From Gammaproteobacteria bacterium (lineage in GTDB: Bacteria > Pseudomonadota > Gammaproteobacteria > Steroidobacterales > Steroidobacteraceae), in NCBI GenBank assembly GCA_021323735.1, contig JAJPKM010000036.1, positions 124,001 to 188,000 on the forward strand: a DNA stretch of 64,000 bases. The letters are read 5' to 3'. Made by a program: the position numbers and the translations under genes. Under the pieces are notes generated by a model. That model was not told the origin of the DNA and searched no databases. It saw only the letters and a program-made list of their open reading frames with translations. Shown here in pieces: positions 1 through 64,000 of the stretch (positions are counted from its first letter, which is position 1; every line of letters starts with the position of its first letter).

Positions 1-162
1 CAAGCGGACGGTACGGTGCCCATGATGCTGGGTATGAGATCCCGTGAGTACCTCGAGGCGCACGGTTACTCCGTGGAATGGCATGAATACCCCATGCCAC
101 ATGCCGTCTGCGCCGAGGAAGTCGCCGACATTCGGCAGTTTCTATTTCGTGTTCTACCTTAA
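1..162 (+). CDS. C-terminal end of a carboxylesterase / phospholipase-type alpha/beta hydrolase (partial)
   Basis: The frame is open from the left edge and ends in TAA. The 53 visible residues read as the tail of a small alpha/beta hydrolase of the carboxylesterase (YpfH/EstB-like) family. There is a strand and helix with REYLEAHGY, then WHEYPMPHAV, where the His fits the catalytic histidine of the Ser-Asp-His triad, then a closing helix with EEVADIRQFL. The nucleophile serine lies outside the window. Members are cytoplasmic esterases of about 220 residues. The assignment rests only on this tail. Confidence 0.7.
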   Translation, partial: QADGTVPMMLGMRSREYLEAHGYSVEWHEYPMPHAVCAEEVADIRQFLFRVLP

Positions 163-168
163 GGGCTC

Positions 169-675
169 ATGGCAACCCGTTCCGCCACCCTCGAGAGGTT
201 AAAGGCAGCGGCCGCAAAGGCGGCGGCACGGTCGGCGGCGGCGAAGGAGCAGGTTCGATCGGCCAAAGCGCAACTCAAGCAAGCGCGCAAGCTCCTCAAG
301 ATCGAAAAGAAAGCCGCGAAACAGGCGCGCAAAAAGGTGGAAGCGGCAGCTGCCACGGCTGCGCCGGCGGCCACTGCAGCGTCCGGCCGCCAACCAAAGC
401 CGCCGGAGGGTGCCGGGATCACAGTCGCCAAAGCCGGCAAATCAGCTGCTGTCCGGAAGCCCGCCCGGCCGGTGCCCCGGTCCACGCCTAAACCCCGCGT
501 TCGCAAATCCCCCGAGGCTCTGCGGTCGGCGGCGGAGGTCGCAAAATCCGTGATCGAGCGACTGCATAGCCCACCGCCGGTGCTTCCACCGACGCCGGTC
601 ATTCCGGCGGATACGCCCCCGGCGGCCGCCTCGGCGCCCGGAGTTACTCCAGCCGGCTCCGACGAACCGACCTAA
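169..675 (+). CDS. Ala/Lys-rich coiled-coil protein, histone H1-like composition, unknown function
   Basis: 168 residues. The AAGGG at 161-165 is a well-placed ribosome site for the ATG at 169, so translation may be coupled to the preceding esterase. Residues 1-75 are an Ala/Lys/Arg-rich heptad-like helix (AAAAKAAARSAAAKEQ). The rest is Pro/Ala/Arg-rich and probably disordered. There is no signal peptide or membrane segment. Composition resembles bacterial H1-like or phasin-like basic proteins, but no domain is recognised. The opposite-strand ORF over the same bases is a Ser/Ala-rich shadow. Role unknown; nucleic-acid binding is only an inference from charge. Confidence 0.6.
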   Translation: MATRSATLERLKAAAAKAAARSAAAKEQVRSAKAQLKQARKLLKIEKKAAKQARKKVEAAAATAAPAATAASGRQPKPPEGAGITVAKAGKSAAVRKPARPVPRSTPKPRVRKSPEALRSAAEVAKSVIERLHSPPPVLPPTPVIPADTPPAAASAPGVTPAGSDEPT

Positions 676-712
676 GTATTCCGTCGCCACGGGCAACGAC
701 GTCTCTTAGCCC

Positions 713-1363
713 TCAAGGCGCTGCGGTGGGCACCAGGCCCGGAAGCATCAGGGCGATCAAGAGGCTTAGAAACAGGGTTAGGAGCAGCGCCAGGAATTGA
801 CCTAACAACCAAATGCCGAACGCCCGGCGCGTGGCCAGCCCCAGCATCTCGCTGAACCCCATGACCTGGAGCACGAAACTCCATAGCGACAGCAGCATGT
901 AGGACCCGAACTGCAGTCGAAGCACGAAGGCCACGAAGTCGTCGATCTCGACCCCCGGCCTTTCGAGCACGGCGGACTCGCCGACCAGCAACGCCGTGAA
1001 TAACCATAGGATGAGCGACGCCGTCACGGGTATGCCGCCGTAGGCGAGCACGTGGAACAGCTGCTGTCGCGTCGACTTGCCGCCGGCCCGCGCGCCCAGC
1101 CGGGCATAAATGGCGGCAAACAAATACATGCTCACGACCCCGGCCACGGGCCCGAGGACGAAGGCGCTGAAGAGGATCTCGGCCGTACCGACGTTGGTTC
1201 CCGACAGTTGGGTTCGATACACCATGATGGAGGTCGCGATGCCCTGGGTCGCCGCCAGCAGATAGTCGGCGGCACCGATGGGTCGTGTCGCCAATTCCCG
1301 AAACACACGCCGGGGCCTAAGCCAGACATCTTTCAGCGGGCGGATGGGTTCTGTGGATGACAC
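713..1363 (-). CDS. Yip1-family multipass inner-membrane protein
   Basis: About 216 residues. The N-terminus (PLKDVWLRPRRVFRELA) is the amphipathic 'P...W..P...F..L' lead typical of bacterial Yip1-domain proteins (PF04893). About five hydrophobic segments follow, including one around YLLAATQGIATSIMVY and a very hydrophobic C-terminus. The start is unclear: GTG at 1363 is preferred, with TTG at 1366 directly before it, and no ATG lies upstream of the first membrane segment. Function of bacterial members is not established. It is divergent from the basic-protein gene at 1480. Confidence 0.75.
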   Translation of the reverse strand: MSSTEPIRPLKDVWLRPRRVFRELATRPIGAADYLLAATQGIATSIMVYRTQLSGTNVGTAEILFSAFVLGPVAGVVSMYLFAAIYARLGARAGGKSTRQQLFHVLAYGGIPVTASLILWLFTALLVGESAVLERPGVEIDDFVAFVLRLQFGSYMLLSLWSFVLQVMGFSEMLGLATRRAFGIWLLGQFLALLLTLFLSLLIALMLPGLVPTAAP

Positions 1364-1479
1364 CAAAGCAGCCTACGCAATCCGCGCGGGCGACTCCAGT
1401 GTTCACTCACAGATGACAGCAGACTTTTTCGGGGCTACTCTCACAACGAGTTCGAACGATGTCCAGGAGAAGAGTGATC

Positions 1480-1833
1480 ATGGCAAAAAAGAGCAAATCG
1501 AAGAAGCGCAAGTCGAAGCGTCCAGTGGCCAAGGCCAAGCGCGGTTCGGCCGCGCGCGTGTCAGCCAAGAAGAGCGCTAAGAAGAAATCACGGCCGATGA
1601 AGGCGAAGAAGAAGGTGGCGGCGAAGGCTAAGAAGACCGTCAAGAAGGTCGCCAAAAAGGCAGCGCCGAAGAAGAAGGTCATGGCGGCGATGCCAAAGCC
1701 TGCGCCTAGGGCTGCACCGAAGCCGAAACCTGCGCCAATGGCACAGACATTCATGGCTCCGCCAGCGATGCCGGCATCCGAGCCGGAAATGCCGCCGGCG
1801 ATGAATTCCGGCGTGGAATCATCGGGAATGTAG
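1480..1833 (+). CDS. Lys/Ala-rich histone H1-like protein
   Basis: 117 residues from the ATG at 1480, chosen because AGGAG lies ten bases upstream; an in-frame ATG at 1459 lacks such a site. Residues 1-65 are almost entirely Lys, Ala, Arg and Ser with repeated KKA/AKK units (KSKKRKSKRP, KKVAAKAKKTVKKV), as in histone H1-like DNA-binding proteins. The tail is Pro/Met/Ala-rich (KPAPRAAPKPKPAP). It lacks transmembrane segments. It is probably a nucleoid-associated protein, by analogy with H1-like proteins such as AlgP/AlgR3 and Hc1. Function is inferred from composition only. Confidence 0.7.
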   Translation: MAKKSKSKKRKSKRPVAKAKRGSAARVSAKKSAKKKSRPMKAKKKVAAKAKKTVKKVAKKAAPKKKVMAAMPKPAPRAAPKPKPAPMAQTFMAPPAMPASEPEMPPAMNSGVESSGM

Positions 1834-1962
1834 ATGCCGCCGGCCGGCAGTCAGGCGCGTCGGCCCTTGGAGAGGGCGCGCGCCGCTGCTGTCGGGGAAC
1901 TCGGGACGGCACCTCAAGAATCTGCGCCTCGAGCCGCGCGGGGGTTCGGCTGCCGCCGCCCG

Positions 1963-2343
1963 CTAGCCGGTAGCCTTGGCGGCGAGCAGAAAATGCAGCG
2001 CCAGCATCGAGGCAATCACGGCGATGATGACATTGAGCACAACGCCGGCCTGCGTCCAGTAGCCCGGCGGCACCACCGCTGGGTCCAAATTCTTGGCAAC
2101 CCGGTGAAACTGGCGCGCCGAAATCAATGCGACGGCGGCTCCCAATAGCAGGAGCAGCACGCCTGTCATAATGGAGAAGCTTCGCTGCGCCGCCGACTCA
2201 GATTGGTGCGCGGCTATTTGCAGAAACAATCCGAAACGTTCGACGACGAAGCCGAATCCCATGAGCGCGATGGCCGTGCGTTGCCAGGCCAGCAGCGTTC
2301 GCTCTGCGGCGAATAACACGCGAGGATCTGCCGTGTAGGGCAT
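1963..2343 (-). CDS. DUF202 (YidH-like) inner-membrane protein
   Basis: 126 residues with a perfect AAGGAG ribosome site seven bases before the ATG. The N-terminal signature (DPRVLFAAERTLLAWQRTAIAL) is the DUF202 motif, in which a conserved AxERTxLAWxRT precedes the first membrane helix. Three transmembrane segments can be seen, at about residues 22-42, 60-80 and 100-122. The family (E. coli YidG/YidH) has no settled function. The gene stands alone, divergent from the diguanylate cyclase. Confidence 0.88.
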   Translation of the reverse strand: MPYTADPRVLFAAERTLLAWQRTAIALMGFGFVVERFGLFLQIAAHQSESAAQRSFSIMTGVLLLLLGAAVALISARQFHRVAKNLDPAVVPPGYWTQAGVVLNVIIAVIASMLALHFLLAAKATG

Positions 2344-2479
2344 TTTGGGCTCCTTCGACCAAGGTGCAGATGCACCGGTCAGTCAAGTCTTACATAGGCA
2401 TCAGGGGCGACCCGATCCCCTACATTGCCGCCTTGGACGACAATGCCAGCTTGGGATATCCAGGATCGGGAAAACTACT

Positions 2480-3235
2480 ATGGCATATGAAGGGAAGCAG
2501 GGGGTTCGGAACGACGCTCCGCTCGATCCCAAGCCGCGGCGCGACCCCGGACCGAAATCCCGCGGGCACCGGATGAACTCCGCACAGCTGCGCGAGATCG
2601 AGAGCCTGCGGGCCATCAATGCGCACCTCTTGCATGAGCTGGCCGCGCTCAAGACGCGCGAGGCCGAAACCCGGAGGCTGGCGGATCGTGACGGCCTCAC
2701 CGGTCTTTACAATCGTCGCCGCATGCTCGAACTGCTCGAAGCGGCCATCAACGATGCCGTACAGCAAGATCTGCACGTGGGATTGCTGTTCATCGATTTG
2801 AACGGATTCAAGGGCATCAACGACAAATACGGCCATGCCGTCGGCGACAAGATTCTCACGACGGTGGCCACCCGCATTTGTTCCTGCGTGCGCACCGGGG
2901 ACATCTGCTGCCGTTACGGCGGCGATGAATTCGTGGTGGTGCTGCCGGGGGTTCCCGATCCTTTCCCGGTGAGCCGGGTTGCCGATGCCATTCGCGAGCG
3001 CGTATCGCTGCCCTGCTGGATCGGCGATGAGCAGCAGCAACTGATGGTTTCCATCGGCGAGTCCATGTATCCCCACCATGGCGAGAATGCCGCGAAACTG
3101 CTGCATCGGGCCGACGAAGCCATGTATCGGCTGAAGGCGCGCATCATTCGACCAAAGGTTGCACCACAAGCATCTCCCCGCTTGAGCCGTCGCCGCAACG
3201 ACAAATCCAAGCCCCGTTCGGGGAGCAACACCTAA
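2480..3235 (+). CDS. GGDEF-domain diguanylate cyclase
   Basis: 251 residues from ATG 2480; an alternative ATG is at 2573, and the frame is open further upstream. A basic linker and a short coiled coil (LREIESLRAINAHLLHEL) lead into one complete GGDEF domain. The entry motif DRDGLTGLYNRR, substrate and metal residues (LFIDLNGFKGINDKYGHAVGD) and the catalytic RYGGDEF are intact. An RxxD inhibitory site is not obvious. No membrane or sensory domain is visible, so this is a soluble c-di-GMP synthase with input probably through the coiled coil. No EAL partner is nearby. Confidence 0.9.
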   Translation: MAYEGKQGVRNDAPLDPKPRRDPGPKSRGHRMNSAQLREIESLRAINAHLLHELAALKTREAETRRLADRDGLTGLYNRRRMLELLEAAINDAVQQDLHVGLLFIDLNGFKGINDKYGHAVGDKILTTVATRICSCVRTGDICCRYGGDEFVVVLPGVPDPFPVSRVADAIRERVSLPCWIGDEQQQLMVSIGESMYPHHGENAAKLLHRADEAMYRLKARIIRPKVAPQASPRLSRRRNDKSKPRSGSNT

Positions 3236-3365
3236 ACCTTGAAGCATTCCGCCTCGAGCCGGCAACAAGGCCGCGGATGCATCGCGCGGCACGCCCATCT
3301 TCGGTCAACGGCATGGGACGAAAGACGTTACAGTCGTATCGTTCTCGAGCGAAGTGGTGGCAGGT

Positions 3366-3698
3366 ATGCAGCAGGGCAAGTGGGTCAACGCAGCTTTAGG
3401 GCTCGGGCTTCTGTTGAGTCTGACACTGCCTGGCTGCGTGGTGGTTCCCGCTCAGGATCACTATGTGGGCGGTGTGGTGCTGGTGGCGCCGCCGGCGGTG
3501 CGCGTCGAGGTCGCCGGGCCCCCACCGTGGTCGGATGCGGTGTGGATCGCGGGTTACTGGAGCTGGGTCGGCGGCCGCCATGAATGGGTGGGCGGTCATT
3601 GGGTCGCAGGCCGCCGTGGATACCACTGGGTGGCGCACGCCTGGGTGCGGCAGGGCGATGGCTGGCGCCTAAGACCGGGTCATTGGGAGCGCGGCTAG
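3366..3698 (+). CDS. Small lipoprotein with WxxGxW-type repeats
   Basis: 110 residues from ATG 3366 (a GTG at 3354 is in frame). A signal peptide ending LTLPGC makes the Cys a lipidation site. The mature part carries repeated Trp/Gly units (WIAGYWSWVGG, WVGGHWVAGRRGYHWV, RLRPGHWERG), characteristic of the YXWGXW / WXXGXW repeat lipoproteins. The C-terminal G-H-W-E-R-G matches that family. It should be anchored to the outer membrane facing the periplasm. No biochemical role is known for the family. Confidence 0.8.
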   Translation: MQQGKWVNAALGLGLLLSLTLPGCVVVPAQDHYVGGVVLVAPPAVRVEVAGPPPWSDAVWIAGYWSWVGGRHEWVGGHWVAGRRGYHWVAHAWVRQGDGWRLRPGHWERG

Positions 3699-3749
3699 CC
3701 GAATTCGCGGATTCCAGATGTGCGACGCTAAGTGATTGATGTACTTAGG

Positions 3750-4691
3750 CTACCGAGCAGCGGGCCAGGAGCTCTGCTGAATCTCGCTGAGATTCCGGTC
3801 GCCGCTCGCGTTGAACCAGTGCTCTATCAGGCGGAAGGATATCGACACGTTTGGCGGGACAATGGGTCTTCCCGACTCCACATCCTCGCGCGTGAACCAC
3901 TGTGCATCTTCCAGTTCATCATCGCGCCTTAGGATCTGCGTCGTGAGCGCGCGGGCGGTGAACCCCAGCATCAATGACGATGGAAAGGGCCAGGGCTGCG
4001 AGGAGTGATACTCGATCCGATCGACGCGGATGCCGGTCTCCTCGAAGACTTCGCGCGCCACGGCATCCTCCAAAGACTCCCCCACCTCCACGAAACCTGC
4101 GATGGTGGAATACCTTCCGACGGGCCACGCCGCCTGGCGTCCGAGCAAGGCGCGTTCGCCGTCCGTCACCAGGACGATGATGGCCGGATCGATGCGCGGA
4201 AATTGCTCGTGCCGGCAAGCGGCATTCGTGCACACTAGAACGTGCCCACCCTTGGCGGCCAGCGTCGGCGCGCCGCAGCTGCCGCAGAAGCGGTGGCGCG
4301 AGCGCCATGAAACCATGCCGCGCGCATAGGCCAGCAAGCCGGCGTCCTCGGCCGGCAGAAGAGCGGCCATCAGGCGCAAATCCTCGAAGCGCGTGCCGGC
4401 CTCAGGCGGCGGTGGCTCCGCGCCGGAAATATCGTAGGTAAAGACGTCCGTCTCGCCGAACCGGCCCAGGAGGATCAACTCGTCCGCGGTGCGGCGCTCC
4501 ATGGGTATCGCCGACAGATCGAGCAGCGCCGCGCGCGGCGCGTCGCCCTCGACGATGAGATTGCGAGAATTCCACACCGGTATCGCACGGCTGCGCCCAT
4601 CGGCCAGGGCGGCTGCGAACCAGGCCGGATCCTGCCGCAAATGAGCTGCGCGATCCACATAGGGACCGGCCAGAATATTCCTCCGCTGCAT
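3750..4691 (-). CDS. nudC: NAD+ diphosphatase NudC (Nudix hydrolase)
   Basis: 313 residues. The N-terminal domain is the variable NUDIX-like fold. A four-Cys zinc ribbon follows (FCGSCGAPT ... CTNAACRHEQFPR), then the Nudix box GFVEVGESLEDAVAREVFEE. The SQPWPFP motif downstream distinguishes NudC from other Nudix enzymes. The enzyme hydrolyses NAD(H) to NMN(H) plus AMP and removes NAD caps from RNA. It starts 12 bases after the stop of the FlhC-like gene on the same strand, so the two are probably co-transcribed, an unusual pairing. Confidence 0.95.
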   Translation of the reverse strand: MQRRNILAGPYVDRAAHLRQDPAWFAAALADGRSRAIPVWNSRNLIVEGDAPRAALLDLSAIPMERRTADELILLGRFGETDVFTYDISGAEPPPPEAGTRFEDLRLMAALLPAEDAGLLAYARGMVSWRSRHRFCGSCGAPTLAAKGGHVLVCTNAACRHEQFPRIDPAIIVLVTDGERALLGRQAAWPVGRYSTIAGFVEVGESLEDAVAREVFEETGIRVDRIEYHSSQPWPFPSSLMLGFTARALTTQILRRDDELEDAQWFTREDVESGRPIVPPNVSISFRLIEHWFNASGDRNLSEIQQSSWPAAR

Positions 4692-4703
4692 CGTCGGAAG
4701 ATT

Positions 4704-5342
4704 CTAGCAGGGGCGCGGCCCCGGGGCCTCGTTGAGTATTCCGCTCGAGCCATTGCGCGCGTCGCACCGGTTCTGCAAGGGAATGTATGCAAGGCGAGCA
4801 CCGCCATCGCAATTGCCGCAGGCCAGGCTGTGCCGCGCCAGCAGATCCCGTACCCGCACGCCGCCGCAATTCGCGCAGCGTGCAATGCCGACCTCGTCGC
4901 GGCGGGCCAGCGCCAAGAGCAGGAACCAGGCGTGCTCGAATGAAATGCCGGGCGGCTTGTGCATTTCCGCATAGGCTTCGTAGGCATGGCACAACAGGGT
5001 GCCGGATTCGAGCGAGCCCACGCGGTAGTGCGGTTCGACGCCGCGAGTGCTGCCATGGACAAGCCCATACATGATGAACAGGCTGGCGAGCTGCGCCGCC
5101 TGAAAATTCAGCTCCGGATTGCGGAAGAAGAACGCCGCCTGCCGCGGCGACTTGCCGCGATGGCGCAGGGTCGCGCGCGAATCTTGCTCCAGCACGTAAC
5201 TTCGATACAGCTTGCGTATGCGATCGTCGCTCAAGCCGGTCCATTGGCGGATGGTAAATGTGCGCGCCTCATGACGGATCAGGCGCAGCGCAAGATCGAA
5301 TTTTTGACGATCTCTCGTGTAGCGGTCATCGGATACTCTCAT
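4704..5342 (-). CDS. FlhC-like transcriptional regulator (orphan, non-flagellar context)
   Basis: 212 residues from ATG 5342, chosen for the GGGAG seven bases upstream; the frame runs open to 5510. Residues 8-55 resemble the FlhC N-terminus (helical, with LSDDRIRKLYRSYV like the LSRGRLIKLYKEL of E. coli FlhC). The C-terminus keeps the FlhC zinc site: C156-x2-C159 (CANCGG), 15 residues, then C175-x2-C178 (CGNC). In E. coli FlhC the corresponding gap is 16. FlhC works with FlhD as a heteromeric activator. Here the gene is followed by nudC and is divergent from a FlhD-like gene. No flagellar genes are in the window. Assignment is by eye; a profile search would settle it. Confidence 0.75.
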   Translation of the reverse strand: MRVSDDRYTRDRQKFDLALRLIRHEARTFTIRQWTGLSDDRIRKLYRSYVLEQDSRATLRHRGKSPRQAAFFFRNPELNFQAAQLASLFIMYGLVHGSTRGVEPHYRVGSLESGTLLCHAYEAYAEMHKPPGISFEHAWFLLLALARRDEVGIARCANCGGVRVRDLLARHSLACGNCDGGARLAYIPLQNRCDARNGSSGILNEAPGPRPC

Positions 5343-5387
5343 GGCAGGCTCCCGTTGCAAATCACGCACTTTCCGGTCAAAAATAAT

Positions 5388-5416
5388 TTGACAGAAATTA
5401 ATCACAAAGCTAGCTT
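5388..5416 (+). promoter_or_regulatory. Candidate sigma-70 promoter for the FlhD-like gene
   Basis: A perfect -35 hexamer TTGACA (5388-5393) is followed after exactly 17 bases by TAGCTT (5411-5416), a poor -10 with three of six consensus bases. It lies in the A+T-rich centre of the divergent region, about 100 bases before the ATG at 5513. No start site is known; the -10 is weak. Confidence 0.35.
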
Positions 5417-5451
5417 GGTTGCCAAGAGGTTTTCGTCGGTTTTGCCGCTGC

Positions 5452-5470
5452 CTTTGCGGCGAAATACGCG
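5452..5470 (+). promoter_or_regulatory. Possible FlhDC-type half box in the divergent region
   Basis: The bases TTTGCGGCGAAATACGCG resemble one half of the published E. coli FlhD4C2 box (AACGG/C, short gap, AAATAGCG) in having a GCG block, a short gap and AAATA-CGCG. The arm GCGGC also pairs with GCCGC at 5445-5449. It sits between the divergent FlhC-like and FlhD-like genes, so autoregulation is possible. One degenerate site in GC-rich DNA is weak evidence. Confidence 0.2.
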
Positions 5471-5512
5471 ATCTTTCCGCAGTCACCGCCAGACGAACGC
5501 AAGGAGGCAAGC

Positions 5513-6106
5513 ATGCTCATCGGTCACTGGGTGCAGGAGTCCCACGTCTCTTTCGAACATCTCATCTCGATCCGCGGACTGAACCGCCGCTTTCTCGATC
5601 TGGCGAGCTCAGGGCTGGTCGCGCCCGGATTGAGCGCCCGAGTCTCGCCGCTGTCCTCCTCGCAGCGTGCGGCGGCGGCGGATTGTCCGTACGCGCTGTT
5701 CGACCTGCGCTTTCAAGACGATACATACTGGCGCGGACGCCTGGCGGGTGCCTCGAGAATCGCGGATGAACCCCGCGCCGCGGCGGACACCGTCGATTTC
5801 GTCCGACTGGGGCTGTTCTACGCCTGGCACGTCACGTCGGGCGGGGGTCTCATCGCCCATCTCCTGCTCGGCATGCACGCCAACACGGCCGAGGCCTTTC
5901 GCCGTGTCTCGGTCGATGAACTGCCGGCACTGGCGGCGGCCGAAGCGTCGAATCTCACCGCCAGATGGAGCCACTGCCATGCCTACTGGAGCGCGCTGAT
6001 CGACGCGGCGGCTCAGCCCGATCCCGGCGTCCTGCGCCGCGTTCAGCTGTCCGGGCTACAGCTCGCCGCCGCGGCTCAATTGCCAAGCGAGCCTCGCGAG
6101 GTTTAG
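5513..6106 (+). CDS. FlhD-like protein with two tandem FlhD-like modules (putative)
   Basis: 197 residues; a strong AAGGAGG lies six bases before the ATG. Two stretches resemble FlhD (E. coli FlhD is 116 aa). Module 1, residues 12-72, has VSFEHLISIRGLNRRFLDLA then LSSSQRAAAAD and FDLRFQDD, matching [30 protein letters not shown] and CHFRFDS. Module 2, about 93-155, has LLLGMHANTAEAFRRVS then VDELPALAAAEASNLTARW, matching [36 protein letters not shown]. The gene is divergent from the FlhC-like gene, which strengthens the reading. It could act as the FlhD partner in a non-flagellar regulator. Similarity is weak and seen by eye only. Confidence 0.55.
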   Translation: MLIGHWVQESHVSFEHLISIRGLNRRFLDLASSGLVAPGLSARVSPLSSSQRAAAADCPYALFDLRFQDDTYWRGRLAGASRIADEPRAAADTVDFVRLGLFYAWHVTSGGGLIAHLLLGMHANTAEAFRRVSVDELPALAAAEASNLTARWSHCHAYWSALIDAAAQPDPGVLRRVQLSGLQLAAAAQLPSEPREV

Positions 6107-6120
6107 GCTACGCGGCTCTT

Positions 6121-7062
6121 ATGCATGCGCTAGTCCTCCGACAACTCACCAAGGTATACAAAAACGGCATCAAGGCGCTCAAGGCGATCGACCTTACCGT
6201 CGACGAAGGCGACTTTTTCGCACTCCTCGGGCCGAACGGTGCCGGCAAGACCACCGCGATCGGCATCACCACGTCATTGGTGAATAAGACCAGCGGCGTG
6301 GTCGAAGTCTTCGGCCATAACATCGACAATGAGCTGGAAGCGGCCAAATCCTGCATCGGCCTGGTGCCGCAGGAAATCAATTTCAACATGTTCGAGACCC
6401 CATTCACCATCGTGGTGAATCAAGCGGGGTTCTACGGCATACCTCGGCCGCTGGCAAAGCAGCGCGCGGAGAAGTATCTCAAGCAGCTGCAGCTCTGGGA
6501 CAGGCGCAATTCGACGGCGCGCGCATTGTCCGGCGGCATGAAACGGCGGCTCATGATTGCGCGCGCCTTGATGCACGAGCCGCGCCTGCTGATTTTGGAC
6601 GAGCCCACCGCGGGCGTGGACATCGAGATCCGCCGTTCGATGTGGGAGTTCCTGCGCAATATCAACGCGCAGGGGACGACCATCATTCTGACCACGCACT
6701 ATCTCGAAGAGGCCGAGAACCTGTGCCGCCACGTCGCCATCATCGAAGGCGGCAACATCATCGAGCGCGACAGCATGACGAACGTGCTGCGCAAGCTACA
6801 GACGGAAGTGTTCGTGTTCAATTTGCGCGATGCGCGCTCCGTGGCGCCGCGGCTCGAGGGGTTCACGGCGGTACTGGCGGACGCGCATTCGCTGGAAATC
6901 GAGATGGCGAAAACCCAGAGCCTGAACGACATATTCGCCCAGCTCTCGGCACAGGGAATCGCCATCAACAGCATGCGCAACAAGGTCAACCGGCTCGAGG
7001 AATTGTTCATCCGCTTGGTCGACGGCAGCGCCAGGACGGCCGCCGCCGCGAAGGTTTCCTGA
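6121..7062 (+). CDS. ABC-2 type transporter ATP-binding protein (YadG-like)
   Basis: 313 residues from ATG 6121; the longer frame upstream overlaps the previous gene. It has Walker A (GPNGAGKTT), Q-loop (VPQEINFN), signature LSGGMKRR, Walker B (LLILDEP) with catalytic Glu, and H-loop (ILTTHYLEEAE). The C-terminal 80 residues are the usual dimer/regulatory tail of this exporter class. The stop overlaps the start of the permease gene (TGATG), so the pair is translationally coupled. Closest well-known homologue type is E. coli YadG/YadH; the substrate is unknown. Confidence 0.92.
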   Translation: MHALVLRQLTKVYKNGIKALKAIDLTVDEGDFFALLGPNGAGKTTAIGITTSLVNKTSGVVEVFGHNIDNELEAAKSCIGLVPQEINFNMFETPFTIVVNQAGFYGIPRPLAKQRAEKYLKQLQLWDRRNSTARALSGGMKRRLMIARALMHEPRLLILDEPTAGVDIEIRRSMWEFLRNINAQGTTIILTTHYLEEAENLCRHVAIIEGGNIIERDSMTNVLRKLQTEVFVFNLRDARSVAPRLEGFTAVLADAHSLEIEMAKTQSLNDIFAQLSAQGIAINSMRNKVNRLEELFIRLVDGSARTAAAAKVS

Positions 7063-7844
7063 TGCCTGAATCCCGCGCGCTCACCGATTGGATCGGCTTC
7101 AAGACCATCATCATTCGCGAATTCAGCCGCATCGTGCGCATCTGGGGACAGACCATCGTGCCGCCGGCCGTTACCGCCACGCTGTACTTCGTCATTTTCG
7201 GCAGCCTGATCGGCCGTCGAGTCGGCCAGGTGGGCGGCTACGATTACATGCAGTTCATGGCGCCGGGCATCATCATGATGAACGTGATCCAGACTTCCTA
7301 CGGCAATGTGGTGTCGTCCTTCTTCGGCGCGAAATTCGGCAAGCACATCGAGGAGCTCTTGGTCTCTCCCCTGCCGAACTGGCTCATCGTCCTAGGCTAT
7401 GCCATGGGGGGGGTGCTGCGCGGCGTCCTGGTCGGGTCCGTGGTGACCGTCATCTCGCTGTTCTTCACGCATCTGTCCATCACGCACGCGCCGGCGATCC
7501 TCACCGCCGTGTTTCTCACCAGTTTTATCTTCGCCTTGGGCGGCTTCATCAATGCGCTGTTCGCCAAGAATTTCGACCAGATTTCCTGGTTTCCCACCTT
7601 CGTGCTGACCCCGCTCACTTATTTGGGCGGCGTGTTCTATTCGGTCATGATGCTGCCCTCCTGGGCCCACATGGCCTCGAACGCCAATCCGATTTTGTAC
7701 ATGGTGAGTGCATTTCGCTTCGGCTTTCTCGGCACCTCCGATGTCGATCTGCGCCTGGCATATGCCATCATGATTGCCGCTGCCACGGCGATGTTCGCAT
7801 CGGCGGTAACCTTGTTGAACCGCGGCACCGGCATCCGCGACTAG
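7062..7844 (+). CDS. ABC-2 type transporter permease (YadH-like)
   Basis: 260 residues starting at the ATG that shares a base with the stop of the ATPase gene. Six hydrophobic segments are visible. The characteristic ABC-2 region (GKHIEELLVSPLPNWLIVLGY) precedes the central helices, and FVLTPLTYLGGVFYS precedes the last periplasmic loop. It forms the membrane half of an exporter with the preceding ATPase. The substrate is not evident from context; the following peptidase gene may be a read-through neighbour rather than a partner. Confidence 0.92.
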   Translation: MPESRALTDWIGFKTIIIREFSRIVRIWGQTIVPPAVTATLYFVIFGSLIGRRVGQVGGYDYMQFMAPGIIMMNVIQTSYGNVVSSFFGAKFGKHIEELLVSPLPNWLIVLGYAMGGVLRGVLVGSVVTVISLFFTHLSITHAPAILTAVFLTSFIFALGGFINALFAKNFDQISWFPTFVLTPLTYLGGVFYSVMMLPSWAHMASNANPILYMVSAFRFGFLGTSDVDLRLAYAIMIAAATAMFASAVTLLNRGTGIRD

Positions 7845-7852
7845 GAGAGCAA

Positions 7853-10144
7853 GTGGTCGTTAGCTTTTCGCGAATTTCGAGTGCGTTCATCGGCGCATTG
7901 GCAGGCCTGGGATGTGCCGGAGCGCTCTGCGCCGATGCGCCTGCGGGCGCCAGCGATCTCGAGGGTTTCTCCGGCGCGGCGGTGGCCGCCGAGGTGCAGC
8001 TGGAGAAGCGCTTCGATGCCGACCTTTCGGCGGCGGATCTGCGCGGCTGGATGCAACAGATGTCTTCCGCCCCGAACCATGTGGGCTCGGCCCACGACAA
8101 GGCCAACGCGGAATTCCAACTCGCGAAGTTTCGCGAATGGGGCTGGGATGCCTCGATCGAAACATTCTCCGTGCTGTACCCGACGCCGCGCGAGGTGTCG
8201 GTCGAGCTCATCGCCCCGAGTCATTTCAAGGCTCGATTGAGCGAGCCGCCCATCGCCGGGGACAGCACCTCGACGCAGACCAAGGACGAATTGCCGCCCT
8301 ACAACGTGTACGGCGCCGACGGCGATGTGACGGGGGAACTCGTGTATGTCAATCAAGGCATGCCGGACGACTACAAGGAACTCGAACGCCAAGGTGTGAG
8401 CGTCAAAGGGCGCATCGTGCTCACCCGCTATGGCGGCGGCTGGCGGGGCTTGAAACCCAAGCTGGCGTATGAACACGGTGCCGTGGGCTGCTTGATCTAT
8501 TCCGATCCGCGCGATGACGGTTATGGGCAGGGCGACATCTACCCGAAGGGCGGTTATCGCCCGCGCGATGCGGTGCAACGAGGCTCGGTTCAGGATCTGA
8601 CCTTGTACAGCGGCGATCCCTTGACGCCCGGTGTGGGCGCGGTCCCGGGGGCCAAGCGGCTGGCGATCAAGGATGCGAAGACCTTGTTGAAAATACCCGT
8701 GCTGCCCATCTCCTACGCCGATGCGGAACCCTTGCTCGCGGCCTTGGGTGGACGCGTCGCACCGTCCGGATGGCGAGGCGGATTGCCGATGACCTATCAC
8801 ATCGGTCCCGGGCCTGCCCGAGTGCACATGAAGGTGTTGTCCGATTGGAATCAGAAGCCGATCTACGATGTCATCGCCAAGATGCGTGGCAGCGACGAGC
8901 CTGATCGATGGATCATCCGCGGCAACCATCACGATGGATGGGTCTTCGGCGCCATGGATCCGCTGGCCGGGCAAGTGGCGCTCATGGCCGAGGCGAAGTC
9001 CATCGGCAAATTGGTCAAGGATGGCTGGCGCCCGCGGCGCACGCTGGTATACAACAGCTGGGATGGCGAGGAGCCGGGCCTGCTGGGCTCGACCGAGTGG
9101 GTGGAGCAGCATGCCGCGGAACTGAAGGCCAAGGCGGTGCTGTACGTCAATTCCGACACCAACGGCCGAGGTTTTTTGCAGGCCGAGGGCAGCCACGCTT
9201 TGCAGCATTTCCTGAGCGAAGCGGCGCGCGACGTGAAGGATCCCGAGACCGGCGCCAGTGTGCTGGCACGATCATTGGCTCACCGGCGCGTCGCCAACTA
9301 TGAGTCGCAGGGTGCAGGCGACTCCGGCGCGCGGGCCGGTTCGAGCACCGACCTGCAGCTCGGTGCCTTGGGATCAGGCTCGGATTACACGCCGTTCCTG
9401 CAGCATTTGGGCATCAATTCCGTCAATCTGGGCTTCGAGGGCGAATCGGAGTATGGCGTGTATCACTCCGCCTACGATTCATTCGACCACTATCGGCGGT
9501 TTGTGGATCCGACCTTCGAATATGGCGTGGCTCTGGCAAAAACCGCCGGCCGCATCATGCTGCGGGCGGCGCAGGCCGAATTGATCCCGGCGCATGAAAG
9601 CGACTTCGCGGCGTCAGTGTCGTCTTACAACGACGAACTTCACAAGCTCGCGGATGCCATGCGTGCCAAGACACAGGAACTCGGCAAACTGCTGGACGAC
9701 GAGTCTTACAAGCTGACCGCCAATCCGGACGCTCCGCGCGCGCCGCCGGCGCGTGCGGCCGACGTGCCGCATCTGAACTTTGCCGAACTGGACAACGCGG
9801 TGACCAAACTGGAACGCAGCGCCAAGGCATTCGACAGGGAATACGCACGCCTCGCGACCGGCGACGATCCGTCCGACAGCGCCGCCCGAGAGCGCATGAA
9901 TTCGACCCTCACGACGCTGGAACAAAATCTGACGGATCCGCGCGGATTACCGGGTCGAGAATGGTATCAGCATATGGTCTATGCTCCCGGAATGCATACG
10001 GGATACGGCGTCAAGACCTTGCCCGGAATTCGCGAGGCCATCGAAGAGCGCCGCTGGGACGAGGCGAACGAATACATCGGGGTGGTCGCGCGCGCGCTCA
10101 ACAACTACAGTGCCCGGATGGACCGCGCCATCGCGGCGCCGTAG
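7853..10144 (+). CDS. Secreted M28-family metallopeptidase (glutamate carboxypeptidase II-like)
   Basis: 763 residues. The start is GTG 7853 because AGGAG lies at 7843-7847; the longer frame runs back over the permease. A signal peptide (SAFIGALAGLGCAGALCA) precedes the mature protein. Domains in order are a peptidase lobe, a PA domain (about 150-330; GRIVLTRYGGGWRG), the M28 zinc core (NHHDGWVFGAMDPLAG, WDGEEPGLLGSTEW, NSDTNGRG, and the late zinc His in YHSAYDSFDHY), and a transferrin-receptor-like dimerisation domain at the end. It should be an exported co-catalytic dizinc carboxypeptidase acting on peptides or N-acylated Glu/Asp substrates. Confidence 0.9.
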   Translation: MVVSFSRISSAFIGALAGLGCAGALCADAPAGASDLEGFSGAAVAAEVQLEKRFDADLSAADLRGWMQQMSSAPNHVGSAHDKANAEFQLAKFREWGWDASIETFSVLYPTPREVSVELIAPSHFKARLSEPPIAGDSTSTQTKDELPPYNVYGADGDVTGELVYVNQGMPDDYKELERQGVSVKGRIVLTRYGGGWRGLKPKLAYEHGAVGCLIYSDPRDDGYGQGDIYPKGGYRPRDAVQRGSVQDLTLYSGDPLTPGVGAVPGAKRLAIKDAKTLLKIPVLPISYADAEPLLAALGGRVAPSGWRGGLPMTYHIGPGPARVHMKVLSDWNQKPIYDVIAKMRGSDEPDRWIIRGNHHDGWVFGAMDPLAGQVALMAEAKSIGKLVKDGWRPRRTLVYNSWDGEEPGLLGSTEWVEQHAAELKAKAVLYVNSDTNGRGFLQAEGSHALQHFLSEAARDVKDPETGASVLARSLAHRRVANYESQGAGDSGARAGSSTDLQLGALGSGSDYTPFLQHLGINSVNLGFEGESEYGVYHSAYDSFDHYRRFVDPTFEYGVALAKTAGRIMLRAAQAELIPAHESDFAASVSSYNDELHKLADAMRAKTQELGKLLDDESYKLTANPDAPRAPPARAADVPHLNFAELDNAVTKLERSAKAFDREYARLATGDDPSDSAARERMNSTLTTLEQNLTDPRGLPGREWYQHMVYAPGMHTGYGVKTLPGIREAIEERRWDEANEYIGVVARALNNYSARMDRAIAAP

Positions 10145-10176
10145 ACTGCGGTAGACCAATTTTAAGGAGTGGGTAA

Positions 10177-10389
10177 ATGACCGAAGAAAAGCAGCAAAAA
10201 TTCACGGCCAAAGTGCGCCGCGGTTTGGTCTGGGTGCATTCCGTGGCGGCCGCCGAGCTCGCCAAGAAGAAGGCAGAAGCCACCGGGGTCAGGATCGAAG
10301 GATTCACCGCCAGTGAACTTGCCGATGTGGAATCCGCTTTGACCTGGATTTCCCAGAACAAGGAATCGCAGAGCGCCGATCCGGCGTAG
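10177..10389 (+). CDS. Small hypothetical protein
   Basis: 70 residues with an AAGGAG at 10164-10169 upstream of the ATG. The protein is charged and soluble. It begins with a Lys-rich helix (KQQKFTAKVRRG), continues with an Ala/Lys stretch (VAAAELAKKKAEATG), and ends with an acidic helix (ASELADVESALTWIS). No signal peptide, membrane segment or known motif was seen. It lies 32 bases after the peptidase gene. Function unknown. Confidence 0.65.
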   Translation: MTEEKQQKFTAKVRRGLVWVHSVAAAELAKKKAEATGVRIEGFTASELADVESALTWISQNKESQSADPA

Positions 10390-10440
10390 GTGCGCGGTCG
10401 CCGCGAAGCCCGGCGCCGCTCCGCGGCGAAGGACGCGTGC

Positions 10441-10456
10441 GTCGCGAATTCGCGAC
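10441..10456. repeat. 16-bp perfect palindrome upstream of the receiver-TM gene
   Basis: GTCGCGAATTCGCGAC is its own reverse complement. It lies 57 bases before the ATG at 10514 and may be an operator. The core GCGAATTCGC recurs in related form in the hairpin at 11936-11962, on the far side of the same gene. Confidence 0.5.
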
Positions 10457-10513
10457 GGGATATGGATGGCGCGGTGACCGTGCGCTTCAAAGGACTGCGC
10501 TACACTTAATCTC

Positions 10514-11872
10514 ATGGCTCGCAAAAGCGCATTGGTCGTCGACGACTCGAAGTCGGCTCGTGTCATCTTGAGCCGCATGCTCGAAAAGTACGACATCGAA
10601 GTCGACATGGCCGAGTCGGCCGAGCAGGCCATCGAATATCTGAAGACCAATCGGCCCGATGCGATTTTCATGGACCATCTCATGCCGGGAATGGATGGCC
10701 TGCAGGCCGTCCAGGCCATCAAGGGCAATCCGCAGACCGCCATGATTCCGATCATGATGTACACCTCGCAGGAAGGAGAGCTGTACGTCGGCCAGGCCCG
10801 CGCGCTCGGCGCGATGGGTGTCTTGCCGAAGCAAGTTCGGCCGGTCGATGTCTCGAAGGTGCTGTACGAGCTGCACTTGTTGCCGGATCGGCGCGACATG
10901 GCGGAGCCTGCATTGGCGCCCGTGGAGCTCGACTCAGGGATCGCGGTCGAGCGCCCGCCGCAGCAACGCTCCGCGGCGGGCGGTGCCGGCGATTGGGGAC
11001 GGCGGGTTGAAGCGGCCGTGAAGGATCAGGCGGTGGACATCCGCCGTTTCATCGTCGCGAGCCTCGACAGCTTTTCCACGCGCATCATCAGCGATGTCCG
11101 CAGCGCCATGCCGATACAGGGTGTCGACCCGATTGCCCCGCCGCCCAAGCCGCCGAAGCCGGTATGGCCCTGGGTGAGCGCGATCGCGGCCGTATTCGCC
11201 GTTGCCGTTGCCTTCGCGGCCGCCTGGTTGATGTCGCGCAACGAACTCGCACGCACCCACGCGGAAATCGCCGGACTGCAATCCGCCAATGCCGAATTGC
11301 AACGCGCCAGAGTCGACCTCGCCGCCGCAGTCAAGGACCTGACCGCCGCACTCTCGACGCTCAATCCGAGCCCGGCTTCCGCGGCGCCGGGAGGCTCGGC
11401 GGCTGCCCCGATGGCGGCGCGCGCCGAACTGGTGCCTTACGGCGAAATCGCATTCGACCGCGGCCGCGCCGATGTGCTGCGCGACATGTTGGCCAAACTC
11501 GAGGCCCAAGGATTTCACGGGGTCGTGAAGATTTCGAGTTCGGCGGGACTGTTCTGCCTCAGCGGCAACGCCACAGATGGGTATGTGCCCGCGCCGCCGA
11601 CGCTGCCCATCAACCGCTGCGACATGATCGGCAATCCCCTGGACGAGGCACTGTCCGGCCAGCAGCGCCAGTCGCTGGCCTTTGCCAACCTGGTTGCCGG
11701 CGTGCGCCAGCGCACCTCGGGGGCCATCACCGTGGCGCTCGAAAGCACCGGCACCGCGCACGCCGCGACGCCTTACCCGATTCGTACCGACAGCCTCACG
11801 GCCGGCGAATGGAATCGCGCCGCCGCGGCGAACAATCGCGTCGAGTTCTCCGCCGAGTCCAGCACGCCCTAA
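10514..11872 (+). CDS. Response-regulator receiver domain fused to a transmembrane segment and periplasmic domain
   Basis: 452 residues. Residues 4-122 are a complete receiver domain: acidic pair D10-D11 (VVDDSKSAR), phospho-acceptor D54 in MDHLMPGMDG, Thr in MMYTSQE and Lys106 (VLPKQVRP). A linker is followed by a single membrane helix at 217-240. Next come a coiled coil (about 243-283) and a C-terminal domain of about 150 residues containing C348 and C369. The end (AAANNRVEF) recalls the NRRVE close of OmpA-like domains, but I would not name it. Signals could be passed from the cytoplasmic receiver to the periplasm, the reverse of the usual direction. Confidence 0.8.
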   Translation: MARKSALVVDDSKSARVILSRMLEKYDIEVDMAESAEQAIEYLKTNRPDAIFMDHLMPGMDGLQAVQAIKGNPQTAMIPIMMYTSQEGELYVGQARALGAMGVLPKQVRPVDVSKVLYELHLLPDRRDMAEPALAPVELDSGIAVERPPQQRSAAGGAGDWGRRVEAAVKDQAVDIRRFIVASLDSFSTRIISDVRSAMPIQGVDPIAPPPKPPKPVWPWVSAIAAVFAVAVAFAAAWLMSRNELARTHAEIAGLQSANAELQRARVDLAAAVKDLTAALSTLNPSPASAAPGGSAAAPMAARAELVPYGEIAFDRGRADVLRDMLAKLEAQGFHGVVKISSSAGLFCLSGNATDGYVPAPPTLPINRCDMIGNPLDEALSGQQRQSLAFANLVAGVRQRTSGAITVALESTGTAHAATPYPIRTDSLTAGEWNRAAAANNRVEFSAESSTP

Positions 11873-11935
11873 GGCCCCGCCGGCGCCGGGTGCGCCGTCG
11901 CTCCGCGCATGCCGCAAGCCCCTGTTTTCACGCCC

Positions 11936-11962
11936 CGCCAAATTCGCGGAGCGAATTTGGCG
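11936..11962. repeat. Hairpin with 12-bp perfect arms between convergent genes
   Basis: CGCCAAATTCGC (11936-11947) and GCGAATTTGGCG (11951-11962) are exact inverted repeats around a GGA loop. The element lies between the receiver-TM gene and the convergent outer-membrane protein gene. No T-run follows on either strand, so it is not a textbook intrinsic terminator, though it could end transcription or protect 3' ends. Confidence 0.6.
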
Positions 11963-11966
11963 AATG

Positions 11967-11998
11967 GTCGAGTTTAGAAGGCGTCGAGTTTAGAAGGC
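11967..11998. repeat. Exact tandem duplication of 16 bp over a stop codon
   Basis: GTCGAGTTTAGAAGGC occurs twice in direct succession (11967-11982 and 11983-11998). The second copy contains the stop codon and last residues (VAF) of the outer-membrane protein gene; the first copy would encode the same end again. This looks like a recent slippage duplication that left the reading frame intact. Confidence 0.85.
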
Positions 11999-12796
11999 GA
12001 CCCGGAGGAATATTTCCGGGCCGCTCGAATTGAAATTGAACAGACCCGATTGCTTGATCTGCGTCGAGGCCAGATGCGCACGCAACGAGGTGTACCCCAG
12101 CGCGAAGGAAATATTCGGACGCAGGCGGTACAGCGCATCCAGCTCGTAAATCCCTAGGGACCCATCGATATCGTCGATGTGCACTTTGAAGTACTGGGCG
12201 CGCCCGTCGAAATAAAAGCGCTTGCTCAGCACATAGGTCGCATCCAGACCCACCGTCGGGAATGGCCCTGCTTGATCCTCAGTCTGGTCGATATGTCGAG
12301 TTTGCGTCTGCACCCGCGCACGCGCCGAAATATCGGTGTCGTTGATGCCTATCGTGGCCGCCACCTCATATCGATCGCTGTGCAAAAATGAATATCCGTA
12401 AGTAATGCCGAACGTGCGTATCGACAGGTCGGATTTCAGCGGATCGCCGGGCTGTAGGACCACGTCGCGAAATACGATGGGTTGAGTCAGCGTGTTCTGG
12501 CCGGAGCGGTCCAGCGAAAAATAATCGAAACGCAATCGATTGCGCTCACCGACGCGCACCAAGGCCTGTACTTTTGCTTCATAGTCGACCTTGTCCAACC
12601 CGAACTCATCCTCTGCGTTGAGGGGCGTGCCGGGAACGTCCGCGCTGCTGTTGATCTGAAGATCGGTCCGATTCGAGTAGCGCACGACTCCCAGCGACAG
12701 GCGAACGCGCTCTTCGGTCGGACTCAAATAGTCGTCCGCGTGCGCCGCCGTAACCATCAATGCCAGTGCGGCAAGCCCCAGGCGATACTTCTTCAT
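11990..12796 (-). CDS. Outer-membrane beta-barrel protein, unknown function
   Basis: 268 residues. A signal peptide (KKYRLGLAALALMVTAAHA) is followed by alternating polar/hydrophobic strands typical of an 8- to 12-stranded barrel (RNRLRFDYFSLDRSG, RTFGITYGYSFLHSDRYEV, NISFALGYTSLRAHL). The C-terminal residue is Phe (FLRVAF), the signal for outer-membrane assembly by BAM. The start codon overlaps the stop of the preceding oxidoreductase gene by four bases (ATGA), so the two are coupled. No specific family was recognised. Confidence 0.8.
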   Translation of the reverse strand: MKKYRLGLAALALMVTAAHADDYLSPTEERVRLSLGVVRYSNRTDLQINSSADVPGTPLNAEDEFGLDKVDYEAKVQALVRVGERNRLRFDYFSLDRSGQNTLTQPIVFRDVVLQPGDPLKSDLSIRTFGITYGYSFLHSDRYEVAATIGINDTDISARARVQTQTRHIDQTEDQAGPFPTVGLDATYVLSKRFYFDGRAQYFKVHIDDIDGSLGIYELDALYRLRPNISFALGYTSLRAHLASTQIKQSGLFNFNSSGPEIFLRVAF

Positions 12797-13974
12797 GTCG
12801 GTTTCCTCAAAATCAACAAATCCGTTTCAGCCCGTTTGACCGCCGGCGGCAGGGAAGGGCCGATGCGCCGCATCACATGCGCCGCGGCCGCGCGCCACCC
12901 TGTCAGTTTGCCGCCATAGATGGAAAGGACGCGCGGGCGCACGTCTCGGTCCACGGTGAACAGAGTCTCCCGCGACCGGTCGAAGGCCGCCTGGGTGGCG
13001 GCAGGCAATACGCGAAGTCCGGCGAAACGTTCGGTGATGTCGTCGCGTGTCAGGCCACTCAAAGCCGGAAAATAATGGCGAACCACGGCCAGCAGATATT
13101 CCTCTTCTGAAGGGCTAGGTTGCACCAGATCAGGATCGCCGCGGTACGGGGTCTCGGTGGTACCGATCAAGCTGCCGCCCGCCCAGGGCATGACGAACAC
13201 GGCGCGCCCATCGGTGGGGCTCTCGACATAGTAGATGCCCGCCGTGATCCTTAGGGGGATCGCAATGTGGCTGCCTTGAACCAGTTCCACGTCGGGAATT
13301 GCGATGGCAGGTTCGACCGCGCGCGCCACCCGTGTGGCCCAGGGACCCGCGGCATTCACCAGAACCCGAGCCCTGACCTCGACGCTCGAGCCGGCTAGGG
13401 TGTAGGTCAGCGTCACGCCGTCCTCGCGCAAAGTAGCGCTCGAGAATCGTGCAGGCATCGCAAGCTCCGCTCCCAATCCCAGCGCGGACTTGACCACCGC
13501 GCGTGTCAGCAAGGCATCGTTGGTCTGTGCATCGTGATAATGAATCACGGCATCAAGTCCTTCGGTCTTCAGTCCGTCGAGCCGCGCCCACTCCCGTTTG
13601 GGTACGCTGCCGAAGCGGGTGGCCCCATCGAAGCCGCCGAGCAGGGCATACATCCACAGTCCAAGCTTCAGCTGCCAAGGCCGCCGGCGGGTGTCGCGGT
13701 ATACCGGGATGTAGAACGGCTTGAGGGCGACCAGCTCGGGGGCGATGCGCAGATGGATGGCACGTTCACGCAAGCTTTCGCGCACCAAGGCGAACTGGCC
13801 CGATTCCAAGTAACGCAAACCGCCGTGAATCAGCTTGCTCGAGCGGCTCGACGTGCCGCTCGCCAGGCCCTGCCGTTCGATGAGCAGCGCCTTATGGCCC
13901 GCCGCCGCCGCCGCTTGAAGTACACCGGCGCCGTGAATGCCGCCGCCGATGATGACCACGTCGTATTCTTTCAT
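12793..13974 (-). CDS. FAD-dependent glycerol-3-phosphate dehydrogenase-like oxidoreductase
   Basis: 393 residues from ATG 13974 (MKEYDVVIIGGG); the open frame extends 15 codons further. The FAD-binding GGGIHGAGV and the following LIERQGLASGTSSRSSKLIHGGLRYLE are the GlpD signature, including the SSKLIHGG-RYLE block. The region near 225 (VLVNAAGPWATRVA) and near 360 (SIYGGKLTGWRAAA) also match. It is shorter than GlpD (about 500), lacking the C-terminal cap domain. It would oxidise glycerol-3-phosphate or a similar hydroxy substrate at the inner membrane. The link to the outer-membrane protein is unexplained. Confidence 0.8.
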   Translation of the reverse strand: MKEYDVVIIGGGIHGAGVLQAAAAAGHKALLIERQGLASGTSSRSSKLIHGGLRYLESGQFALVRESLRERAIHLRIAPELVALKPFYIPVYRDTRRRPWQLKLGLWMYALLGGFDGATRFGSVPKREWARLDGLKTEGLDAVIHYHDAQTNDALLTRAVVKSALGLGAELAMPARFSSATLREDGVTLTYTLAGSSVEVRARVLVNAAGPWATRVARAVEPAIAIPDVELVQGSHIAIPLRITAGIYYVESPTDGRAVFVMPWAGGSLIGTTETPYRGDPDLVQPSPSEEEYLLAVVRHYFPALSGLTRDDITERFAGLRVLPAATQAAFDRSRETLFTVDRDVRPRVLSIYGGKLTGWRAAAAHVMRRIGPSLPPAVKRAETDLLILRKPT

Positions 13975-14047
13975 CGCACCTAGGATGCGTGATTCCGTTT
14001 CAACACACCATCTTTGCAATCTGTCGCCATTCGCGAACAGTGCCTTG

Positions 14048-14455
14048 TCAGCTGTCCCGGGAGTCGGTGTCGCGCTTTTCCTCGAATTGCATCACCGGGC
14101 TGTTGGAGGTCACTTCGATTTCTCCGTCCACGATGGCCCCCTTGGCTATCGCGACGGTGCGCGCGCTGACTTTGCCGCGGATGACCGCTGTATAACCGAT
14201 CTCCAGCTTACCCTCGACGCTAAGGCCCCCGAGGATGGTGCCGGCGACGATCGCTTGCTGTGCCCGGATGTAGCCGTGCCAGGTTCCGGAGGCCGAGAGA
14301 TTCAGCGCTCCGTCCAACGCACCGTCGCCGTGAACTTCGCCGGAAACCACGAATTGGCCGCTGCCGCGGATATCGCCGACGAATACCGAATTGGCGCCGA
14401 TGAAGGTCGGCGAGGCCGAGTTGCTGTCCAGAAATCGGCGTTTTTCTTGCGGCAT
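14048..14455 (-). CDS. Bactofilin (polymer-forming cytoskeletal protein)
   Basis: 135 residues. A short disordered head is followed by the right-handed beta-helix core of bactofilins (DUF583, PF04519). It shows repeated short strands with Gly turns, as in TFIGANSVFVGDIRGSGQFVVSGEVHGD split over successive coils, then ILGGLSVEGKLEIG and VIRGKVSARTVAIAKGAIVDGEIEV. The tail is charged. Bactofilins polymerise without nucleotide and scaffold cell-wall or stalk functions. The gene is divergent from the SPOR lipoprotein gene. Confidence 0.9.
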   Translation of the reverse strand: MPQEKRRFLDSNSASPTFIGANSVFVGDIRGSGQFVVSGEVHGDGALDGALNLSASGTWHGYIRAQQAIVAGTILGGLSVEGKLEIGYTAVIRGKVSARTVAIAKGAIVDGEIEVTSNSPVMQFEEKRDTDSRDS

Positions 14456-14553
14456 GGGCCCTTATTATCCTATCGGCTGGCGCCGTGATGTGACGAGCTT
14501 GGCGTCGCCGACGTAGAATGGCGCATCTTTTGAAGCCCTTGCAGAGTATCAAC

Positions 14554-15309
14554 ATGGTCATCATGAACAAAGCGTGTTTGGCGGCGGCTTTGGCGGTCGC
14601 TCTGGCCATGTCGGGATGCAGCCGGCAGCAGAGCGACTGGGAGAAAACCCGCACCGAGAACACTCCCGATGCCTATGAACTTTTTTTGAAAAAGTATCCG
14701 AAGGGCGAATTCACCGCCCAGGCGCAGGCCCGTGTGAAGGAGCTCTATGAGGAACGAGATTGGCAAAAGGCACGTGACACCGACACGCTCGAGGGGTATC
14801 AAGCCTTCCTGAAGCAGTATCCGGAAGGCAAGTGGACCGAGGAAGCGCGCATCCGCGTCGAGAACTTCACGCTGGCCGCGGCGCCGCCAAGCACGACTCC
14901 CACAGGCGCCGACACGGTGCCGCCCGAGACCGGTCCGCGGCCCACCCCCCAAAAACCTGCATCCGCGCAGAAATCCGCGCAGAAGCCTGTACCGGCACCC
15001 AAAACTGCCGTTTCCAAAGTGCCGGCATCACCCAGCACCCGGCCGGTGTCGCCAAAATCATCGGGTGCCTACGGCATTCAGCTCGGCGCCTTCCAGTCCG
15101 GCGCCGACGCGGCGAACAAGCGCTGGGCAAAGCTGGAACGGGAATATCCGAAGCTGTTCTCCGGGCTCTCGCCCAAGGTCTCGCCGAAGAAGGGCACCTC
15201 GGGCACCCTGTACCGCCTGCAGGTCGCTTCTTTGAGCGAAGCGCGCGCCAACTCGATTTGCAAGGCTCTCAAAGCCCATTCCCAGGCCTGCGTATTGATC
15301 CATCCATAG
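14554..15309 (+). CDS. SPOR-domain lipoprotein
   Basis: 251 residues from ATG 14554 (alternatives at 14518 and 14563). The signal peptide ends LAMSGC, a lipobox. Residues 20-110 carry two TPR/tol-like repeats of the type W-x3-R-x(3)-T-x3-Y-x2-F-L-x-K/Q-Y-P-x-G (ELFLKKYPKGEF, QAFLKQYPEGKW). A Pro/Ala/Lys-rich linker leads to a C-terminal SPOR domain (YGIQLGAFQSGADAANKRW ... YRLQVASLSEARANSICKAL) that binds denuded peptidoglycan at division sites. It is likely a septal, membrane-anchored envelope protein. Confidence 0.88.
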   Translation: MVIMNKACLAAALAVALAMSGCSRQQSDWEKTRTENTPDAYELFLKKYPKGEFTAQAQARVKELYEERDWQKARDTDTLEGYQAFLKQYPEGKWTEEARIRVENFTLAAAPPSTTPTGADTVPPETGPRPTPQKPASAQKSAQKPVPAPKTAVSKVPASPSTRPVSPKSSGAYGIQLGAFQSGADAANKRWAKLEREYPKLFSGLSPKVSPKKGTSGTLYRLQVASLSEARANSICKALKAHSQACVLIHP

Positions 15310-15352
15310 GGCTGATCCTTCAGTAGGTCGTGCCCTGCGCTGGCGAGCATGC

Positions 15353-15480
15353 GGCCCCGCAAGTGTTGCTGGTGCATAGTGGCGGTACGTGCGGTGGCGG
15401 TGCATGCGGCGGTGGCGCCGAGGTGACTGCAGGTATTGCTGGTGCACGTGGCGGCGCATGAGGTGGCCTGCGTGTGCTGG
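15353..15480. repeat. Degenerate GGTGGC/GGTGCA low-complexity tract
   Basis: Many imperfect copies of GGTGGC, GGTGCA and TGCTGGTGCA fill this stretch downstream of the SPOR gene. The plus-strand frame across it reads a Gly/Cys/Ala-rich stretch (GGTCGGGACGGGAEV) and the minus strand His/Pro/Thr-rich ones. No start with a ribosome site was found. I treat it as non-coding simple sequence. Confidence 0.5.
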
Positions 15481-15583
15481 CGGTGTGTGTCAGCACTGGA
15501 CAATTCGCGTCACTGTTGAAGTCGTCGGTTCTGCATAACCGATTGATTTGTAGAATAAAAATTCCTGGCATGGAGCTTGCTTG

Positions 15584-15796
15584 ATGCTGACCATGCAATC
15601 GAAGATCTTTGCATTGCTGGGCGTAGAGGGCGGTCGCGAGGCCACGTTGGTGGTTCGGCGCGGCGATGGACAGTTTGCCCTGGCGAGAGTCGATGCGCGC
15701 GTGGCCTCCGCCACGCGACTTGCCGCTCGATATGCCCCTGCGGTCAAGCTCAGCTGGTTGGAGCAAGCCCAATTGGCTGGAGACATTCGCCGCTAA
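15584..15796 (+). CDS. Small hypothetical protein
   Basis: 70 residues from ATG 15584, with TGGAG at 15571-15575 as ribosome site; a TTG directly before it is in frame. It is basic and soluble: a helical start (TMQSKIFALLGVEGG), a beta-like middle (ATLVVRRGDGQFALARVDARV) and an Ala-rich end. No known motif. It is convergent with the oligopeptidase gene, leaving 12 bases between the stop codons. Real but uncharacterised, by codon pattern and ribosome site. Confidence 0.55.
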   Translation: MLTMQSKIFALLGVEGGREATLVVRRGDGQFALARVDARVASATRLAARYAPAVKLSWLEQAQLAGDIRR

Positions 15797-15808
15797 ACGA
15801 TTTAAGTT

Positions 15809-17896
15809 TCAAATTCGCACGCCCAACTCATCCAGCAGGAACGCGTATTCCATGGCGGTCTCGCGATATCGCTGGAAGCGGCCGGACTTGCCGCCATGTC
15901 CCGCCTCCATCTCTACATGCAGCAGCAGCCGATGGTTGCCTGATTTCAGTGCGCGAAGTTTGGCCACCCATTTAGCCGGCTCGTAATACTGGACCTGACT
16001 GTCCCACAGGCCGGTGGTCACCAGCATGGCTGGATACGCCTGATGGCCGATGTTGTCGTAGGGCGAGTACGACAACATGTAATCGTAGTATTCGCGCTCG
16101 TTGGGATCGCCCCACTCGTCGTATTCATTGGTGGTGAGCGGAATGCTCTCGTCCAGCATGGTGGTGACCACGTCCACGAAGGGCACCTGCGCGACGATGC
16201 CGCGATAGTCGGAACCGTTCATGTTGGCGATCGCTCCCATCAGCAACCCGCCGGCGCTGCCTCCCATGGCAAACACCTTGTCCTTGGCGGTGTAACGGCG
16301 CTCAACGAGCGTGTGCGTGACGTCGATGAAATCATTGAATGAATTCTTCTTGCAGAGTTGCCGCCCGGCGTCGTACCACGCGCGGCCCTTCTCCTGTCCG
16401 CCGCGTATATGCGCGATGGCATAGACGAAACCTCGGTCGAGCAGACTCAGGCGCGCCGAGGAAAAGCTCGGGTCCATGGACAAACCGTAGGCCCCGTAGC
16501 CGTATTGCAGCAGGGGAGCGGACCCGTCGCGCGCAAAGCCCTTGCGATACACCAGCGAGACCGGTATTTCCGCGCCGTCGCGCGCGGGCGCCATGAAGAA
16601 TTCCGTGGCGTAATCATTGGGATCGAAACGGCCGAGGACCGGGTCGCGCTTGAGCAGCATCTGCTCGCGCGTGCCGACGTTGTAGTCATAGATGGTCGTC
16701 GGTGTGGTCAGCGAAGAATAGGCATAGCGCACGATCTCGGTGTCCATCTCCATATTGACGGAAATCGAAGTGCTGTAGGCCGCTTCGTCGCTGGCGATGA
16801 AAAACGCGGGTGCAAGGGTGAGCGGACGAATGAGGATCTTGCGCAGGCCGGCGCTGCGCACCGATAACGCGATGAATCGGTCGAAAACATCGAACTCCTC
16901 GATATAGGTGTCGTCGCGATGCGCCACCACATCGATCCAGGAGGCACGCTCGGAGTGGCTGCCGATGGGTGCGCGCGCCAGGCGGAAATTTCGAGCCTGC
17001 CAGTTTGACCTGACGATGAAATCGGACCCCAGATGCTCGATGTCGTATTCATGATCCGGCTCACGAGGCAAGAATATCTCGAAGCGAAGTTCTGGATCAT
17101 CGGCGCGCGCATAGCGCCACTCGGAAGACAAGGTGCTCTCCATGTGGATGAAGATGTAGGCCTCAGATTTTGACTTGGACACGCCGGTATAGAAGCTCCG
17201 ATCGGTCTGTTCGAAGACCAGCCGATCGCGCGCCGGATCCTCGCCGAGCACGTGTTTTTTTACGTACAGCCCCAGCAAGGTCTCCGGATCCTTCTCGACG
17301 TAAAGCAGGGTCCGATTGTCGTTGGCCCATGCCAAGTCGGCTTCGATGCCGGAGATGGTATCCGGCAGGGTTTCTCCGCTGCGCAGGTTTTTGAAGCGCA
17401 GCGTGAATTGGCGCCTGCCCACCGTGTCCTCACAGTAGGCCAGCCATGCCGAGTCGGGCGAGATCTCCATGGCGCCGATGCGGTAGTACTCGTGGCCGAC
17501 CGCGTGCATATTGGCGTCCAACAAGATCTCTTCCGGGGCATCGAGCGAGTTGCGGCGGCGCACAAAAATCGGGTGTTCCTTGCCCGGCTCGAAGCGGACG
17601 CTGTACCAATAGCCGCTCTTTCGATACGGCACCGTGGCATCGTCCTGTTTCAAACGAGCGTAGATTTCCTCGTAGAGCGCATTTTCCAGCGATTTGGCGT
17701 GTGCCATGCTGCGTTCCCGATAGGCATTCTCAGCTTTCAGGTAGGCCAGCACCTCTTGATTCGTGCGTTCATCGTCGCGCAGCCAGTAATAGGGATCCAT
17801 GCGTTCGCCGTAGGGCGAGGCCACGGGGTGAGGTTTTTGAGGTGCGACGGGCGGCACGAGCGCCTCGGCGGGAGCCTTGGGATCCGATTCGGTCAA
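15809..17896 (-). CDS. ptrB: Oligopeptidase B (S9A prolyl oligopeptidase family)
   Basis: 695 residues from a TTG start at 17896, chosen because GAGG lies about nine bases upstream and the length fits E. coli PtrB (686). An ATG at 17992 would overlap the divergent CBS gene. The N-terminal propeller domain is entered at YGERMDPYYWLRDD. The catalytic domain has GGSAGGLLMG (nucleophile Ser), LWDSQVQYYEPAKW (Asp) and EAGHGGKSGR (His), with the S9 region HIRGGQEKGRAWYDAG. It cleaves after basic residues in peptides up to about 30 residues. No signal peptide; cytoplasmic or periplasm-leaking as in relatives. Confidence 0.93.
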   Translation of the reverse strand: MTESDPKAPAEALVPPVAPQKPHPVASPYGERMDPYYWLRDDERTNQEVLAYLKAENAYRERSMAHAKSLENALYEEIYARLKQDDATVPYRKSGYWYSVRFEPGKEHPIFVRRRNSLDAPEEILLDANMHAVGHEYYRIGAMEISPDSAWLAYCEDTVGRRQFTLRFKNLRSGETLPDTISGIEADLAWANDNRTLLYVEKDPETLLGLYVKKHVLGEDPARDRLVFEQTDRSFYTGVSKSKSEAYIFIHMESTLSSEWRYARADDPELRFEIFLPREPDHEYDIEHLGSDFIVRSNWQARNFRLARAPIGSHSERASWIDVVAHRDDTYIEEFDVFDRFIALSVRSAGLRKILIRPLTLAPAFFIASDEAAYSTSISVNMEMDTEIVRYAYSSLTTPTTIYDYNVGTREQMLLKRDPVLGRFDPNDYATEFFMAPARDGAEIPVSLVYRKGFARDGSAPLLQYGYGAYGLSMDPSFSSARLSLLDRGFVYAIAHIRGGQEKGRAWYDAGRQLCKKNSFNDFIDVTHTLVERRYTAKDKVFAMGGSAGGLLMGAIANMNGSDYRGIVAQVPFVDVVTTMLDESIPLTTNEYDEWGDPNEREYYDYMLSYSPYDNIGHQAYPAMLVTTGLWDSQVQYYEPAKWVAKLRALKSGNHRLLLHVEMEAGHGGKSGRFQRYRETAMEYAFLLDELGVRI

Positions 17897-17974
17897 ATGG
17901 GTTGTCCTCGTTCGAGGCGCGAGTATAGTCAAAGGGGCCAAAGACGTCCGATTGCAGCGATACCGGAGGTGCAT

Positions 17975-18403
17975 ATGCAAACCGTGAGCCAATTACTTAA
18001 GGTCAAGGGCAATCAGATTTTTTCCGTTGCGCCGCAAGATTCCGTCCTACGAGCGATCGAGATCATGGCCACTCGACATGTGGGCGCGCTGCTGGTGATG
18101 ACCGAGGGCACCTTGCTCGGGATCATTTCGGAACGCGACTACGCGCGAAAAGTCATCCTGAAAAATCGCTCCTCCCACGACACCCCGGTCAGCGACATCA
18201 TGAGTTCGCCGGCGGTCAGCGTGACGCCGGAGGACACCGTGCATCACTGCATGCAACTCATGACCGAAGGTCGCTTCAGGCACTTACCCGTGGTCAGAGC
18301 CGGCCGTGTCGTCGGCATGTTGTCCATCGGGGATTTGGTCAAGGCGGTGATCGAGGAGCAGTCGCAGCACATCGAGCAGCTGGAACGCTACATTGCTGGG
18401 TGA
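17975..18403 (+). CDS. Two-CBS-domain protein
   Basis: 142 residues; GGAGG at 17965-17969 sets the ATG at 17975. Two CBS motifs fill the protein. CBS1 is at about 10-70 (VLRAIEIMATRHVGALLVM, GIISERDYARKVIL). CBS2 is at about 80-135 (VTPEDTVHHCMQLMTEGRFRHLPVV, GMLSIGDLVKAVI). The last residues form a helix. Such stand-alone CBS pairs bind adenosyl nucleotides and regulate partners; the partner is not shown by the sequence. It is divergent from ptrB with a short shared promoter region. Confidence 0.9.
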   Translation: MQTVSQLLKVKGNQIFSVAPQDSVLRAIEIMATRHVGALLVMTEGTLLGIISERDYARKVILKNRSSHDTPVSDIMSSPAVSVTPEDTVHHCMQLMTEGRFRHLPVVRAGRVVGMLSIGDLVKAVIEEQSQHIEQLERYIAG

Positions 18404-18702
18404 ATTGGTCGTGAGTTCATCTCGGGACAGCCGGATGAGCTGATCGCTGGACAGTCGATCGCGGCAGCCGCTTGCCAATCAGGGCGGCCTCCATATAAGG
18501 TAAACCCCACATAGGCGCGACGCGGCGTTTGCTCCAACCGTGCTCGAACTTTCGGGCCCTAGCAACATGTCGGACTTGCGCAGCATCGACAAAAACGGCC
18601 GCAGGCCTGTTTTTCCAATTGACTAGAACCGATTGATGTTCTTGGTTTTTCAAAAGGCTCCTGCGCCGTTCGCGCGGAGTCAGCTTTCTGTATGGGCGCG
18701 AT
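18404..18702. other. Non-coding interval upstream of gltB
   Basis: About 300 bases between the CBS gene and gltB. No ORF with a credible start was found. The interval probably holds the gltBD promoter; no consensus -35/-10 pair or regulator site could be assigned with confidence. Confidence 0.5.
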
Positions 18703-24659
<5,957 letters not shown>

Positions 24660-24808
24660 GTCAGAGCCGCCGCCTTGCGACTCCTCGCACACGGCGCCCA
24701 CCTGCCGCAGCAAGCTTCCGCCGAGCCGTCAGAGCGATTCGGGGCAGAATCAGGACTCTGTGGCTTTTCTGTGCCGAAGCACAGCCGATTCGCCGGCGCT
24801 GGGTCATG

Positions 24809-24836
24809 AAAAAGACGGGACCTGAGCGGTCCCGTC
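24809..24836 (-). terminator. Rho-independent terminator after the repeat-protein gene
   Basis: GACGGGACC (24814-24822) pairs perfectly with GGTCCCGTC (24828-24836) around a five-base loop. Read on the minus strand the stem is followed at once by TTTTT (24813-24809). It sits 27 bases after the stop codon of the gene at 24863-26539. On the plus strand the stem has no T-run, so gltBD may use it only weakly. Confidence 0.85.
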
Positions 24837-24862
24837 CGTAAGTCTCTTGCGATGGACTTTAC

Positions 24863-26539
24863 TTAGAGCCGGTTGGGACCCGTGGCCGCAACTCCTACTG
24901 TTTCCGAGCCAGTGTTACAACCCGACGCGTTGCAAGATTGAACCTGAAACAAGGTATTCCTCGTAATGGTGACCGGAAAAGGGGGGCTAGCGACCGTTGC
25001 TATGAGTTGACCGACAGGCTGAGGCTGCGCGCAGGACGCTGGATTACACAGTGTTTCGTAGATCTTGTAAGACGTAGCGTCGGCCTGAGTTGTCCACGAC
25101 AGGGTTACGCTGCCGCCGCTTGTCACTTGGGATACGTTAGTGCGCAGGGAAGGAAGCGCCGGAGGGATCGCGACCGGCGGACTCTGGTTCGGCCCGGCTA
25201 CAACGCCTGCCGTAGAGGGGATGAAAACAAACATCTCGTTCGCGGATGGGAGGAATCCGGCGCAACTCAACTGATCCGAATTCGCGTTCTGGAAGGTGCA
25301 ACTGACGTTGGACTCAGCCAGTACTCCAGAAAATGACAGACCCGAACTCGTCCCTGATCGCGGATCGAATTCGACGAACTCGACAATCTTGTTGTTGCTG
25401 GTAGCAGAGTTCACCGTGCATATCACTTCCGTCGCGCTGGCTTGCAACCCTGAGCAGCTCGGAGTTCCAGTCACTGCCGTGGTGCTAAGTGACTGCAACG
25501 CCGATTGAAATGAGGTGCGTGGATTGAAGGCGAATCCTTGCAAGGTGCCGGAACTGCTCATAATGGCGCATAGGGCGTCGCCACTCGTGTCAACATTCAT
25601 AAGGGTATTATTCTGGAACGCAAACTGCATAACAGCTGCGCAGGACGGAGTGCCTATAAACGATGTTCCGGAATACAGGCTCTGCACACCGCTTCTGAAT
25701 GCCGTGCGCGGATCGAACGCGATGCCATCCAGTCCATTGGCGTTCGTGAAAGCGCAAAGCACCTGGTTGCTGTCGTTGGCGGCTACCACCTGGTCGGGAG
25801 GATTCGCGCAGCTCGGGTCCGCGGTGGCCACCACCTGGAGGTCTTGCAAGACGACAGATGACGCCCCCACGGTCGGGTTGAACGCGACGCCCATGAGTTC
25901 ATTGTTGGCGCCACGAAAAGCACAGATTGTGTCTCCCGCGGGACCTTCTCCCGCCACGCCCGCCGCAGGAGCTGTGACGGTGAAACGAGGCGCCCCAATC
26001 GCGCAACTGGCATTGACGGCGGCCGAATCGGCAGTCCCGAGAGTCACTACCGTGGGTGATGGCTGAGGATCGGCAAATATATTGAACCGCAGTCCCTTCA
26101 TGGTGCCGGACGCATTGAAGGCACAGACCACATCCCCCGAACCATCGGCAGCGCTCGAGCAACTGGAATTGCCAACGGTACCGGTTACGCCTAAAGACAA
26201 AGGATTGTTAGGACCTGTAGAGCGGACTGTTACGGTGTCCAACGCGGGCGACGCAAACGCACCCGCCTTGACCAGCACCGATGCGGCCGACAGCATGCCG
26301 GAGCCCGATGCGAAGACGCAAATGATATGGCTGCTGCCGTTGGCCGAAGAAGCGCAGGCAGGATCAGGGGCGCCAATGCTGACAACCGTTGGCAAAGACT
26401 CATCGATCACTTGAGCCGGCGCCGGCGCGGCCTGCATCAACGTCGAACACAATGCAATGATGGTTGCAGGAACTACTCTGCTGACCAAGCTCGGGCAAGC
26501 TCGCAGTAAAGATCCTCTTGGTGGAATCGAAATCGTCAT
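24863..26539 (-). CDS. Secreted protein with seven cysteine-paired repeats and a C-terminal fibronectin III-like domain
   Basis: 558 residues from the ATG at 26539, which has GGAG six bases upstream; the ATG at 26551 is less likely. A signal peptide (VVPATIIALCSTLMQAAPAPA) precedes seven repeats, each with two cysteines and a C-[AV]-F-x(4-6)-G-x-L-x-G-x-x-F-[ND]-P-like unit: C62/C74, C127/C139, C179/C206, C244/C262, C300/C324, C362/C374 and C414/C426. Spacing of the first cysteines is 52-65 residues. Residues 461-558 look like an Fn3 domain (GGSVTLSWTTQADATSYKIYE) with four further Cys. Seven blades of about 60 residues would suit a beta-propeller. Export and disulfides are likely; function unknown. 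Confidence 0.75.
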   Translation of the reverse strand: MTISIPPRGSLLRACPSLVSRVVPATIIALCSTLMQAAPAPAQVIDESLPTVVSIGAPDPACASSANGSSHIICVFASGSGMLSAASVLVKAGAFASPALDTVTVRSTGPNNPLSLGVTGTVGNSSCSSAADGSGDVVCAFNASGTMKGLRFNIFADPQPSPTVVTLGTADSAAVNASCAIGAPRFTVTAPAAGVAGEGPAGDTICAFRGANNELMGVAFNPTVGASSVVLQDLQVVATADPSCANPPDQVVAANDSNQVLCAFTNANGLDGIAFDPRTAFRSGVQSLYSGTSFIGTPSCAAVMQFAFQNNTLMNVDTSGDALCAIMSSSGTLQGFAFNPRTSFQSALQSLSTTAVTGTPSCSGLQASATEVICTVNSATSNNKIVEFVEFDPRSGTSSGLSFSGVLAESNVSCTFQNANSDQLSCAGFLPSANEMFVFIPSTAGVVAGPNQSPPVAIPPALPSLRTNVSQVTSGGSVTLSWTTQADATSYKIYETLCNPASCAQPQPVGQLIATVASPPFPVTITRNTLFQVQSCNASGCNTGSETVGVAATGPNRL

Positions 26540-27050
26540 ACACATCTCCATCCGTTGGTTATAAGTTTCGAATCGAAGGGTAGATCAACGAATTGAAAGG
26601 CTGGTTTGCTTGCTGTTTTCTCCTCCGTGTCTTGCGAATAAATTCCGTCAACTGCGCCTTGTGGCGATATGACCGGGCTTGCGGAGTCAGCGCGGAGACC
26701 TCGCGCGAGCGCTGGGAACAAGTGCAGCTAGAGTAGTGCGCGTGATTGAGCGCAAAGATATTGTGAGGCTGGGCCTTGTATTGACCGTGGCCGTAAAGAT
26801 CGGCACCGCATGAGGAACCCGGACCGGTATAACCGGCGAGCGAGTCGATCAACGTGACCAGAACAAAAGCGGGTCTGCGCATCCTCGCACCATCCTATCT
26901 GGCGCTCGATCCATGGCTACTGTTGACAGAGACTCACGCTGCGTTTGTTTTATTCCAACGCTGGCGCCGAATTTTTCAGTAAGCCGTTATCACCATCTTT
27001 AGAATGCCGGGCATGCCTGAGTTATTTTTCGCAACCTAATGAAAGAATGA
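26540..27050. other. Interval without a convincing gene
   Basis: About 500 A+T-richer bases upstream of the repeat protein. A 107-codon minus-strand frame at 26559-26882 has a hydrophobic start but then an irregular Ser/Cys/Arg/Gln-rich sequence, no ribosome site and no recognised motif. I see nothing else in the interval; the repeat-protein promoter should lie in its left part. Confidence 0.4.
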
Positions 27051-27311
27051 AGGATTTACGCAAGCAGCCAAGATGCCTCGAGCGACAACCTGAATCGCTG
27101 GGCGGAATTTTGGCGAGGATGTCGTATTGCCATGCGCATACTGAGCATCGACGTCGCTGGCAGCATCGCAAGCGTCCGCCTCGAGCTCGAGCATTGGACC
27201 GGCACGAACTACACGGATCTGTTCACGCTGCTCAAAGTCGATGGCCACTGGAAGATCATGAACAAAGGGTTTCACGTTCATGCCGACTCTACAAAGACGC
27301 ATACGGCCTAA
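27051..27311 (+). pseudogene. Remnant of an NTF2-like / lumazine-binding-type (PF12893) protein
   Basis: The frame is open from 27051 and ends at TAA 27309-27311. Its last 60 codons (from ATG 27132) read MRILSIDVAGSIASVRLELE then NYTDLFTLLKVDGHWKIMNKGFH. This is the C-terminal half of the small NTF2-like 'lumazine-binding' family. The N-terminal half should be about 60 residues more. Upstream sequence in this frame does not match, and pieces in another frame (GFTQAAKMPRATT) look like displaced remains. Probably a decayed gene; a 59-residue product is also possible. Confidence 0.4.
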
Positions 27312-27408
27312 GGCGCGCGCATGTTGGACAATTTGTCGTCTTCTAGATCTCAATCGCTGGCAGTCCTGACGCTCAATGTCTGGAATCGCGAAGGCAGAAT
27401 GCGATTCG

Positions 27409-27993
27409 TCAACTCACTAGGAGACGGCTCAATTCATCAATCTTATGCTGCAGTCTGCGAGCACCCCACAAATTGAGTAGCCAGACTCCTGCGAACACCG
27501 CGATCATAACGACCACTAAGGGCCACATAAGATGCCGGTTTGCCGGCGCGTGTTCGAGCAATCGACTTATGCCGATTGTGAACAGCCCAAGGCCCGGCGC
27601 CAACGGTGCGAGATACCACAACCACACTGTCCGCAGCGCCGACTGCTGACGGCGAAGTTCTTCGCGGTACCTCGAAATGTAATCCATGAACGATATATGG
27701 GAAGGAATGGGTTTTGCCGACGCACGGAAATGAATCCACACCATAATGAATATGGCCCCGGTAATGACTAGGAAGCTTCCCAACTGCATGAGCGGGGACC
27801 GGAAGATCCAGATGTACGACCCGAATCCAGCGACGACGAACGCCCCAGCGGCGTATTCGATCCGGTTGCGCCGCCGTACGGCTGATTGAAACTTATCGGC
27901 ATTGGCTCGAATTTGCTCGACAGTTCCGAGATTTGGTTCCACTGCTTGTGCTCCCCAGATTGCCTTGATGTCGTGTTTCTCAGGCGCGGTCAT
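27409..27993 (-). CDS. Membrane protein encoded with the ECF sigma factor (possible anti-sigma)
   Basis: 194 residues. A cytoplasmic N-terminus of about 45 residues leads to two close membrane helices (about 46-62 and 68-86). A charged amphipathic region follows (DYISRYREELRRQQSALRTVWLWY), then two more helices (about 125-142, 158-176) and a basic tail. It overlaps the sigma-factor gene by 14 bases. Position and coupling suggest it controls the sigma factor, but it lacks the HxxxCxxC zinc anti-sigma motif. Function is inferred from context only. Confidence 0.7.
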   Translation of the reverse strand: MTAPEKHDIKAIWGAQAVEPNLGTVEQIRANADKFQSAVRRRNRIEYAAGAFVVAGFGSYIWIFRSPLMQLGSFLVITGAIFIMVWIHFRASAKPIPSHISFMDYISRYREELRRQQSALRTVWLWYLAPLAPGLGLFTIGISRLLEHAPANRHLMWPLVVVMIAVFAGVWLLNLWGARRLQHKIDELSRLLVS

Positions 27994-28510
27994 GATCAGA
28001 CCCTCCGTTCTGGAACATTCGGGCCAGAATGGTTTTAATTCGGTGAATCCTTGTTGCTACGGCGCCAGGTGAAATACCAACTATTTCCGCTATGTCGCTC
28101 GCACCAATGTCTTCCAGGTAGAGGCACATCACCTGGGCGTCCGGCGGCTTCAGCAGCTGAATCGTTTGATGCAGCCATGCCAGAGTTTGCTGATCGCTGG
28201 CAATCACTTCCGGATTGCCACGATCTGGTGTGTCCGCGAGCTCGTCCAGACTTGCAGCCCCCGCATAGTTCAGTCGCCGGCTGCGTATGACGTGGGAGGC
28301 GTAGACATTGTGAGCAACACGGTAAACCCATGTTCGCAGCGAACATTCCTCCTCGAAAGTCCCCAAACTCCGCCACAGTTCTATGTGGATTTCTTGTAAC
28401 AGATCGCGACGCCGATCCGGGTCCGCCTCAAAGCCGCGGACCAATCGTTGCAATGCAGGGCCAAACGATGCAATTGCGAGGGCATACCGATCGTCCTGCT
28501 TCACGCCCAT
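27980..28510 (-). CDS. ECF-family RNA polymerase sigma factor
   Basis: 176 residues. Region 2 is clear (DRRRDLLQEIHIELWRSLGTF then CSLRTWVYRVAHNVYASHVIR). Region 4 has the helix-turn-helix DIGASDIAEIVGISPGAVATRIHRIKTIL. A GGGAG ribosome site lies just before the ATG. The linker between regions contains SLDELADTPDRGNPE, as usual. The downstream overlapping membrane protein is the probable regulator. The regulon is unknown. Confidence 0.92.
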   Translation of the reverse strand: MGVKQDDRYALAIASFGPALQRLVRGFEADPDRRRDLLQEIHIELWRSLGTFEEECSLRTWVYRVAHNVYASHVIRSRRLNYAGAASLDELADTPDRGNPEVIASDQQTLAWLHQTIQLLKPPDAQVMCLYLEDIGASDIAEIVGISPGAVATRIHRIKTILARMFQNGGSDHDRA

Positions 28511-28901
28511 GCTCCCATCTCAATCAGTTCCTCGCGCTACCTGTCATAGGTAGTCGTCGGTCCCGGCGAATTCTTACGGATATCGCCAAAAATACCGTCG
28601 CGTCTGCACCCCTGTACAAATGGCGGGGCGCGGTCAGGCATTTCTGCGTGGACGTGGGCGTTGGGATCGCTCGCACGTTGTTCGAAATGCGGCGGCGCCC
28701 GGGTGTGGGACCTGCAGGCAAGACACAGCACAGCTTGCGGCAGCAGTTCCTCCGCCGGAGCCGCGTCCGCGCGCGCTCCCGCACGCGCCATCGGTTACGC
28801 CGTCCGTCCGCTCGTGCGGCGACTCGGGTAGGATTTAATGTCTTCTTAATCAATGGCTTATGTATGCGCGCAAGCGGCGCCGTTGTGATAGGCTAAAGTT
28901 C
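28511..28901. other. Interval without a convincing gene
   Basis: About 390 bases between the divergent sigma-factor gene and a small plus-strand gene. Long frames here run on both strands but are Arg-rich shadows without ribosome sites. The sigma-factor promoter should be in the first 100 bases. No repeats or RNA genes were recognised. Confidence 0.4.
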
Positions 28902-29132
28902 ATGGATAACCTTGAACGGAAATTTCGGGCCGACCAACGTCGCCGGACAGCCATCCTAAATCGGGCCTCGCTCGGTAGCGTTGCGCATGATCCCACGCCA
29001 TTGTCCGGCCTCAGTGCCGTTTCTCTCGTACAACAGCTCACGCGAGAAAGTTGGGCCTTGGCTGGAAGAGAAGCTCCTTGTTACACCCGTCACGAAACGC
29101 CCATAATATTTTTGCCCCGCCGCCATACGTGA
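28902..29132 (+). CDS. Small hypothetical protein, possible first gene of a nucleotidyltransferase-type pair
   Basis: 76 residues from ATG 28902 (MDNLERKFRADQRRRTAILN). The middle (LSAVSLVQQLTRESWALAGRE) and end (TPIIFLPRRHT) look like a conserved small family. From memory such proteins precede nucleotidyltransferase genes in several bacteria, and a fragment that could be such a gene follows (29138-29215). No catalytic motif is present. The N-terminus is strongly basic. Assignment is uncertain. Confidence 0.45.
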   Translation: MDNLERKFRADQRRRTAILNRASLGSVAHDPTPLSGLSAVSLVQQLTRESWALAGREAPCYTRHETPIIFLPRRHT

Positions 29133-29137
29133 ACTAA

Positions 29138-29215
29138 CTCCCGGAGGACTTTCGCGATTTGCTCGTCGAACTGGATCTCGCCGATATCGAAGCGATCGAG
29201 CAGAAGCAGGATTGA
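29138..29215 (+). pseudogene. Short gene remnant after the small hypothetical gene
   Basis: A 25-codon frame without a start codon (preceded by TAA) reads LPEDFRDLLVELDLADIEAI and ends QKQD. The beginning resembles the N-terminus of nucleotidyltransferases that start with 'DFRDLL..L..A', but the GG-S/D-D core is absent. It looks like the stump of a deleted gene that used to follow the 28902 gene. Confidence 0.25.
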
Positions 29216-29261
29216 CCTACGGCCGGGCCCGCAAGCTTAGACGGCTAGGTAGAATCGGCCA

Positions 29262-30224
29262 ATGTGCTATTCCGCCCAAGTCATCCAGATGGCCCGCAAG
29301 CTGCATCGGCAACTCGGCATCCGGATCGACTATGGCGAAGTCGAGCGGCTCTTCTTTCGGCGCCTCGAGGATTCGAGCATAAACATCTCCCGCGGCTTCG
29401 AAGCCAACTTCGACGACCCCACAACCGACCAGGAGCGCCGTATCAAAGGCGCGATCGACGAACATCGCGCGCGGCTCGCGTCAAAGATGGAGAAAGAGCT
29501 CTTCAGTCAAAGGACGCGTCTCGTCAATGCGCAGCGCGGCCTTCAAGAAAAAGAAACTAAGAAGGCGCGCGAAGATGTCCGGATTGCGACAACCAAGATC
29601 GAAACGCTTACCGGCAAGCTTGGCAACTTGCGCAGCTCCGAACCAAATGAAGAAGACAATCGCATCTTTCCTTTCGTCCATGCCGGCGTGATCGCCAAGA
29701 GGGACGGCGAGAACCTTCTTACCCCTATGCGCTACCACTGCCGGCCGGCGGGCAAACCTAAGTTCATTGACCGGCAGTTCCCGGGTCTCTATAACGCGAG
29801 GCGAGACAACCTAGAAAAATTCTGGGGCGAACAGTTCGGTTCCCATCACGCCATCATGGTTGTGGAGAGCTTTTACGAGAATGTGAAGCGCCACACGATG
29901 GAGCACCGAGCGCTCAACGCCGGCGAAGCGGAGGAAAACGTCGTCCTACAATTCAAACCCGAACCTGCCCAAACCATGTACATCGCCTGCCTCTGGTCTC
30001 ACTGGACGGATCCCAAGGAGCCCGATCTTCGCAGCTTTGCCGCCATCACCGATGATCCTCCTGCGGACGTAGCCGCCGCCGGTCACGACCGCTGCATCAT
30101 CAATCTGAAACCCGAACACCTAGAGGCCTGGCTGACGCCCAAGAAGCACTCAACCGCCGAGTTGCAAGCAATGCTGTCGGACCGCGCCATTCCGGTTTTC
30201 CAGCTCGCGTTGCAAGCGGCTTAA
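29262..30224 (+). CDS. SRAP-family protein (YedK/HMCES type) with a long central insertion
   Basis: 320 residues, about 100 more than E. coli YedK. Catalytic residues can be placed: C2 (MCYSAQV), exposed after Met removal and linking to abasic sites, N178 (GLYNARRDNL), E202 (VESFYE) and H275 (GHDRCII). Residues 60-125 form a Lys/Glu-rich coiled-coil insertion between the first strand and the core (KMEKELFSQRTRLVNAQRGL). The family protects abasic sites in single-stranded DNA by a DNA-protein crosslink. The gene stands alone among accessory genes. MCYS in place of MCGR marks a divergent subfamily. Confidence 0.88.
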   Translation: MCYSAQVIQMARKLHRQLGIRIDYGEVERLFFRRLEDSSINISRGFEANFDDPTTDQERRIKGAIDEHRARLASKMEKELFSQRTRLVNAQRGLQEKETKKAREDVRIATTKIETLTGKLGNLRSSEPNEEDNRIFPFVHAGVIAKRDGENLLTPMRYHCRPAGKPKFIDRQFPGLYNARRDNLEKFWGEQFGSHHAIMVVESFYENVKRHTMEHRALNAGEAEENVVLQFKPEPAQTMYIACLWSHWTDPKEPDLRSFAAITDDPPADVAAAGHDRCIINLKPEHLEAWLTPKKHSTAELQAMLSDRAIPVFQLALQAA

Positions 30225-30288
30225 CAGCCGGTTACCTCCGGACCCGCATCCGACTTGATCGCCACGTGCCAAAAGTGAGTTCCGATTG

Positions 30289-30930
30289 ATGGACCAGATA
30301 TTCGTATATGCCGACTCGCTCTCATGGGGGATTATTCCGACAACGCGCCAGCGGCTGAAGTTTGATCAGCGTTGGCCGGGCGTGCTCGAAGCTGAACTGA
30401 TCAAGCAGGGACGGTCAGTGCGGGTCCTGGAGGACTGCTTGAACGGTCGGAGAACAGTATTCGAGGATCCCTTCCTGCCGGGCCGCAATGGGCTCGTCGG
30501 ACTTGCGCAAAAAATAGAGATGCATTCACCGTTGGCAATCGTCGTCCTCATGCTAGGCACCAACGACTTTCAGTCTGTGCATCCTCATACCGCCTGGCAC
30601 GCGGCACAGGGGGTCGCAACCCTCGTTCGCGCGGTCCGGCAAGCGCCCATCGAGCCTGGCATGCCAGTACCGCCCATACTAGTCGTGGCTCCCCCTCCCA
30701 TTGAGGCACCGAGGGGTCCGATCGCATCGAAATTTGCAGGTGCGCCCGAGAAGTGCGCCGGGTTGGCGAAAGAATACCGAGAGGTATGTACCGCAATGAA
30801 TTGCCACTACTTCGACGCAGGAGCTGTCACCAGTGCCAGCCGTGTCGACGGCGTGCACCTAGATGCCGATCAGCATGCTCTCCTCGGACGGGCACTAGCC
30901 ACGGTGGTGGCCGAGATCATCACCAGATAG
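30289..30930 (+). CDS. SGNH/GDSL-type hydrolase
   Basis: 213 residues from ATG 30289. Block I is YADSLSWG (Ala in place of the Gly of GDSL; the Ser nucleophile is kept). Block III is LGTNDFQ. Block V is DGVHLDADQH with the catalytic Asp and His. The N-terminus starts straight at the first strand, so there is no signal peptide. Relatives include arylesterases and acyl-hydrolases of the SGNH superfamily. Substrate unknown. Confidence 0.88.
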   Translation: MDQIFVYADSLSWGIIPTTRQRLKFDQRWPGVLEAELIKQGRSVRVLEDCLNGRRTVFEDPFLPGRNGLVGLAQKIEMHSPLAIVVLMLGTNDFQSVHPHTAWHAAQGVATLVRAVRQAPIEPGMPVPPILVVAPPPIEAPRGPIASKFAGAPEKCAGLAKEYREVCTAMNCHYFDAGAVTSASRVDGVHLDADQHALLGRALATVVAEIITR

Positions 30931-31003
30931 GTTCGTGGAAACGACCCCACCGATGGGCCTCTCCCGATAGACTTTGCGATGCCGATCGACAAGGAGCAAA
31001 GCG

Positions 31004-31348
31004 ATGCGCATAACTTGCTTCATCCGATACCAGATTGATCCCTTCCAAAAAGAGGCCTTCAAGGAATACGCCGAGAACTGGGGCCGAATCATTCCTCGAT
31101 GTGGTGGCCATCTGGTGGGGTATTTCCTCCCTTACGAGGGCACCAACGACGTGGCGTGGGGACTCATCGCATTCGACAGCCTCGCATCCTACGAGGCGTA
31201 TCGAAAGCGCTTGAGATCAGATCCGGAAGCGCAAAAGAACTTTGCGATGGCCCAGAGCCGACGTTTTATCCTTCGTGAGGAGCGCAGCTTTGTAGAGACC
31301 GTAGAAGGCACTCGTGAGAAACCTTCAACCCTCGCCACACAAGCGTGA
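31004..31348 (+). CDS. NIPSNAP-family protein
   Basis: 114 residues from ATG 31004, which has AAGGAG upstream. The sequence [20 protein letters not shown], then [13 protein letters not shown] and [15 protein letters not shown], is a single dimeric alpha-beta barrel domain of the NIPSNAP type. The C-terminal 20 residues are a Glu/Thr-rich tail. Bacterial members have no defined role; catabolic and hydrolase contexts are common. It may be co-transcribed with the SGNH hydrolase gene 73 bases upstream. Confidence 0.85.
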
Positions 31349-31524
31349 TCCTTGGTGCAAACTGCTGTTATAAAATCCGGCGTGCTCTGACGCGACCAAG
31401 CTGTCTAAGACGGCCACTGCGGGCGCAACGATGCAACCAAAAGGCGCCACTCTCCGGCTCAGGCCCTCCCGGCCAAACAGGAGTTGGAGCGAGTCTGCGG
31501 TTGCTAAGGCCGGCAGGCGTTGCG

Positions 31525-32037
31525 CTACTTCTCCCGCTGCCATACAAGCACTGTCTTCGATTCGACGCCCGCAATCTGCTGCATGGGAGTGGTAAGGGTA
31601 AGCCGATCACCGGACAACTCGAAAAAACGCTCCTGCGACGTTCCAATCCAGTCGGGAGCTGAGGCCCCCTCGATGATGTGCACAACGGACTTGCCGCCGA
31701 CAGTTACCTTGAAGCGGCCCCAGTATCCCAAGTAGTTATCGAAAGCGGCCCGCGCCGTACTGTCCGGGCATTTTCGTCGATCTTGGGTGCCGCACTTTGC
31801 CAAATCCGACGTTAGCAGGTGCACGGACATATATCCGCGCGAACCATAAATAAGCTGACCCAGAGGTGAAGAGCCATAAAGATCAGTTGAGGACCCGTCG
31901 GCTTTCACTTGCTTGTCGCTGATCAACTTCCAGGTACCGATGAGTGATTGCGAGTTGGTGGCGGGATATACATCACTTGCTGGCAAGCACATCGCGAACA
32001 CCAGCAACAGCAATGCGACGGACAAATGATTCTTCAT
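31525..32037 (-). CDS. Secreted lipocalin-like domain protein
   Basis: 170 residues with a signal peptide (HLSVALLLLVFAMCLPASDVYPA). The mature domain starts SLIGTWKLIS, the G-x-W of calycins, and continues with strands LGQLIYGSRGYMSVHL, YLGYWGRFKVTVGGKSVVHI and the closing LTLTTPMQQIAG. It belongs to the lipocalin-like domain PF13924 (ligand-binding, periplasmic). The ligand is unknown. Confidence 0.85.
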   Translation of the reverse strand: MKNHLSVALLLLVFAMCLPASDVYPATNSQSLIGTWKLISDKQVKADGSSTDLYGSSPLGQLIYGSRGYMSVHLLTSDLAKCGTQDRRKCPDSTARAAFDNYLGYWGRFKVTVGGKSVVHIIEGASAPDWIGTSQERFFELSGDRLTLTTPMQQIAGVESKTVLVWQREK

Positions 32038-32253
32038 TCGAACACCTGTGAAGTTGTACGCCAGGTTCCCTGGGTGCCCAAGTTGACGATGCTCGCATTA
32101 TTTCGGCTCTAATACTACGAGATCGACCGAGGACTTCACCGCCAAAGCGGCTATGCAAGTCGCGTGACCCATGCTGCCTCTTTGGCGATGCCGTGGCCGC
32201 TCACCCATCCGGCAATGGCCGCCTTGTGACTCCCAGATGCGGGACGGAGCCGA

Positions 32254-34515
32254 CTACGGCAATGCGAGTGCGACGAGTTCCGCCGGATCCTCGCCGTTAC
32301 CTACGGTCAAGGCGATAAATTGCCGACCGTGCCACACGTAGCTCATCGGTAATCCTATCTGCGTTCCGGGGAGCGGAATCTCAGCGAGCACTTCGCCGGT
32401 GTTTTTATCATGAACCCGTAACACGGGATCGCCAGACCAGCCCTCTCCGGCAAATAACAAGGTCTTAGTCACCAGCAAACCTGCTCGGGTTTGCTTGCCT
32501 GTCGGAGGCAGCTTGATCCCCTTCAATGCAGGATGAGTCTTGACGCTCGCCGGCGCCTCCCCGTTGGGCCGCATCCAAAGGTGCTCGCCACTCTTGAGAT
32601 CGATTGCGGTGATTCTGCCCCAGGGCGGCTTGAGCAGCGGCAAACCATCCACATTCGGCGGCGAATTGTCGGCGAGAACATATCCTGCGTCCGATCCTTT
32701 TGGCGCGGGCTCGAGCTCGTCCACTTCGGGCACAGTCATTGAGCCCACGTAAACAACGGCGCTCTCTGGATCGACTGCTCCGCCCTGCCAGTTGGCGCCA
32801 CCAAGATTTGAAGGGAGCTTGATGACGCTGCGCGCCGTTGAGCTTGGCGCGGCAACAGTGGGCGGCGCGTAGAGTGGGCCAAGCTCATAATTGCGGAGCA
32901 CCTCGGCCGCCTTATCATGGAGCGCCGGCGTGAAATCAATCAAGTCAGCTGCGGTAATGCGTTGCAAGTCGAACGGGGCTGGTTTGGTTGGGACCGGTTG
33001 CGTCGGCCAACTTACTTCGCCGGGTACAGTGGACTGCGGTGCAGGACGTTCTTCTATCGGCCAAAGGGGATTGCCGTTGGTCCGATCAAATACGTACAGA
33101 AACGCTTGTTTTGTCACCTCCGCGACAGCCCGGATCACTTGGCCATTCTGTCCTTGTGGGATGTCAACCAGTATTGGCGCCGCGGGCAAATCCCAGTCCC
33201 AGAGGTCATGATGTGTGATCTGGAAAAACCAACGCAGTTTGCCGGTTGCAACATCGAGACACACCAAGCTATTGGCGTAACTATTGCGCCCGGGTCGCGC
33301 TCCCCCAAAGTAATCGTTGGTAGGCGGTGAAACGGACAAATAAATCAAACCGAGTTGCGGATCGCCAGACATAGGTGCCCAGACGCCCGCATTGCCGGTG
33401 TACAGCGCTGAATCATTTCCCCAATCTTGCGTTGTGGCTTCGGCGGAATCGGGAACTGTCTTGAAGGTCCACAACTGTTTTCCTGTTCTGGCATCGAACG
33501 CCCGTACGTCACCCTTCACATTAGCGCGGGACTTTGGCCGCAATCCCGGCAATAGTGCCGGCCCCACTACCACCACGTCGCCCATAACAAGCGGCGGAGA
33601 CGTCGACCCGATGTCCGCGGGAGCGCCCGGCGGCACTCTCAATCCCACCTTAAGATCGATACGACCCGAGTTGCCAAAGCTCGGCACGGGCCTTCCCGTC
33701 CTTGCGTCCAGCGCGACAAGTTGGAAGCCGGGCGTGACGGTGAACACTCGATCCGAATCATGGCGACCGCGCCAATAGGCCACGCCTCGGCCAGATCCTT
33801 TGCGTGGCGCTTGATCGAAGCGCTCCTGTGACTCTTGGGGTCGCCAAATCCAAAGAGTTTCGCCGGTGACGGCGTCGACAGCGACGACGTCGCGCGTAAC
33901 GCCCGCTGTGAAGTAAAGCATCCCGTTGATCATCAATGGAGTCGTGGTATTTCTATATTCCGGAGTGGGGCCGAAATTCCTGGCAGACCATCGCCAGGCA
34001 ATCTTGAGGTGCGCTACGTTGTCGCGGTCGATCTGACGAGCCGGCGAATAGGCTTGGGACAGCAGATTCCCTCGATAAGACGCCCACTCCAGAGGTTTGC
34101 TCTCGGTCCTTTTCGATGCCTGATCGTCCGTCTGAACAATAATTTGCCTCCATTCGGCATCGCCCAGCCGCGCTGGTTTGTCTCCGGCAGTAAAGCCTTT
34201 TTGAACAAAAAATGAACCAAGAATGTCGAGATACTGCTGGTACTGTAGTTTCTCGCCTTCCGGCGGCATGGTTTTGCTCACCCGCTCGAACACATCGCTC
34301 AGCGGTCGTCCATTCCACCGCCCAAATACCAGGTCCGCCACTTGAACCCGTGTATGGCACTGTGAGCAGTGGGTAGCGAAAAGTTGTTCCCCCAGTTCCG
34401 CTTGGTCTTTTGAGAATGCGCCCTCGGGAGTTACTGGTGTGGCAAAGGCGCTCACCGCATTAGCGAGCAGGAATGCCAAGGAAGGCGCGCGTGATTTGAT
34501 TGTCCTTCTTGTCAC
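32254..34515 (-). CDS. PQQ-dependent dehydrogenase with an N-terminal cytochrome c domain
   Basis: 753 residues from GTG 34515 with a signal peptide (SLAFLLANAVSAFA). Residues about 30-110 are a haem-binding cytochrome c domain (CSQCH). The remainder is an eight-bladed quinoprotein propeller with Trp-docking repeats (GETLWIWRP, GKLRWFFQITHHDLWDWDLP, GEHLWMRPNGEA). The DLWDWDLPAAPILVD stretch is typical of membrane-type glucose/alcohol quinoprotein dehydrogenases. It oxidises an alcohol or sugar in the periplasm and passes electrons to its haem. The cytochrome is N-terminal here; in quinohaemoprotein alcohol dehydrogenases it is usually C-terminal. PQQ genes are not in the window. Confidence 0.88.
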   Translation of the reverse strand: MTRRTIKSRAPSLAFLLANAVSAFATPVTPEGAFSKDQAELGEQLFATHCSQCHTRVQVADLVFGRWNGRPLSDVFERVSKTMPPEGEKLQYQQYLDILGSFFVQKGFTAGDKPARLGDAEWRQIIVQTDDQASKRTESKPLEWASYRGNLLSQAYSPARQIDRDNVAHLKIAWRWSARNFGPTPEYRNTTTPLMINGMLYFTAGVTRDVVAVDAVTGETLWIWRPQESQERFDQAPRKGSGRGVAYWRGRHDSDRVFTVTPGFQLVALDARTGRPVPSFGNSGRIDLKVGLRVPPGAPADIGSTSPPLVMGDVVVVGPALLPGLRPKSRANVKGDVRAFDARTGKQLWTFKTVPDSAEATTQDWGNDSALYTGNAGVWAPMSGDPQLGLIYLSVSPPTNDYFGGARPGRNSYANSLVCLDVATGKLRWFFQITHHDLWDWDLPAAPILVDIPQGQNGQVIRAVAEVTKQAFLYVFDRTNGNPLWPIEERPAPQSTVPGEVSWPTQPVPTKPAPFDLQRITAADLIDFTPALHDKAAEVLRNYELGPLYAPPTVAAPSSTARSVIKLPSNLGGANWQGGAVDPESAVVYVGSMTVPEVDELEPAPKGSDAGYVLADNSPPNVDGLPLLKPPWGRITAIDLKSGEHLWMRPNGEAPASVKTHPALKGIKLPPTGKQTRAGLLVTKTLLFAGEGWSGDPVLRVHDKNTGEVLAEIPLPGTQIGLPMSYVWHGRQFIALTVGNGEDPAELVALALP

Positions 34516-34671
34516 TCGCGAATCCTATCATTGAAGCTGCTTTGCAGCTCCCGTGTCTTGCAGTCGGGCGACGACGATCGCCAGGAACACGGTCGGCCAC
34601 TTCGAATGGAGCGGCAGAACCGCTACAGGGTGCGCCAAGGCAAATGGCGTGTTGTTACTGCCTCCGTTGGC

Positions 34672-36015
34672 TCACGCGGCTGGCTTGAGTTTGTGGCCAG
34701 TCGCGGTCGACTTGAACCCCAGGGTCGCAATGATGGCGTCCGGGAACGCCTCCACCCAATTAAATGGCGCATGACTACCTGGGAACTCGACGTAGATCAC
34801 TTGACAGCCTTTGCCTTTAAGCACCGAGTGGAGCACTCGATTGGGCATTAGCTGGCCGGGACCTTCCCAGGTGCCCACATCCATGTAGACGTTGAGACTC
34901 ACGCTCCGTGATTCCGCAAATTGCTTTACAAGCCATCCCGAGTCTTCAACGAGTTGACCGCTCACTTCTCCCGGTGACCACCAGTACGAGCCCGACAGAG
35001 AAATGATATTGCCAAAGATCTCCGGATGACAAAGGCCGCTGTACGAGGCGATTAGCGCACCGCGACTGCTGCCGCCAATGGTATTTAGCCGAGGGTTCGA
35101 GCTGATATTGTATCGGGCCCTGATAAACGGCATCAGCTCGCCGCTCAAGAAATCTTGGAAGAGCTTGTTGGGAGTCAAATCGTCATTTCGATTGACGCCC
35201 TCAGGCGTGAACACAAATGCTGCGACCACCGGCGGGATTCGGTGGTCTGCAATCAAATTATCCAGAATAGTCGGCGTCGGAACGCGCGATTGATACGCGT
35301 CGCCATCGAATACCATCATGAAGGCCTTAGGCGACCTGCTGGATTCGTAGCCCGGAGGCGTGTAAATCGACACCTTCCGTTTGGTGCCGAGGACGGCACT
35401 GGAGATCTCAAGATCTGTCACGACACCATGGAGAACATCCGCGCGCCGTTCAAGATACGGGCTGTGCGGCGCCGCGGGTCCCTCCACGAAGGGATACTTC
35501 ACCGGGTGTTCAAGGCTTCCGGCAGCGAGCGTTCGATTGTTCAGCGGATCGGCGGAACCCGGGTCCACTCCGTCACTCCGCGGATGCTCCTCCGGCACAC
35601 CGATTCCATAGAAAAACCGCGCCGCTCGCGGCAAGACATCGCTTAAGTACCAGACGTCGGAATTGGGCAAATGCGCAAGTGCTTCCTGACGAGGATGGCC
35701 GGGTGACGGCCAGGTACGATTCAATCTGACGCCCTTGCCCTCTTTTGGATCAGCCGTGCGCCACAAAAATGTGTAAAGGACATCATTCGGTCGATCGGGG
35801 ATTTCTTCGCACAAGGGCGCCCGCTCACGTTTCACTTGCTCCCAGAAGGCCTCAAGGGCAATTGAATTCCCCTTTTCGATCTCGGACGCCAAATCTTGCA
35901 GTCTTGGGCTTGCGGGTGTCGCCAGATTGTCCGTCGCGCGGGAGATGCCGACGCCGAGGACCAATGCAAAGCTCACTATCAGCGTGGGTATAGTTCCGCA
36001 GAATTCTCTAGTCAT
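34672..36015 (-). CDS. Secreted esterase, enterochelin-esterase-like (alpha/beta hydrolase)
   Basis: 447 residues from ATG 36015 (GGAG six bases upstream; ATG 36027 is an alternative). A signal peptide (IPTLIVSFALVLGVGISRA) precedes an N-terminal domain of about 180 residues and the catalytic esterase domain. The domain carries YTPPGYESS, the nucleophile motif GGSSRGALIAS, the Asp region (VYMDVGTWEG) and the late His in GSHAPFNW. The fold and order match Fes/esterase-D. The N-terminal half also looks like the lid domain of Fes. No siderophore genes are nearby, so the substrate is open. Confidence 0.82.
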   Translation of the reverse strand: MTREFCGTIPTLIVSFALVLGVGISRATDNLATPASPRLQDLASEIEKGNSIALEAFWEQVKRERAPLCEEIPDRPNDVLYTFLWRTADPKEGKGVRLNRTWPSPGHPRQEALAHLPNSDVWYLSDVLPRAARFFYGIGVPEEHPRSDGVDPGSADPLNNRTLAAGSLEHPVKYPFVEGPAAPHSPYLERRADVLHGVVTDLEISSAVLGTKRKVSIYTPPGYESSRSPKAFMMVFDGDAYQSRVPTPTILDNLIADHRIPPVVAAFVFTPEGVNRNDDLTPNKLFQDFLSGELMPFIRARYNISSNPRLNTIGGSSRGALIASYSGLCHPEIFGNIISLSGSYWWSPGEVSGQLVEDSGWLVKQFAESRSVSLNVYMDVGTWEGPGQLMPNRVLHSVLKGKGCQVIYVEFPGSHAPFNWVEAFPDAIIATLGFKSTATGHKLKPAA

Positions 36016-36216
36016 TGCACACTCCATGTCGGTTCTGGACCAGCAAACAACCGAGTAAGCCGATTGTCCGGCACGTGATTTTCTCCTATCGTACTAAAGG
36101 CCAACAACTTCGCTTCACCTTCCGGATAGCCAGAACTCGGCTACGTGAGTTTGCAGCGGTGGAATCGCTCCCTAGCGGACAGGCCTTTGCGGTGATGTGT
36201 GGTCGATCTCTGGTAA

Positions 36217-36254
36217 ATACCCAAATTGGGTAGTAAGATACCCAGAATGGGTAT
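36217..36254 (+). promoter_or_regulatory. Doubled operator: two ATACCC...GGGTA inverted repeats 21 bp apart
   Basis: Site 1 is ATACCC (36217-36222), AAATT, GGGTA (36228-36232). Site 2 is ATACCC (36238-36243), AGAAT, GGGTAT (36249-36254). Both have the same five-base centre length. Their spacing of 21 bases is two helical turns, so a dimer could bind both on one face. Site 2 contains the ATG start codon (36247-36249) of the following wHTH gene. Autorepression is the obvious reading, typical of a toxin-antitoxin operon. Confidence 0.75.
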
Positions 36255-36876
36255 TAAGAAACGGCAAGTCACCAGTCGCACGCCGGTAAGCTCCGGCGTT
36301 GCCGATGCACTGTTCACAAGGGTGCAGCAGCGGGTCTTGGCTGTATTGTTTGGAAATCACGCACGAAGTTTCTACGCAAATGAGCTGATCGCCTTGGCGT
36401 GCTCCGGGTCCGGTGCAGTTCAGCGTGAACTCGCCCAGCTAGAAGCCGCAGAACTAGTGACAGTCAGGCGGGTGGGCAATCAGAAACACTATCAAGCCAA
36501 CGCACTGGCCCCAATATTCGAGGAACTACGTGGTTTAGTATTGAAGACATCGGGCCTTGTGGATGTCTTGCGGGCAGCTCTCGCGCCGTTAGCGGGGCAG
36601 ATCGATCAAGCGTTCATCTACGGTTCCGTCGCCAAGGGCAAGGACACCGCGAAAAGCGATATCGATCTTATGATCATAAGCGAGAAGATTGCATATGCCG
36701 ATCTGTTTGCGGCACTTGAGCCTGCGACGAGCCGGCTGAAGCGAACCGTAAATCCGACCTTGTATTCAGCAATCGAAGTCAACAAGCGGATCCTTGACGA
36801 TAACGCCTTCGTCAAGCGCGTGCTGGCGCAGCCAAAACTATGGGTGATCGGAGAAGGTCGTGGCTTCGCCGCTTGA
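36247..36876 (+). CDS. Winged-helix plus minimal nucleotidyltransferase (MNT) domain protein, putative antitoxin
   Basis: 209 residues from ATG 36247; a TTG at 36226 is in frame but lies inside the operator. Residues 20-90 are a winged-helix domain (VLAVLFGNHARSFYANELI ... VTVRRVGNQKHYQAN). Residues 115-200 are an MNT domain with GSVAKGKDTAKSDIDLMI, giving the motif GS-x9-D-x-D (G126, S127, D138, D140). The gene is followed by an overlapping HEPN gene, the classic two-part module. It most likely represses its own promoter through the two upstream operators and modifies or neutralises its HEPN partner. Confidence 0.88.
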   Translation: MGIKKRQVTSRTPVSSGVADALFTRVQQRVLAVLFGNHARSFYANELIALACSGSGAVQRELAQLEAAELVTVRRVGNQKHYQANALAPIFEELRGLVLKTSGLVDVLRAALAPLAGQIDQAFIYGSVAKGKDTAKSDIDLMIISEKIAYADLFAALEPATSRLKRTVNPTLYSAIEVNKRILDDNAFVKRVLAQPKLWVIGEGRGFAA

Positions 36877-37297
36877 GAATTTGAGTGGCCCCGGCAGGCC
36901 TCTTCAAAAGGAAGCCCCCGACGCGAAGGAATTTGCAGGCTTAAAGCGATCTGCATTGGCTCGATTAACTGATTCTGCGAAGAGCTCCAACTCGCTGGAA
37001 AGCCGCTTCGATCTTGCATACAACGCTGCGCACGCGCTTTGCTTGGCCGCCCTGCGTTGGCATGGATACCGGTCGACCAATCGTTACATTGTCTTTCAAG
37101 CACTGCCCCACACGCTCGGATTGGGTCCCGAAGTGTGGCGCGTGCTGGATAAATGTCATTCAGTTCGCAACCTTGGAGAATATGAAGGCGATCTCAATGT
37201 GGACGAGCGCCTTGTGGCAGATTTAGTTGCCGCCTGTCGGAGTGTGGCTGCGAAGCTAGATTTGCTGGCGCCAATTCCACCCGCGGTTCGCCCTTGA
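36860..37297 (+). CDS. HEPN-domain protein, putative toxin partner of the MNT protein
   Basis: 145 residues from GTG 36860, overlapping the MNT gene by 17 bases. The core helix RFDLAYNAAHALCLAALRWHGYR is typical of HEPN four-helix bundles. The active-site helix reads CHSVRNLGEYEGDLN. R103 and N104 are present, but the His of the Rx4-6H nuclease motif is missing, and a Tyr (Y108) sits where the motif would end. So the RNase activity of standard HEPN toxins may be changed or lost. The N-terminal 20 residues are disordered. Role inferred from pairing. Confidence 0.85.
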   Translation: MASPLENLSGPGRPLQKEAPDAKEFAGLKRSALARLTDSAKSSNSLESRFDLAYNAAHALCLAALRWHGYRSTNRYIVFQALPHTLGLGPEVWRVLDKCHSVRNLGEYEGDLNVDERLVADLVAACRSVAAKLDLLAPIPPAVRP

Positions 37298-37381
37298 GAA
37301 TTTTCTGCGCGCGGCGCAAAAGCACATATCTAGGTCCGAAAACGGCGAGTATTGTGCCCGGATAGGGTCTAATGTAGCGCC

Positions 37382-38818
37382 ATGGACCTCGACCCGAATG
37401 CCTGTTATCGCGCGGTGGTGGCGCGGGATCGCCGCTTTGACGGCCGGTTTTTCGTGGGCATCACCTCGACGCAGATTTATTGCCGCCCGATATGCACGGC
37501 GCGGCCGGCGCTTCGCAAGAACATGCGCTTTTATTCGCATGCGGCAGCGGCGGAAGGCGCAGGTTTCAGGCCCTGCTTGCGTTGCCGCCCGGAACGGGCG
37601 CCGGGATTGGCGCCGGTGGATGCGGTCAGCCGACTGGTCGGAGCCGCCATGGCCGGCATCGAAGAGCATGCATTGTCGAGCGCTCGCGTAGGCGAGTTGG
37701 CGGCCTCCCTGGGTGTCAGCGACCGGCATTTGCGCCGGGTCACCGAAGCTGAGCTTGGGGTCTCGCCCATTGAACTGGCGCAGACCCAGCGGCTGCTGCT
37801 GGCCAAGCGCCTGCTGCGCGAAACCTCTCTTAGCCAAACGGACATCGCCTTTGCCAGCGGTTTCGGCAGCGTCAGGCGTTTCAACGCCTTGTTCAAATCT
37901 CGGTATGGACTGAGCCCGCGCGCAGTGCGCGGCACGGCCGTCGACACCGATACCTTGAGCGTTCAATTGGAATTCAGGCCGCCCCTGGCCTGGGAACGCT
38001 TACTGGCTTATTTACGGCTGCGCGGCATTCCGGGCGTTGAGATGGCCGATGCCACGCATTATCGACGCACGGTGGCGATAGGAGATGCAAAGGGCTGGAT
38101 TGCCGTGTCGATGCACTCGAGCGCCAATGCGCTGAATTTGGAAATCTCGCCCTCCTTGACTCCCGTCATCGGCGCAGTGATCGGCAGAGTGAAGCATCTG
38201 TTCGATTTGGGGGCGGCACCGGATTCGGTCAGGACGGTGTTGCGGCAAGATGACCTTCTGGCCGCGACAGTGCGAAGACTGCCGGGTCTGCGGGTTGCCG
38301 GCGCCTTCGACGGCTTCGAGCTGGCCGTGCGAACGGTGCTAGGGCAGCAGGTATCGGTGAAGGGGGCGAGCACCATTGCAGGGCGCTGGGCTCATGAATT
38401 CGGCGAACCCATCGCGACACCTTATGCTGAACTCAATCGCTTGAGTCCAAGTGCGGATCGCATGGCGGTTATCGCCGCCGAAGATGTCGCGGCCTTAGGG
38501 ATGGTGAGTGCCCGCGCTCGATGCCTGGTGGGTCTGGCCGAGGCGGTTGCGATGCGAAAAATCGCGCTGTCCTACGCAGCCAATGTCGATGAGCAAATCG
38601 AGAAATTGATGAGCCTGCCCGGCATCGGCCATTGGACCGCCAATTACATCGCCATGCGCGCGCTGCATTGGCCCGATGCATTTCCCACCGGGGATTTGGT
38701 ATTGATGCGCGCCGCTAAATCCAATCGGCGGCAATTGGAACAGCGTTCCGAGGCTTGGCGGCCTTGGCGTGCATATGCGGCACAGTATCTTTGGCAATCA
38801 CAGGGGTTCGCTCCATGA
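37382..38818 (+). CDS. Ada regulatory domain-AraC HTH-AlkA DNA glycosylase fusion
   Basis: 478 residues. Residues 1-75 are an Ada Cys4-zinc domain (C34, C38, C65, C68: YCRPICTAR ... FRPCLRCRPE) that takes methyl groups from phosphotriesters at C34. Residues 80-175 are an AraC-type helix-turn-helix pair. Residues 190-478 are the AlkA 3-methyladenine glycosylase with the HhH motif LMSLPGIGHWTANYIAMRAL and catalytic Asp in FPTGDLVL. It senses and repairs alkylated DNA and should activate alkylation-response promoters. The TGA stop overlaps the ATG of the next gene. Confidence 0.93.
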   Translation: MDLDPNACYRAVVARDRRFDGRFFVGITSTQIYCRPICTARPALRKNMRFYSHAAAAEGAGFRPCLRCRPERAPGLAPVDAVSRLVGAAMAGIEEHALSSARVGELAASLGVSDRHLRRVTEAELGVSPIELAQTQRLLLAKRLLRETSLSQTDIAFASGFGSVRRFNALFKSRYGLSPRAVRGTAVDTDTLSVQLEFRPPLAWERLLAYLRLRGIPGVEMADATHYRRTVAIGDAKGWIAVSMHSSANALNLEISPSLTPVIGAVIGRVKHLFDLGAAPDSVRTVLRQDDLLAATVRRLPGLRVAGAFDGFELAVRTVLGQQVSVKGASTIAGRWAHEFGEPIATPYAELNRLSPSADRMAVIAAEDVAALGMVSARARCLVGLAEAVAMRKIALSYAANVDEQIEKLMSLPGIGHWTANYIAMRALHWPDAFPTGDLVLMRAAKSNRRQLEQRSEAWRPWRAYAAQYLWQSQGFAP

Positions 38819-39357
38819 ACAACTTTTGTTATGTCGACAGTCCGATCGGACAGTTGATGCTCACCTCGGACGGCACCGCTCTCACCGGCTTGTACATGAA
38901 TCTATACAGGAACAAGCCGATGAAACAGCCGCCCCCGGGTAGAGACTGGGTGGAGAACGCCTCGCAAGGCGCGCTCCCGGCCGCCGTGCGCCAGCTGAAA
39001 GAATATTTTGCGGGCACTCGGCGCGAATTCGATCTGCCCTTGAAAATGCAGGGCAGCGAATTTCAGCAGCGGGTGTGGCGCGAGCTCACAAAAATACCCT
39101 TCGGCAAAACCTGGAGCTATGGTCAGCTCGCCAAGCGCATTGGCAATCCCAACGGCTCGCGCGCCGTCGGCCTCGCGAATGGACGCAATCCCATTGCCAT
39201 CATCGTTCCCTGTCATCGCGTCATCGGTGCCAACGGCTCGTTGACGGGCTTCGGCGGCGGCCTGGAGCGCAAAGAATGGCTGCTCACGCATGAGGGCTAC
39301 CCGGGCACTGCCGCACTGGCTTTGGGAGAGGTGGGGAATTCGGGCGTTGCTGCTTGA
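38815..39357 (+). CDS. ogt: Methylated-DNA-[protein]-cysteine S-methyltransferase
   Basis: 180 residues from ATG 38815, overlapping the previous stop (ATGA). The N-terminal Ogt-like domain is followed by the active-site helix. FQQRVWRELTKIPFGKTWSYGQLA and ANGRNPIAIIVPCHRVIG hold the acceptor Cys in PCHRV. Residue order RAVGLANGRNP is typical. It removes O6-methylguanine and O4-methylthymine by suicide transfer. Together with the Ada/AlkA fusion it makes a two-gene alkylation operon. Confidence 0.95.
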   Translation: MNNFCYVDSPIGQLMLTSDGTALTGLYMNLYRNKPMKQPPPGRDWVENASQGALPAAVRQLKEYFAGTRREFDLPLKMQGSEFQQRVWRELTKIPFGKTWSYGQLAKRIGNPNGSRAVGLANGRNPIAIIVPCHRVIGANGSLTGFGGGLERKEWLLTHEGYPGTAALALGEVGNSGVAA

Positions 39358-39463
39358 CGGTATCGGCGCCCAGTATCGTCGCCGGCGCCAGATCATCGTC
39401 AACTAGACCTTCACCAGCTAGTTCACCGGCTGCGCTGGAGCATCGGCCGCTTCATCGGCAGCG

Positions 39464-41500
39464 CTAGATCATCGGCAGCGTAATGGTGAAAACCACCCCG
39501 CTGCCATTCTCCCGGTTCGCGGCCACGGCCGTGCCGCCGTGAAATTCGGCGATGAGCCGCACGATGTACAACCCCAGGCCGAAATGCGGCTTGTCATCCT
39601 GCCCCTCCCGTTGCTCGAACAATGATTCGAACAGACTGCCCATGAGCTGCGGCGGGATGAGCGGACCATCGTTCTCGATCTGCAGCGCATAGCAAGTCTG
39701 CACACGCTGTAGCCGCACGACGATGCTGCCGTCCGGCGTGCAAAAATCCACGGCATTCTCGATGAGCTTGTCGAGCAGCTGCACCAGCAGATCGGGGGCG
39801 CCGAGAACGAAGCAGGGGTTTTCCGGCAATTCGAGCGAGAAGCGCGCGTTGGGGAAGCCGTCCCGATAAGCCGCCACGGCCGACTGCAGCAGATCACGCA
39901 GATCGAAATTCACCCTGTCGGATTGCTTGATGCTCTCTTCGACCCGCGCCGCGGCGCCCAGTGCGCTCAAGATGGATTGCAGGCGCTGAGTACCTTCGCG
40001 TGCGCGCGTGATATAGCGCAGCTGATCATCGCGCAGGCCCTCCGACTCGAGATTGTCCAGCGAGGAGCGCACGATGGTGAGCGGCGTCCGCAGCTCGTGC
40101 GACAGTTTCCCGCCCAAGGTACGCAGGTACTGGGTGTGCTCGTTGAGGCGGCCCAGCAGCCGCTCGAAGCCACGCGCCAGTGCACCGATCTCGTCGGCGC
40201 CGGACGACTCGGGCATGCGCAGCTGGATCTTGCCGTCGCTGCCCACCGCGGAATCGGCCGCCGTCCGCAGCCGCCCGATGCGCAGGCTGATCCACGTGGC
40301 AAAGGCAAACATAATGATGACCGCGGTGGCGGTCGCGAGCAGGGTGAGGTTGAACAGCCGCGCGAGAGCACGGTCGCGCAGCGCCAACAGCTGGTCGGCG
40401 GCCTGCTCGAGAATGACGGCGCCCTGTACGTGCCCGTCGATTACGATGGGTGCGGCGGCCGTGAGCAGCAGATCGCGGCCGTTCCGTCCCAGCATCCACT
40501 GCGCGTGTGGATGCCCTTGCAGCGCGGCGGGCACGCTGTCGCCGTTCAGGCGATCCGGGGATGAGGAGACCTGAGGCATGTCGGCGGTATCCGCTCCCAG
40601 GAAGTAGCGATACCAAATGGGTTCAGGTTCGGCATCACCGCTTGGATTTTTCGGCGCGGTGGTGCCCGTCGTCCCGAGCCGCAGCCCATTGGCGTCGACT
40701 ACCGTGGCGCGGGTGCCATCGCCGACATAGGAGTCGAGCAGCGTATCCAATCCCGCCGTGGCGAAGAACAAGCGGCCGCCGTCGGAACTGTCCGCGGAAA
40801 AGCCTGCCTCGCCGTCACCTCGTCCATCGATGACTTCGACCCAGAGGCGCCGGCCGACGAAGCTCAAGGGAATGCGTGCTTCAAGATGGTAGCCGGCCGC
40901 CGTCTGCAGCCAGAATGCCTGGATGCGAGGTTCCGTGACCACCCGATCCGTGCCCTCGTCCGCCTTGATCGCGCTTTGCGCCGCGATCAAACCGGGCGCA
41001 TCGGTGCCGAAGAAATACCTCGCGCGCCCATCAGGACCTTGCAGGGTCAAATTGACCCGATCGAACGGGTCCTGATTGGGCCTGACATTGTTGGGTTCCG
41101 CATCGAAATGCGCATCGTCGACCTCGAGGTATAAATAGAGATAGCGCTCGGTGGAGCCGGCCTGCAGCCGGGCGCGATACCTCGTGGCAGTGGGCAGCGG
41201 CGTCGGTTCCGCAGAGATGCCCCAATCTTCGCGGTAGCCGTCAAGCAGCGGCTGCGTAACCAGGGGAAAGACATAGAGATCGCCCGCCGCCGCCGAGAAT
41301 GTCTGCGAGTCGCTGGGATCGCGGAACACGCGCTGCGGCTGCGCCGACAGCGCATTGGCCATGGTACCGGCGCTCGCCAGCAGCGATTGCTCCTGTGAGC
41401 TGCGCAACGCGGTCTCGAGTTCCCGGGCGTACTGGCAACCCGCCCAGGGCAGCACCAGGGTGGTGAGCGCGACAATCAGCAATTGCAGTCGAATGCTCAC
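39464..41500 (-). CDS. Sensor histidine kinase of the proteobacterial 'dedicated sortase system' type (PdsS-like)
   Basis: 678 residues from GTG 41500, overlapping the response-regulator stop (GTGA). A first membrane helix (about 5-20) is followed by a large periplasmic part. Residues about 85-245 of it look like a CBM9/DOMON-type fold (RYLYLYLEVDDAHFD, YHLEARIPLSF). A second helix is at about 380-402. A HAMP region, phospho-acceptor H468 (LSHELRTPL), N box (LIENAVDF) and G box (FGLGLYIVRL) follow. The arrangement and the companion regulator fit the TIGR03785 kinases known beside sortases. No sortase is in this window. Confidence 0.82.
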   Translation of the reverse strand: MSIRLQLLIVALTTLVLPWAGCQYARELETALRSSQEQSLLASAGTMANALSAQPQRVFRDPSDSQTFSAAAGDLYVFPLVTQPLLDGYREDWGISAEPTPLPTATRYRARLQAGSTERYLYLYLEVDDAHFDAEPNNVRPNQDPFDRVNLTLQGPDGRARYFFGTDAPGLIAAQSAIKADEGTDRVVTEPRIQAFWLQTAAGYHLEARIPLSFVGRRLWVEVIDGRGDGEAGFSADSSDGGRLFFATAGLDTLLDSYVGDGTRATVVDANGLRLGTTGTTAPKNPSGDAEPEPIWYRYFLGADTADMPQVSSSPDRLNGDSVPAALQGHPHAQWMLGRNGRDLLLTAAAPIVIDGHVQGAVILEQAADQLLALRDRALARLFNLTLLATATAVIIMFAFATWISLRIGRLRTAADSAVGSDGKIQLRMPESSGADEIGALARGFERLLGRLNEHTQYLRTLGGKLSHELRTPLTIVRSSLDNLESEGLRDDQLRYITRAREGTQRLQSILSALGAAARVEESIKQSDRVNFDLRDLLQSAVAAYRDGFPNARFSLELPENPCFVLGAPDLLVQLLDKLIENAVDFCTPDGSIVVRLQRVQTCYALQIENDGPLIPPQLMGSLFESLFEQREGQDDKPHFGLGLYIVRLIAEFHGGTAVAANRENGSGVVFTITLPMI

Positions 41501-42186
41501 TCGACCCAGCGATAACCCATTCCGTAAACCGTTTGAATGGCGTCGAATGCGGCATCGACCTGTTGAAATTTGCGCCGCACGCGTTTGACGTGCGATGTGA
41601 TGGTGTTGTCGTCCAAGACCACATTGGCGGCATCCATCAGCTGCTGGCGATTCTTGACATGCCCCGGATTGCGCGCGAGGGCATGCACGATCCAAAACTC
41701 CGTCAATGAAAGCGTGACCGGCGTGCCGTTCCACGTGGTTTGCATCTTCTCACCGTCGATGGTCAGGGCACCGCGCCGGATGAGATCGACGGCACTGTCG
41801 GGCCGCCTCAGCGCATCGATGCGTCTGAACAGCGCCGCGACGCGTGCCGCCAAGTGCGCCAGGCTCACGTCCTTGGTGAGAAAATCATCCGCGCCGAGCC
41901 GCAAACCCGATACCGCATCCAGCTCAGAGTCCCGGGCGGTGAGAAAGATGATGGGCAGCTCCGCCGACAGCGCCCGCAGATCGCGGCATAGGTCGAACCC
42001 GCCTTCGGCCTCGTCCTCCAGCGAAATATCGATGATGGCGAGGTCCGGCAAACGAATTCCGAATGCCTGCATGGCAGTCCGGCGATTGCCATAGGCCTTG
42101 ATCGAATAGCCCTGGCGGGCCAGCGCGGCCGAGTAGTTCTCGCGCAAGGCCGGTTCGTCCTCGACGATCGCGATCTGCTTTTTCAT
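41497..42186 (-). CDS. OmpR-type response regulator of the proteobacterial 'dedicated sortase system' type (PdsR-like)
   Basis: 229 residues. Receiver: IVEDEPALRENYSAALARQG, acceptor Asp in IIDISLEDEAEGGFDLC, FLTARDSELDAVSGLRLGAD and Lys in LTKDVSL. The usual KP is KD here, as in the TIGR03787 group. The C-terminal winged helix ends GYRWVE (SLTEFWIVHALARNPGHVKNRQQL, TITSHVKRVRRKF). It is the first gene of the two-gene operon with the kinase. The target is unknown because its usual sortase gene partner is missing here. Confidence 0.88.
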   Translation of the reverse strand: MKKQIAIVEDEPALRENYSAALARQGYSIKAYGNRRTAMQAFGIRLPDLAIIDISLEDEAEGGFDLCRDLRALSAELPIIFLTARDSELDAVSGLRLGADDFLTKDVSLAHLAARVAALFRRIDALRRPDSAVDLIRRGALTIDGEKMQTTWNGTPVTLSLTEFWIVHALARNPGHVKNRQQLMDAANVVLDDNTITSHVKRVRRKFQQVDAAFDAIQTVYGMGYRWVE

Positions 42187-42362
42187 GCCTGAATCATAGC
42201 CGAATATGGGTGCTCAGCCGCGAATCGCCGCACGAATGAGCGTTGCCATCATTGGCCACAATTGGCCCGCGGATTGCCCGTTTTGCGTCCCGAAGAAGAA
42301 GGCTTTTCTAAGGACACTGGCCTCGTGCGAAACAGACCAAACACCTGACACGAGGAGCAGTC

Positions 42363-42593
42363 ATGGCGACGATGTTCGGGAAATGTCGTTCGGGAAGCGA
42401 TTTCTGGTCGATGCGCCGCGAGGCATCGCTCAATTGGCTGGCGTTGGGACTGCTGCTGGCGGCGTGGAATGCGTCCGACAACGACGCGGCTGCGAATGAT
42501 GCCGCAGCCGACGCCCACCGCCGGCCGGCGGCGCTGCGCGGCTACACTCACGTCTCCGTGCGAGCGGCAAATCGCGTCGCCGCCGATCTTTAG
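42363..42593 (+). CDS. Small hypothetical single-span membrane or exported protein
   Basis: 76 residues with a strong GAGGAG ribosome site before the ATG. The N-terminus is polar (MATMFGKCRSGSDFW). A hydrophobic segment follows (LNWLALGLLLAAWNAS), then an Asp/Ala-rich then Arg/Ala-rich tail. No known family. It lies between the divergent PdsR-like gene and the PhoB-like gene. It may be a real small membrane protein; evidence is the ribosome site and hydrophobic span only. Confidence 0.45.
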   Translation: MATMFGKCRSGSDFWSMRREASLNWLALGLLLAAWNASDNDAAANDAAADAHRRPAALRGYTHVSVRAANRVAADL

Positions 42594-42654
42594 TCGGCAG
42601 CACCCATTGCATTTCGGCGGGTATTGAGCTTTAGCGGGCAACGCCGTCAAGGAA

Positions 42655-42672
42655 ATGTCACTGAATTGTCAT
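42655..42672 (+). promoter_or_regulatory. Pho-box-like direct repeat
   Basis: Two heptamers, ATGTCAC (42655-42661) and TTGTCAT (42666-42672), are separated by four bases (TGAA). This is the layout of the E. coli PhoB box (CTGTCAT, four bases, CTGTCAT), with five and six of seven bases matching. It is only 15 bases upstream of the PhoB-like gene's ATG, so it is either an autoregulatory site or coincidence. No -10 is assigned. Confidence 0.4.
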
Positions 42673-42686
42673 CCTCGAAGCCTCTA

Positions 42687-43412
42687 ATGCGATGGCGCAT
42701 GCATGCCGCCAAAGATCAAAAGTACATCTTGATTGTCGATCAGGACGTCGCAGTGGTTGAGCTGCTGCGTGATCAGCTGCAGCGTTCCGAATTTTCCGTC
42801 CGCACCATTGCCGACGGTGCTGCGGCTGCGACAGCGCTGCAGGATCGCCCGCCGCGGCTCGCCATTGTCGACTGGAACCTGCCGGGCTTGGCTCCGCTTG
42901 AGCTGCTCGAGGCCGTGCGCAAGACTCGAATCACTCAGCCCATCAGCCTGATCGTTCTTTCGACTTTCTCAGCTGAGCAGGACATCGTGTCGGGATTGAA
43001 CATGGGGGCGGACGATTACATCGTGAAGCCTTTCTCCGTCCGCGAAGCGGTCGCCAGAATTCATGCTGTTTTGCGGGTGCGTCGCCATGACACCGGCCAG
43101 GCGCCGTTGCGCTTCGATAGCCTGATGCTCGACACCTCCACGAATCGTGTGACGGCACAAGGCGCGGTACTGCATGTGCGGGGTGCCGAGTATCGACTGC
43201 TGCAATTTCTGATGTCTCACCCCGGCAGAACCTTCAACCGGTCCCAGCTCCTGGCGAGGGTGTGGGCCGGCGATCCCCGCATCGATGAGCGCACGGTCGA
43301 CGTCAACATTCAACGATTGCGTAAGATATTGGCGGCACCCGGGTACCACGCCTGTATCCAAACGGTGCGCGGCTTTGGCTATCGATTTTGCGCTCCGGGC
43401 ATGGGCGATTGA
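42687..43412 (+). CDS. OmpR/PhoB-family response regulator
   Basis: 241 residues from ATG 42687 (alternative 42699; open frame from 42624). Receiver domain: ILIVDQDVAVVELLRDQL with acidic residues D-Q-D, acceptor Asp in IVDWNLPGLAPLELLE, STFSAEQD and GADDYIVKPFSVREAVARI. The GADDYIVKPF signature is PhoB-like. The winged helix ends VRGFGYRFC (EYRLLQFLMSHPGRTFNRSQLLARVW, DERTVDVNIQRLRK). No kinase gene lies beside it. The Pho-box-like repeat just upstream and the phosphoesterase gene downstream suggest a phosphate link, but this is inference. Confidence 0.88.
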   Translation: MRWRMHAAKDQKYILIVDQDVAVVELLRDQLQRSEFSVRTIADGAAAATALQDRPPRLAIVDWNLPGLAPLELLEAVRKTRITQPISLIVLSTFSAEQDIVSGLNMGADDYIVKPFSVREAVARIHAVLRVRRHDTGQAPLRFDSLMLDTSTNRVTAQGAVLHVRGAEYRLLQFLMSHPGRTFNRSQLLARVWAGDPRIDERTVDVNIQRLRKILAAPGYHACIQTVRGFGYRFCAPGMGD

Positions 43413-43547
43413 TCGCGTTGTGTTGTTTCACGTGACGTTCCACGCCTAAGCTATTTTTTTGTAAGCAAATCTTCTTCCCCGAGTCATGGATTCGTAACAC
43501 CGAATCGCGATCTTAGGTCCCGACTCGGCAGACCTAGGAGGAAGATT

Positions 43548-44357
43548 ATGTTGGAGCGTAACGCCCCTGCGACGATACGATTGCGAACGGTCTTCATCTC
43601 AGATATCCATCTAGGCTTCAAAGGATGCAGTGCCGATCTTTTGCTCGATTTCCTGCATCGCGTGGAAATGGATACCCTGTTCCTGGTCGGCGACATCATC
43701 GATGTGTGGAGCATGCAAAAGAGCATGTTCTGGCCGCAGGCCCACAACAATGTGCTGCGGACGATCTTGGGCAAGGCCAAGCGCGGCACCAAGGTCATTT
43801 TCGTTCCGGGCAACCACGACGAAGTGTTTCGTGAGTTCGACGGGGTGGTATTCGGCAATCTGGAGATTCATCGCGAATACATCCACCAAGGCGCCGATGG
43901 CCGGCGCATGCTGATATTGCACGGCGACGAATTCGACAGCGTCGTGAAGTGCAGCCCCTGGCTGGCGAAGCTCGGCAGCAACATCTACGACATATTGTTG
44001 GCGGCGAATCCGTATATCAACTGGTTTCGACGCAAGTTCGACCTGCCGCACTGGTCTTTATCCATGTATTTGAAGCAAAAGGCCAAGACAGCGGTTCAAT
44101 ACATCGGCAGCTTCGAGGAGTCCGTTGCGCAGGCAGCCCGCAAGCGCGGTGTCGATACCGTGGTCTGCGGCCATATTCATCGCGCCGAGATCAGGGAAAT
44201 CGAAGGCATTTTGTACTGCAACGACGGCGATTGGGTGGAAAGCTGCACCTCGTTGGTCGAGGACATGAACGGACAGCTGCGCATCATCGATTGGCCCAAG
44301 CTGCGCGAACAGACGCGCCTCGCACCCATCGCGCTGCCCGTCGGTCAGGCCGCCTGA
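43548..44357 (+). CDS. LpxH-like calcineurin-type phosphoesterase (UDP-2,3-diacylglucosamine diphosphatase family)
   Basis: 269 residues with TAGGAGG upstream of the ATG. Metal motifs of the calcineurin fold are complete: SDIHLG, GDIIDVW, GNHDE, LILHGDEFD and CGHIHRAE. The D-W in IDVW and the HGDEFDS region match the LpxH2/YbbF-related group. LpxH enzymes make lipid X in lipid A synthesis, but this group is broader, so the exact substrate is uncertain. No signal peptide. It follows the PhoB-like gene after 135 bases. Confidence 0.87.
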   Translation: MLERNAPATIRLRTVFISDIHLGFKGCSADLLLDFLHRVEMDTLFLVGDIIDVWSMQKSMFWPQAHNNVLRTILGKAKRGTKVIFVPGNHDEVFREFDGVVFGNLEIHREYIHQGADGRRMLILHGDEFDSVVKCSPWLAKLGSNIYDILLAANPYINWFRRKFDLPHWSLSMYLKQKAKTAVQYIGSFEESVAQAARKRGVDTVVCGHIHRAEIREIEGILYCNDGDWVESCTSLVEDMNGQLRIIDWPKLREQTRLAPIALPVGQAA

Positions 44358-44388
44358 TGCCTGCGTACTGATACTGCCGGGAGTGCGT

Positions 44389-44604
44389 ATGGGCGACATC
44401 AACGAATTGTGGAACTCACCCTGGCGGGCGCTGCAGAAAAATCTGGCGAGCGGTTCCGCGGTCGCAGCCTTGAAATCCGGACAGAATCCCTGGGATTGCG
44501 ACTCACCGGATACGAGCAGATCGCAGGTCCCGGGGAGGGTGGCGAATTCCTGGCTGGTTCGTGCGCGCGGGCGTCAGGCAACGGTTCCTCGGATTATTCA
44601 GTAA
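44389..44604 (+). CDS. Possible small ORF upstream of the coiled-coil pair
   Basis: 71 codons from ATG 44389 with GGGAG just upstream (MGDINELWNSPWRALQKN). A competing frame from 44409 reads VELTLAGAAEKSGERFRGRS over the same bases. The second half of the first frame loses typical codon use (ALKSGQNPWDCDSPDTSRSQ). It could be a short real gene or a frameshifted longer one. No motif is recognised. Confidence 0.3.
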   Translation: MGDINELWNSPWRALQKNLASGSAVAALKSGQNPWDCDSPDTSRSQVPGRVANSWLVRARGRQATVPRIIQ

Positions 44605-44623
44605 CGCGGGCGCAGAGAAATCC

Positions 44624-44863
44624 ATGAGCAATCTCGATTTTGACCTCGATAGCCGGATGAGGAGTTTGGAATCGGAGTGGCGCCAAGCATACGACCTCAG
44701 TATGGCCGCACGTACGGAGCTGCAGGCGCTGGCCGCAACACGCGCGCCCAACACCCTCATTCTCGCCAAAGCTCATGATCGTCTGGAACGCGCCGAAGGC
44801 CTGAAAGCCCGCATCATGGAGAAGATTGAGCGGCTCGAGGACGGTGCCGGGACGTGGCTATGA
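44624..44863 (+). CDS. Small coiled-coil protein, first of a tandem paralogue pair
   Basis: 79 residues from ATG 44624. A single long amphipathic helix is predicted by eye: MRSLESEWRQAYDLSMAART, then ELQALAATRAP, then HDRLERAEGLKARIMEKI. Its sequence aligns without gaps to the next gene (LESEW-x5-..AART-E-x2-AL versus LERRW-..-SARAE-x2-AL). Its stop overlaps the next ATG (TATGA). No known family; soluble. Confidence 0.65.
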   Translation: MSNLDFDLDSRMRSLESEWRQAYDLSMAARTELQALAATRAPNTLILAKAHDRLERAEGLKARIMEKIERLEDGAGTWL

Positions 44864-45147
44864 GTGTCAACATGAGTAATCGCTTCGTGGATGGCGATGC
44901 CGCCGCCGAAATGCTGGAGCGCCGTTGGTTTGCCGCATTCAACGCTGCTTCTAGCGCGCGCGCCGAATGTGAGGCGCTGGTCGAGGCCATGATTGCAACG
45001 GAAGCCGCCTGGGCCGAAGCCCGCGAACGCCTGTGTAAATTGGAATCGCTGCGCGATGCACTGGGCGAAGAGCTTGCCGGTATCGACGAGCAGTACCCGG
45101 TACCCGCACCGCAACCTGTCCGACAGCCGATGATGTCCGCCGCTTAA
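44860..45147 (+). CDS. Small coiled-coil protein, second of a tandem paralogue pair
   Basis: 95 residues from ATG 44860, which overlaps the previous stop; a GTG at 44854 is an alternative. The helix LERRWFAAFNAASSARAE then CEALVEAMIATEAAWAEARE and RLCKLESLRDALGEELAGID runs parallel to the first gene's protein. The end is Pro/Val-rich. The pair looks like a duplicated heterodimer of small helical proteins. Function unknown. Confidence 0.68.
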   Translation: MSVNMSNRFVDGDAAAEMLERRWFAAFNAASSARAECEALVEAMIATEAAWAEARERLCKLESLRDALGEELAGIDEQYPVPAPQPVRQPMMSAA

Positions 45148-45240
45148 GCAGGAAGCTTTCCTACTGAGCGGCGTAGCATTCGACTATTGATCGAGTCTTG
45201 AGCCCGCCCAGGTCCGTGAAGGTTAGCAGCCTAGCGCATC

Positions 45241-46107
45241 TTAGGCGGTTGCCATCAAACCTTTGAGCTTGCTGATGGCATTGGATTCCACCTGCCGCAC
45301 GCGCTCCGCCGATATGCCGTATTCATCGGCCAGTTCGTGCAGCGTGGCCTTCTCATCGTTCATCCAGCGGCGCTTCAAAATGCTGCGGCTGCGCTCATCG
45401 AGCTTTTCGAGCGCGATGCTCAGGCGGTCGGTCGAATCTTCCTCCCACTCGGCGCGCTCCACTTCCACCGCGGGATCGGCATTACTGGCCGGCAGGTACA
45501 TGGCCGGCGAGTAAGTCTCTTCCTCGTCGCTTTCCGGTGTCGGATCGAAGGACATGTCGCGTGCCGACAGGCGCTGCTCCATTTCCCGCACGTCAGCCAC
45601 ATCGACACCCAGATCGCGGGCCACCGCAGCCGTTTCAGCTTCCGACAGCCAGGCCAGATTCTTCTTCATCTTGCGCAGGTTGAAGAACAGTTTGCGCTGC
45701 GATTTGGTGGTAGCCACCTTGACCAAGCGCCAATTGCGCAGCACGTACTCGTGGATCTCGGCGCGGATCCAATGCACCGCGAACGAGACCAGGTGCACCC
45801 CCACCGTGGGATCGAAGCGCTTCACCGCCTTCATGAGCCCGACATTGCCCTCCTGCACCAGGTCGCCCATGGGCAGGCCATAACCTAGGTAACCTCGCGC
45901 GATATGTACGACGAATCGCAGGTGCGAGAGTACGAGTTGCCGGGCCGCATCCAAATCGGCCTCGGACCGAAACCTGACCGCCAGGGCGACCTCGTCCTCC
46001 TTCGTAAGAACGGGGATCTGCGACACGCGGTCGATATAGGAATCCAGGCTCCCAACGGGGCCTGCGAATATCATTCCTGTCTGTTTGGCGACGAGAGCAG
46101 CAGTCAT
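45241..46107 (-). CDS. rpoH: RNA polymerase heat-shock sigma factor (sigma-32)
   Basis: 288 residues. Region 2 is [20 protein letters not shown] and the following -10-reading helix [21 protein letters not shown]. The RpoH box appears as [11 protein letters not shown]. Region 4 is the [23 protein letters not shown]. It directs RNA polymerase to heat-shock promoters. It lies downstream of ftsX on the same strand, the usual ftsYEX-rpoH order. A CIRCE element lies 49 bases before its start, so HrcA control is likely. Confidence 0.97.
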
Positions 46108-46155
46108 TTAATGCCTACCTCCGAACGAAATCAGCGTCGAATCCATGTGGCAATA

Positions 46156-46182
46156 ATAGCACTCTTGGGGGTCGAGTGCTAA
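46156..46182 (-). promoter_or_regulatory. CIRCE element (HrcA operator) upstream of rpoH
   Basis: Read on the minus strand: TTAGCACTC (46182-46174), nine bases, GAGTGCTAT (46164-46156). This is the consensus TTAGCACTC-N9-GAGTGCTAA with one mismatch in 18 arm positions. It sits 49 bases upstream of the rpoH start codon, between ftsX and rpoH. HrcA binding here would put the heat-shock sigma factor under the HrcA repressor. hrcA itself is not in the window. Confidence 0.88.
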
Positions 46183-46230
46183 CGCCGGCGCCGGCCTGAG
46201 GCACTCGGCTTATTATTTAAAAACATATAC

Positions 46231-47151
46231 TTATGACGGTTCGATGGCTCGTATATGTCGCGTCGCAGCAAGCCAGGAACCGACCCAAGAAAGACCCGCT
46301 GCCATCATTAGTACACCAAACCCGGGCACAAGTTTCAGTCCCTGGAGCCGAAAGTCGCTGCCGTACAAGAAGGCCAGCTGCGCCACCGGGCGGGCCAGTA
46401 CCACCGATGCGAGAGCGACCAGGAGGAGTGCCAGCAAACCGCCTCCCAAGCCGTACCACATGCCGCTATAAAGAAACGGCCGGCGGGCAAACCCATCGGA
46501 GGCTCCGACCAACTTCATGACCTCGATTTCCGCGCGGCGGTTGGAAATGTCGAGACGGATCGTGTTGCTGACGATGAGCACGATGCCGACCCCGAGCAAG
46601 GCACCGGTGAGCAAGACCACGCGGCGCAGCAATTCCAGAATGGCGCGCAGCCGTTTCACCCATTCGGTGTCGATCTGCACCGTCTGTACATCGCTCAATG
46701 CCGCGATGGCAGTTTTCAAGGTATCGGTGCCCTGCGGCGTGCTTGCCGCCAACGTCGGCGTGATCACCAGCGTATCGGGCAGGGGATTCTCACTCAATGC
46801 ATCCAACGCCTGACCGAAGCCTGAGTCCTTGCGAAATTCCGCGAGCGCTTGATCCGCCGTAATGAGACGTACCGCGGCAACATCGCCGCGTGCATTGAGC
46901 TGCTTGATCAGGGCCTGCACTCGCGTGGCGCTCGCCCTCTTGTCCATGTAGACCGACAAGTCGTAGGCCTCGTTCCAGCCGCCGGTGGCGATGCGCGCAT
47001 TCTGCAGCAGCAGCGTCAGGAACAACGGCAGCGCCAGCGCCACGGCGATCACGCCCATGGTCATCAATGTTGCAAATGGCTGGCGCACGATGCGGCCGAG
47101 CGAGCCTACCAACACCTGGGCATGGCGCGCAAAGTAGGTGTTGACGCTCAC
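46231..47151 (-). CDS. ftsX: Cell-division ABC transporter permease FtsX
   Basis: 306 residues from GTG 47151, overlapping ftsE's stop. Four membrane helices: one near the N-terminus ([21 protein letters not shown]), a periplasmic domain of about 115 residues, then three C-terminal helices. The periplasmic domain has [20 protein letters not shown], typical of FtsX. With FtsE it activates peptidoglycan amidases through EnvC. Confidence 0.96.
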
Positions 47152-47813
47152 GCCGCACCCTCACCGACCACCCGGCCTTCGCTGAGCACGATCCGCCGGG
47201 CACCGACTTGCTCGATGAGATGTACATCGTGGCTGGCGACCACCACGGTTACCCCCACCTCGCTGAAGCGTTTGAAGAGCTTCATAATCTCCAATCCGAG
47301 TTCCGGATCCAGATTGCCGGTGGGTTCATCGGCGATGAGCAGCGCAGGCTTTGCTACCACGGCACGCGCAATCCCCACGCGCTGTTGTTCCCCGGTCGAG
47401 AGTTCCAGGGGCCGGGATTTCTCCCGGCCGAGCAGGCCGACTTGATCGAGCGCTGCCCGCACGCGCTTGTCGATTTCCCGCCGTTGAACGCCGGCGATGA
47501 TAAGGGGCAGAGCGACGTTATCCGCCACCGGGCGGTCGTGCAGAAGTTTGTGGTCCTGGAATACCACGCCCAGATTGCGGCGAAATTGCGGGATACCGCG
47601 CGGCTTCACGCCGGCCGTGTTCTGGCCGTCGACGATGACGTGGCCGCGGGTCGGGCGCTCGATGAGCGCTATCAGTTTGAGGATGCTGCTCTTGCCGGCC
47701 CCGGAGTGCCCGGTCAAGAAAGTCATCGCGCCGCCTTCGATGTTGAACGACACACCGGCCAGAGCCTCGCGTCCGTTCGGATAGCGCTTATGTACTTGGT
47801 CGAATCGGATCAT
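47148..47813 (-). CDS. ftsE: Cell-division ATP-binding protein FtsE
   Basis: 221 residues. Walker [12 protein letters not shown]-loop [16 protein letters not shown], signature [16 protein letters not shown], Walker [14 protein letters not shown] and H-loop [11 protein letters not shown] are all present. The ATG overlaps the ftsY stop, and its stop overlaps the ftsX start. Normal length. Partner of FtsX. Confidence 0.97.
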
Positions 47814-48773
47814 GCGGCTGCATCGCGCGGTGCCGATTTCAGCAGCGCTGAGACGAATTCCGAGGCGTTGAAGACACCGAAATCCTCCGCTTGCTCGCCC
47901 ACGCCGATGAAGCGAATGGGAATTCTCAGCCGCTGCGCAATGGCAAGTACCACACCGCCCTTGGCGGTGCCGTCCAATTTGGTGATGACCAAACCGGTCA
48001 CCCCGAGCCCCCTGTTGAATTCCTCGGCCTGCGCCACCGCATTTTGACCGATGGTCCCGTCGAGCACCAACAGCACTTCGTGAGGAGCCGTGGCATCCAA
48101 GCGCCCGAGCACGCGCTTGACCTTCTTGAGTTCATCCATGAGATGGGTCTGCGTATGCAAGCGACCCGCGGTATCGGCGATGAGCACATCGATGCCGCGC
48201 GCGCGCCGCGTTCAAGGCGTCGAAGATCACGGCGGCAGGCTCGGCACCCGATTGTTGGGCCACGATGGGTACCTGGTTGCGCTCGGCCCAAACCTCCAAT
48301 TGTTCGCGCGCGGCAGCGCGGAAGGTATCGCCGGCCGCCAGCATCACACTCTTTCCCTCGGCCAGCAGGCGGGCGCTGAGCTTGCCGATGGTCGTGGTCT
48401 TACCGGCGCCGTTGATGCCGACGACCAAGATCACGAAGGGTTTGATAGCAGGATCGATTACCAGCGGCTTCTCCACGGGATCGAGAATCTGCGCCATGGA
48501 CTCGTGCAAGGCCTGAAGCAGCGCATCCACATCGTTCAGTTCTTTGCGGGCGACGCGCCTGCGCAGCTCCTCGAGGATTCTCGTGGAGGCCTCGACGCCC
48601 ACATCGGCCATGATCAGCCGCGTTTCAAGCTCATCCAGAATCTCGGCGTCGATCCTGCGCCCCGGAAGCAGTTCCACGATGTCGGTGGTCAGCCAGGCAG
48701 GACCTTGATTTAACTTAGCGCGCAGGCGTTTGAAAAACCCGCGTACCGCAGAGCTTTCGGCTTCGTTCGTCAT
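47810..48773 (-). pseudogene. ftsY: Signal-recognition particle receptor FtsY, reading frame interrupted by a one-base frameshift
   Basis: The N-terminal part (48773 to about 48190) is in one frame: MTNEAESSAVRGFFKRLRAK, then the NG-domain GINGAGKTTTIGKLSARL and AAGDTFRAAAREQLEVW. The C-terminal part (about 48187 to 47810) is in another: MLIADTAGRLHTQTHLMDEL, ITKLDGTAKGGVVLAIAQRL and GVGEQAEDFGVF. The junction AARAR-GID (expected) lies in a CG-run near 48190-48205 (GCGCGCGCG), where one base appears to be missing. Restoring one C gives a 320-residue FtsY. FtsY is essential, so a sequencing or assembly error is more likely than loss. The acidic A domain is very short. Confidence 0.85.
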
Positions 48774-48781
48774 AGGCAGGT

Positions 48782-49393
48782 ATGATACCGGCAGTGGCTA
48801 CATCCAAGAGGGAATTACCGGCGCCGCCCGGCCGCAATTCCGTACGTATCATCGGGGGCGCCTGGCGCAGCCGACGGATTCATTTCCCCGACATGCCTGC
48901 CTTGCGTCCGACGCCGGATCGCGTCCGGGAAACGCTGTTCAATTGGCTGCAGCATTCCCTTGCCGGCACCCGCTGCTTGGATTTGTTCGCAGGTTCCGGT
49001 GCCTTAGGAATAGAGGCACTGTCACGAGGTGCCGCCGAGGTGGTCTTTGTCGAACAATTCCCCGCCGCGGCGCGGACCTTGCAGGAGCAATTGGTTCGCT
49101 TAGGGGGAGAGGGGAAAGGACGGGTCATGGAAATGGGAGCCGCGCGGTTTCTGCGCACTCCCGCAAAACCCTTCGACATCGTGTTTCTCGATCCGCCTTT
49201 TGGGAAGAACGCCTTGGCGGAATACCTGCCGATGCTCGATTCCGGCAACTGGCTCTCCCCCTCCAGCCTGGTTTACTTGGAGAATGAACGAAATGCCGGC
49301 CTCCCGCCGCTGCCCACCCATTGGGAATTGCTCAAATCGAAGTCGGCGGGCGAGGTGGGGTATCATTTGGCGCGCGTCAACGGACGGATATAA
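48782..49393 (+). CDS. rsmD: 16S rRNA (guanine966-N2)-methyltransferase RsmD
   Basis: 203 residues. The RsmD signature RIIGGAWRSRRIHFPDMPAL is followed by RPTPDRVRETLFNWL, the SAM-binding CLDLFAGSGALGIEALSRGA and catalytic DPPFG (IVFLDPPFGKNALAEYL). It methylates G966 of 16S rRNA in the small subunit. It is divergent from ftsY with eight bases between the start codons, a common arrangement. coaD follows after three bases. Confidence 0.96.
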   Translation: MIPAVATSKRELPAPPGRNSVRIIGGAWRSRRIHFPDMPALRPTPDRVRETLFNWLQHSLAGTRCLDLFAGSGALGIEALSRGAAEVVFVEQFPAAARTLQEQLVRLGGEGKGRVMEMGAARFLRTPAKPFDIVFLDPPFGKNALAEYLPMLDSGNWLSPSSLVYLENERNAGLPPLPTHWELLKSKSAGEVGYHLARVNGRI

Positions 49394-51632
<2,239 letters not shown>

Positions 51633-51636
<4 letters not shown>

Positions 51637-52448
51637 CGCTGGCAGGTAGAACACCAATACGTCGAGCGCTGGCCCTGAGTGAATTGTTTCACCGGTGATT
51701 TGCACACGCGGCAGGGTTGCTGGGCCCGCTCATACACGAAGAGTTTCTGCCGGAAATATCCGGGCGCGCCGTCGGCATTGACGTAATCGCGCAAGGTAGT
51801 ACCGCCGATTTTAATGGCGGCCCCGAGCACATCCTTGATCGCCTTCGATAACTTTACCGCCTCCGCCCGCGTGATGCGTCGGCCTGCGCGCCGCGGCGAA
51901 ATTCTCGCGCGAAACAGCGCTTCGCTGGCGTAGATATTGCCTACTCCCACGACGAGCTGTGAGTTCATGATGACGAGCTTGATGGCCAGCGCGCGCTTGC
52001 GCGTGACCGTGAACAAGTACTCGCCGTTGAATTCGTCGCTCAATGGTTCGGGCGCCAATTTCTTCAGCAGCGTGTGCTGCGCAGGATCCTCCTCCGTCCA
52101 ATGCAAACTGCCGAAGCGCCGGGGATCGTGGAAGCGCAAAATTCTGCCGCTTCCTAAGGCGATGTCCCAGTGATCATGGGTCTGGTAGGGCGTCTCGGCA
52201 TCCACCAGGCGCAGACTTCCCGACATGCCCAGATGCAGGATCACGGTGCCGGTCTCCAAACGGATGAGCAGGTACTTCGCGCGCCGATCGACGCTGCGGA
52301 TCACTTGATGGCGGACGGTGGCTTCGAAGGTGGGGGCAATCGGCCATCGCAGGCGCCGATCGCGGACGATCATGTCCAGAATGCGATGCCCAATCAGCGC
52401 GGGCGCAATGCCGCGTCGGGTGGTTTCTACTTCAGGAAGCTCGGGCAG
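51633..52448 (-). CDS. mutM: Formamidopyrimidine-DNA glycosylase, apparently starting at CTG
   Basis: 271 residues if the CTG at 52448-52446 is the start. In-frame codons from there read L/M-PELPEVETTRRGIAPALIGH, the exact MutM N-terminus, where Pro and Glu are catalytic. An in-frame TAA lies four codons upstream, with no ATG/GTG/TTG between, and AAGG is at the right distance for a ribosome site. The first ATG (52373) would cut off the catalytic Pro. The C-terminal zinc finger (CRVCKSPVKQFTQGQRSTYWC) and HhH region are intact. So either CTG initiation or an A-to-C error in the start codon. It excises 8-oxoguanine. Confidence 0.93.
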
Positions 52449-52470
52449 CGGCGAGCCTTAAAATAGGACT

Positions 52471-52491
52471 AAATAACCAAATAGGTTATTT
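52471..52491 (-). terminator. A+T-rich hairpin between rpmG and mutM
   Basis: AAATAACC (52471-52478) and GGTTATTT (52484-52491) pair perfectly around AAATA. The right arm covers the rpmG stop codon (TTA at 52486-52488). The stem is A+T-rich and lacks a long T-run, so it would be a weak terminator or attenuator. It lies directly upstream of the mutM CTG start. Confidence 0.4.
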
Positions 52492-52641
52492 GATCTTCGA
52501 TTCTTTGTAGGCGACGTGCTTGCGAACCACCGGATCGAATTTCTTCGTTTCCAGCTTGTCCGGATGCAGGCGCTTGTTCTTCGTGGTCGTGTAGTAGTGA
52601 CCGGTGCCGGCGGATGAGACTAGTTTGATCTTGTCGCGCAT
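52486..52641 (-). CDS. rpmG: 50S ribosomal protein L33
   Basis: 51 residues from ATG 52641 ([20 protein letters not shown]). The ending [22 protein letters not shown] split by the usual turn is exact L33. The four-Cys zinc ribbon of some L33 forms is absent, so this is the C-minus form. It follows rpmB by ten bases, as in most bacteria. Confidence 0.98.
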
Positions 52642-52651
52642 GAGTGGCCCC

Positions 52652-52888
52652 TTAAACCTTGATGCCCTTGGCCCGCAGGTCCGCCACCACCACATCCACG
52701 CCGCGCTTTTCGATGGTGCGCAGACCGCGGGTGGTCACTCGGAGGCTGACGAAACGCTTCTCGGATTCCAGCCAGAAACGGTGGCTGTGCAAATTGGGCA
52801 GAAAGCGGCGGCGCTTGCGATTGTTCGCATGCGAGACGGTGTTACCCGTTTTGGGGCCTTTGCCCGTGACCTGGCAGACTCGCGACAT
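52652..52888 (-). CDS. rpmB: 50S ribosomal protein L28
   Basis: 78 residues from ATG 52888 ([20 protein letters not shown]). The N-terminal Cys and basic [20 protein letters not shown] region are the L28 signature; the end is [12 protein letters not shown]. First gene of the rpmB-rpmG pair. The frame upstream to 52957 lacks L28 sequence and is ignored. Confidence 0.98.
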
Positions 52889-53011
52889 GGCTAAACCTTT
52901 GAACTTGAAAGCTTTGGAAGAGCCGCGCTTTATACCAGGATGGGCTGCCGGCGGCAATAGCGGAGGGTAAATAGGGGGCCAGATTCAAGGGGTTGCGCGT
53001 ACCGATGCCCC

Positions 53012-53917
53012 TTAAAAGACCTGCGCCAGGACGATGTGCGAGAAGCTGGGTGGGCCCAGACTGGTTTCGTGCACCCTGCCGTATTTCGCGGCTACTTCGC
53101 CGCCGTCGAGATCCTCGCGCAGCTGAAGCCCGCAACTTTTGAGTTCGAGGGCGAGGGTTCCCGGATCGAAGCCCGAGAGAAACGGCTCGCCCAAGGCAGC
53201 CACCCGTGCCTCCAGTTCGACGAGGGCCGCGGGCCGTGCATCGAATCGCCGCTCGTCGATGTAAGTGAATACCAACTCGCTTGCCACGGGCGCGCAAGTC
53301 GCGATGGACCTCAGTGTGTCTAGATTGGCGTCGCGCGTCAGGTACATCGTCACGCCCAACCAGGAGAAAAACGTCAATTCGTCAGCACGGAACGCCGAGC
53401 GCGCCAGCGCGGCGGCCACCGTCTCCCGGGACAGGTCGGTTGCGACGAAATGCACCGAATCGGGCAGGGCAATGCCGCACGCCCCGATGCGTTCTATTTT
53501 CAAGGTCTGCGTGGCGGGAAAGTCGATTTCGAAAATCTCGAGGTCCGCAGCGAAGTCGGGGCGTCGCAACGCGAAGCTGTCGAAGCCCGCACCGATCAGG
53601 ACGTATTGACGAATTCCCCTTCCCACCGCGAGTTGCAATGCATCTTCCGTAAATCGTGTTCTGGTGATCACACTTGGATACGCCACGCTGCGCATGAGTG
53701 CCTCATCGACGGTGGCGTCGGGCGAGGCCAGCGCCTTGCTCCGCGCCGCGGCGTCCATTCTGGCCAGTGCGGCTTGGCGAAACATGTCGCGCGCGGCATC
53801 GGGTACGAGACGGTCTCCCCAGGGATCGTCGATCAACGGATTGGGGTCGAGGCGCGTATGGGCCGCGCGCATCAGGGATGTGGCAAGGGCGGTTCTGCTG
53901 GCGGCCAGATTGTCCAT
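53012..53917 (-). CDS. SAM-dependent methyltransferase of the leucine carboxymethyltransferase-like family (PF04072 / TIGR00027)
   Basis: 301 residues from ATG 53917, which has GAGGA upstream. Landmarks are SLMRAAHTRLDPNPLIDDPWG, TRTRFTEDALQLAVGRGIRQ, the SAM-binding VLIGAGFDSFALR, acidic EIDFPATQTLK, and DLSRETVAAALA. These match the TIGR00027 'putative methyltransferase' group. The substrate is not known for most members. It is divergent from the amino-acid permease gene. Confidence 0.9.
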   Translation of the reverse strand: MDNLAASRTALATSLMRAAHTRLDPNPLIDDPWGDRLVPDAARDMFRQAALARMDAAARSKALASPDATVDEALMRSVAYPSVITRTRFTEDALQLAVGRGIRQYVLIGAGFDSFALRRPDFAADLEIFEIDFPATQTLKIERIGACGIALPDSVHFVATDLSRETVAAALARSAFRADELTFFSWLGVTMYLTRDANLDTLRSIATCAPVASELVFTYIDERRFDARPAALVELEARVAALGEPFLSGFDPGTLALELKSCGLQLREDLDGGEVAAKYGRVHETSLGPPSFSHIVLAQVF

Positions 53918-54103
53918 AGGGTCCTCGACGACATCGACGATTGACGATTGTATTGGGCCGCATGCGACCCATCCAAGTGAGCAATGCGGGTCGGGGCCAC
54001 CGCTTGGATCGGGGCACATAGCCGCCGGCCACGCGGCCTTGACCCCGCTCGGGGAGGTCGACTGAGCGGAGATCCGCTGAGCGGGGTGGCTTTCACGGGA
54101 GCC

Positions 54104-55612
54104 ATGACTCAAACTCAGGTGTCCAACCAGGAAATCATTTGCATGGCCTCAGGCGAAGCACTCGAGCTGAAACGCACCATCGGTACCCGGCAACTGAGCA
54201 TGATTGCGATCGGCGGTGCGATCGGCACGGGTCTGTTCTTCGCCAGCGGCGCGGCGATCGGACAGGCCGGACCGGGCGGCGCATTGCTGGCCTACGCGAC
54301 CATGGGTTTGGCGGTCTACTGCATGATGCAGTCGCTGGGGGAGATGGCGACGCAATTACCGATCGCCGGCTCCTTCGAAGCGTACGCCGAGCGCTTTGTC
54401 GACCCCTCGCTCGCCTTTGCCGTCGGCTGGAACTATTGGTTCAGCTGGGCCATCACCCTGGCGGCCGAACTGGTCGCGGGGACTCTCATCGTCAAGTTCT
54501 GGTTTCCGGACTCGAACTCCTCGTATTGGGCCATGGGATTCTTCGCGCTGCTTCTCGGGCTGAATCTCTTGTCAGTCAAAGTCTATGCGGAGGCCGAATA
54601 CTGGTTCTCGGGCATCAAAGTCGTTACCGTCATCATCTTCGTGGCGGTGGGCTTGCTGTTGATCGCCGGCATGCTGGGCAATCACAGCAGCGGCTTTCAT
54701 AACTGGATCTTGAGCGACCCCAAAGCCGGCACGCATGCGCCCTTCGTCGGCGGATTTACCGCCATGCTCACCGTATTCTTGGTGGCGGGCTTTTCCTTTC
54801 AGGGTACCGAGAGCGTGGGCCTTGCCGCCGCGGAAACCGCCGATCCGACGAAGAATGTTCCCAAGGCGATCCGGACCGTATTTTGGCGGATACTCCTGTT
54901 CTACATCGGCGCGATCTTCGTCGCGGGCACCTTGATCGGCTACACCGATCCTAACTTGCTCAATGCGGATGAAACCCACATCGCGTACTCGCCCTTCACC
55001 ATGGTTTTACAGCAGTTGCCGAAGGTCGGTTATTACGCGGCGAATCTCATGAACGCCGTCATTCTCTCCTCGGTGTTGTCCTGCGGGAACTCATCCATGT
55101 ACGTGGCGTCTCGCATGCTGCATGCGATGGCCCATGGCGGCAAGGCGCCGAAAATGTTCGGCCGGCTGACTGCGCGAGGCGTACCGGTGCTGGCGCTGTT
55201 GGCCACCGGTTCGGTGAGCGCCATGGCATTTTTCTCCAGCGTGGTGGGCGACAAGAAGATCTATCAAATTCTCTACAACGCCTCGAGCTTGAGCGGGTTC
55301 ATCATCTGGCTGGGGATAGCGGTTTGCCATTTGCGATTTCGCAAGGCTTGGGTGGCGCAGGGCCGCAGCTTGGATGACCTTAAATTCAAGTCCAAGTTCT
55401 ATCCCTACGGTCCGTGGCTGGCGCTGGTGTTGTTCCTGATCGTCTTGTTCGGCGCCAACATCGCCGTCTTCCAGGCTCCGGTGTTCTCCTGGTTCGACTT
55501 CGTCACCGAGTACCTCCTCATTCCGACCGTCGTGGTTTTGTATCTGGGCCATAAATATTGGAACAAGACGCATCTCGTGCCTCTCGAGGAGGCCAACTTC
55601 GATCCGGACTGA
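54104..55612 (+). CDS. APC-superfamily amino-acid permease
   Basis: 502 residues from ATG 54104, preceded by GGGAG. Twelve membrane segments are expected. TM1 carries the helix-breaking GxG motif (MIAIGGAIGTGLFFASGAAIG), and the unwound TM6 region is GFSFQGTESVGLAAAETADP. The E-A-E-Y-W-F-S-G segment after TM5 is typical of the AAT family (LysP, GabP, ProY). It takes up an amino acid with protons; the specific substrate is not decided by these motifs. Confidence 0.93.
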   Translation: MTQTQVSNQEIICMASGEALELKRTIGTRQLSMIAIGGAIGTGLFFASGAAIGQAGPGGALLAYATMGLAVYCMMQSLGEMATQLPIAGSFEAYAERFVDPSLAFAVGWNYWFSWAITLAAELVAGTLIVKFWFPDSNSSYWAMGFFALLLGLNLLSVKVYAEAEYWFSGIKVVTVIIFVAVGLLLIAGMLGNHSSGFHNWILSDPKAGTHAPFVGGFTAMLTVFLVAGFSFQGTESVGLAAAETADPTKNVPKAIRTVFWRILLFYIGAIFVAGTLIGYTDPNLLNADETHIAYSPFTMVLQQLPKVGYYAANLMNAVILSSVLSCGNSSMYVASRMLHAMAHGGKAPKMFGRLTARGVPVLALLATGSVSAMAFFSSVVGDKKIYQILYNASSLSGFIIWLGIAVCHLRFRKAWVAQGRSLDDLKFKSKFYPYGPWLALVLFLIVLFGANIAVFQAPVFSWFDFVTEYLLIPTVVVLYLGHKYWNKTHLVPLEEANFDPD

Positions 55613-55635
55613 AACATCTTGGAGGACGAATCCGC

Positions 55636-56118
55636 ATGAGCAAAACATATGTGGCAGGCCTGATGTCGGGATTTCTCGGCGGCATGATGGGGGCGTTCGT
55701 GCTCGGTCATCTAGGTGTTCCCGTGATATCGCCGGCATCGGCGGCCCCCGTGCAGGAGATGATTTCAGCCGGCCGAATTCGCTTGGTGGATGCCACCGGC
55801 CGGACCCGCGCCGAATTCGCCATGTCGCCTGACGGCGGACCGGGTTTATTTTTTTACGATTCAAAGGGCCGGAACCGCTTGGTGCTGGGGCTGTATTCTC
55901 CGGCCGAAAGCGAATATCCCTTCGTCGTGCTGAATGACACGCACAACGAAGCGGCCGGCATCTTTCGCCTGTTCGGCGGCCAGGAGACACCGGTGGTGGT
56001 GCTCAAAAACAAGGGTGCCGACCGTTCGATCTTGGGATTGAACCCCTCATCGACCGAACCGTTCTTGGTCAACTATTCCTCAGATCGCAAAAAAACCGCA
56101 ATATTCGGCAGCTTCTGA
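55636..56118 (+). CDS. Hypothetical membrane-anchored or exported protein
   Basis: 160 residues from ATG 55636 with GGAGGA upstream. A Gly-rich hydrophobic N-terminus (GLMSGFLGGMMGAFVLGHL) acts as signal anchor. The rest is beta-rich with repeated R/L-G/D strands (ARIRLVDATGRTRAEFAM-like, FYDSKGRNRLVLGLY, GADRSILGLNPSSTEPFLVNY). Short repeats of 'D.KGR.RLVLGL' type resemble other exported proteins of unknown function. Co-directional with the next gene, six bases apart. Confidence 0.7.
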   Translation: MSKTYVAGLMSGFLGGMMGAFVLGHLGVPVISPASAAPVQEMISAGRIRLVDATGRTRAEFAMSPDGGPGLFFYDSKGRNRLVLGLYSPAESEYPFVVLNDTHNEAAGIFRLFGGQETPVVVLKNKGADRSILGLNPSSTEPFLVNYSSDRKKTAIFGSF

Positions 56119-56124
56119 GGACCA

Positions 56125-57534
56125 GTGACCAGATCCCTCATCATCGCGTGCGCCGCGATCCTCATTGCGCTGGGCGCCGCATTCGTGGGCTACCGGGCTC
56201 ATGCCCCCAAGCGCCCGCAATACGTGATGATCAACGACACGGGTCAGCACGATTTCGATCTGGCATTCCGCATGAGCCTGAAGCTGGCAGAGGGAAAGTC
56301 GGGCATCGAAAATGCCCTGGTGCTGATGAAGGCCTTGCCCCCGTCAAAGAGCATTGAAGAGGCCGCAGCAGATATTTTTCAACGGATGCGCATCGGTGCG
56401 CGGCGCAATGGCCGCGGCATTCTGTATCTCTATTCCGCCAAAGAAAATCTGTTGAAGATCGAAGTCTCTTACGCCCTCGAAGGAGAAATTCCAGACGCGT
56501 ATTGCCATCGGCTCGAGGAGGCGGCGAAAACCTATATGCTGTCCGAGATTCCCCAGGACTTCATATCCGAACTCATCATCACGACGAATCTGCGCGGCAT
56601 GGGAACCAAGGATCTGGGTGGCAGCGTCGCGCCCCGTTGGTCAAGCGCTGAGTTTCTGTCCGGCGGCGCCGGCGCCCTCGCTCAAGGATACCGCCGCACC
56701 CTGGCGGACTACCAGGGCGCCATTCGCAAGATGCCGGGCGCGGACTCGCTCAAGTTTGCGCCGTCGCCGGATGCAGAAGAATCGCTGCGGCGCTACCTCG
56801 CGTCGCTGGCTTCAGGGCTGGGCGATCCGCGGCTGCCGCTGCTGACGGAGGGCAGCCGGATTTTTCGCGTGATCGTGCCTCGCAACGAAGAGCAGCAGCT
56901 TCGAATCAACGAGTCCTTCGAAAGCGCCGGCGCGCATCGGCTGCTGTATGCGGGCAATCTTGCTCTGGCGGTGCCGGGAGTCGGAAAATCCAACCTCCCC
57001 GTCGTGCTGCGCCGAGGATCGGATCATCTCTGGTATGTGGACGAAGCCAAGTCGTGGACTTATTTTCATCGCTTTGAGGACAACGTCAATTTCTTCGTCA
57101 AGTATGCCGACAATCCATTTCTGAGCGCCCTTCAGTCGGAGCATATGCCGAATATGGCGAGTGCCATCTACATCCATGTGCGCACGCCGACCATGCCGGT
57201 GTATCCGTTTGCGCTCAGCGATGCGGTGCAAGCCGGGGAACAGAAGATCCTGGCGGCGCCCACGGTTGCGGCCAACTATGCCGAGTTGGCGGATCTGTAT
57301 CTGTTCGAGATGAATTGGCAAACACGCGCGCTCGAACTCTACGAGAAGGCCTCTGCACTGGCGCCCGAGGAGTTGACCTACCGCTGGCGTTTGGTCGATC
57401 TGTATCTGAATACGTCGCGCGCCGAGAAGATGCTGGCCGAATTCAAGTTCCTGGCCGATCGTCTCCCGGCGGACACACAGTTGCAGGACTGGTACCGGGC
57501 GTACAAAAAGACCTATGACTTCGGGACGAACTGA
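56125..57534 (+). CDS. TPM-domain (TLP18.3/Psb32/MOLO-1) protein
   Basis: 469 residues from GTG 56125 (GAGG upstream). A membrane anchor (SLIIACAAILIALGAAFVGYRA) is followed by a TPM-like domain, about residues 30-160 (DIFQRMRIGARRNGRGILYLYSAKENLLKIEVSYALEG). The middle and C-terminal parts are unassigned. The last 100 residues (LADLYLFEMNWQTRALELYEKASALAPEELTYRWRL) look like TPR helices. TPM proteins in bacteria are YgcG-like and unassigned. It probably works with the small upstream gene. Confidence 0.72.
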   Translation: MTRSLIIACAAILIALGAAFVGYRAHAPKRPQYVMINDTGQHDFDLAFRMSLKLAEGKSGIENALVLMKALPPSKSIEEAAADIFQRMRIGARRNGRGILYLYSAKENLLKIEVSYALEGEIPDAYCHRLEEAAKTYMLSEIPQDFISELIITTNLRGMGTKDLGGSVAPRWSSAEFLSGGAGALAQGYRRTLADYQGAIRKMPGADSLKFAPSPDAEESLRRYLASLASGLGDPRLPLLTEGSRIFRVIVPRNEEQQLRINESFESAGAHRLLYAGNLALAVPGVGKSNLPVVLRRGSDHLWYVDEAKSWTYFHRFEDNVNFFVKYADNPFLSALQSEHMPNMASAIYIHVRTPTMPVYPFALSDAVQAGEQKILAAPTVAANYAELADLYLFEMNWQTRALELYEKASALAPEELTYRWRLVDLYLNTSRAEKMLAEFKFLADRLPADTQLQDWYRAYKKTYDFGTN

Positions 57535-57640
57535 GCCGCGACGGGATCCTTGGGAGCGCGTTGTCCTTGAAACCGACTTGGAGTTGCCTTAGGCGCCGGC
57601 GATGGTCACAAGTCGAAACGCCGGCGAGCCGCTGCCGCCG

Positions 57641-58354
57641 CTAACTCGGCCTGACTCCGGGACGGCAGTCCCGTTGCGCCTGCGCCTGTTGCACCTCTGC
57701 AATGGGCGAAAACAGCGCGCGAGCCAGGGGCAGGGCAGTCAATGCGCCGAGCACCTGAGCGATGATGAACCCAAGGACATGCGACGGTGCGATGCCCGCG
57801 AAGGTGTCCGAAAGAGAGCGGGCGATGGTGATGGCGGGATTCGCAAAAGAGGTGGACGAAGTAAACCAGTAGGCCGCGCCGATCCACGCGGCCACCATCC
57901 AGGGCGCATCTTCAGAGCGCCGATGCCCGAGAACCACCAGCGCGAGACCCAGCGTTGCGACGAACTCGGCCAGCCATTGAGCCGCGCCGGTTCGGGCGTG
58001 CAGCGAGGATTGGATGAGGGGCAGTTCGAACATGGCGTGCGCGAGAATCGCTCCGGCGCAGCAGCCTGCGATTTGCACGGCCGCGTAGGCATAGGCCTCG
58101 CGCCAGGGCAGCGCACCGCGCAGCGCTTGCACCAGCGAGACGGCGGGGTTGAAGTGCGCGCCGCTGACAGGTCCCAGCAGCGCGATCAACGCGGCCAACA
58201 CGGCGACGGTTGCTGCGGTGTTGGCTAGCAGCGCGACGGCCAGATTTCCATCGGCCAGCCGCTGCGCCATGATGCCGGAGCCGATCACCGTGGCTGCCAG
58301 CAGCAGCGACCCGATGCCCTCCGCGGCGAGGCGCTGTCGCAGACTCGAGCTCAA
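57641..58354 (-). CDS. Aquaglyceroporin / MIP channel (AqpS-type, arsenic locus)
   Basis: 237 residues from TTG 58354 overlapping the arsC stop (TTGA); the longer frame upstream is a shadow of arsC. Six membrane helices with two half-helices. The NPA boxes are GAHFNPAVSLVQAL and TSFANPAITIARSL, both intact. The selectivity filter cannot be decided here. In ars operons such channels allow arsenite or methylarsenite to leave the cell. Confidence 0.87.
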   Translation of the reverse strand: MSSSLRQRLAAEGIGSLLLAATVIGSGIMAQRLADGNLAVALLANTAATVAVLAALIALLGPVSGAHFNPAVSLVQALRGALPWREAYAYAAVQIAGCCAGAILAHAMFELPLIQSSLHARTGAAQWLAEFVATLGLALVVLGHRRSEDAPWMVAAWIGAAYWFTSSTSFANPAITIARSLSDTFAGIAPSHVLGFIIAQVLGALTALPLARALFSPIAEVQQAQAQRDCRPGVRPS

Positions 58355-58863
58355 ACGTCCGCCGTGGGCGCGGCCTTGCCGATGGCGCGAAGCGCGTCTT
58401 GCAGCTTCATACGATCCAGGGAGGCGATCGGAAGATTCGTAAACAGCTTGATCCGGGTCTCGAGTTCCGTGAACGCCTTGCGGAAGGCTAAAGCCCTGTA
58501 GGCTTCCGTGCCTTCCACTGCCGCGGGGTCCGCGATGCCCCAGTGGGCCGTCATGGGTTTGCCGGGCCACGCTGGACAGACTTCTCCGGCTGCGTTGTCG
58601 CAGACAGTAAAGATGAAATCCAGGGGCGGCGCACCCGCCGCGGCGAATTCGTCCCAGCTCTTGCTGCGAAGACCCTCGGTCGGCAGACCCATTCGCCGGA
58701 GTAGTTCTATCGCCAGCGGATGCACTTGGCCTTTGGGAAAGCTCCCCGCACTGAAGCCGCGGAATTTGCCGTGGCCCCAATGATTGAGGAGCGACTCAGC
58801 GAGGATGCTGCGCGCCGAGTTGCCGGTGCACAAGAACAGCACATGGTAGGTTCGATCGCTCAT
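58351..58863 (-). CDS. arsC: Arsenate reductase, low-molecular-weight phosphatase family
   Basis: 170 residues. The P-loop is FLCTGNSARSILAESLL (C-x5-R). Two further cysteines are in FTVCDNAAGEVCPAWPG, the C-x(6)-C pair that relays electrons in thioredoxin-coupled ArsC. It reduces arsenate to arsenite. Middle gene of arsR-arsC-aqp. Its stop overlaps the channel gene start. Confidence 0.95.
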   Translation of the reverse strand: MSDRTYHVLFLCTGNSARSILAESLLNHWGHGKFRGFSAGSFPKGQVHPLAIELLRRMGLPTEGLRSKSWDEFAAAGAPPLDFIFTVCDNAAGEVCPAWPGKPMTAHWGIADPAAVEGTEAYRALAFRKAFTELETRIKLFTNLPIASLDRMKLQDALRAIGKAAPTADV

Positions 58864-58925
58864 TTCTTGATCCGTATAACAATCACTAGGGTTTAGTAAT
58901 CATCGAGCCAGGCTTGGCGCGACGC

Positions 58926-59285
58926 TCAAGCGACTTTCTTCACGCGCCTGACCGACCTGGTGGGCTGCGCCGGCGCGCAGCTCACCGAGCACTTCCCGCC
59001 GCTCTCGGCACAGCAGTTCTCGGTCAAGTAGCCCACCAGTCCATTTATCGATGCGAAATCGGCGGAGTAGAACAGCTGCCGGCTTTCGCGACGCTGCGTG
59101 ATCAGCCCGGCGCGCTGCAGGCTCTGCAAGTGAAACGTGAGCGAGGAAGGTACCAGGCCGACCCGTTCGGCGATGCGCCCCGCGGGCAACCCCACAGGTC
59201 CGCGCTCGATCAGCAACCGAAAGATCGCCAACCGGTGTTCATGGGCCAGGGCGCCCAGCGCCTCGATGATTTGCGGGGTTTTCAT
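58926..59285 (-). CDS. arsR: ArsR-family arsenic-responsive repressor
   Basis: 119 residues from ATG 59285; a TTG at 59321 is in frame but inside the operator. The winged helix is GALAHEHRLAIFRLLIERGP, then GLVPSSLTFHLQSLQRAGLI and the wing RRESRQLFYSAD. A Cys cluster near the end (LTENCCAESGGKCSVSCAP) is a likely arsenite site, close to the C-terminus and unlike the helix-3 site of E. coli. No ribosome site is seen before the ATG and the operator comes within three bases, so the mRNA may be leaderless or nearly so. Confidence 0.92.
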   Translation of the reverse strand: MKTPQIIEALGALAHEHRLAIFRLLIERGPVGLPAGRIAERVGLVPSSLTFHLQSLQRAGLITQRRESRQLFYSADFASINGLVGYLTENCCAESGGKCSVSCAPAQPTRSVRRVKKVA

Positions 59286-59287
59286 GT

Positions 59288-59317
59288 CAATACGATATTT
59301 CGATGAATATCGTATTG
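59288..59317. promoter_or_regulatory. ArsR operator: 12-bp perfect inverted repeat
   Basis: CAATACGATATT (59288-59299) and AATATCGTATTG (59306-59317) are exact inverted repeats around TCGATG. It starts three bases from the arsR ATG. A minus-strand TTGACA (59321-59316) overlaps its right end, suggesting that the arsR promoter is inside the operator. It also precedes the divergent calycin-like gene at 59402. Confidence 0.85.
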
Positions 59318-59401
59318 TCAAGTGCAGGCATCATGTGCGTATATAATTGTGGGTCAATCTCGTGGATTCCACCCACATACGGCACCATAACGGGAGAGCA
59401 G

Positions 59402-59929
59402 ATGAAAAGCGTCTATGTTGTTGCAGCTCTAATTGGACTTACTCTGGCGCAGTCCGATCGGGCGTTCTCCGCGCCTACGGATCCGTGGAAAGCCTTGGCA
59501 TTCCTGGAAGGCACCTGGAATGCGCACACGCAGGGGGGATCCGCCCGGGCTCAGGGCAGTGGCACGTACACATTTGAGGCTGCGCTGAAACATCACGTGC
59601 TGGTGCGCCGTAGTGGCAATCCGGTCGCGTGCAAAGGGCCGGCGGACTTCGACTGCGAACATAGCGATCTGCTCTATGTCTACCAGGAAGGCGCGAACCA
59701 ACCGCTAAAGGCGATTTATTTCGATAATGAAGGTCACGTCATTCACTATGAGGTCTCAACTCCCAATTCGACTACCGCGATGTTCGTCTCCGAAGCATCC
59801 CCGTCCGGGCCGCAGTTTCGGCTGGTCTACGAGCTCAAAGATGCCGTGATGTCGGGCAAGTTTCAGATGCGAATGCCCGGACAAGCGGAATGGAAGTCCT
59901 ATCTTGAGTGGAACGGCGCGAAGAAATGA
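59402..59929 (+). CDS. Secreted calycin-like protein, unknown function
   Basis: 175 residues from ATG 59402 with GGGAGAG upstream. A signal peptide (VYVVAALIGLTLAQSDRAFSA) precedes a lipocalin/calycin-like domain. It starts FLEGTWNAHTQGG (the G-x-W of calycins), then TYTFEAALKHHVLVRRSG and YLEWNGAKK at the end. One pair of Cys (VACKGPADFDCEH). Divergent from arsR and perhaps under the same operator. No family assigned beyond the fold guess. Confidence 0.72.
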   Translation: MKSVYVVAALIGLTLAQSDRAFSAPTDPWKALAFLEGTWNAHTQGGSARAQGSGTYTFEAALKHHVLVRRSGNPVACKGPADFDCEHSDLLYVYQEGANQPLKAIYFDNEGHVIHYEVSTPNSTTAMFVSEASPSGPQFRLVYELKDAVMSGKFQMRMPGQAEWKSYLEWNGAKK

Positions 59930-59939
59930 CTGCGCACAT

Positions 59940-60614
59940 TCAAAGAAGTCCGCGTTCCGCCAGCGACACGCACTGCGCGTCGCCGACGATGATGTGATCG
60001 AGCAGCCGGATATCCACCAGCGCCAAAGCTTCCTTCACCCGTTGGGTGATGAATTCGTCGGCTTGAGAGGGCTCGGCCACGCCGCTCGGATGATTGTGCG
60101 CAATGATTACCGCGGCGGCATTGCGCTGCAGTGCCAACTTGACGATCTCGCGCGGATGCACGCTGGCGCCGTCGATGGTGCCGCGAAACAATTCCTCGAA
60201 TTGGATCAGGCGGTGACGCTTGTCCAGGTACAGGACACAGAACACCTCGTGCTCCAGGTCGCGTAGGTGCGCGGAGACGTAGTCGCGGGTGGCCCTGGGG
60301 CTTCCCAGGGAAGGACCGCTGCGCAGCGGCTCCGCCAGTTGTCTGCGCGCGATCTCGACGGCTGCCTGCAGTTCCGCGTAGCGCGTGGGTCCTAAGCCGG
60401 GCTCGGCGCAAAATCGCCGACGGTCGGAGGCGATCAGCTTGCGCAGGGAGTCAAAGCTCTTGAGTACCCCGCGCGCCAGATCGAGCGCCGAGGACCCCGG
60501 GGTGCCGGTACGTAGCAAGATGGCCAGCAATTCCGCATCGGAAAGTGCCGCGGCACCTTTCTCGAGCAGCTTCTCGCGCGGTCGTTCAGATTCCGGCCAA
60601 TCCCGAATTGCCAT
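59940..60614 (-). CDS. radC: JAB/MPN-domain DNA repair-associated protein RadC
   Basis: 224 residues from ATG 60614 ([20 protein letters not shown]), preferred over the longer frame to 60713 because the UPF0758 N-terminus starts there. The helix-hairpin-helix [20 protein letters not shown] precedes the JAMM metallo-motif [14 protein letters not shown]. Members are common next to coaBC/dut. Role in repair is disputed; activity unknown. Confidence 0.94.
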
Positions 60615-60750
60615 GCGCGCAGCATGATGAACGCCGTCGCAACCCACCAGCGCCATTTCGATGGTGAGCGCGGAGATTGGCGCGACCGCATTCCAGTGTC
60701 TGCGTACTTCCAATTTGCCCGTTACAGGCCAACGGTCCTTGCGAGTGGCC

Positions 60751-61209
60751 TCAGCCGTGTCCCGAGCTGCCGAACCCGCCGGCGCCTCGCGCGGTGGCGG
60801 AGAAATCCTCGACCACTTCGAAGGCCACTTGTACCACCGGAACGATGACCATTTGCGCGATACGATCGCCGGGGTTGATGGTGAAGGGCTGCGTGCCGCG
60901 ATTCCACACCGACACCATCAAGGGGCCCTGATAGTCGGAGTCGATCAGGCCGACCAGATTCCCCAGTACGATGCCGTTCTTATGGCCCAGCCCCGAGCGC
61001 GGCAGGAGCATGGCGGCAAGCGCAGGGTCTGCGATGTAAATCGATACCCCGGTCGGTATCAGTTCGGCGCCGCCGGGGCTCAGCACAAGCGGCGCATCGA
61101 TGCAGGCGCGCAGGTCCATCCCGGCCGAACCGACGGTTGCATGCTGCGGTAACGGGAATTCACGGCCGATGCGCGGATCCAGGATCCGCAGCTTCACTTT
61201 ACGCTGCAT
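60751..61209 (-). CDS. dut: Deoxyuridine 5'-triphosphate nucleotidohydrolase (dUTPase)
   Basis: 152 residues with all five motifs: [42 protein letters not shown] and the C-terminal [10 protein letters not shown]. Trimeric dUTPase that hydrolyses dUTP to dUMP and PPi. It is in the usual coaBC-dut order. The stop lies about 135 bases before the radC start on the same strand. Confidence 0.98.
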
Positions 61210-61253
61210 CAGGACAGCATCCTGGCTTCGAACAAATCATGAACTACCCCCGG

Positions 61254-62537
61254 CTAGACCCGACGCGGCCGACGGCCGCGCACCCGATCGCGGGGCAGGG
61301 CGGCGGCGGTTCTGCGCTTGCGCGCGCCGCGGCGTGGGCTGCCGTCGGGCGGCGGCAGGCGCTTGGCGATGAGCGCGATGAGCGCGCGTGCCACTTCCAC
61401 TTTAGGTCCGCGAGGCACATCCATCTTGCCGCCGGGCCAAATCACGGTGAGCGTATTGTCCTCGCAGTCGAAGGCGATGCCGTCGCCGACTTCATTTGCT
61501 GCGATCATGTCCAGCTTCTTGCGCTTGAGCTTGATGCGCGCGTTGTCTTCGACGTCATTGGTCTCGGCCGCGAAGCCGACCACGAAGGGACGCTTCGCCA
61601 TGTCCGCCACCGACTTGATGATATCCGGAGCCGGCTCGAGCTCGAGCTGTACCGAGCCCCCTTGCTTCTTGATCTTCTGCTTCGCCACCTTCACCGGCTG
61701 AAAGTCAGCCACGGCCGCAGCCGCGATGAAGATGTCGGCGTCGCCCACCTGACGGTGAACCGCGGCGTACATGTCGCGCGCGCTTTCCACGTTGATGCGC
61801 GTCACGCCCGTCGGCGTCTGTAGCTGCACCGGACCGGAGACCACCGTGACATGCGCGCCGGCTTCGCGAGCCGCCTCCGCCACCGCGAATCCCATTTTCC
61901 CCGAGCTGCGGTTGGTGAGATAACGCACAGGGTCCAGACGCTCGCGGGTGGGGCCGGCCGTGATCAGCACGTTCAATCCGGCCAACAACCCTGCATTGAC
62001 GGGAGGCGCCAACAAGGTTTCCGCGAGCTGAGCGGGCTCCCACATGCGGCCGGCGCCAACCTCGCCGCAAGCCTGGTTCCCCGACGCGGGCCCCAGGATG
62101 CGAATTCCGCGGCCAATCAGAGTGTCGACATTGGCTTGAGTTGCCTTGTTGGCCCACATGATGCGGTTCATCGCCGGCGCCAACATGATGGGTGCCTCGG
62201 TCGCCACGCACAGAGTGCACAGCAGGTCGTCGGCGCGGCCGCCCGCCAACCGCGCTATGAAATCGGCGCTGGCCGGAGCGATCAGCACGATCTCCGCCCA
62301 GCGCGCCAGTTCGATATGGCCCATCGCCGCTTCCGCGGTGCCATCCCACAAATCGCTACGGGTGGGGCGGCCTGATACGGCTTGAAACGTCATGGGTGAA
62401 ACGAACCGCTGCGCGGCGGACGTCATCACCACCTGAACATCGGCGCCCCGTTCCATCAAACGTCTCACCAGATCCGGGCTCTTGTACGCGGCAATACCGC
62501 CCGTCACTCCCAGCAGAACTCGCGTCTTCGGCGTCAT
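61254..62537 (-). CDS. coaBC: Bifunctional phosphopantothenoylcysteine decarboxylase / phosphopantothenate-cysteine ligase
   Basis: 427 residues. The N-terminal CoaC flavoprotein part has GVTGGIAAYKSPDLVRRL, HIELARWAE with the catalytic His, MLAPAMNRIMW and the flap Cys in NQACGEVGAGRM. The C-terminal CoaB ligase part starts ITAGPTRERLDPVRYLTNRS. An Arg-rich tail ends the protein (RRGARKRRTAAAL). It makes 4'-phosphopantetheine. Its start overlaps the stop of the DUF4124 gene (ATGA). Confidence 0.97.
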   Translation of the reverse strand: MTPKTRVLLGVTGGIAAYKSPDLVRRLMERGADVQVVMTSAAQRFVSPMTFQAVSGRPTRSDLWDGTAEAAMGHIELARWAEIVLIAPASADFIARLAGGRADDLLCTLCVATEAPIMLAPAMNRIMWANKATQANVDTLIGRGIRILGPASGNQACGEVGAGRMWEPAQLAETLLAPPVNAGLLAGLNVLITAGPTRERLDPVRYLTNRSSGKMGFAVAEAAREAGAHVTVVSGPVQLQTPTGVTRINVESARDMYAAVHRQVGDADIFIAAAAVADFQPVKVAKQKIKKQGGSVQLELEPAPDIIKSVADMAKRPFVVGFAAETNDVEDNARIKLKRKKLDMIAANEVGDGIAFDCEDNTLTVIWPGGKMDVPRGPKVEVARALIALIAKRLPPPDGSPRRGARKRRTAAALPRDRVRGRRPRRV

Positions 62538-63175
62538 TGAATGTGCTTCAGCTCTTTGAATCGATCGATGTCGCTCTCGAATTGAATGCCCATCGAGGAT
62601 TCTTCGGCGCGTTTCTGCTGCAGGTTTTGCTGCTGAGTGCGCATGTCCATGGTGAGCCGCACCAAATCCTCGGCCATCTGGTCCGGCATGGACGGTGCCT
62701 GGGGATCGCTGCTATACGGTTTGAAGCGCTGCGTGTCGGCACGCATTTTCTTCATCCGGCCATTGAGTGCTTCGAGAAAAGAACTGGTCACCTTGATCTG
62801 GTCGGCGATCAGCTGGATACGCTGGTCGCGCAGGCGCTCGATTTCCTGCACCGAGGCGAAGGTATTCAACAGGTTGTGGTCGCGGTTCTGGCTCTGCTGC
62901 GCGTCGAGCTTGCGGCGCTCGTCGGCAGCCACCTGTTCCGCGCTCTTCTGTGCTTCGAGATGTTCGATCTCATAACCTTTGGAGTTGAGAACATGTTGTT
63001 CCTGGGAGGCATATTCCGGCGGGACATGATCGCCGTAATGCGTCACGCCGTTGGCATCCACCCATTTATAGAGCACCCGGCCGTTGTTGCTGGGGCCCGA
63101 AGCCGGGGGTGCACCCAGCGCAGCCCCGAAAGCCAGCAGCGCGCATCCACAGAGCATCCAAGCGACATTCTTCAA
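62534..63175 (-). CDS. DUF4124-domain exported protein
   Basis: 213 residues. A signal peptide (VAWMLCGCALLAFGAALGA) precedes DUF4124 (RVLYKWVDANGVTHYGDHVPP), a short beta domain common in exported gammaproteobacterial proteins. A long helical, Gln/Arg-rich coiled coil follows (about 75-210), with SVQEIERLRDQRIQLIADQI near its middle. Coupled to coaBC by a four-base overlap. Function unknown. Confidence 0.88.
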   Translation of the reverse strand: MKNVAWMLCGCALLAFGAALGAPPASGPSNNGRVLYKWVDANGVTHYGDHVPPEYASQEQHVLNSKGYEIEHLEAQKSAEQVAADERRKLDAQQSQNRDHNLLNTFASVQEIERLRDQRIQLIADQIKVTSSFLEALNGRMKKMRADTQRFKPYSSDPQAPSMPDQMAEDLVRLTMDMRTQQQNLQQKRAEESSMGIQFESDIDRFKELKHIQ

Positions 63176-63244
63176 GAATCTATCCTCAAGATGAAGCGGC
63201 CGCCATTGTGAGCGGAGCCGACGTGCTTTTCTAGGGGTAATTCC

Positions 63245-63895
63245 TCAGTCTGCGAGCCCATACCGCTCACGATACAGGCGCATGCTCGAAAGCTCGCCCG
63301 TTTGGCCCGTCTCCGCGACATGCTGCATGAGGTCCGCAAGATTGACCACCGAAATCACCGGCATGTTGTACCGGCTGCGCACTTCTTGCACCGCCGAAAA
63401 ATCGCTGTCCGGCGCGCGCTCCTGGCGATCCAGCGCGAGCAGCACCCCGGCCGGTGTCGCCCCGGCGGCCTGGATGACGTCGATGGACTCGCGGATGGCC
63501 GTCCCGGCCGTGATCACGTCGTCGACGATCAAAACGCGGCCTTTCAGCGGGGCGCCCACGATGGTGCCTCCCTCACCGTGGTCCTTGGCTTCCTTGCGAT
63601 TGAAGGCAAAGGGCACATTGCGTGCATGGCGTTCGGCCAAGGCCGCCGCCGTGATCGTCACCAGCGGAATGCCCTTGTAGGCGGGACCGAACAGCATGTC
63701 GAAGCGCAAATCCGAGCCGGCGAGTGCGGCCGCGTAGGCACGGCCCACGGCTCCGATGGCCATGCCGGTATTGAACAGCCCTGCATTGAAAAAGTATGGA
63801 CTTTCGCGGCCGGATTTGAGCGTAAAGCGGCCGAATCGCAGCACGCCCAGCTGCACACACAAGTCGATGAACTCACTTTGATACGCTTGGGTCAT
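63245..63895 (-). CDS. pyrE: Orotate phosphoribosyltransferase
   Basis: 216 residues from ATG 63895 ([20 protein letters not shown]). The PRPP-binding motif is [16 protein letters not shown]. The flexible catalytic loop is [19 protein letters not shown], and [10 protein letters not shown] is the other conserved block. It converts orotate and PRPP to OMP. A longer frame upstream (to 63958) is ignored because the family N-terminus starts here. Confidence 0.97.
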
Positions 63896-63910
63896 GGGAC
63901 TGATATTATC

Positions 63911-64000
63911 GTGCGCGATGCGCATCGTCACGAATACCGCCTCCCTTTGACGGCACAACCCAAGCCCACACTCCGGCAGGCGCTGGGCGACAAACGCATC
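63911..64000 (+). CDS. Start of an unidentified ORF cut by the window edge
   Basis: A frame from GTG 63911 is open to the last base: [20 protein letters not shown] then [10 protein letters not shown]. It is divergent from pyrE. The 30 codons show no known motif and no clear ribosome site. Another start at ATG 63918 stops after ten codons, so it is not used. The identity cannot be determined here. Confidence 0.3.

Follow-up and report, generated by a model that had tools for sequence, protein, structure and literature searches.

The window, by which we mean the whole 64-kb stretch of gammaproteobacterial DNA that was analysed, carries the sigma-32 gene rpoH on its minus strand, with ftsE and ftsX upstream of it in the same ftsE-ftsX-rpoH order as in E. 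coli. The assigned genes and the elements that lie between ftsX and rpoH are as follows.

45241 to 46107, minus strand: rpoH (sigma-32), 288 aa; TIGR02392, 405 bits (cut-off 323)
46118 to 46122, minus strand: GGAGG, ribosome-binding site of rpoH, assigned from the sequence
46146, minus strand: predicted transcription start of the sigma70-type promoter, give or take 2 nt, placed from the position of the -10
46153 to 46158, minus strand: -10-like hexamer TATTAT, its first three bases being the end of the CIRCE, at 18-nt spacing; consensus scan
46156 to 46182, minus strand: predicted CIRCE (HrcA operator), TTAGCACTC-N9-GAGTGCTAT; sequence, one mismatch, sole match in the window
46171 to 46198, minus strand: place of the relatives' sigmaE promoter, degenerate here, with CAGGCCG for GGAACTT and TCGAC for TCnnA; matrix score
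46177 to 46182, minus strand: -35-like hexamer TTAGCA, made by the left arm of the CIRCE; consensus scan
46231 to 47151, minus strand: ftsX, upstream of rpoH; TIGR00439
47148 to 47813, minus strand: ftsE; TIGR02673

Read on the minus strand, positions 46182-46156 are TTAGCACTC-GACCCCCAA-GAGTGCTAT, which differs at one base from the CIRCE consensus TTAGCACTC-N9-GAGTGCTAA. An earlier note on this DNA had reported a one-mismatch CIRCE directly upstream of rpoH, and our reading confirms it. The close spacing that the note described also stands, with a correction: we count 48 nt, not 49, between the repeat and the rpoH start codon at 46107. Across the entire window this is the single match to CIRCE at three or fewer mismatches, where 0.02 would be expected. 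Another CIRCE-like half-site is found at 46200-46206, 17 nt farther upstream (GGCACTC on the plus strand, hence GAGTGCC of the right-arm type on the minus strand); it could be a chance match or an extra contact for HrcA.

The note had made its proposal depend on the presence of hrcA, and the gene is indeed encoded in the source genome. Its product scores 222 bits against PF01628, above the cut-off, and 343 bits against TIGR00331 (cut-off 197), and it is followed by grpE (locus L004). Searching the whole genome at three or fewer mismatches returned two CIRCE places, the one-mismatch site at rpoH and a two-mismatch site 46 nt before groES in groES-groEL, so that the search for further CIRCE sites that the note had called for did turn up groESL. 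Because a reversed control pattern also finds one place in the genome at this threshold, the case for the groES site draws on where it lies in addition to how well it matches. The same whole-genome search placed no CIRCE at hrcA itself. With an assembly of 58 contigs at 96% completeness, a further site could have been missed. The genome also encodes RpoE (TIGR02939, 305 bits, above the cut-off). A search of the source genome for sigma-32 promoters before rpoH, hrcA and groES gave best matches with 3-4 mismatches; since some 0.6 matches at four or fewer are expected in every 250 nt, we call no such promoter there.

We then asked how far the arrangement extends, beginning with species genomes, from which we took the best 80 of 584 candidates for an RpoH gene. 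Their labels include Steroidobacteraceae, Woeseiaceae, Nevskiaceae and Thioalkalivibrio, among others, and a few look misassigned. One (L047) has no upstream sequence and was excluded. All 79 remaining relatives among these best 80 of 584 have a CIRCE before rpoH, perfect in 55, with one mismatch in 18 and with two in 6. We took 50 of the 79 for an hrcA search and found the gene in 44, in genomes that are nearly all metagenome-assembled by title and whose completeness is not given. The nearest relative among the matches listed (L007), whose RpoH is 94% identical to that of the window, keeps the repeat with two mismatches and keeps the -10, and its spacer has diverged.

For a broader view, we searched 140 gammaproteobacterial genomes, roughly one per family, for rpoH and hrcA. 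Ten had no RpoH match at E 1e-60 and were left out. In the remaining 130, a CIRCE with three or fewer mismatches precedes rpoH in 90 of the 98 genomes with hrcA, compared to 5 of the 32 genomes lacking it, an association with a Fisher P of 5e-16 that takes account of shared ancestry only through the sampling of about one genome per family. Counted by region rather than by genome (131 regions in 130 genomes), the figures are 90/99 and 5/32. When the same regions were read backwards, every one was at least four mismatches away from CIRCE. A CIRCE at one mismatch or fewer was present somewhere in 103 of the 140 genomes, and a control pattern at this threshold in none of the 140. That the site is conserved, and that most genomes without hrcA lack it, supports control of rpoH by HrcA. 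The earlier note had placed rpoH under the HrcA repressor and thereby joined the two heat-shock systems in one hierarchy; the class-wide counts lend that proposal their support, with repression itself being something that we infer.

The exceptions run in both directions, with 8 of the 98 hrcA-bearing genomes lacking the site and 5 of the 32 hrcA-less genomes (G014, G065, G081, G111 and G118) carrying it. In G014, G065, G111 and G118 we looked for the DNA-binding domain of HrcA and obtained sub-threshold matches only; before groES, G118 carries a further CIRCE, with one mismatch. In these five genomes, either hrcA was missed, or it was recently lost, or another protein reads the site. Seven of the ten genomes left out do have hrcA (G026, G035, G066, G079, G080, G083 and G100); HrcA may be their only heat-shock regulator, or the missing RpoH may reflect gaps in the assemblies. 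Genome G030 carries a pair of rpoH genes (L143 and L151), one preceded by a CIRCE with a single mismatch and the other by none, its best match having eight; by sequence, they would make a natural pair for comparing two kinds of control.

A separate set drawn from the phylum contained 22 further gammaproteobacterial rpoH regions, with hrcA-bearing and hrcA-less genomes not separated, and 3 of these have a CIRCE at two or fewer mismatches. From the other classes of the phylum we took one rpoH region from each of 42 of 90 genomes; a single region reached CIRCE at three or fewer mismatches and one more did so at four. These two CIRCE-like repeats belong to G170 (L318, three mismatches) and G140 (L317, four mismatches). 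Taken together, the class, phylum-drawn and other-class counts tie the feature to lineages that bear hrcA and show that it is not general.

The earlier note, correct in putting a CIRCE before rpoH, had missed that the operator overlaps a predicted core promoter and that relatives carry a sigmaE-type promoter. By sequence, the CIRCE lies between the -35 and the -10 of a putative sigma70-type rpoH promoter, which in the window matches the consensus at 9 of 12 positions with 18-nt spacing and has a predicted rather than a mapped start. The arrangement recurs among the 95 rpoH sites of the class sample. At the -35 place, 85 of them have TTAGCA or TTGGCA, and a TAnnnT that begins inside the right arm of the CIRCE is found in 83, compared to 4 of 27 sites before groES. 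An A is also enriched 7 and 8 nt after the -10 (40/95 and 46/95 sites).

The arms of the CIRCE are nearly invariant in the class sites, and the flanks and most of the spacer vary. Within this pattern the two sides are not alike. On the left flank there is no mirror extension, an A occupying the mirrored position in 18 of 95 sites. The left arm drifts toward the TTGGCA type, with a G in 28 of these sites, a change that the mirrored base of the right arm shows in 2. Such asymmetry of arms and flanks would be unexpected for a pure operator or a hairpin, and points to an operator laid over a directional promoter. As a comparison we read 30 groES regions, which gave 27 CIRCE sites; taken together, these have a -10-like stretch that ends at the first base of the CIRCE. 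Across these regions (L217-L246), the CIRCE comes right after a -10-like TATnAT, and many also have a CTTGAC-like -35. From these sequences, one and the same operator appears to serve in two ways, with a different register at groES than at rpoH.

In most relatives, the same operator also overlaps an element of another kind. GGAAC is found at one fixed distance before the CIRCE, exactly in 44 of 95 class sites and with at most one mismatch in 64 of 95, as well as in 72 of the 79 relatives (from the best 80 of 584 RpoH candidates) at the latter threshold. Testing the register of this sigmaE -35, we found 62 of 95 sites at the true register and 0-3 at shifts of 2-12 nt taken in even steps. At 16-17 nt from the place of GGAAC there is a TCnnA, in 71 of 95 class sites and in 71 of the 79 relatives (again from the best 80 of 584). 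The TC of this motif is the end of the CIRCE left arm and the remainder is the first bases of the spacer, which leaves the final A as the sole base free of CIRCE; it occurs in 59 of the 64 sites that have GGAAC, compared to 12 of the 31 that lack it. We take GGAACTT-N16-TCnnA to be the promoter type of sigmaE (RpoE), and the relatives and class sites have both of its hallmarks, GGAAC and TCnnA, a classification made on sequence alone. In its exact form, the composite pattern occurs once each in 98 of 369 class genomes, with no match to the control, and is missing from the other 271. We read 30 of the 98 sites, and all lie before rpoH; TAnnnT is present in 30 and TCnnA in 29, and the distance to the RpoH match is 27-126 nt in 29 sites and 309 nt in one. 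Cultured relatives that bear the full composite include Steroidobacter agaridevorans (L022) and Thioalkalivibrio sp. XN8 (L052).

This element is not recognizable in the window. A sigmaE weight matrix trained on 62 CIRCE-bearing rpoH promoter sites gave the corresponding register a score of -10.5, compared to 14.9 in the nearest listed relative; the median of 174 sites is 15.7. Scanning 400 nt of the window for a sigmaE promoter gave a best score of 9.6, below the 11.8 that marks the 95th percentile of shuffles. Judging from these scores, the window seems to have kept the operator and the sigma70-type element and to have lost the sigmaE element.

We also considered the idea that every lineage without a CIRCE had kept the sigmaE promoter, and the counts argue against it. 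Among rpoH regions lacking a CIRCE, a strict sigmaE promoter occurs in 1 of 9 from genomes with hrcA and 1 of 27 from genomes without. By the weight matrix, 6 of the 36 such regions score above the 95th percentile of shuffles, compared to an expectation of about 2, and promoters like P3 of E. coli are thus not general there.

We consider it very probable that the predicted HrcA operator across the putative rpoH core promoter is functional, that HrcA represses rpoH through it, and that in most relatives the sigmaE input is gated as well. The mechanism that we propose for rpoH, namely binding by HrcA, repression and a signal from GroEL, is modeled on HrcA elsewhere. In Caulobacter, the available text of one study reports that HrcA activity at the groESL CIRCE depends on GroESL (PMC8119881). 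At normal temperature, GroEL/GroES would keep HrcA active, and HrcA would sit on the CIRCE between the -35 and the -10, blocking RNA polymerase. Once GroEL is occupied by unfolded protein, HrcA would become inactive and groESL and rpoH would be released together, and the sigma-32 so released would drive the wider heat-shock regulon. In most relatives, though apparently not in the genome of the window, the operator would also cover the -10 of the sigmaE-type promoter, and in those bearing the composite HrcA would be a gate for envelope-stress input to rpoH as well.

The main competitor to a functional repressor site, to which we give a minority share of the probability, holds that HrcA does bind at rpoH and has a minor effect there, since the level of sigma-32 would be set mainly by translation and protein stability and the CIRCE would trim a basal level. 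In E. coli, sigma-32 is controlled mostly after transcription, which favors this account, as does the possibility of read-through into rpoH from the upstream ftsEX genes; a scan of 46050-46350 on the minus strand gave no terminator-like site. However, arms that stay near-perfect in 90 of 98 hrcA-bearing genomes, taken at about one per family, suggest a sizeable effect on fitness. The predicted rpoH leader of the window also has no unusual fold (z 0.99) and no match in Rfam, so that an RNA thermometer is not evident in this leader sequence. It is very unlikely that the repeat is a chance or decayed one with no function in the source genome. Its one mismatch, and a sigmaE part that can no longer be recognized in the window, would fit decay, but a window of this size should hold 0.02 matches by chance, the genome has kept hrcA and a second CIRCE at groESL, and its nearest listed relative retains both the repeat, at two mismatches, and the -10.

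Less likely still is a structure in RNA or in transcription, rather than a DNA operator, as the reason for the inverted repeat. The arms of a CIRCE can by nature pair, so that pairing potential alone would be compatible with such a role, but the predicted sigma70-type start lies downstream and leaves the repeat outside the transcript from that promoter. Moreover, changes across the 95 class sites mostly break pairs or turn them into wobble pairs and do not compensate one another, and on these grounds we reject the view that the repeat works through RNA structure. Pair 7/21, for example, is broken in 10 sites, and Watson-Crick changes that alter both bases are rare, with a C-G in 2 sites at pair 1/27 and a G-C in 1 site at pair 3/25.

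Heat-shock control is usually described as a choice between alternatives, positive through sigma-32 as in E. coli or negative through HrcA as in Bacillus. A repressor site on the promoter of the sigma factor, found in most of the sampled families that keep hrcA, makes the two systems appear wired in series. We lean, by a narrow balance, toward a joint reading for the HrcA-bearing Gammaproteobacteria as a whole, according to which one operator laid over the sigmaE and sigma70 promoters of rpoH gates both, this arrangement is ancestral, P3 of E. coli is a remnant of it, and the window has lost the sigmaE half. A GroEL signal passed through HrcA would then gate the envelope-stress and the housekeeping inputs to sigma-32, and P3 would have remained in E. 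coli after hrcA and the CIRCE were lost. If the site works as we read it, the scheme of E. coli may be derived, having lost a transcriptional gate, and the joining and parting of both systems becomes directly testable. The material for such tests is a single operator and its regulator, a pair of overlapping promoters, and lineages that in nature lack one or another of these parts.

How does the locus compare with known systems? Upstream of E. coli rpoH, which was outside the training set, the matrix picks TGAACTT-N16-TCTGAT with a score of 15.2, compared to 14.0 for the 99th percentile of shuffled no-CIRCE regions; this is presumably the sigmaE-dependent promoter P3. E. coli differs in having no CIRCE before rpoH (best match, eight mismatches) and no hrcA, a gene that the earlier note had rightly called missing and that did not appear among the control matches of our hrcA profile search. 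Relative to P3, the window shows the reverse combination, having a CIRCE and lacking the sigmaE elements.

The groESL operons of other bacteria offer a second comparison. Bacillus groESL is controlled by HrcA and CIRCE, with the same consensus and regulator family as here. The same is true of Caulobacter groESL, as far as the available text describes it (PMC8119881). The difference is that the target at our locus is a sigma factor gene and not a chaperonin gene. Within the class itself, the -10 at groES lies just before the CIRCE (27 sites taken together), whereas at rpoH the CIRCE occupies the space between -35 and -10.

The closest precedent is in Geobacter sulfurreducens, for which a CIRCE has been predicted upstream of rpoH at -51 to the translation start (Rodionov et al. 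2004, PMC545781, Table 8). The operator, the gene and the approximate distance are alike, and groESL is also a target there (PMC545781). However, G. sulfurreducens is not a gammaproteobacterium, it is the one species of those studied with a CIRCE at rpoH, and its hrcA-grpE-dnaKJ genes have a CIRCE as well; the accessible part of that report describes neither a promoter overlap nor a sigmaE element at the rpoH site (PMC545781). Two other sources, in the portions available, report no CIRCE at rpoH (PMC10696704) or, for a betaproteobacterium, tabulate hrcA and rpoH and draw no link between them (PMC3135505). Neither the class-wide rule nor a CIRCE overlapping a sigmaE promoter appeared in the titles and abstract openings searched, a scope that leaves out most subscription literature, including Permina and Gelfand 2003, the likeliest place for a gamma-proteobacterial mention. 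Within the literature searched, and in the parts of it available, a CIRCE at rpoH thus has its precedent in Geobacter sulfurreducens, and the class-wide rule and the composite promoter are apparently new.
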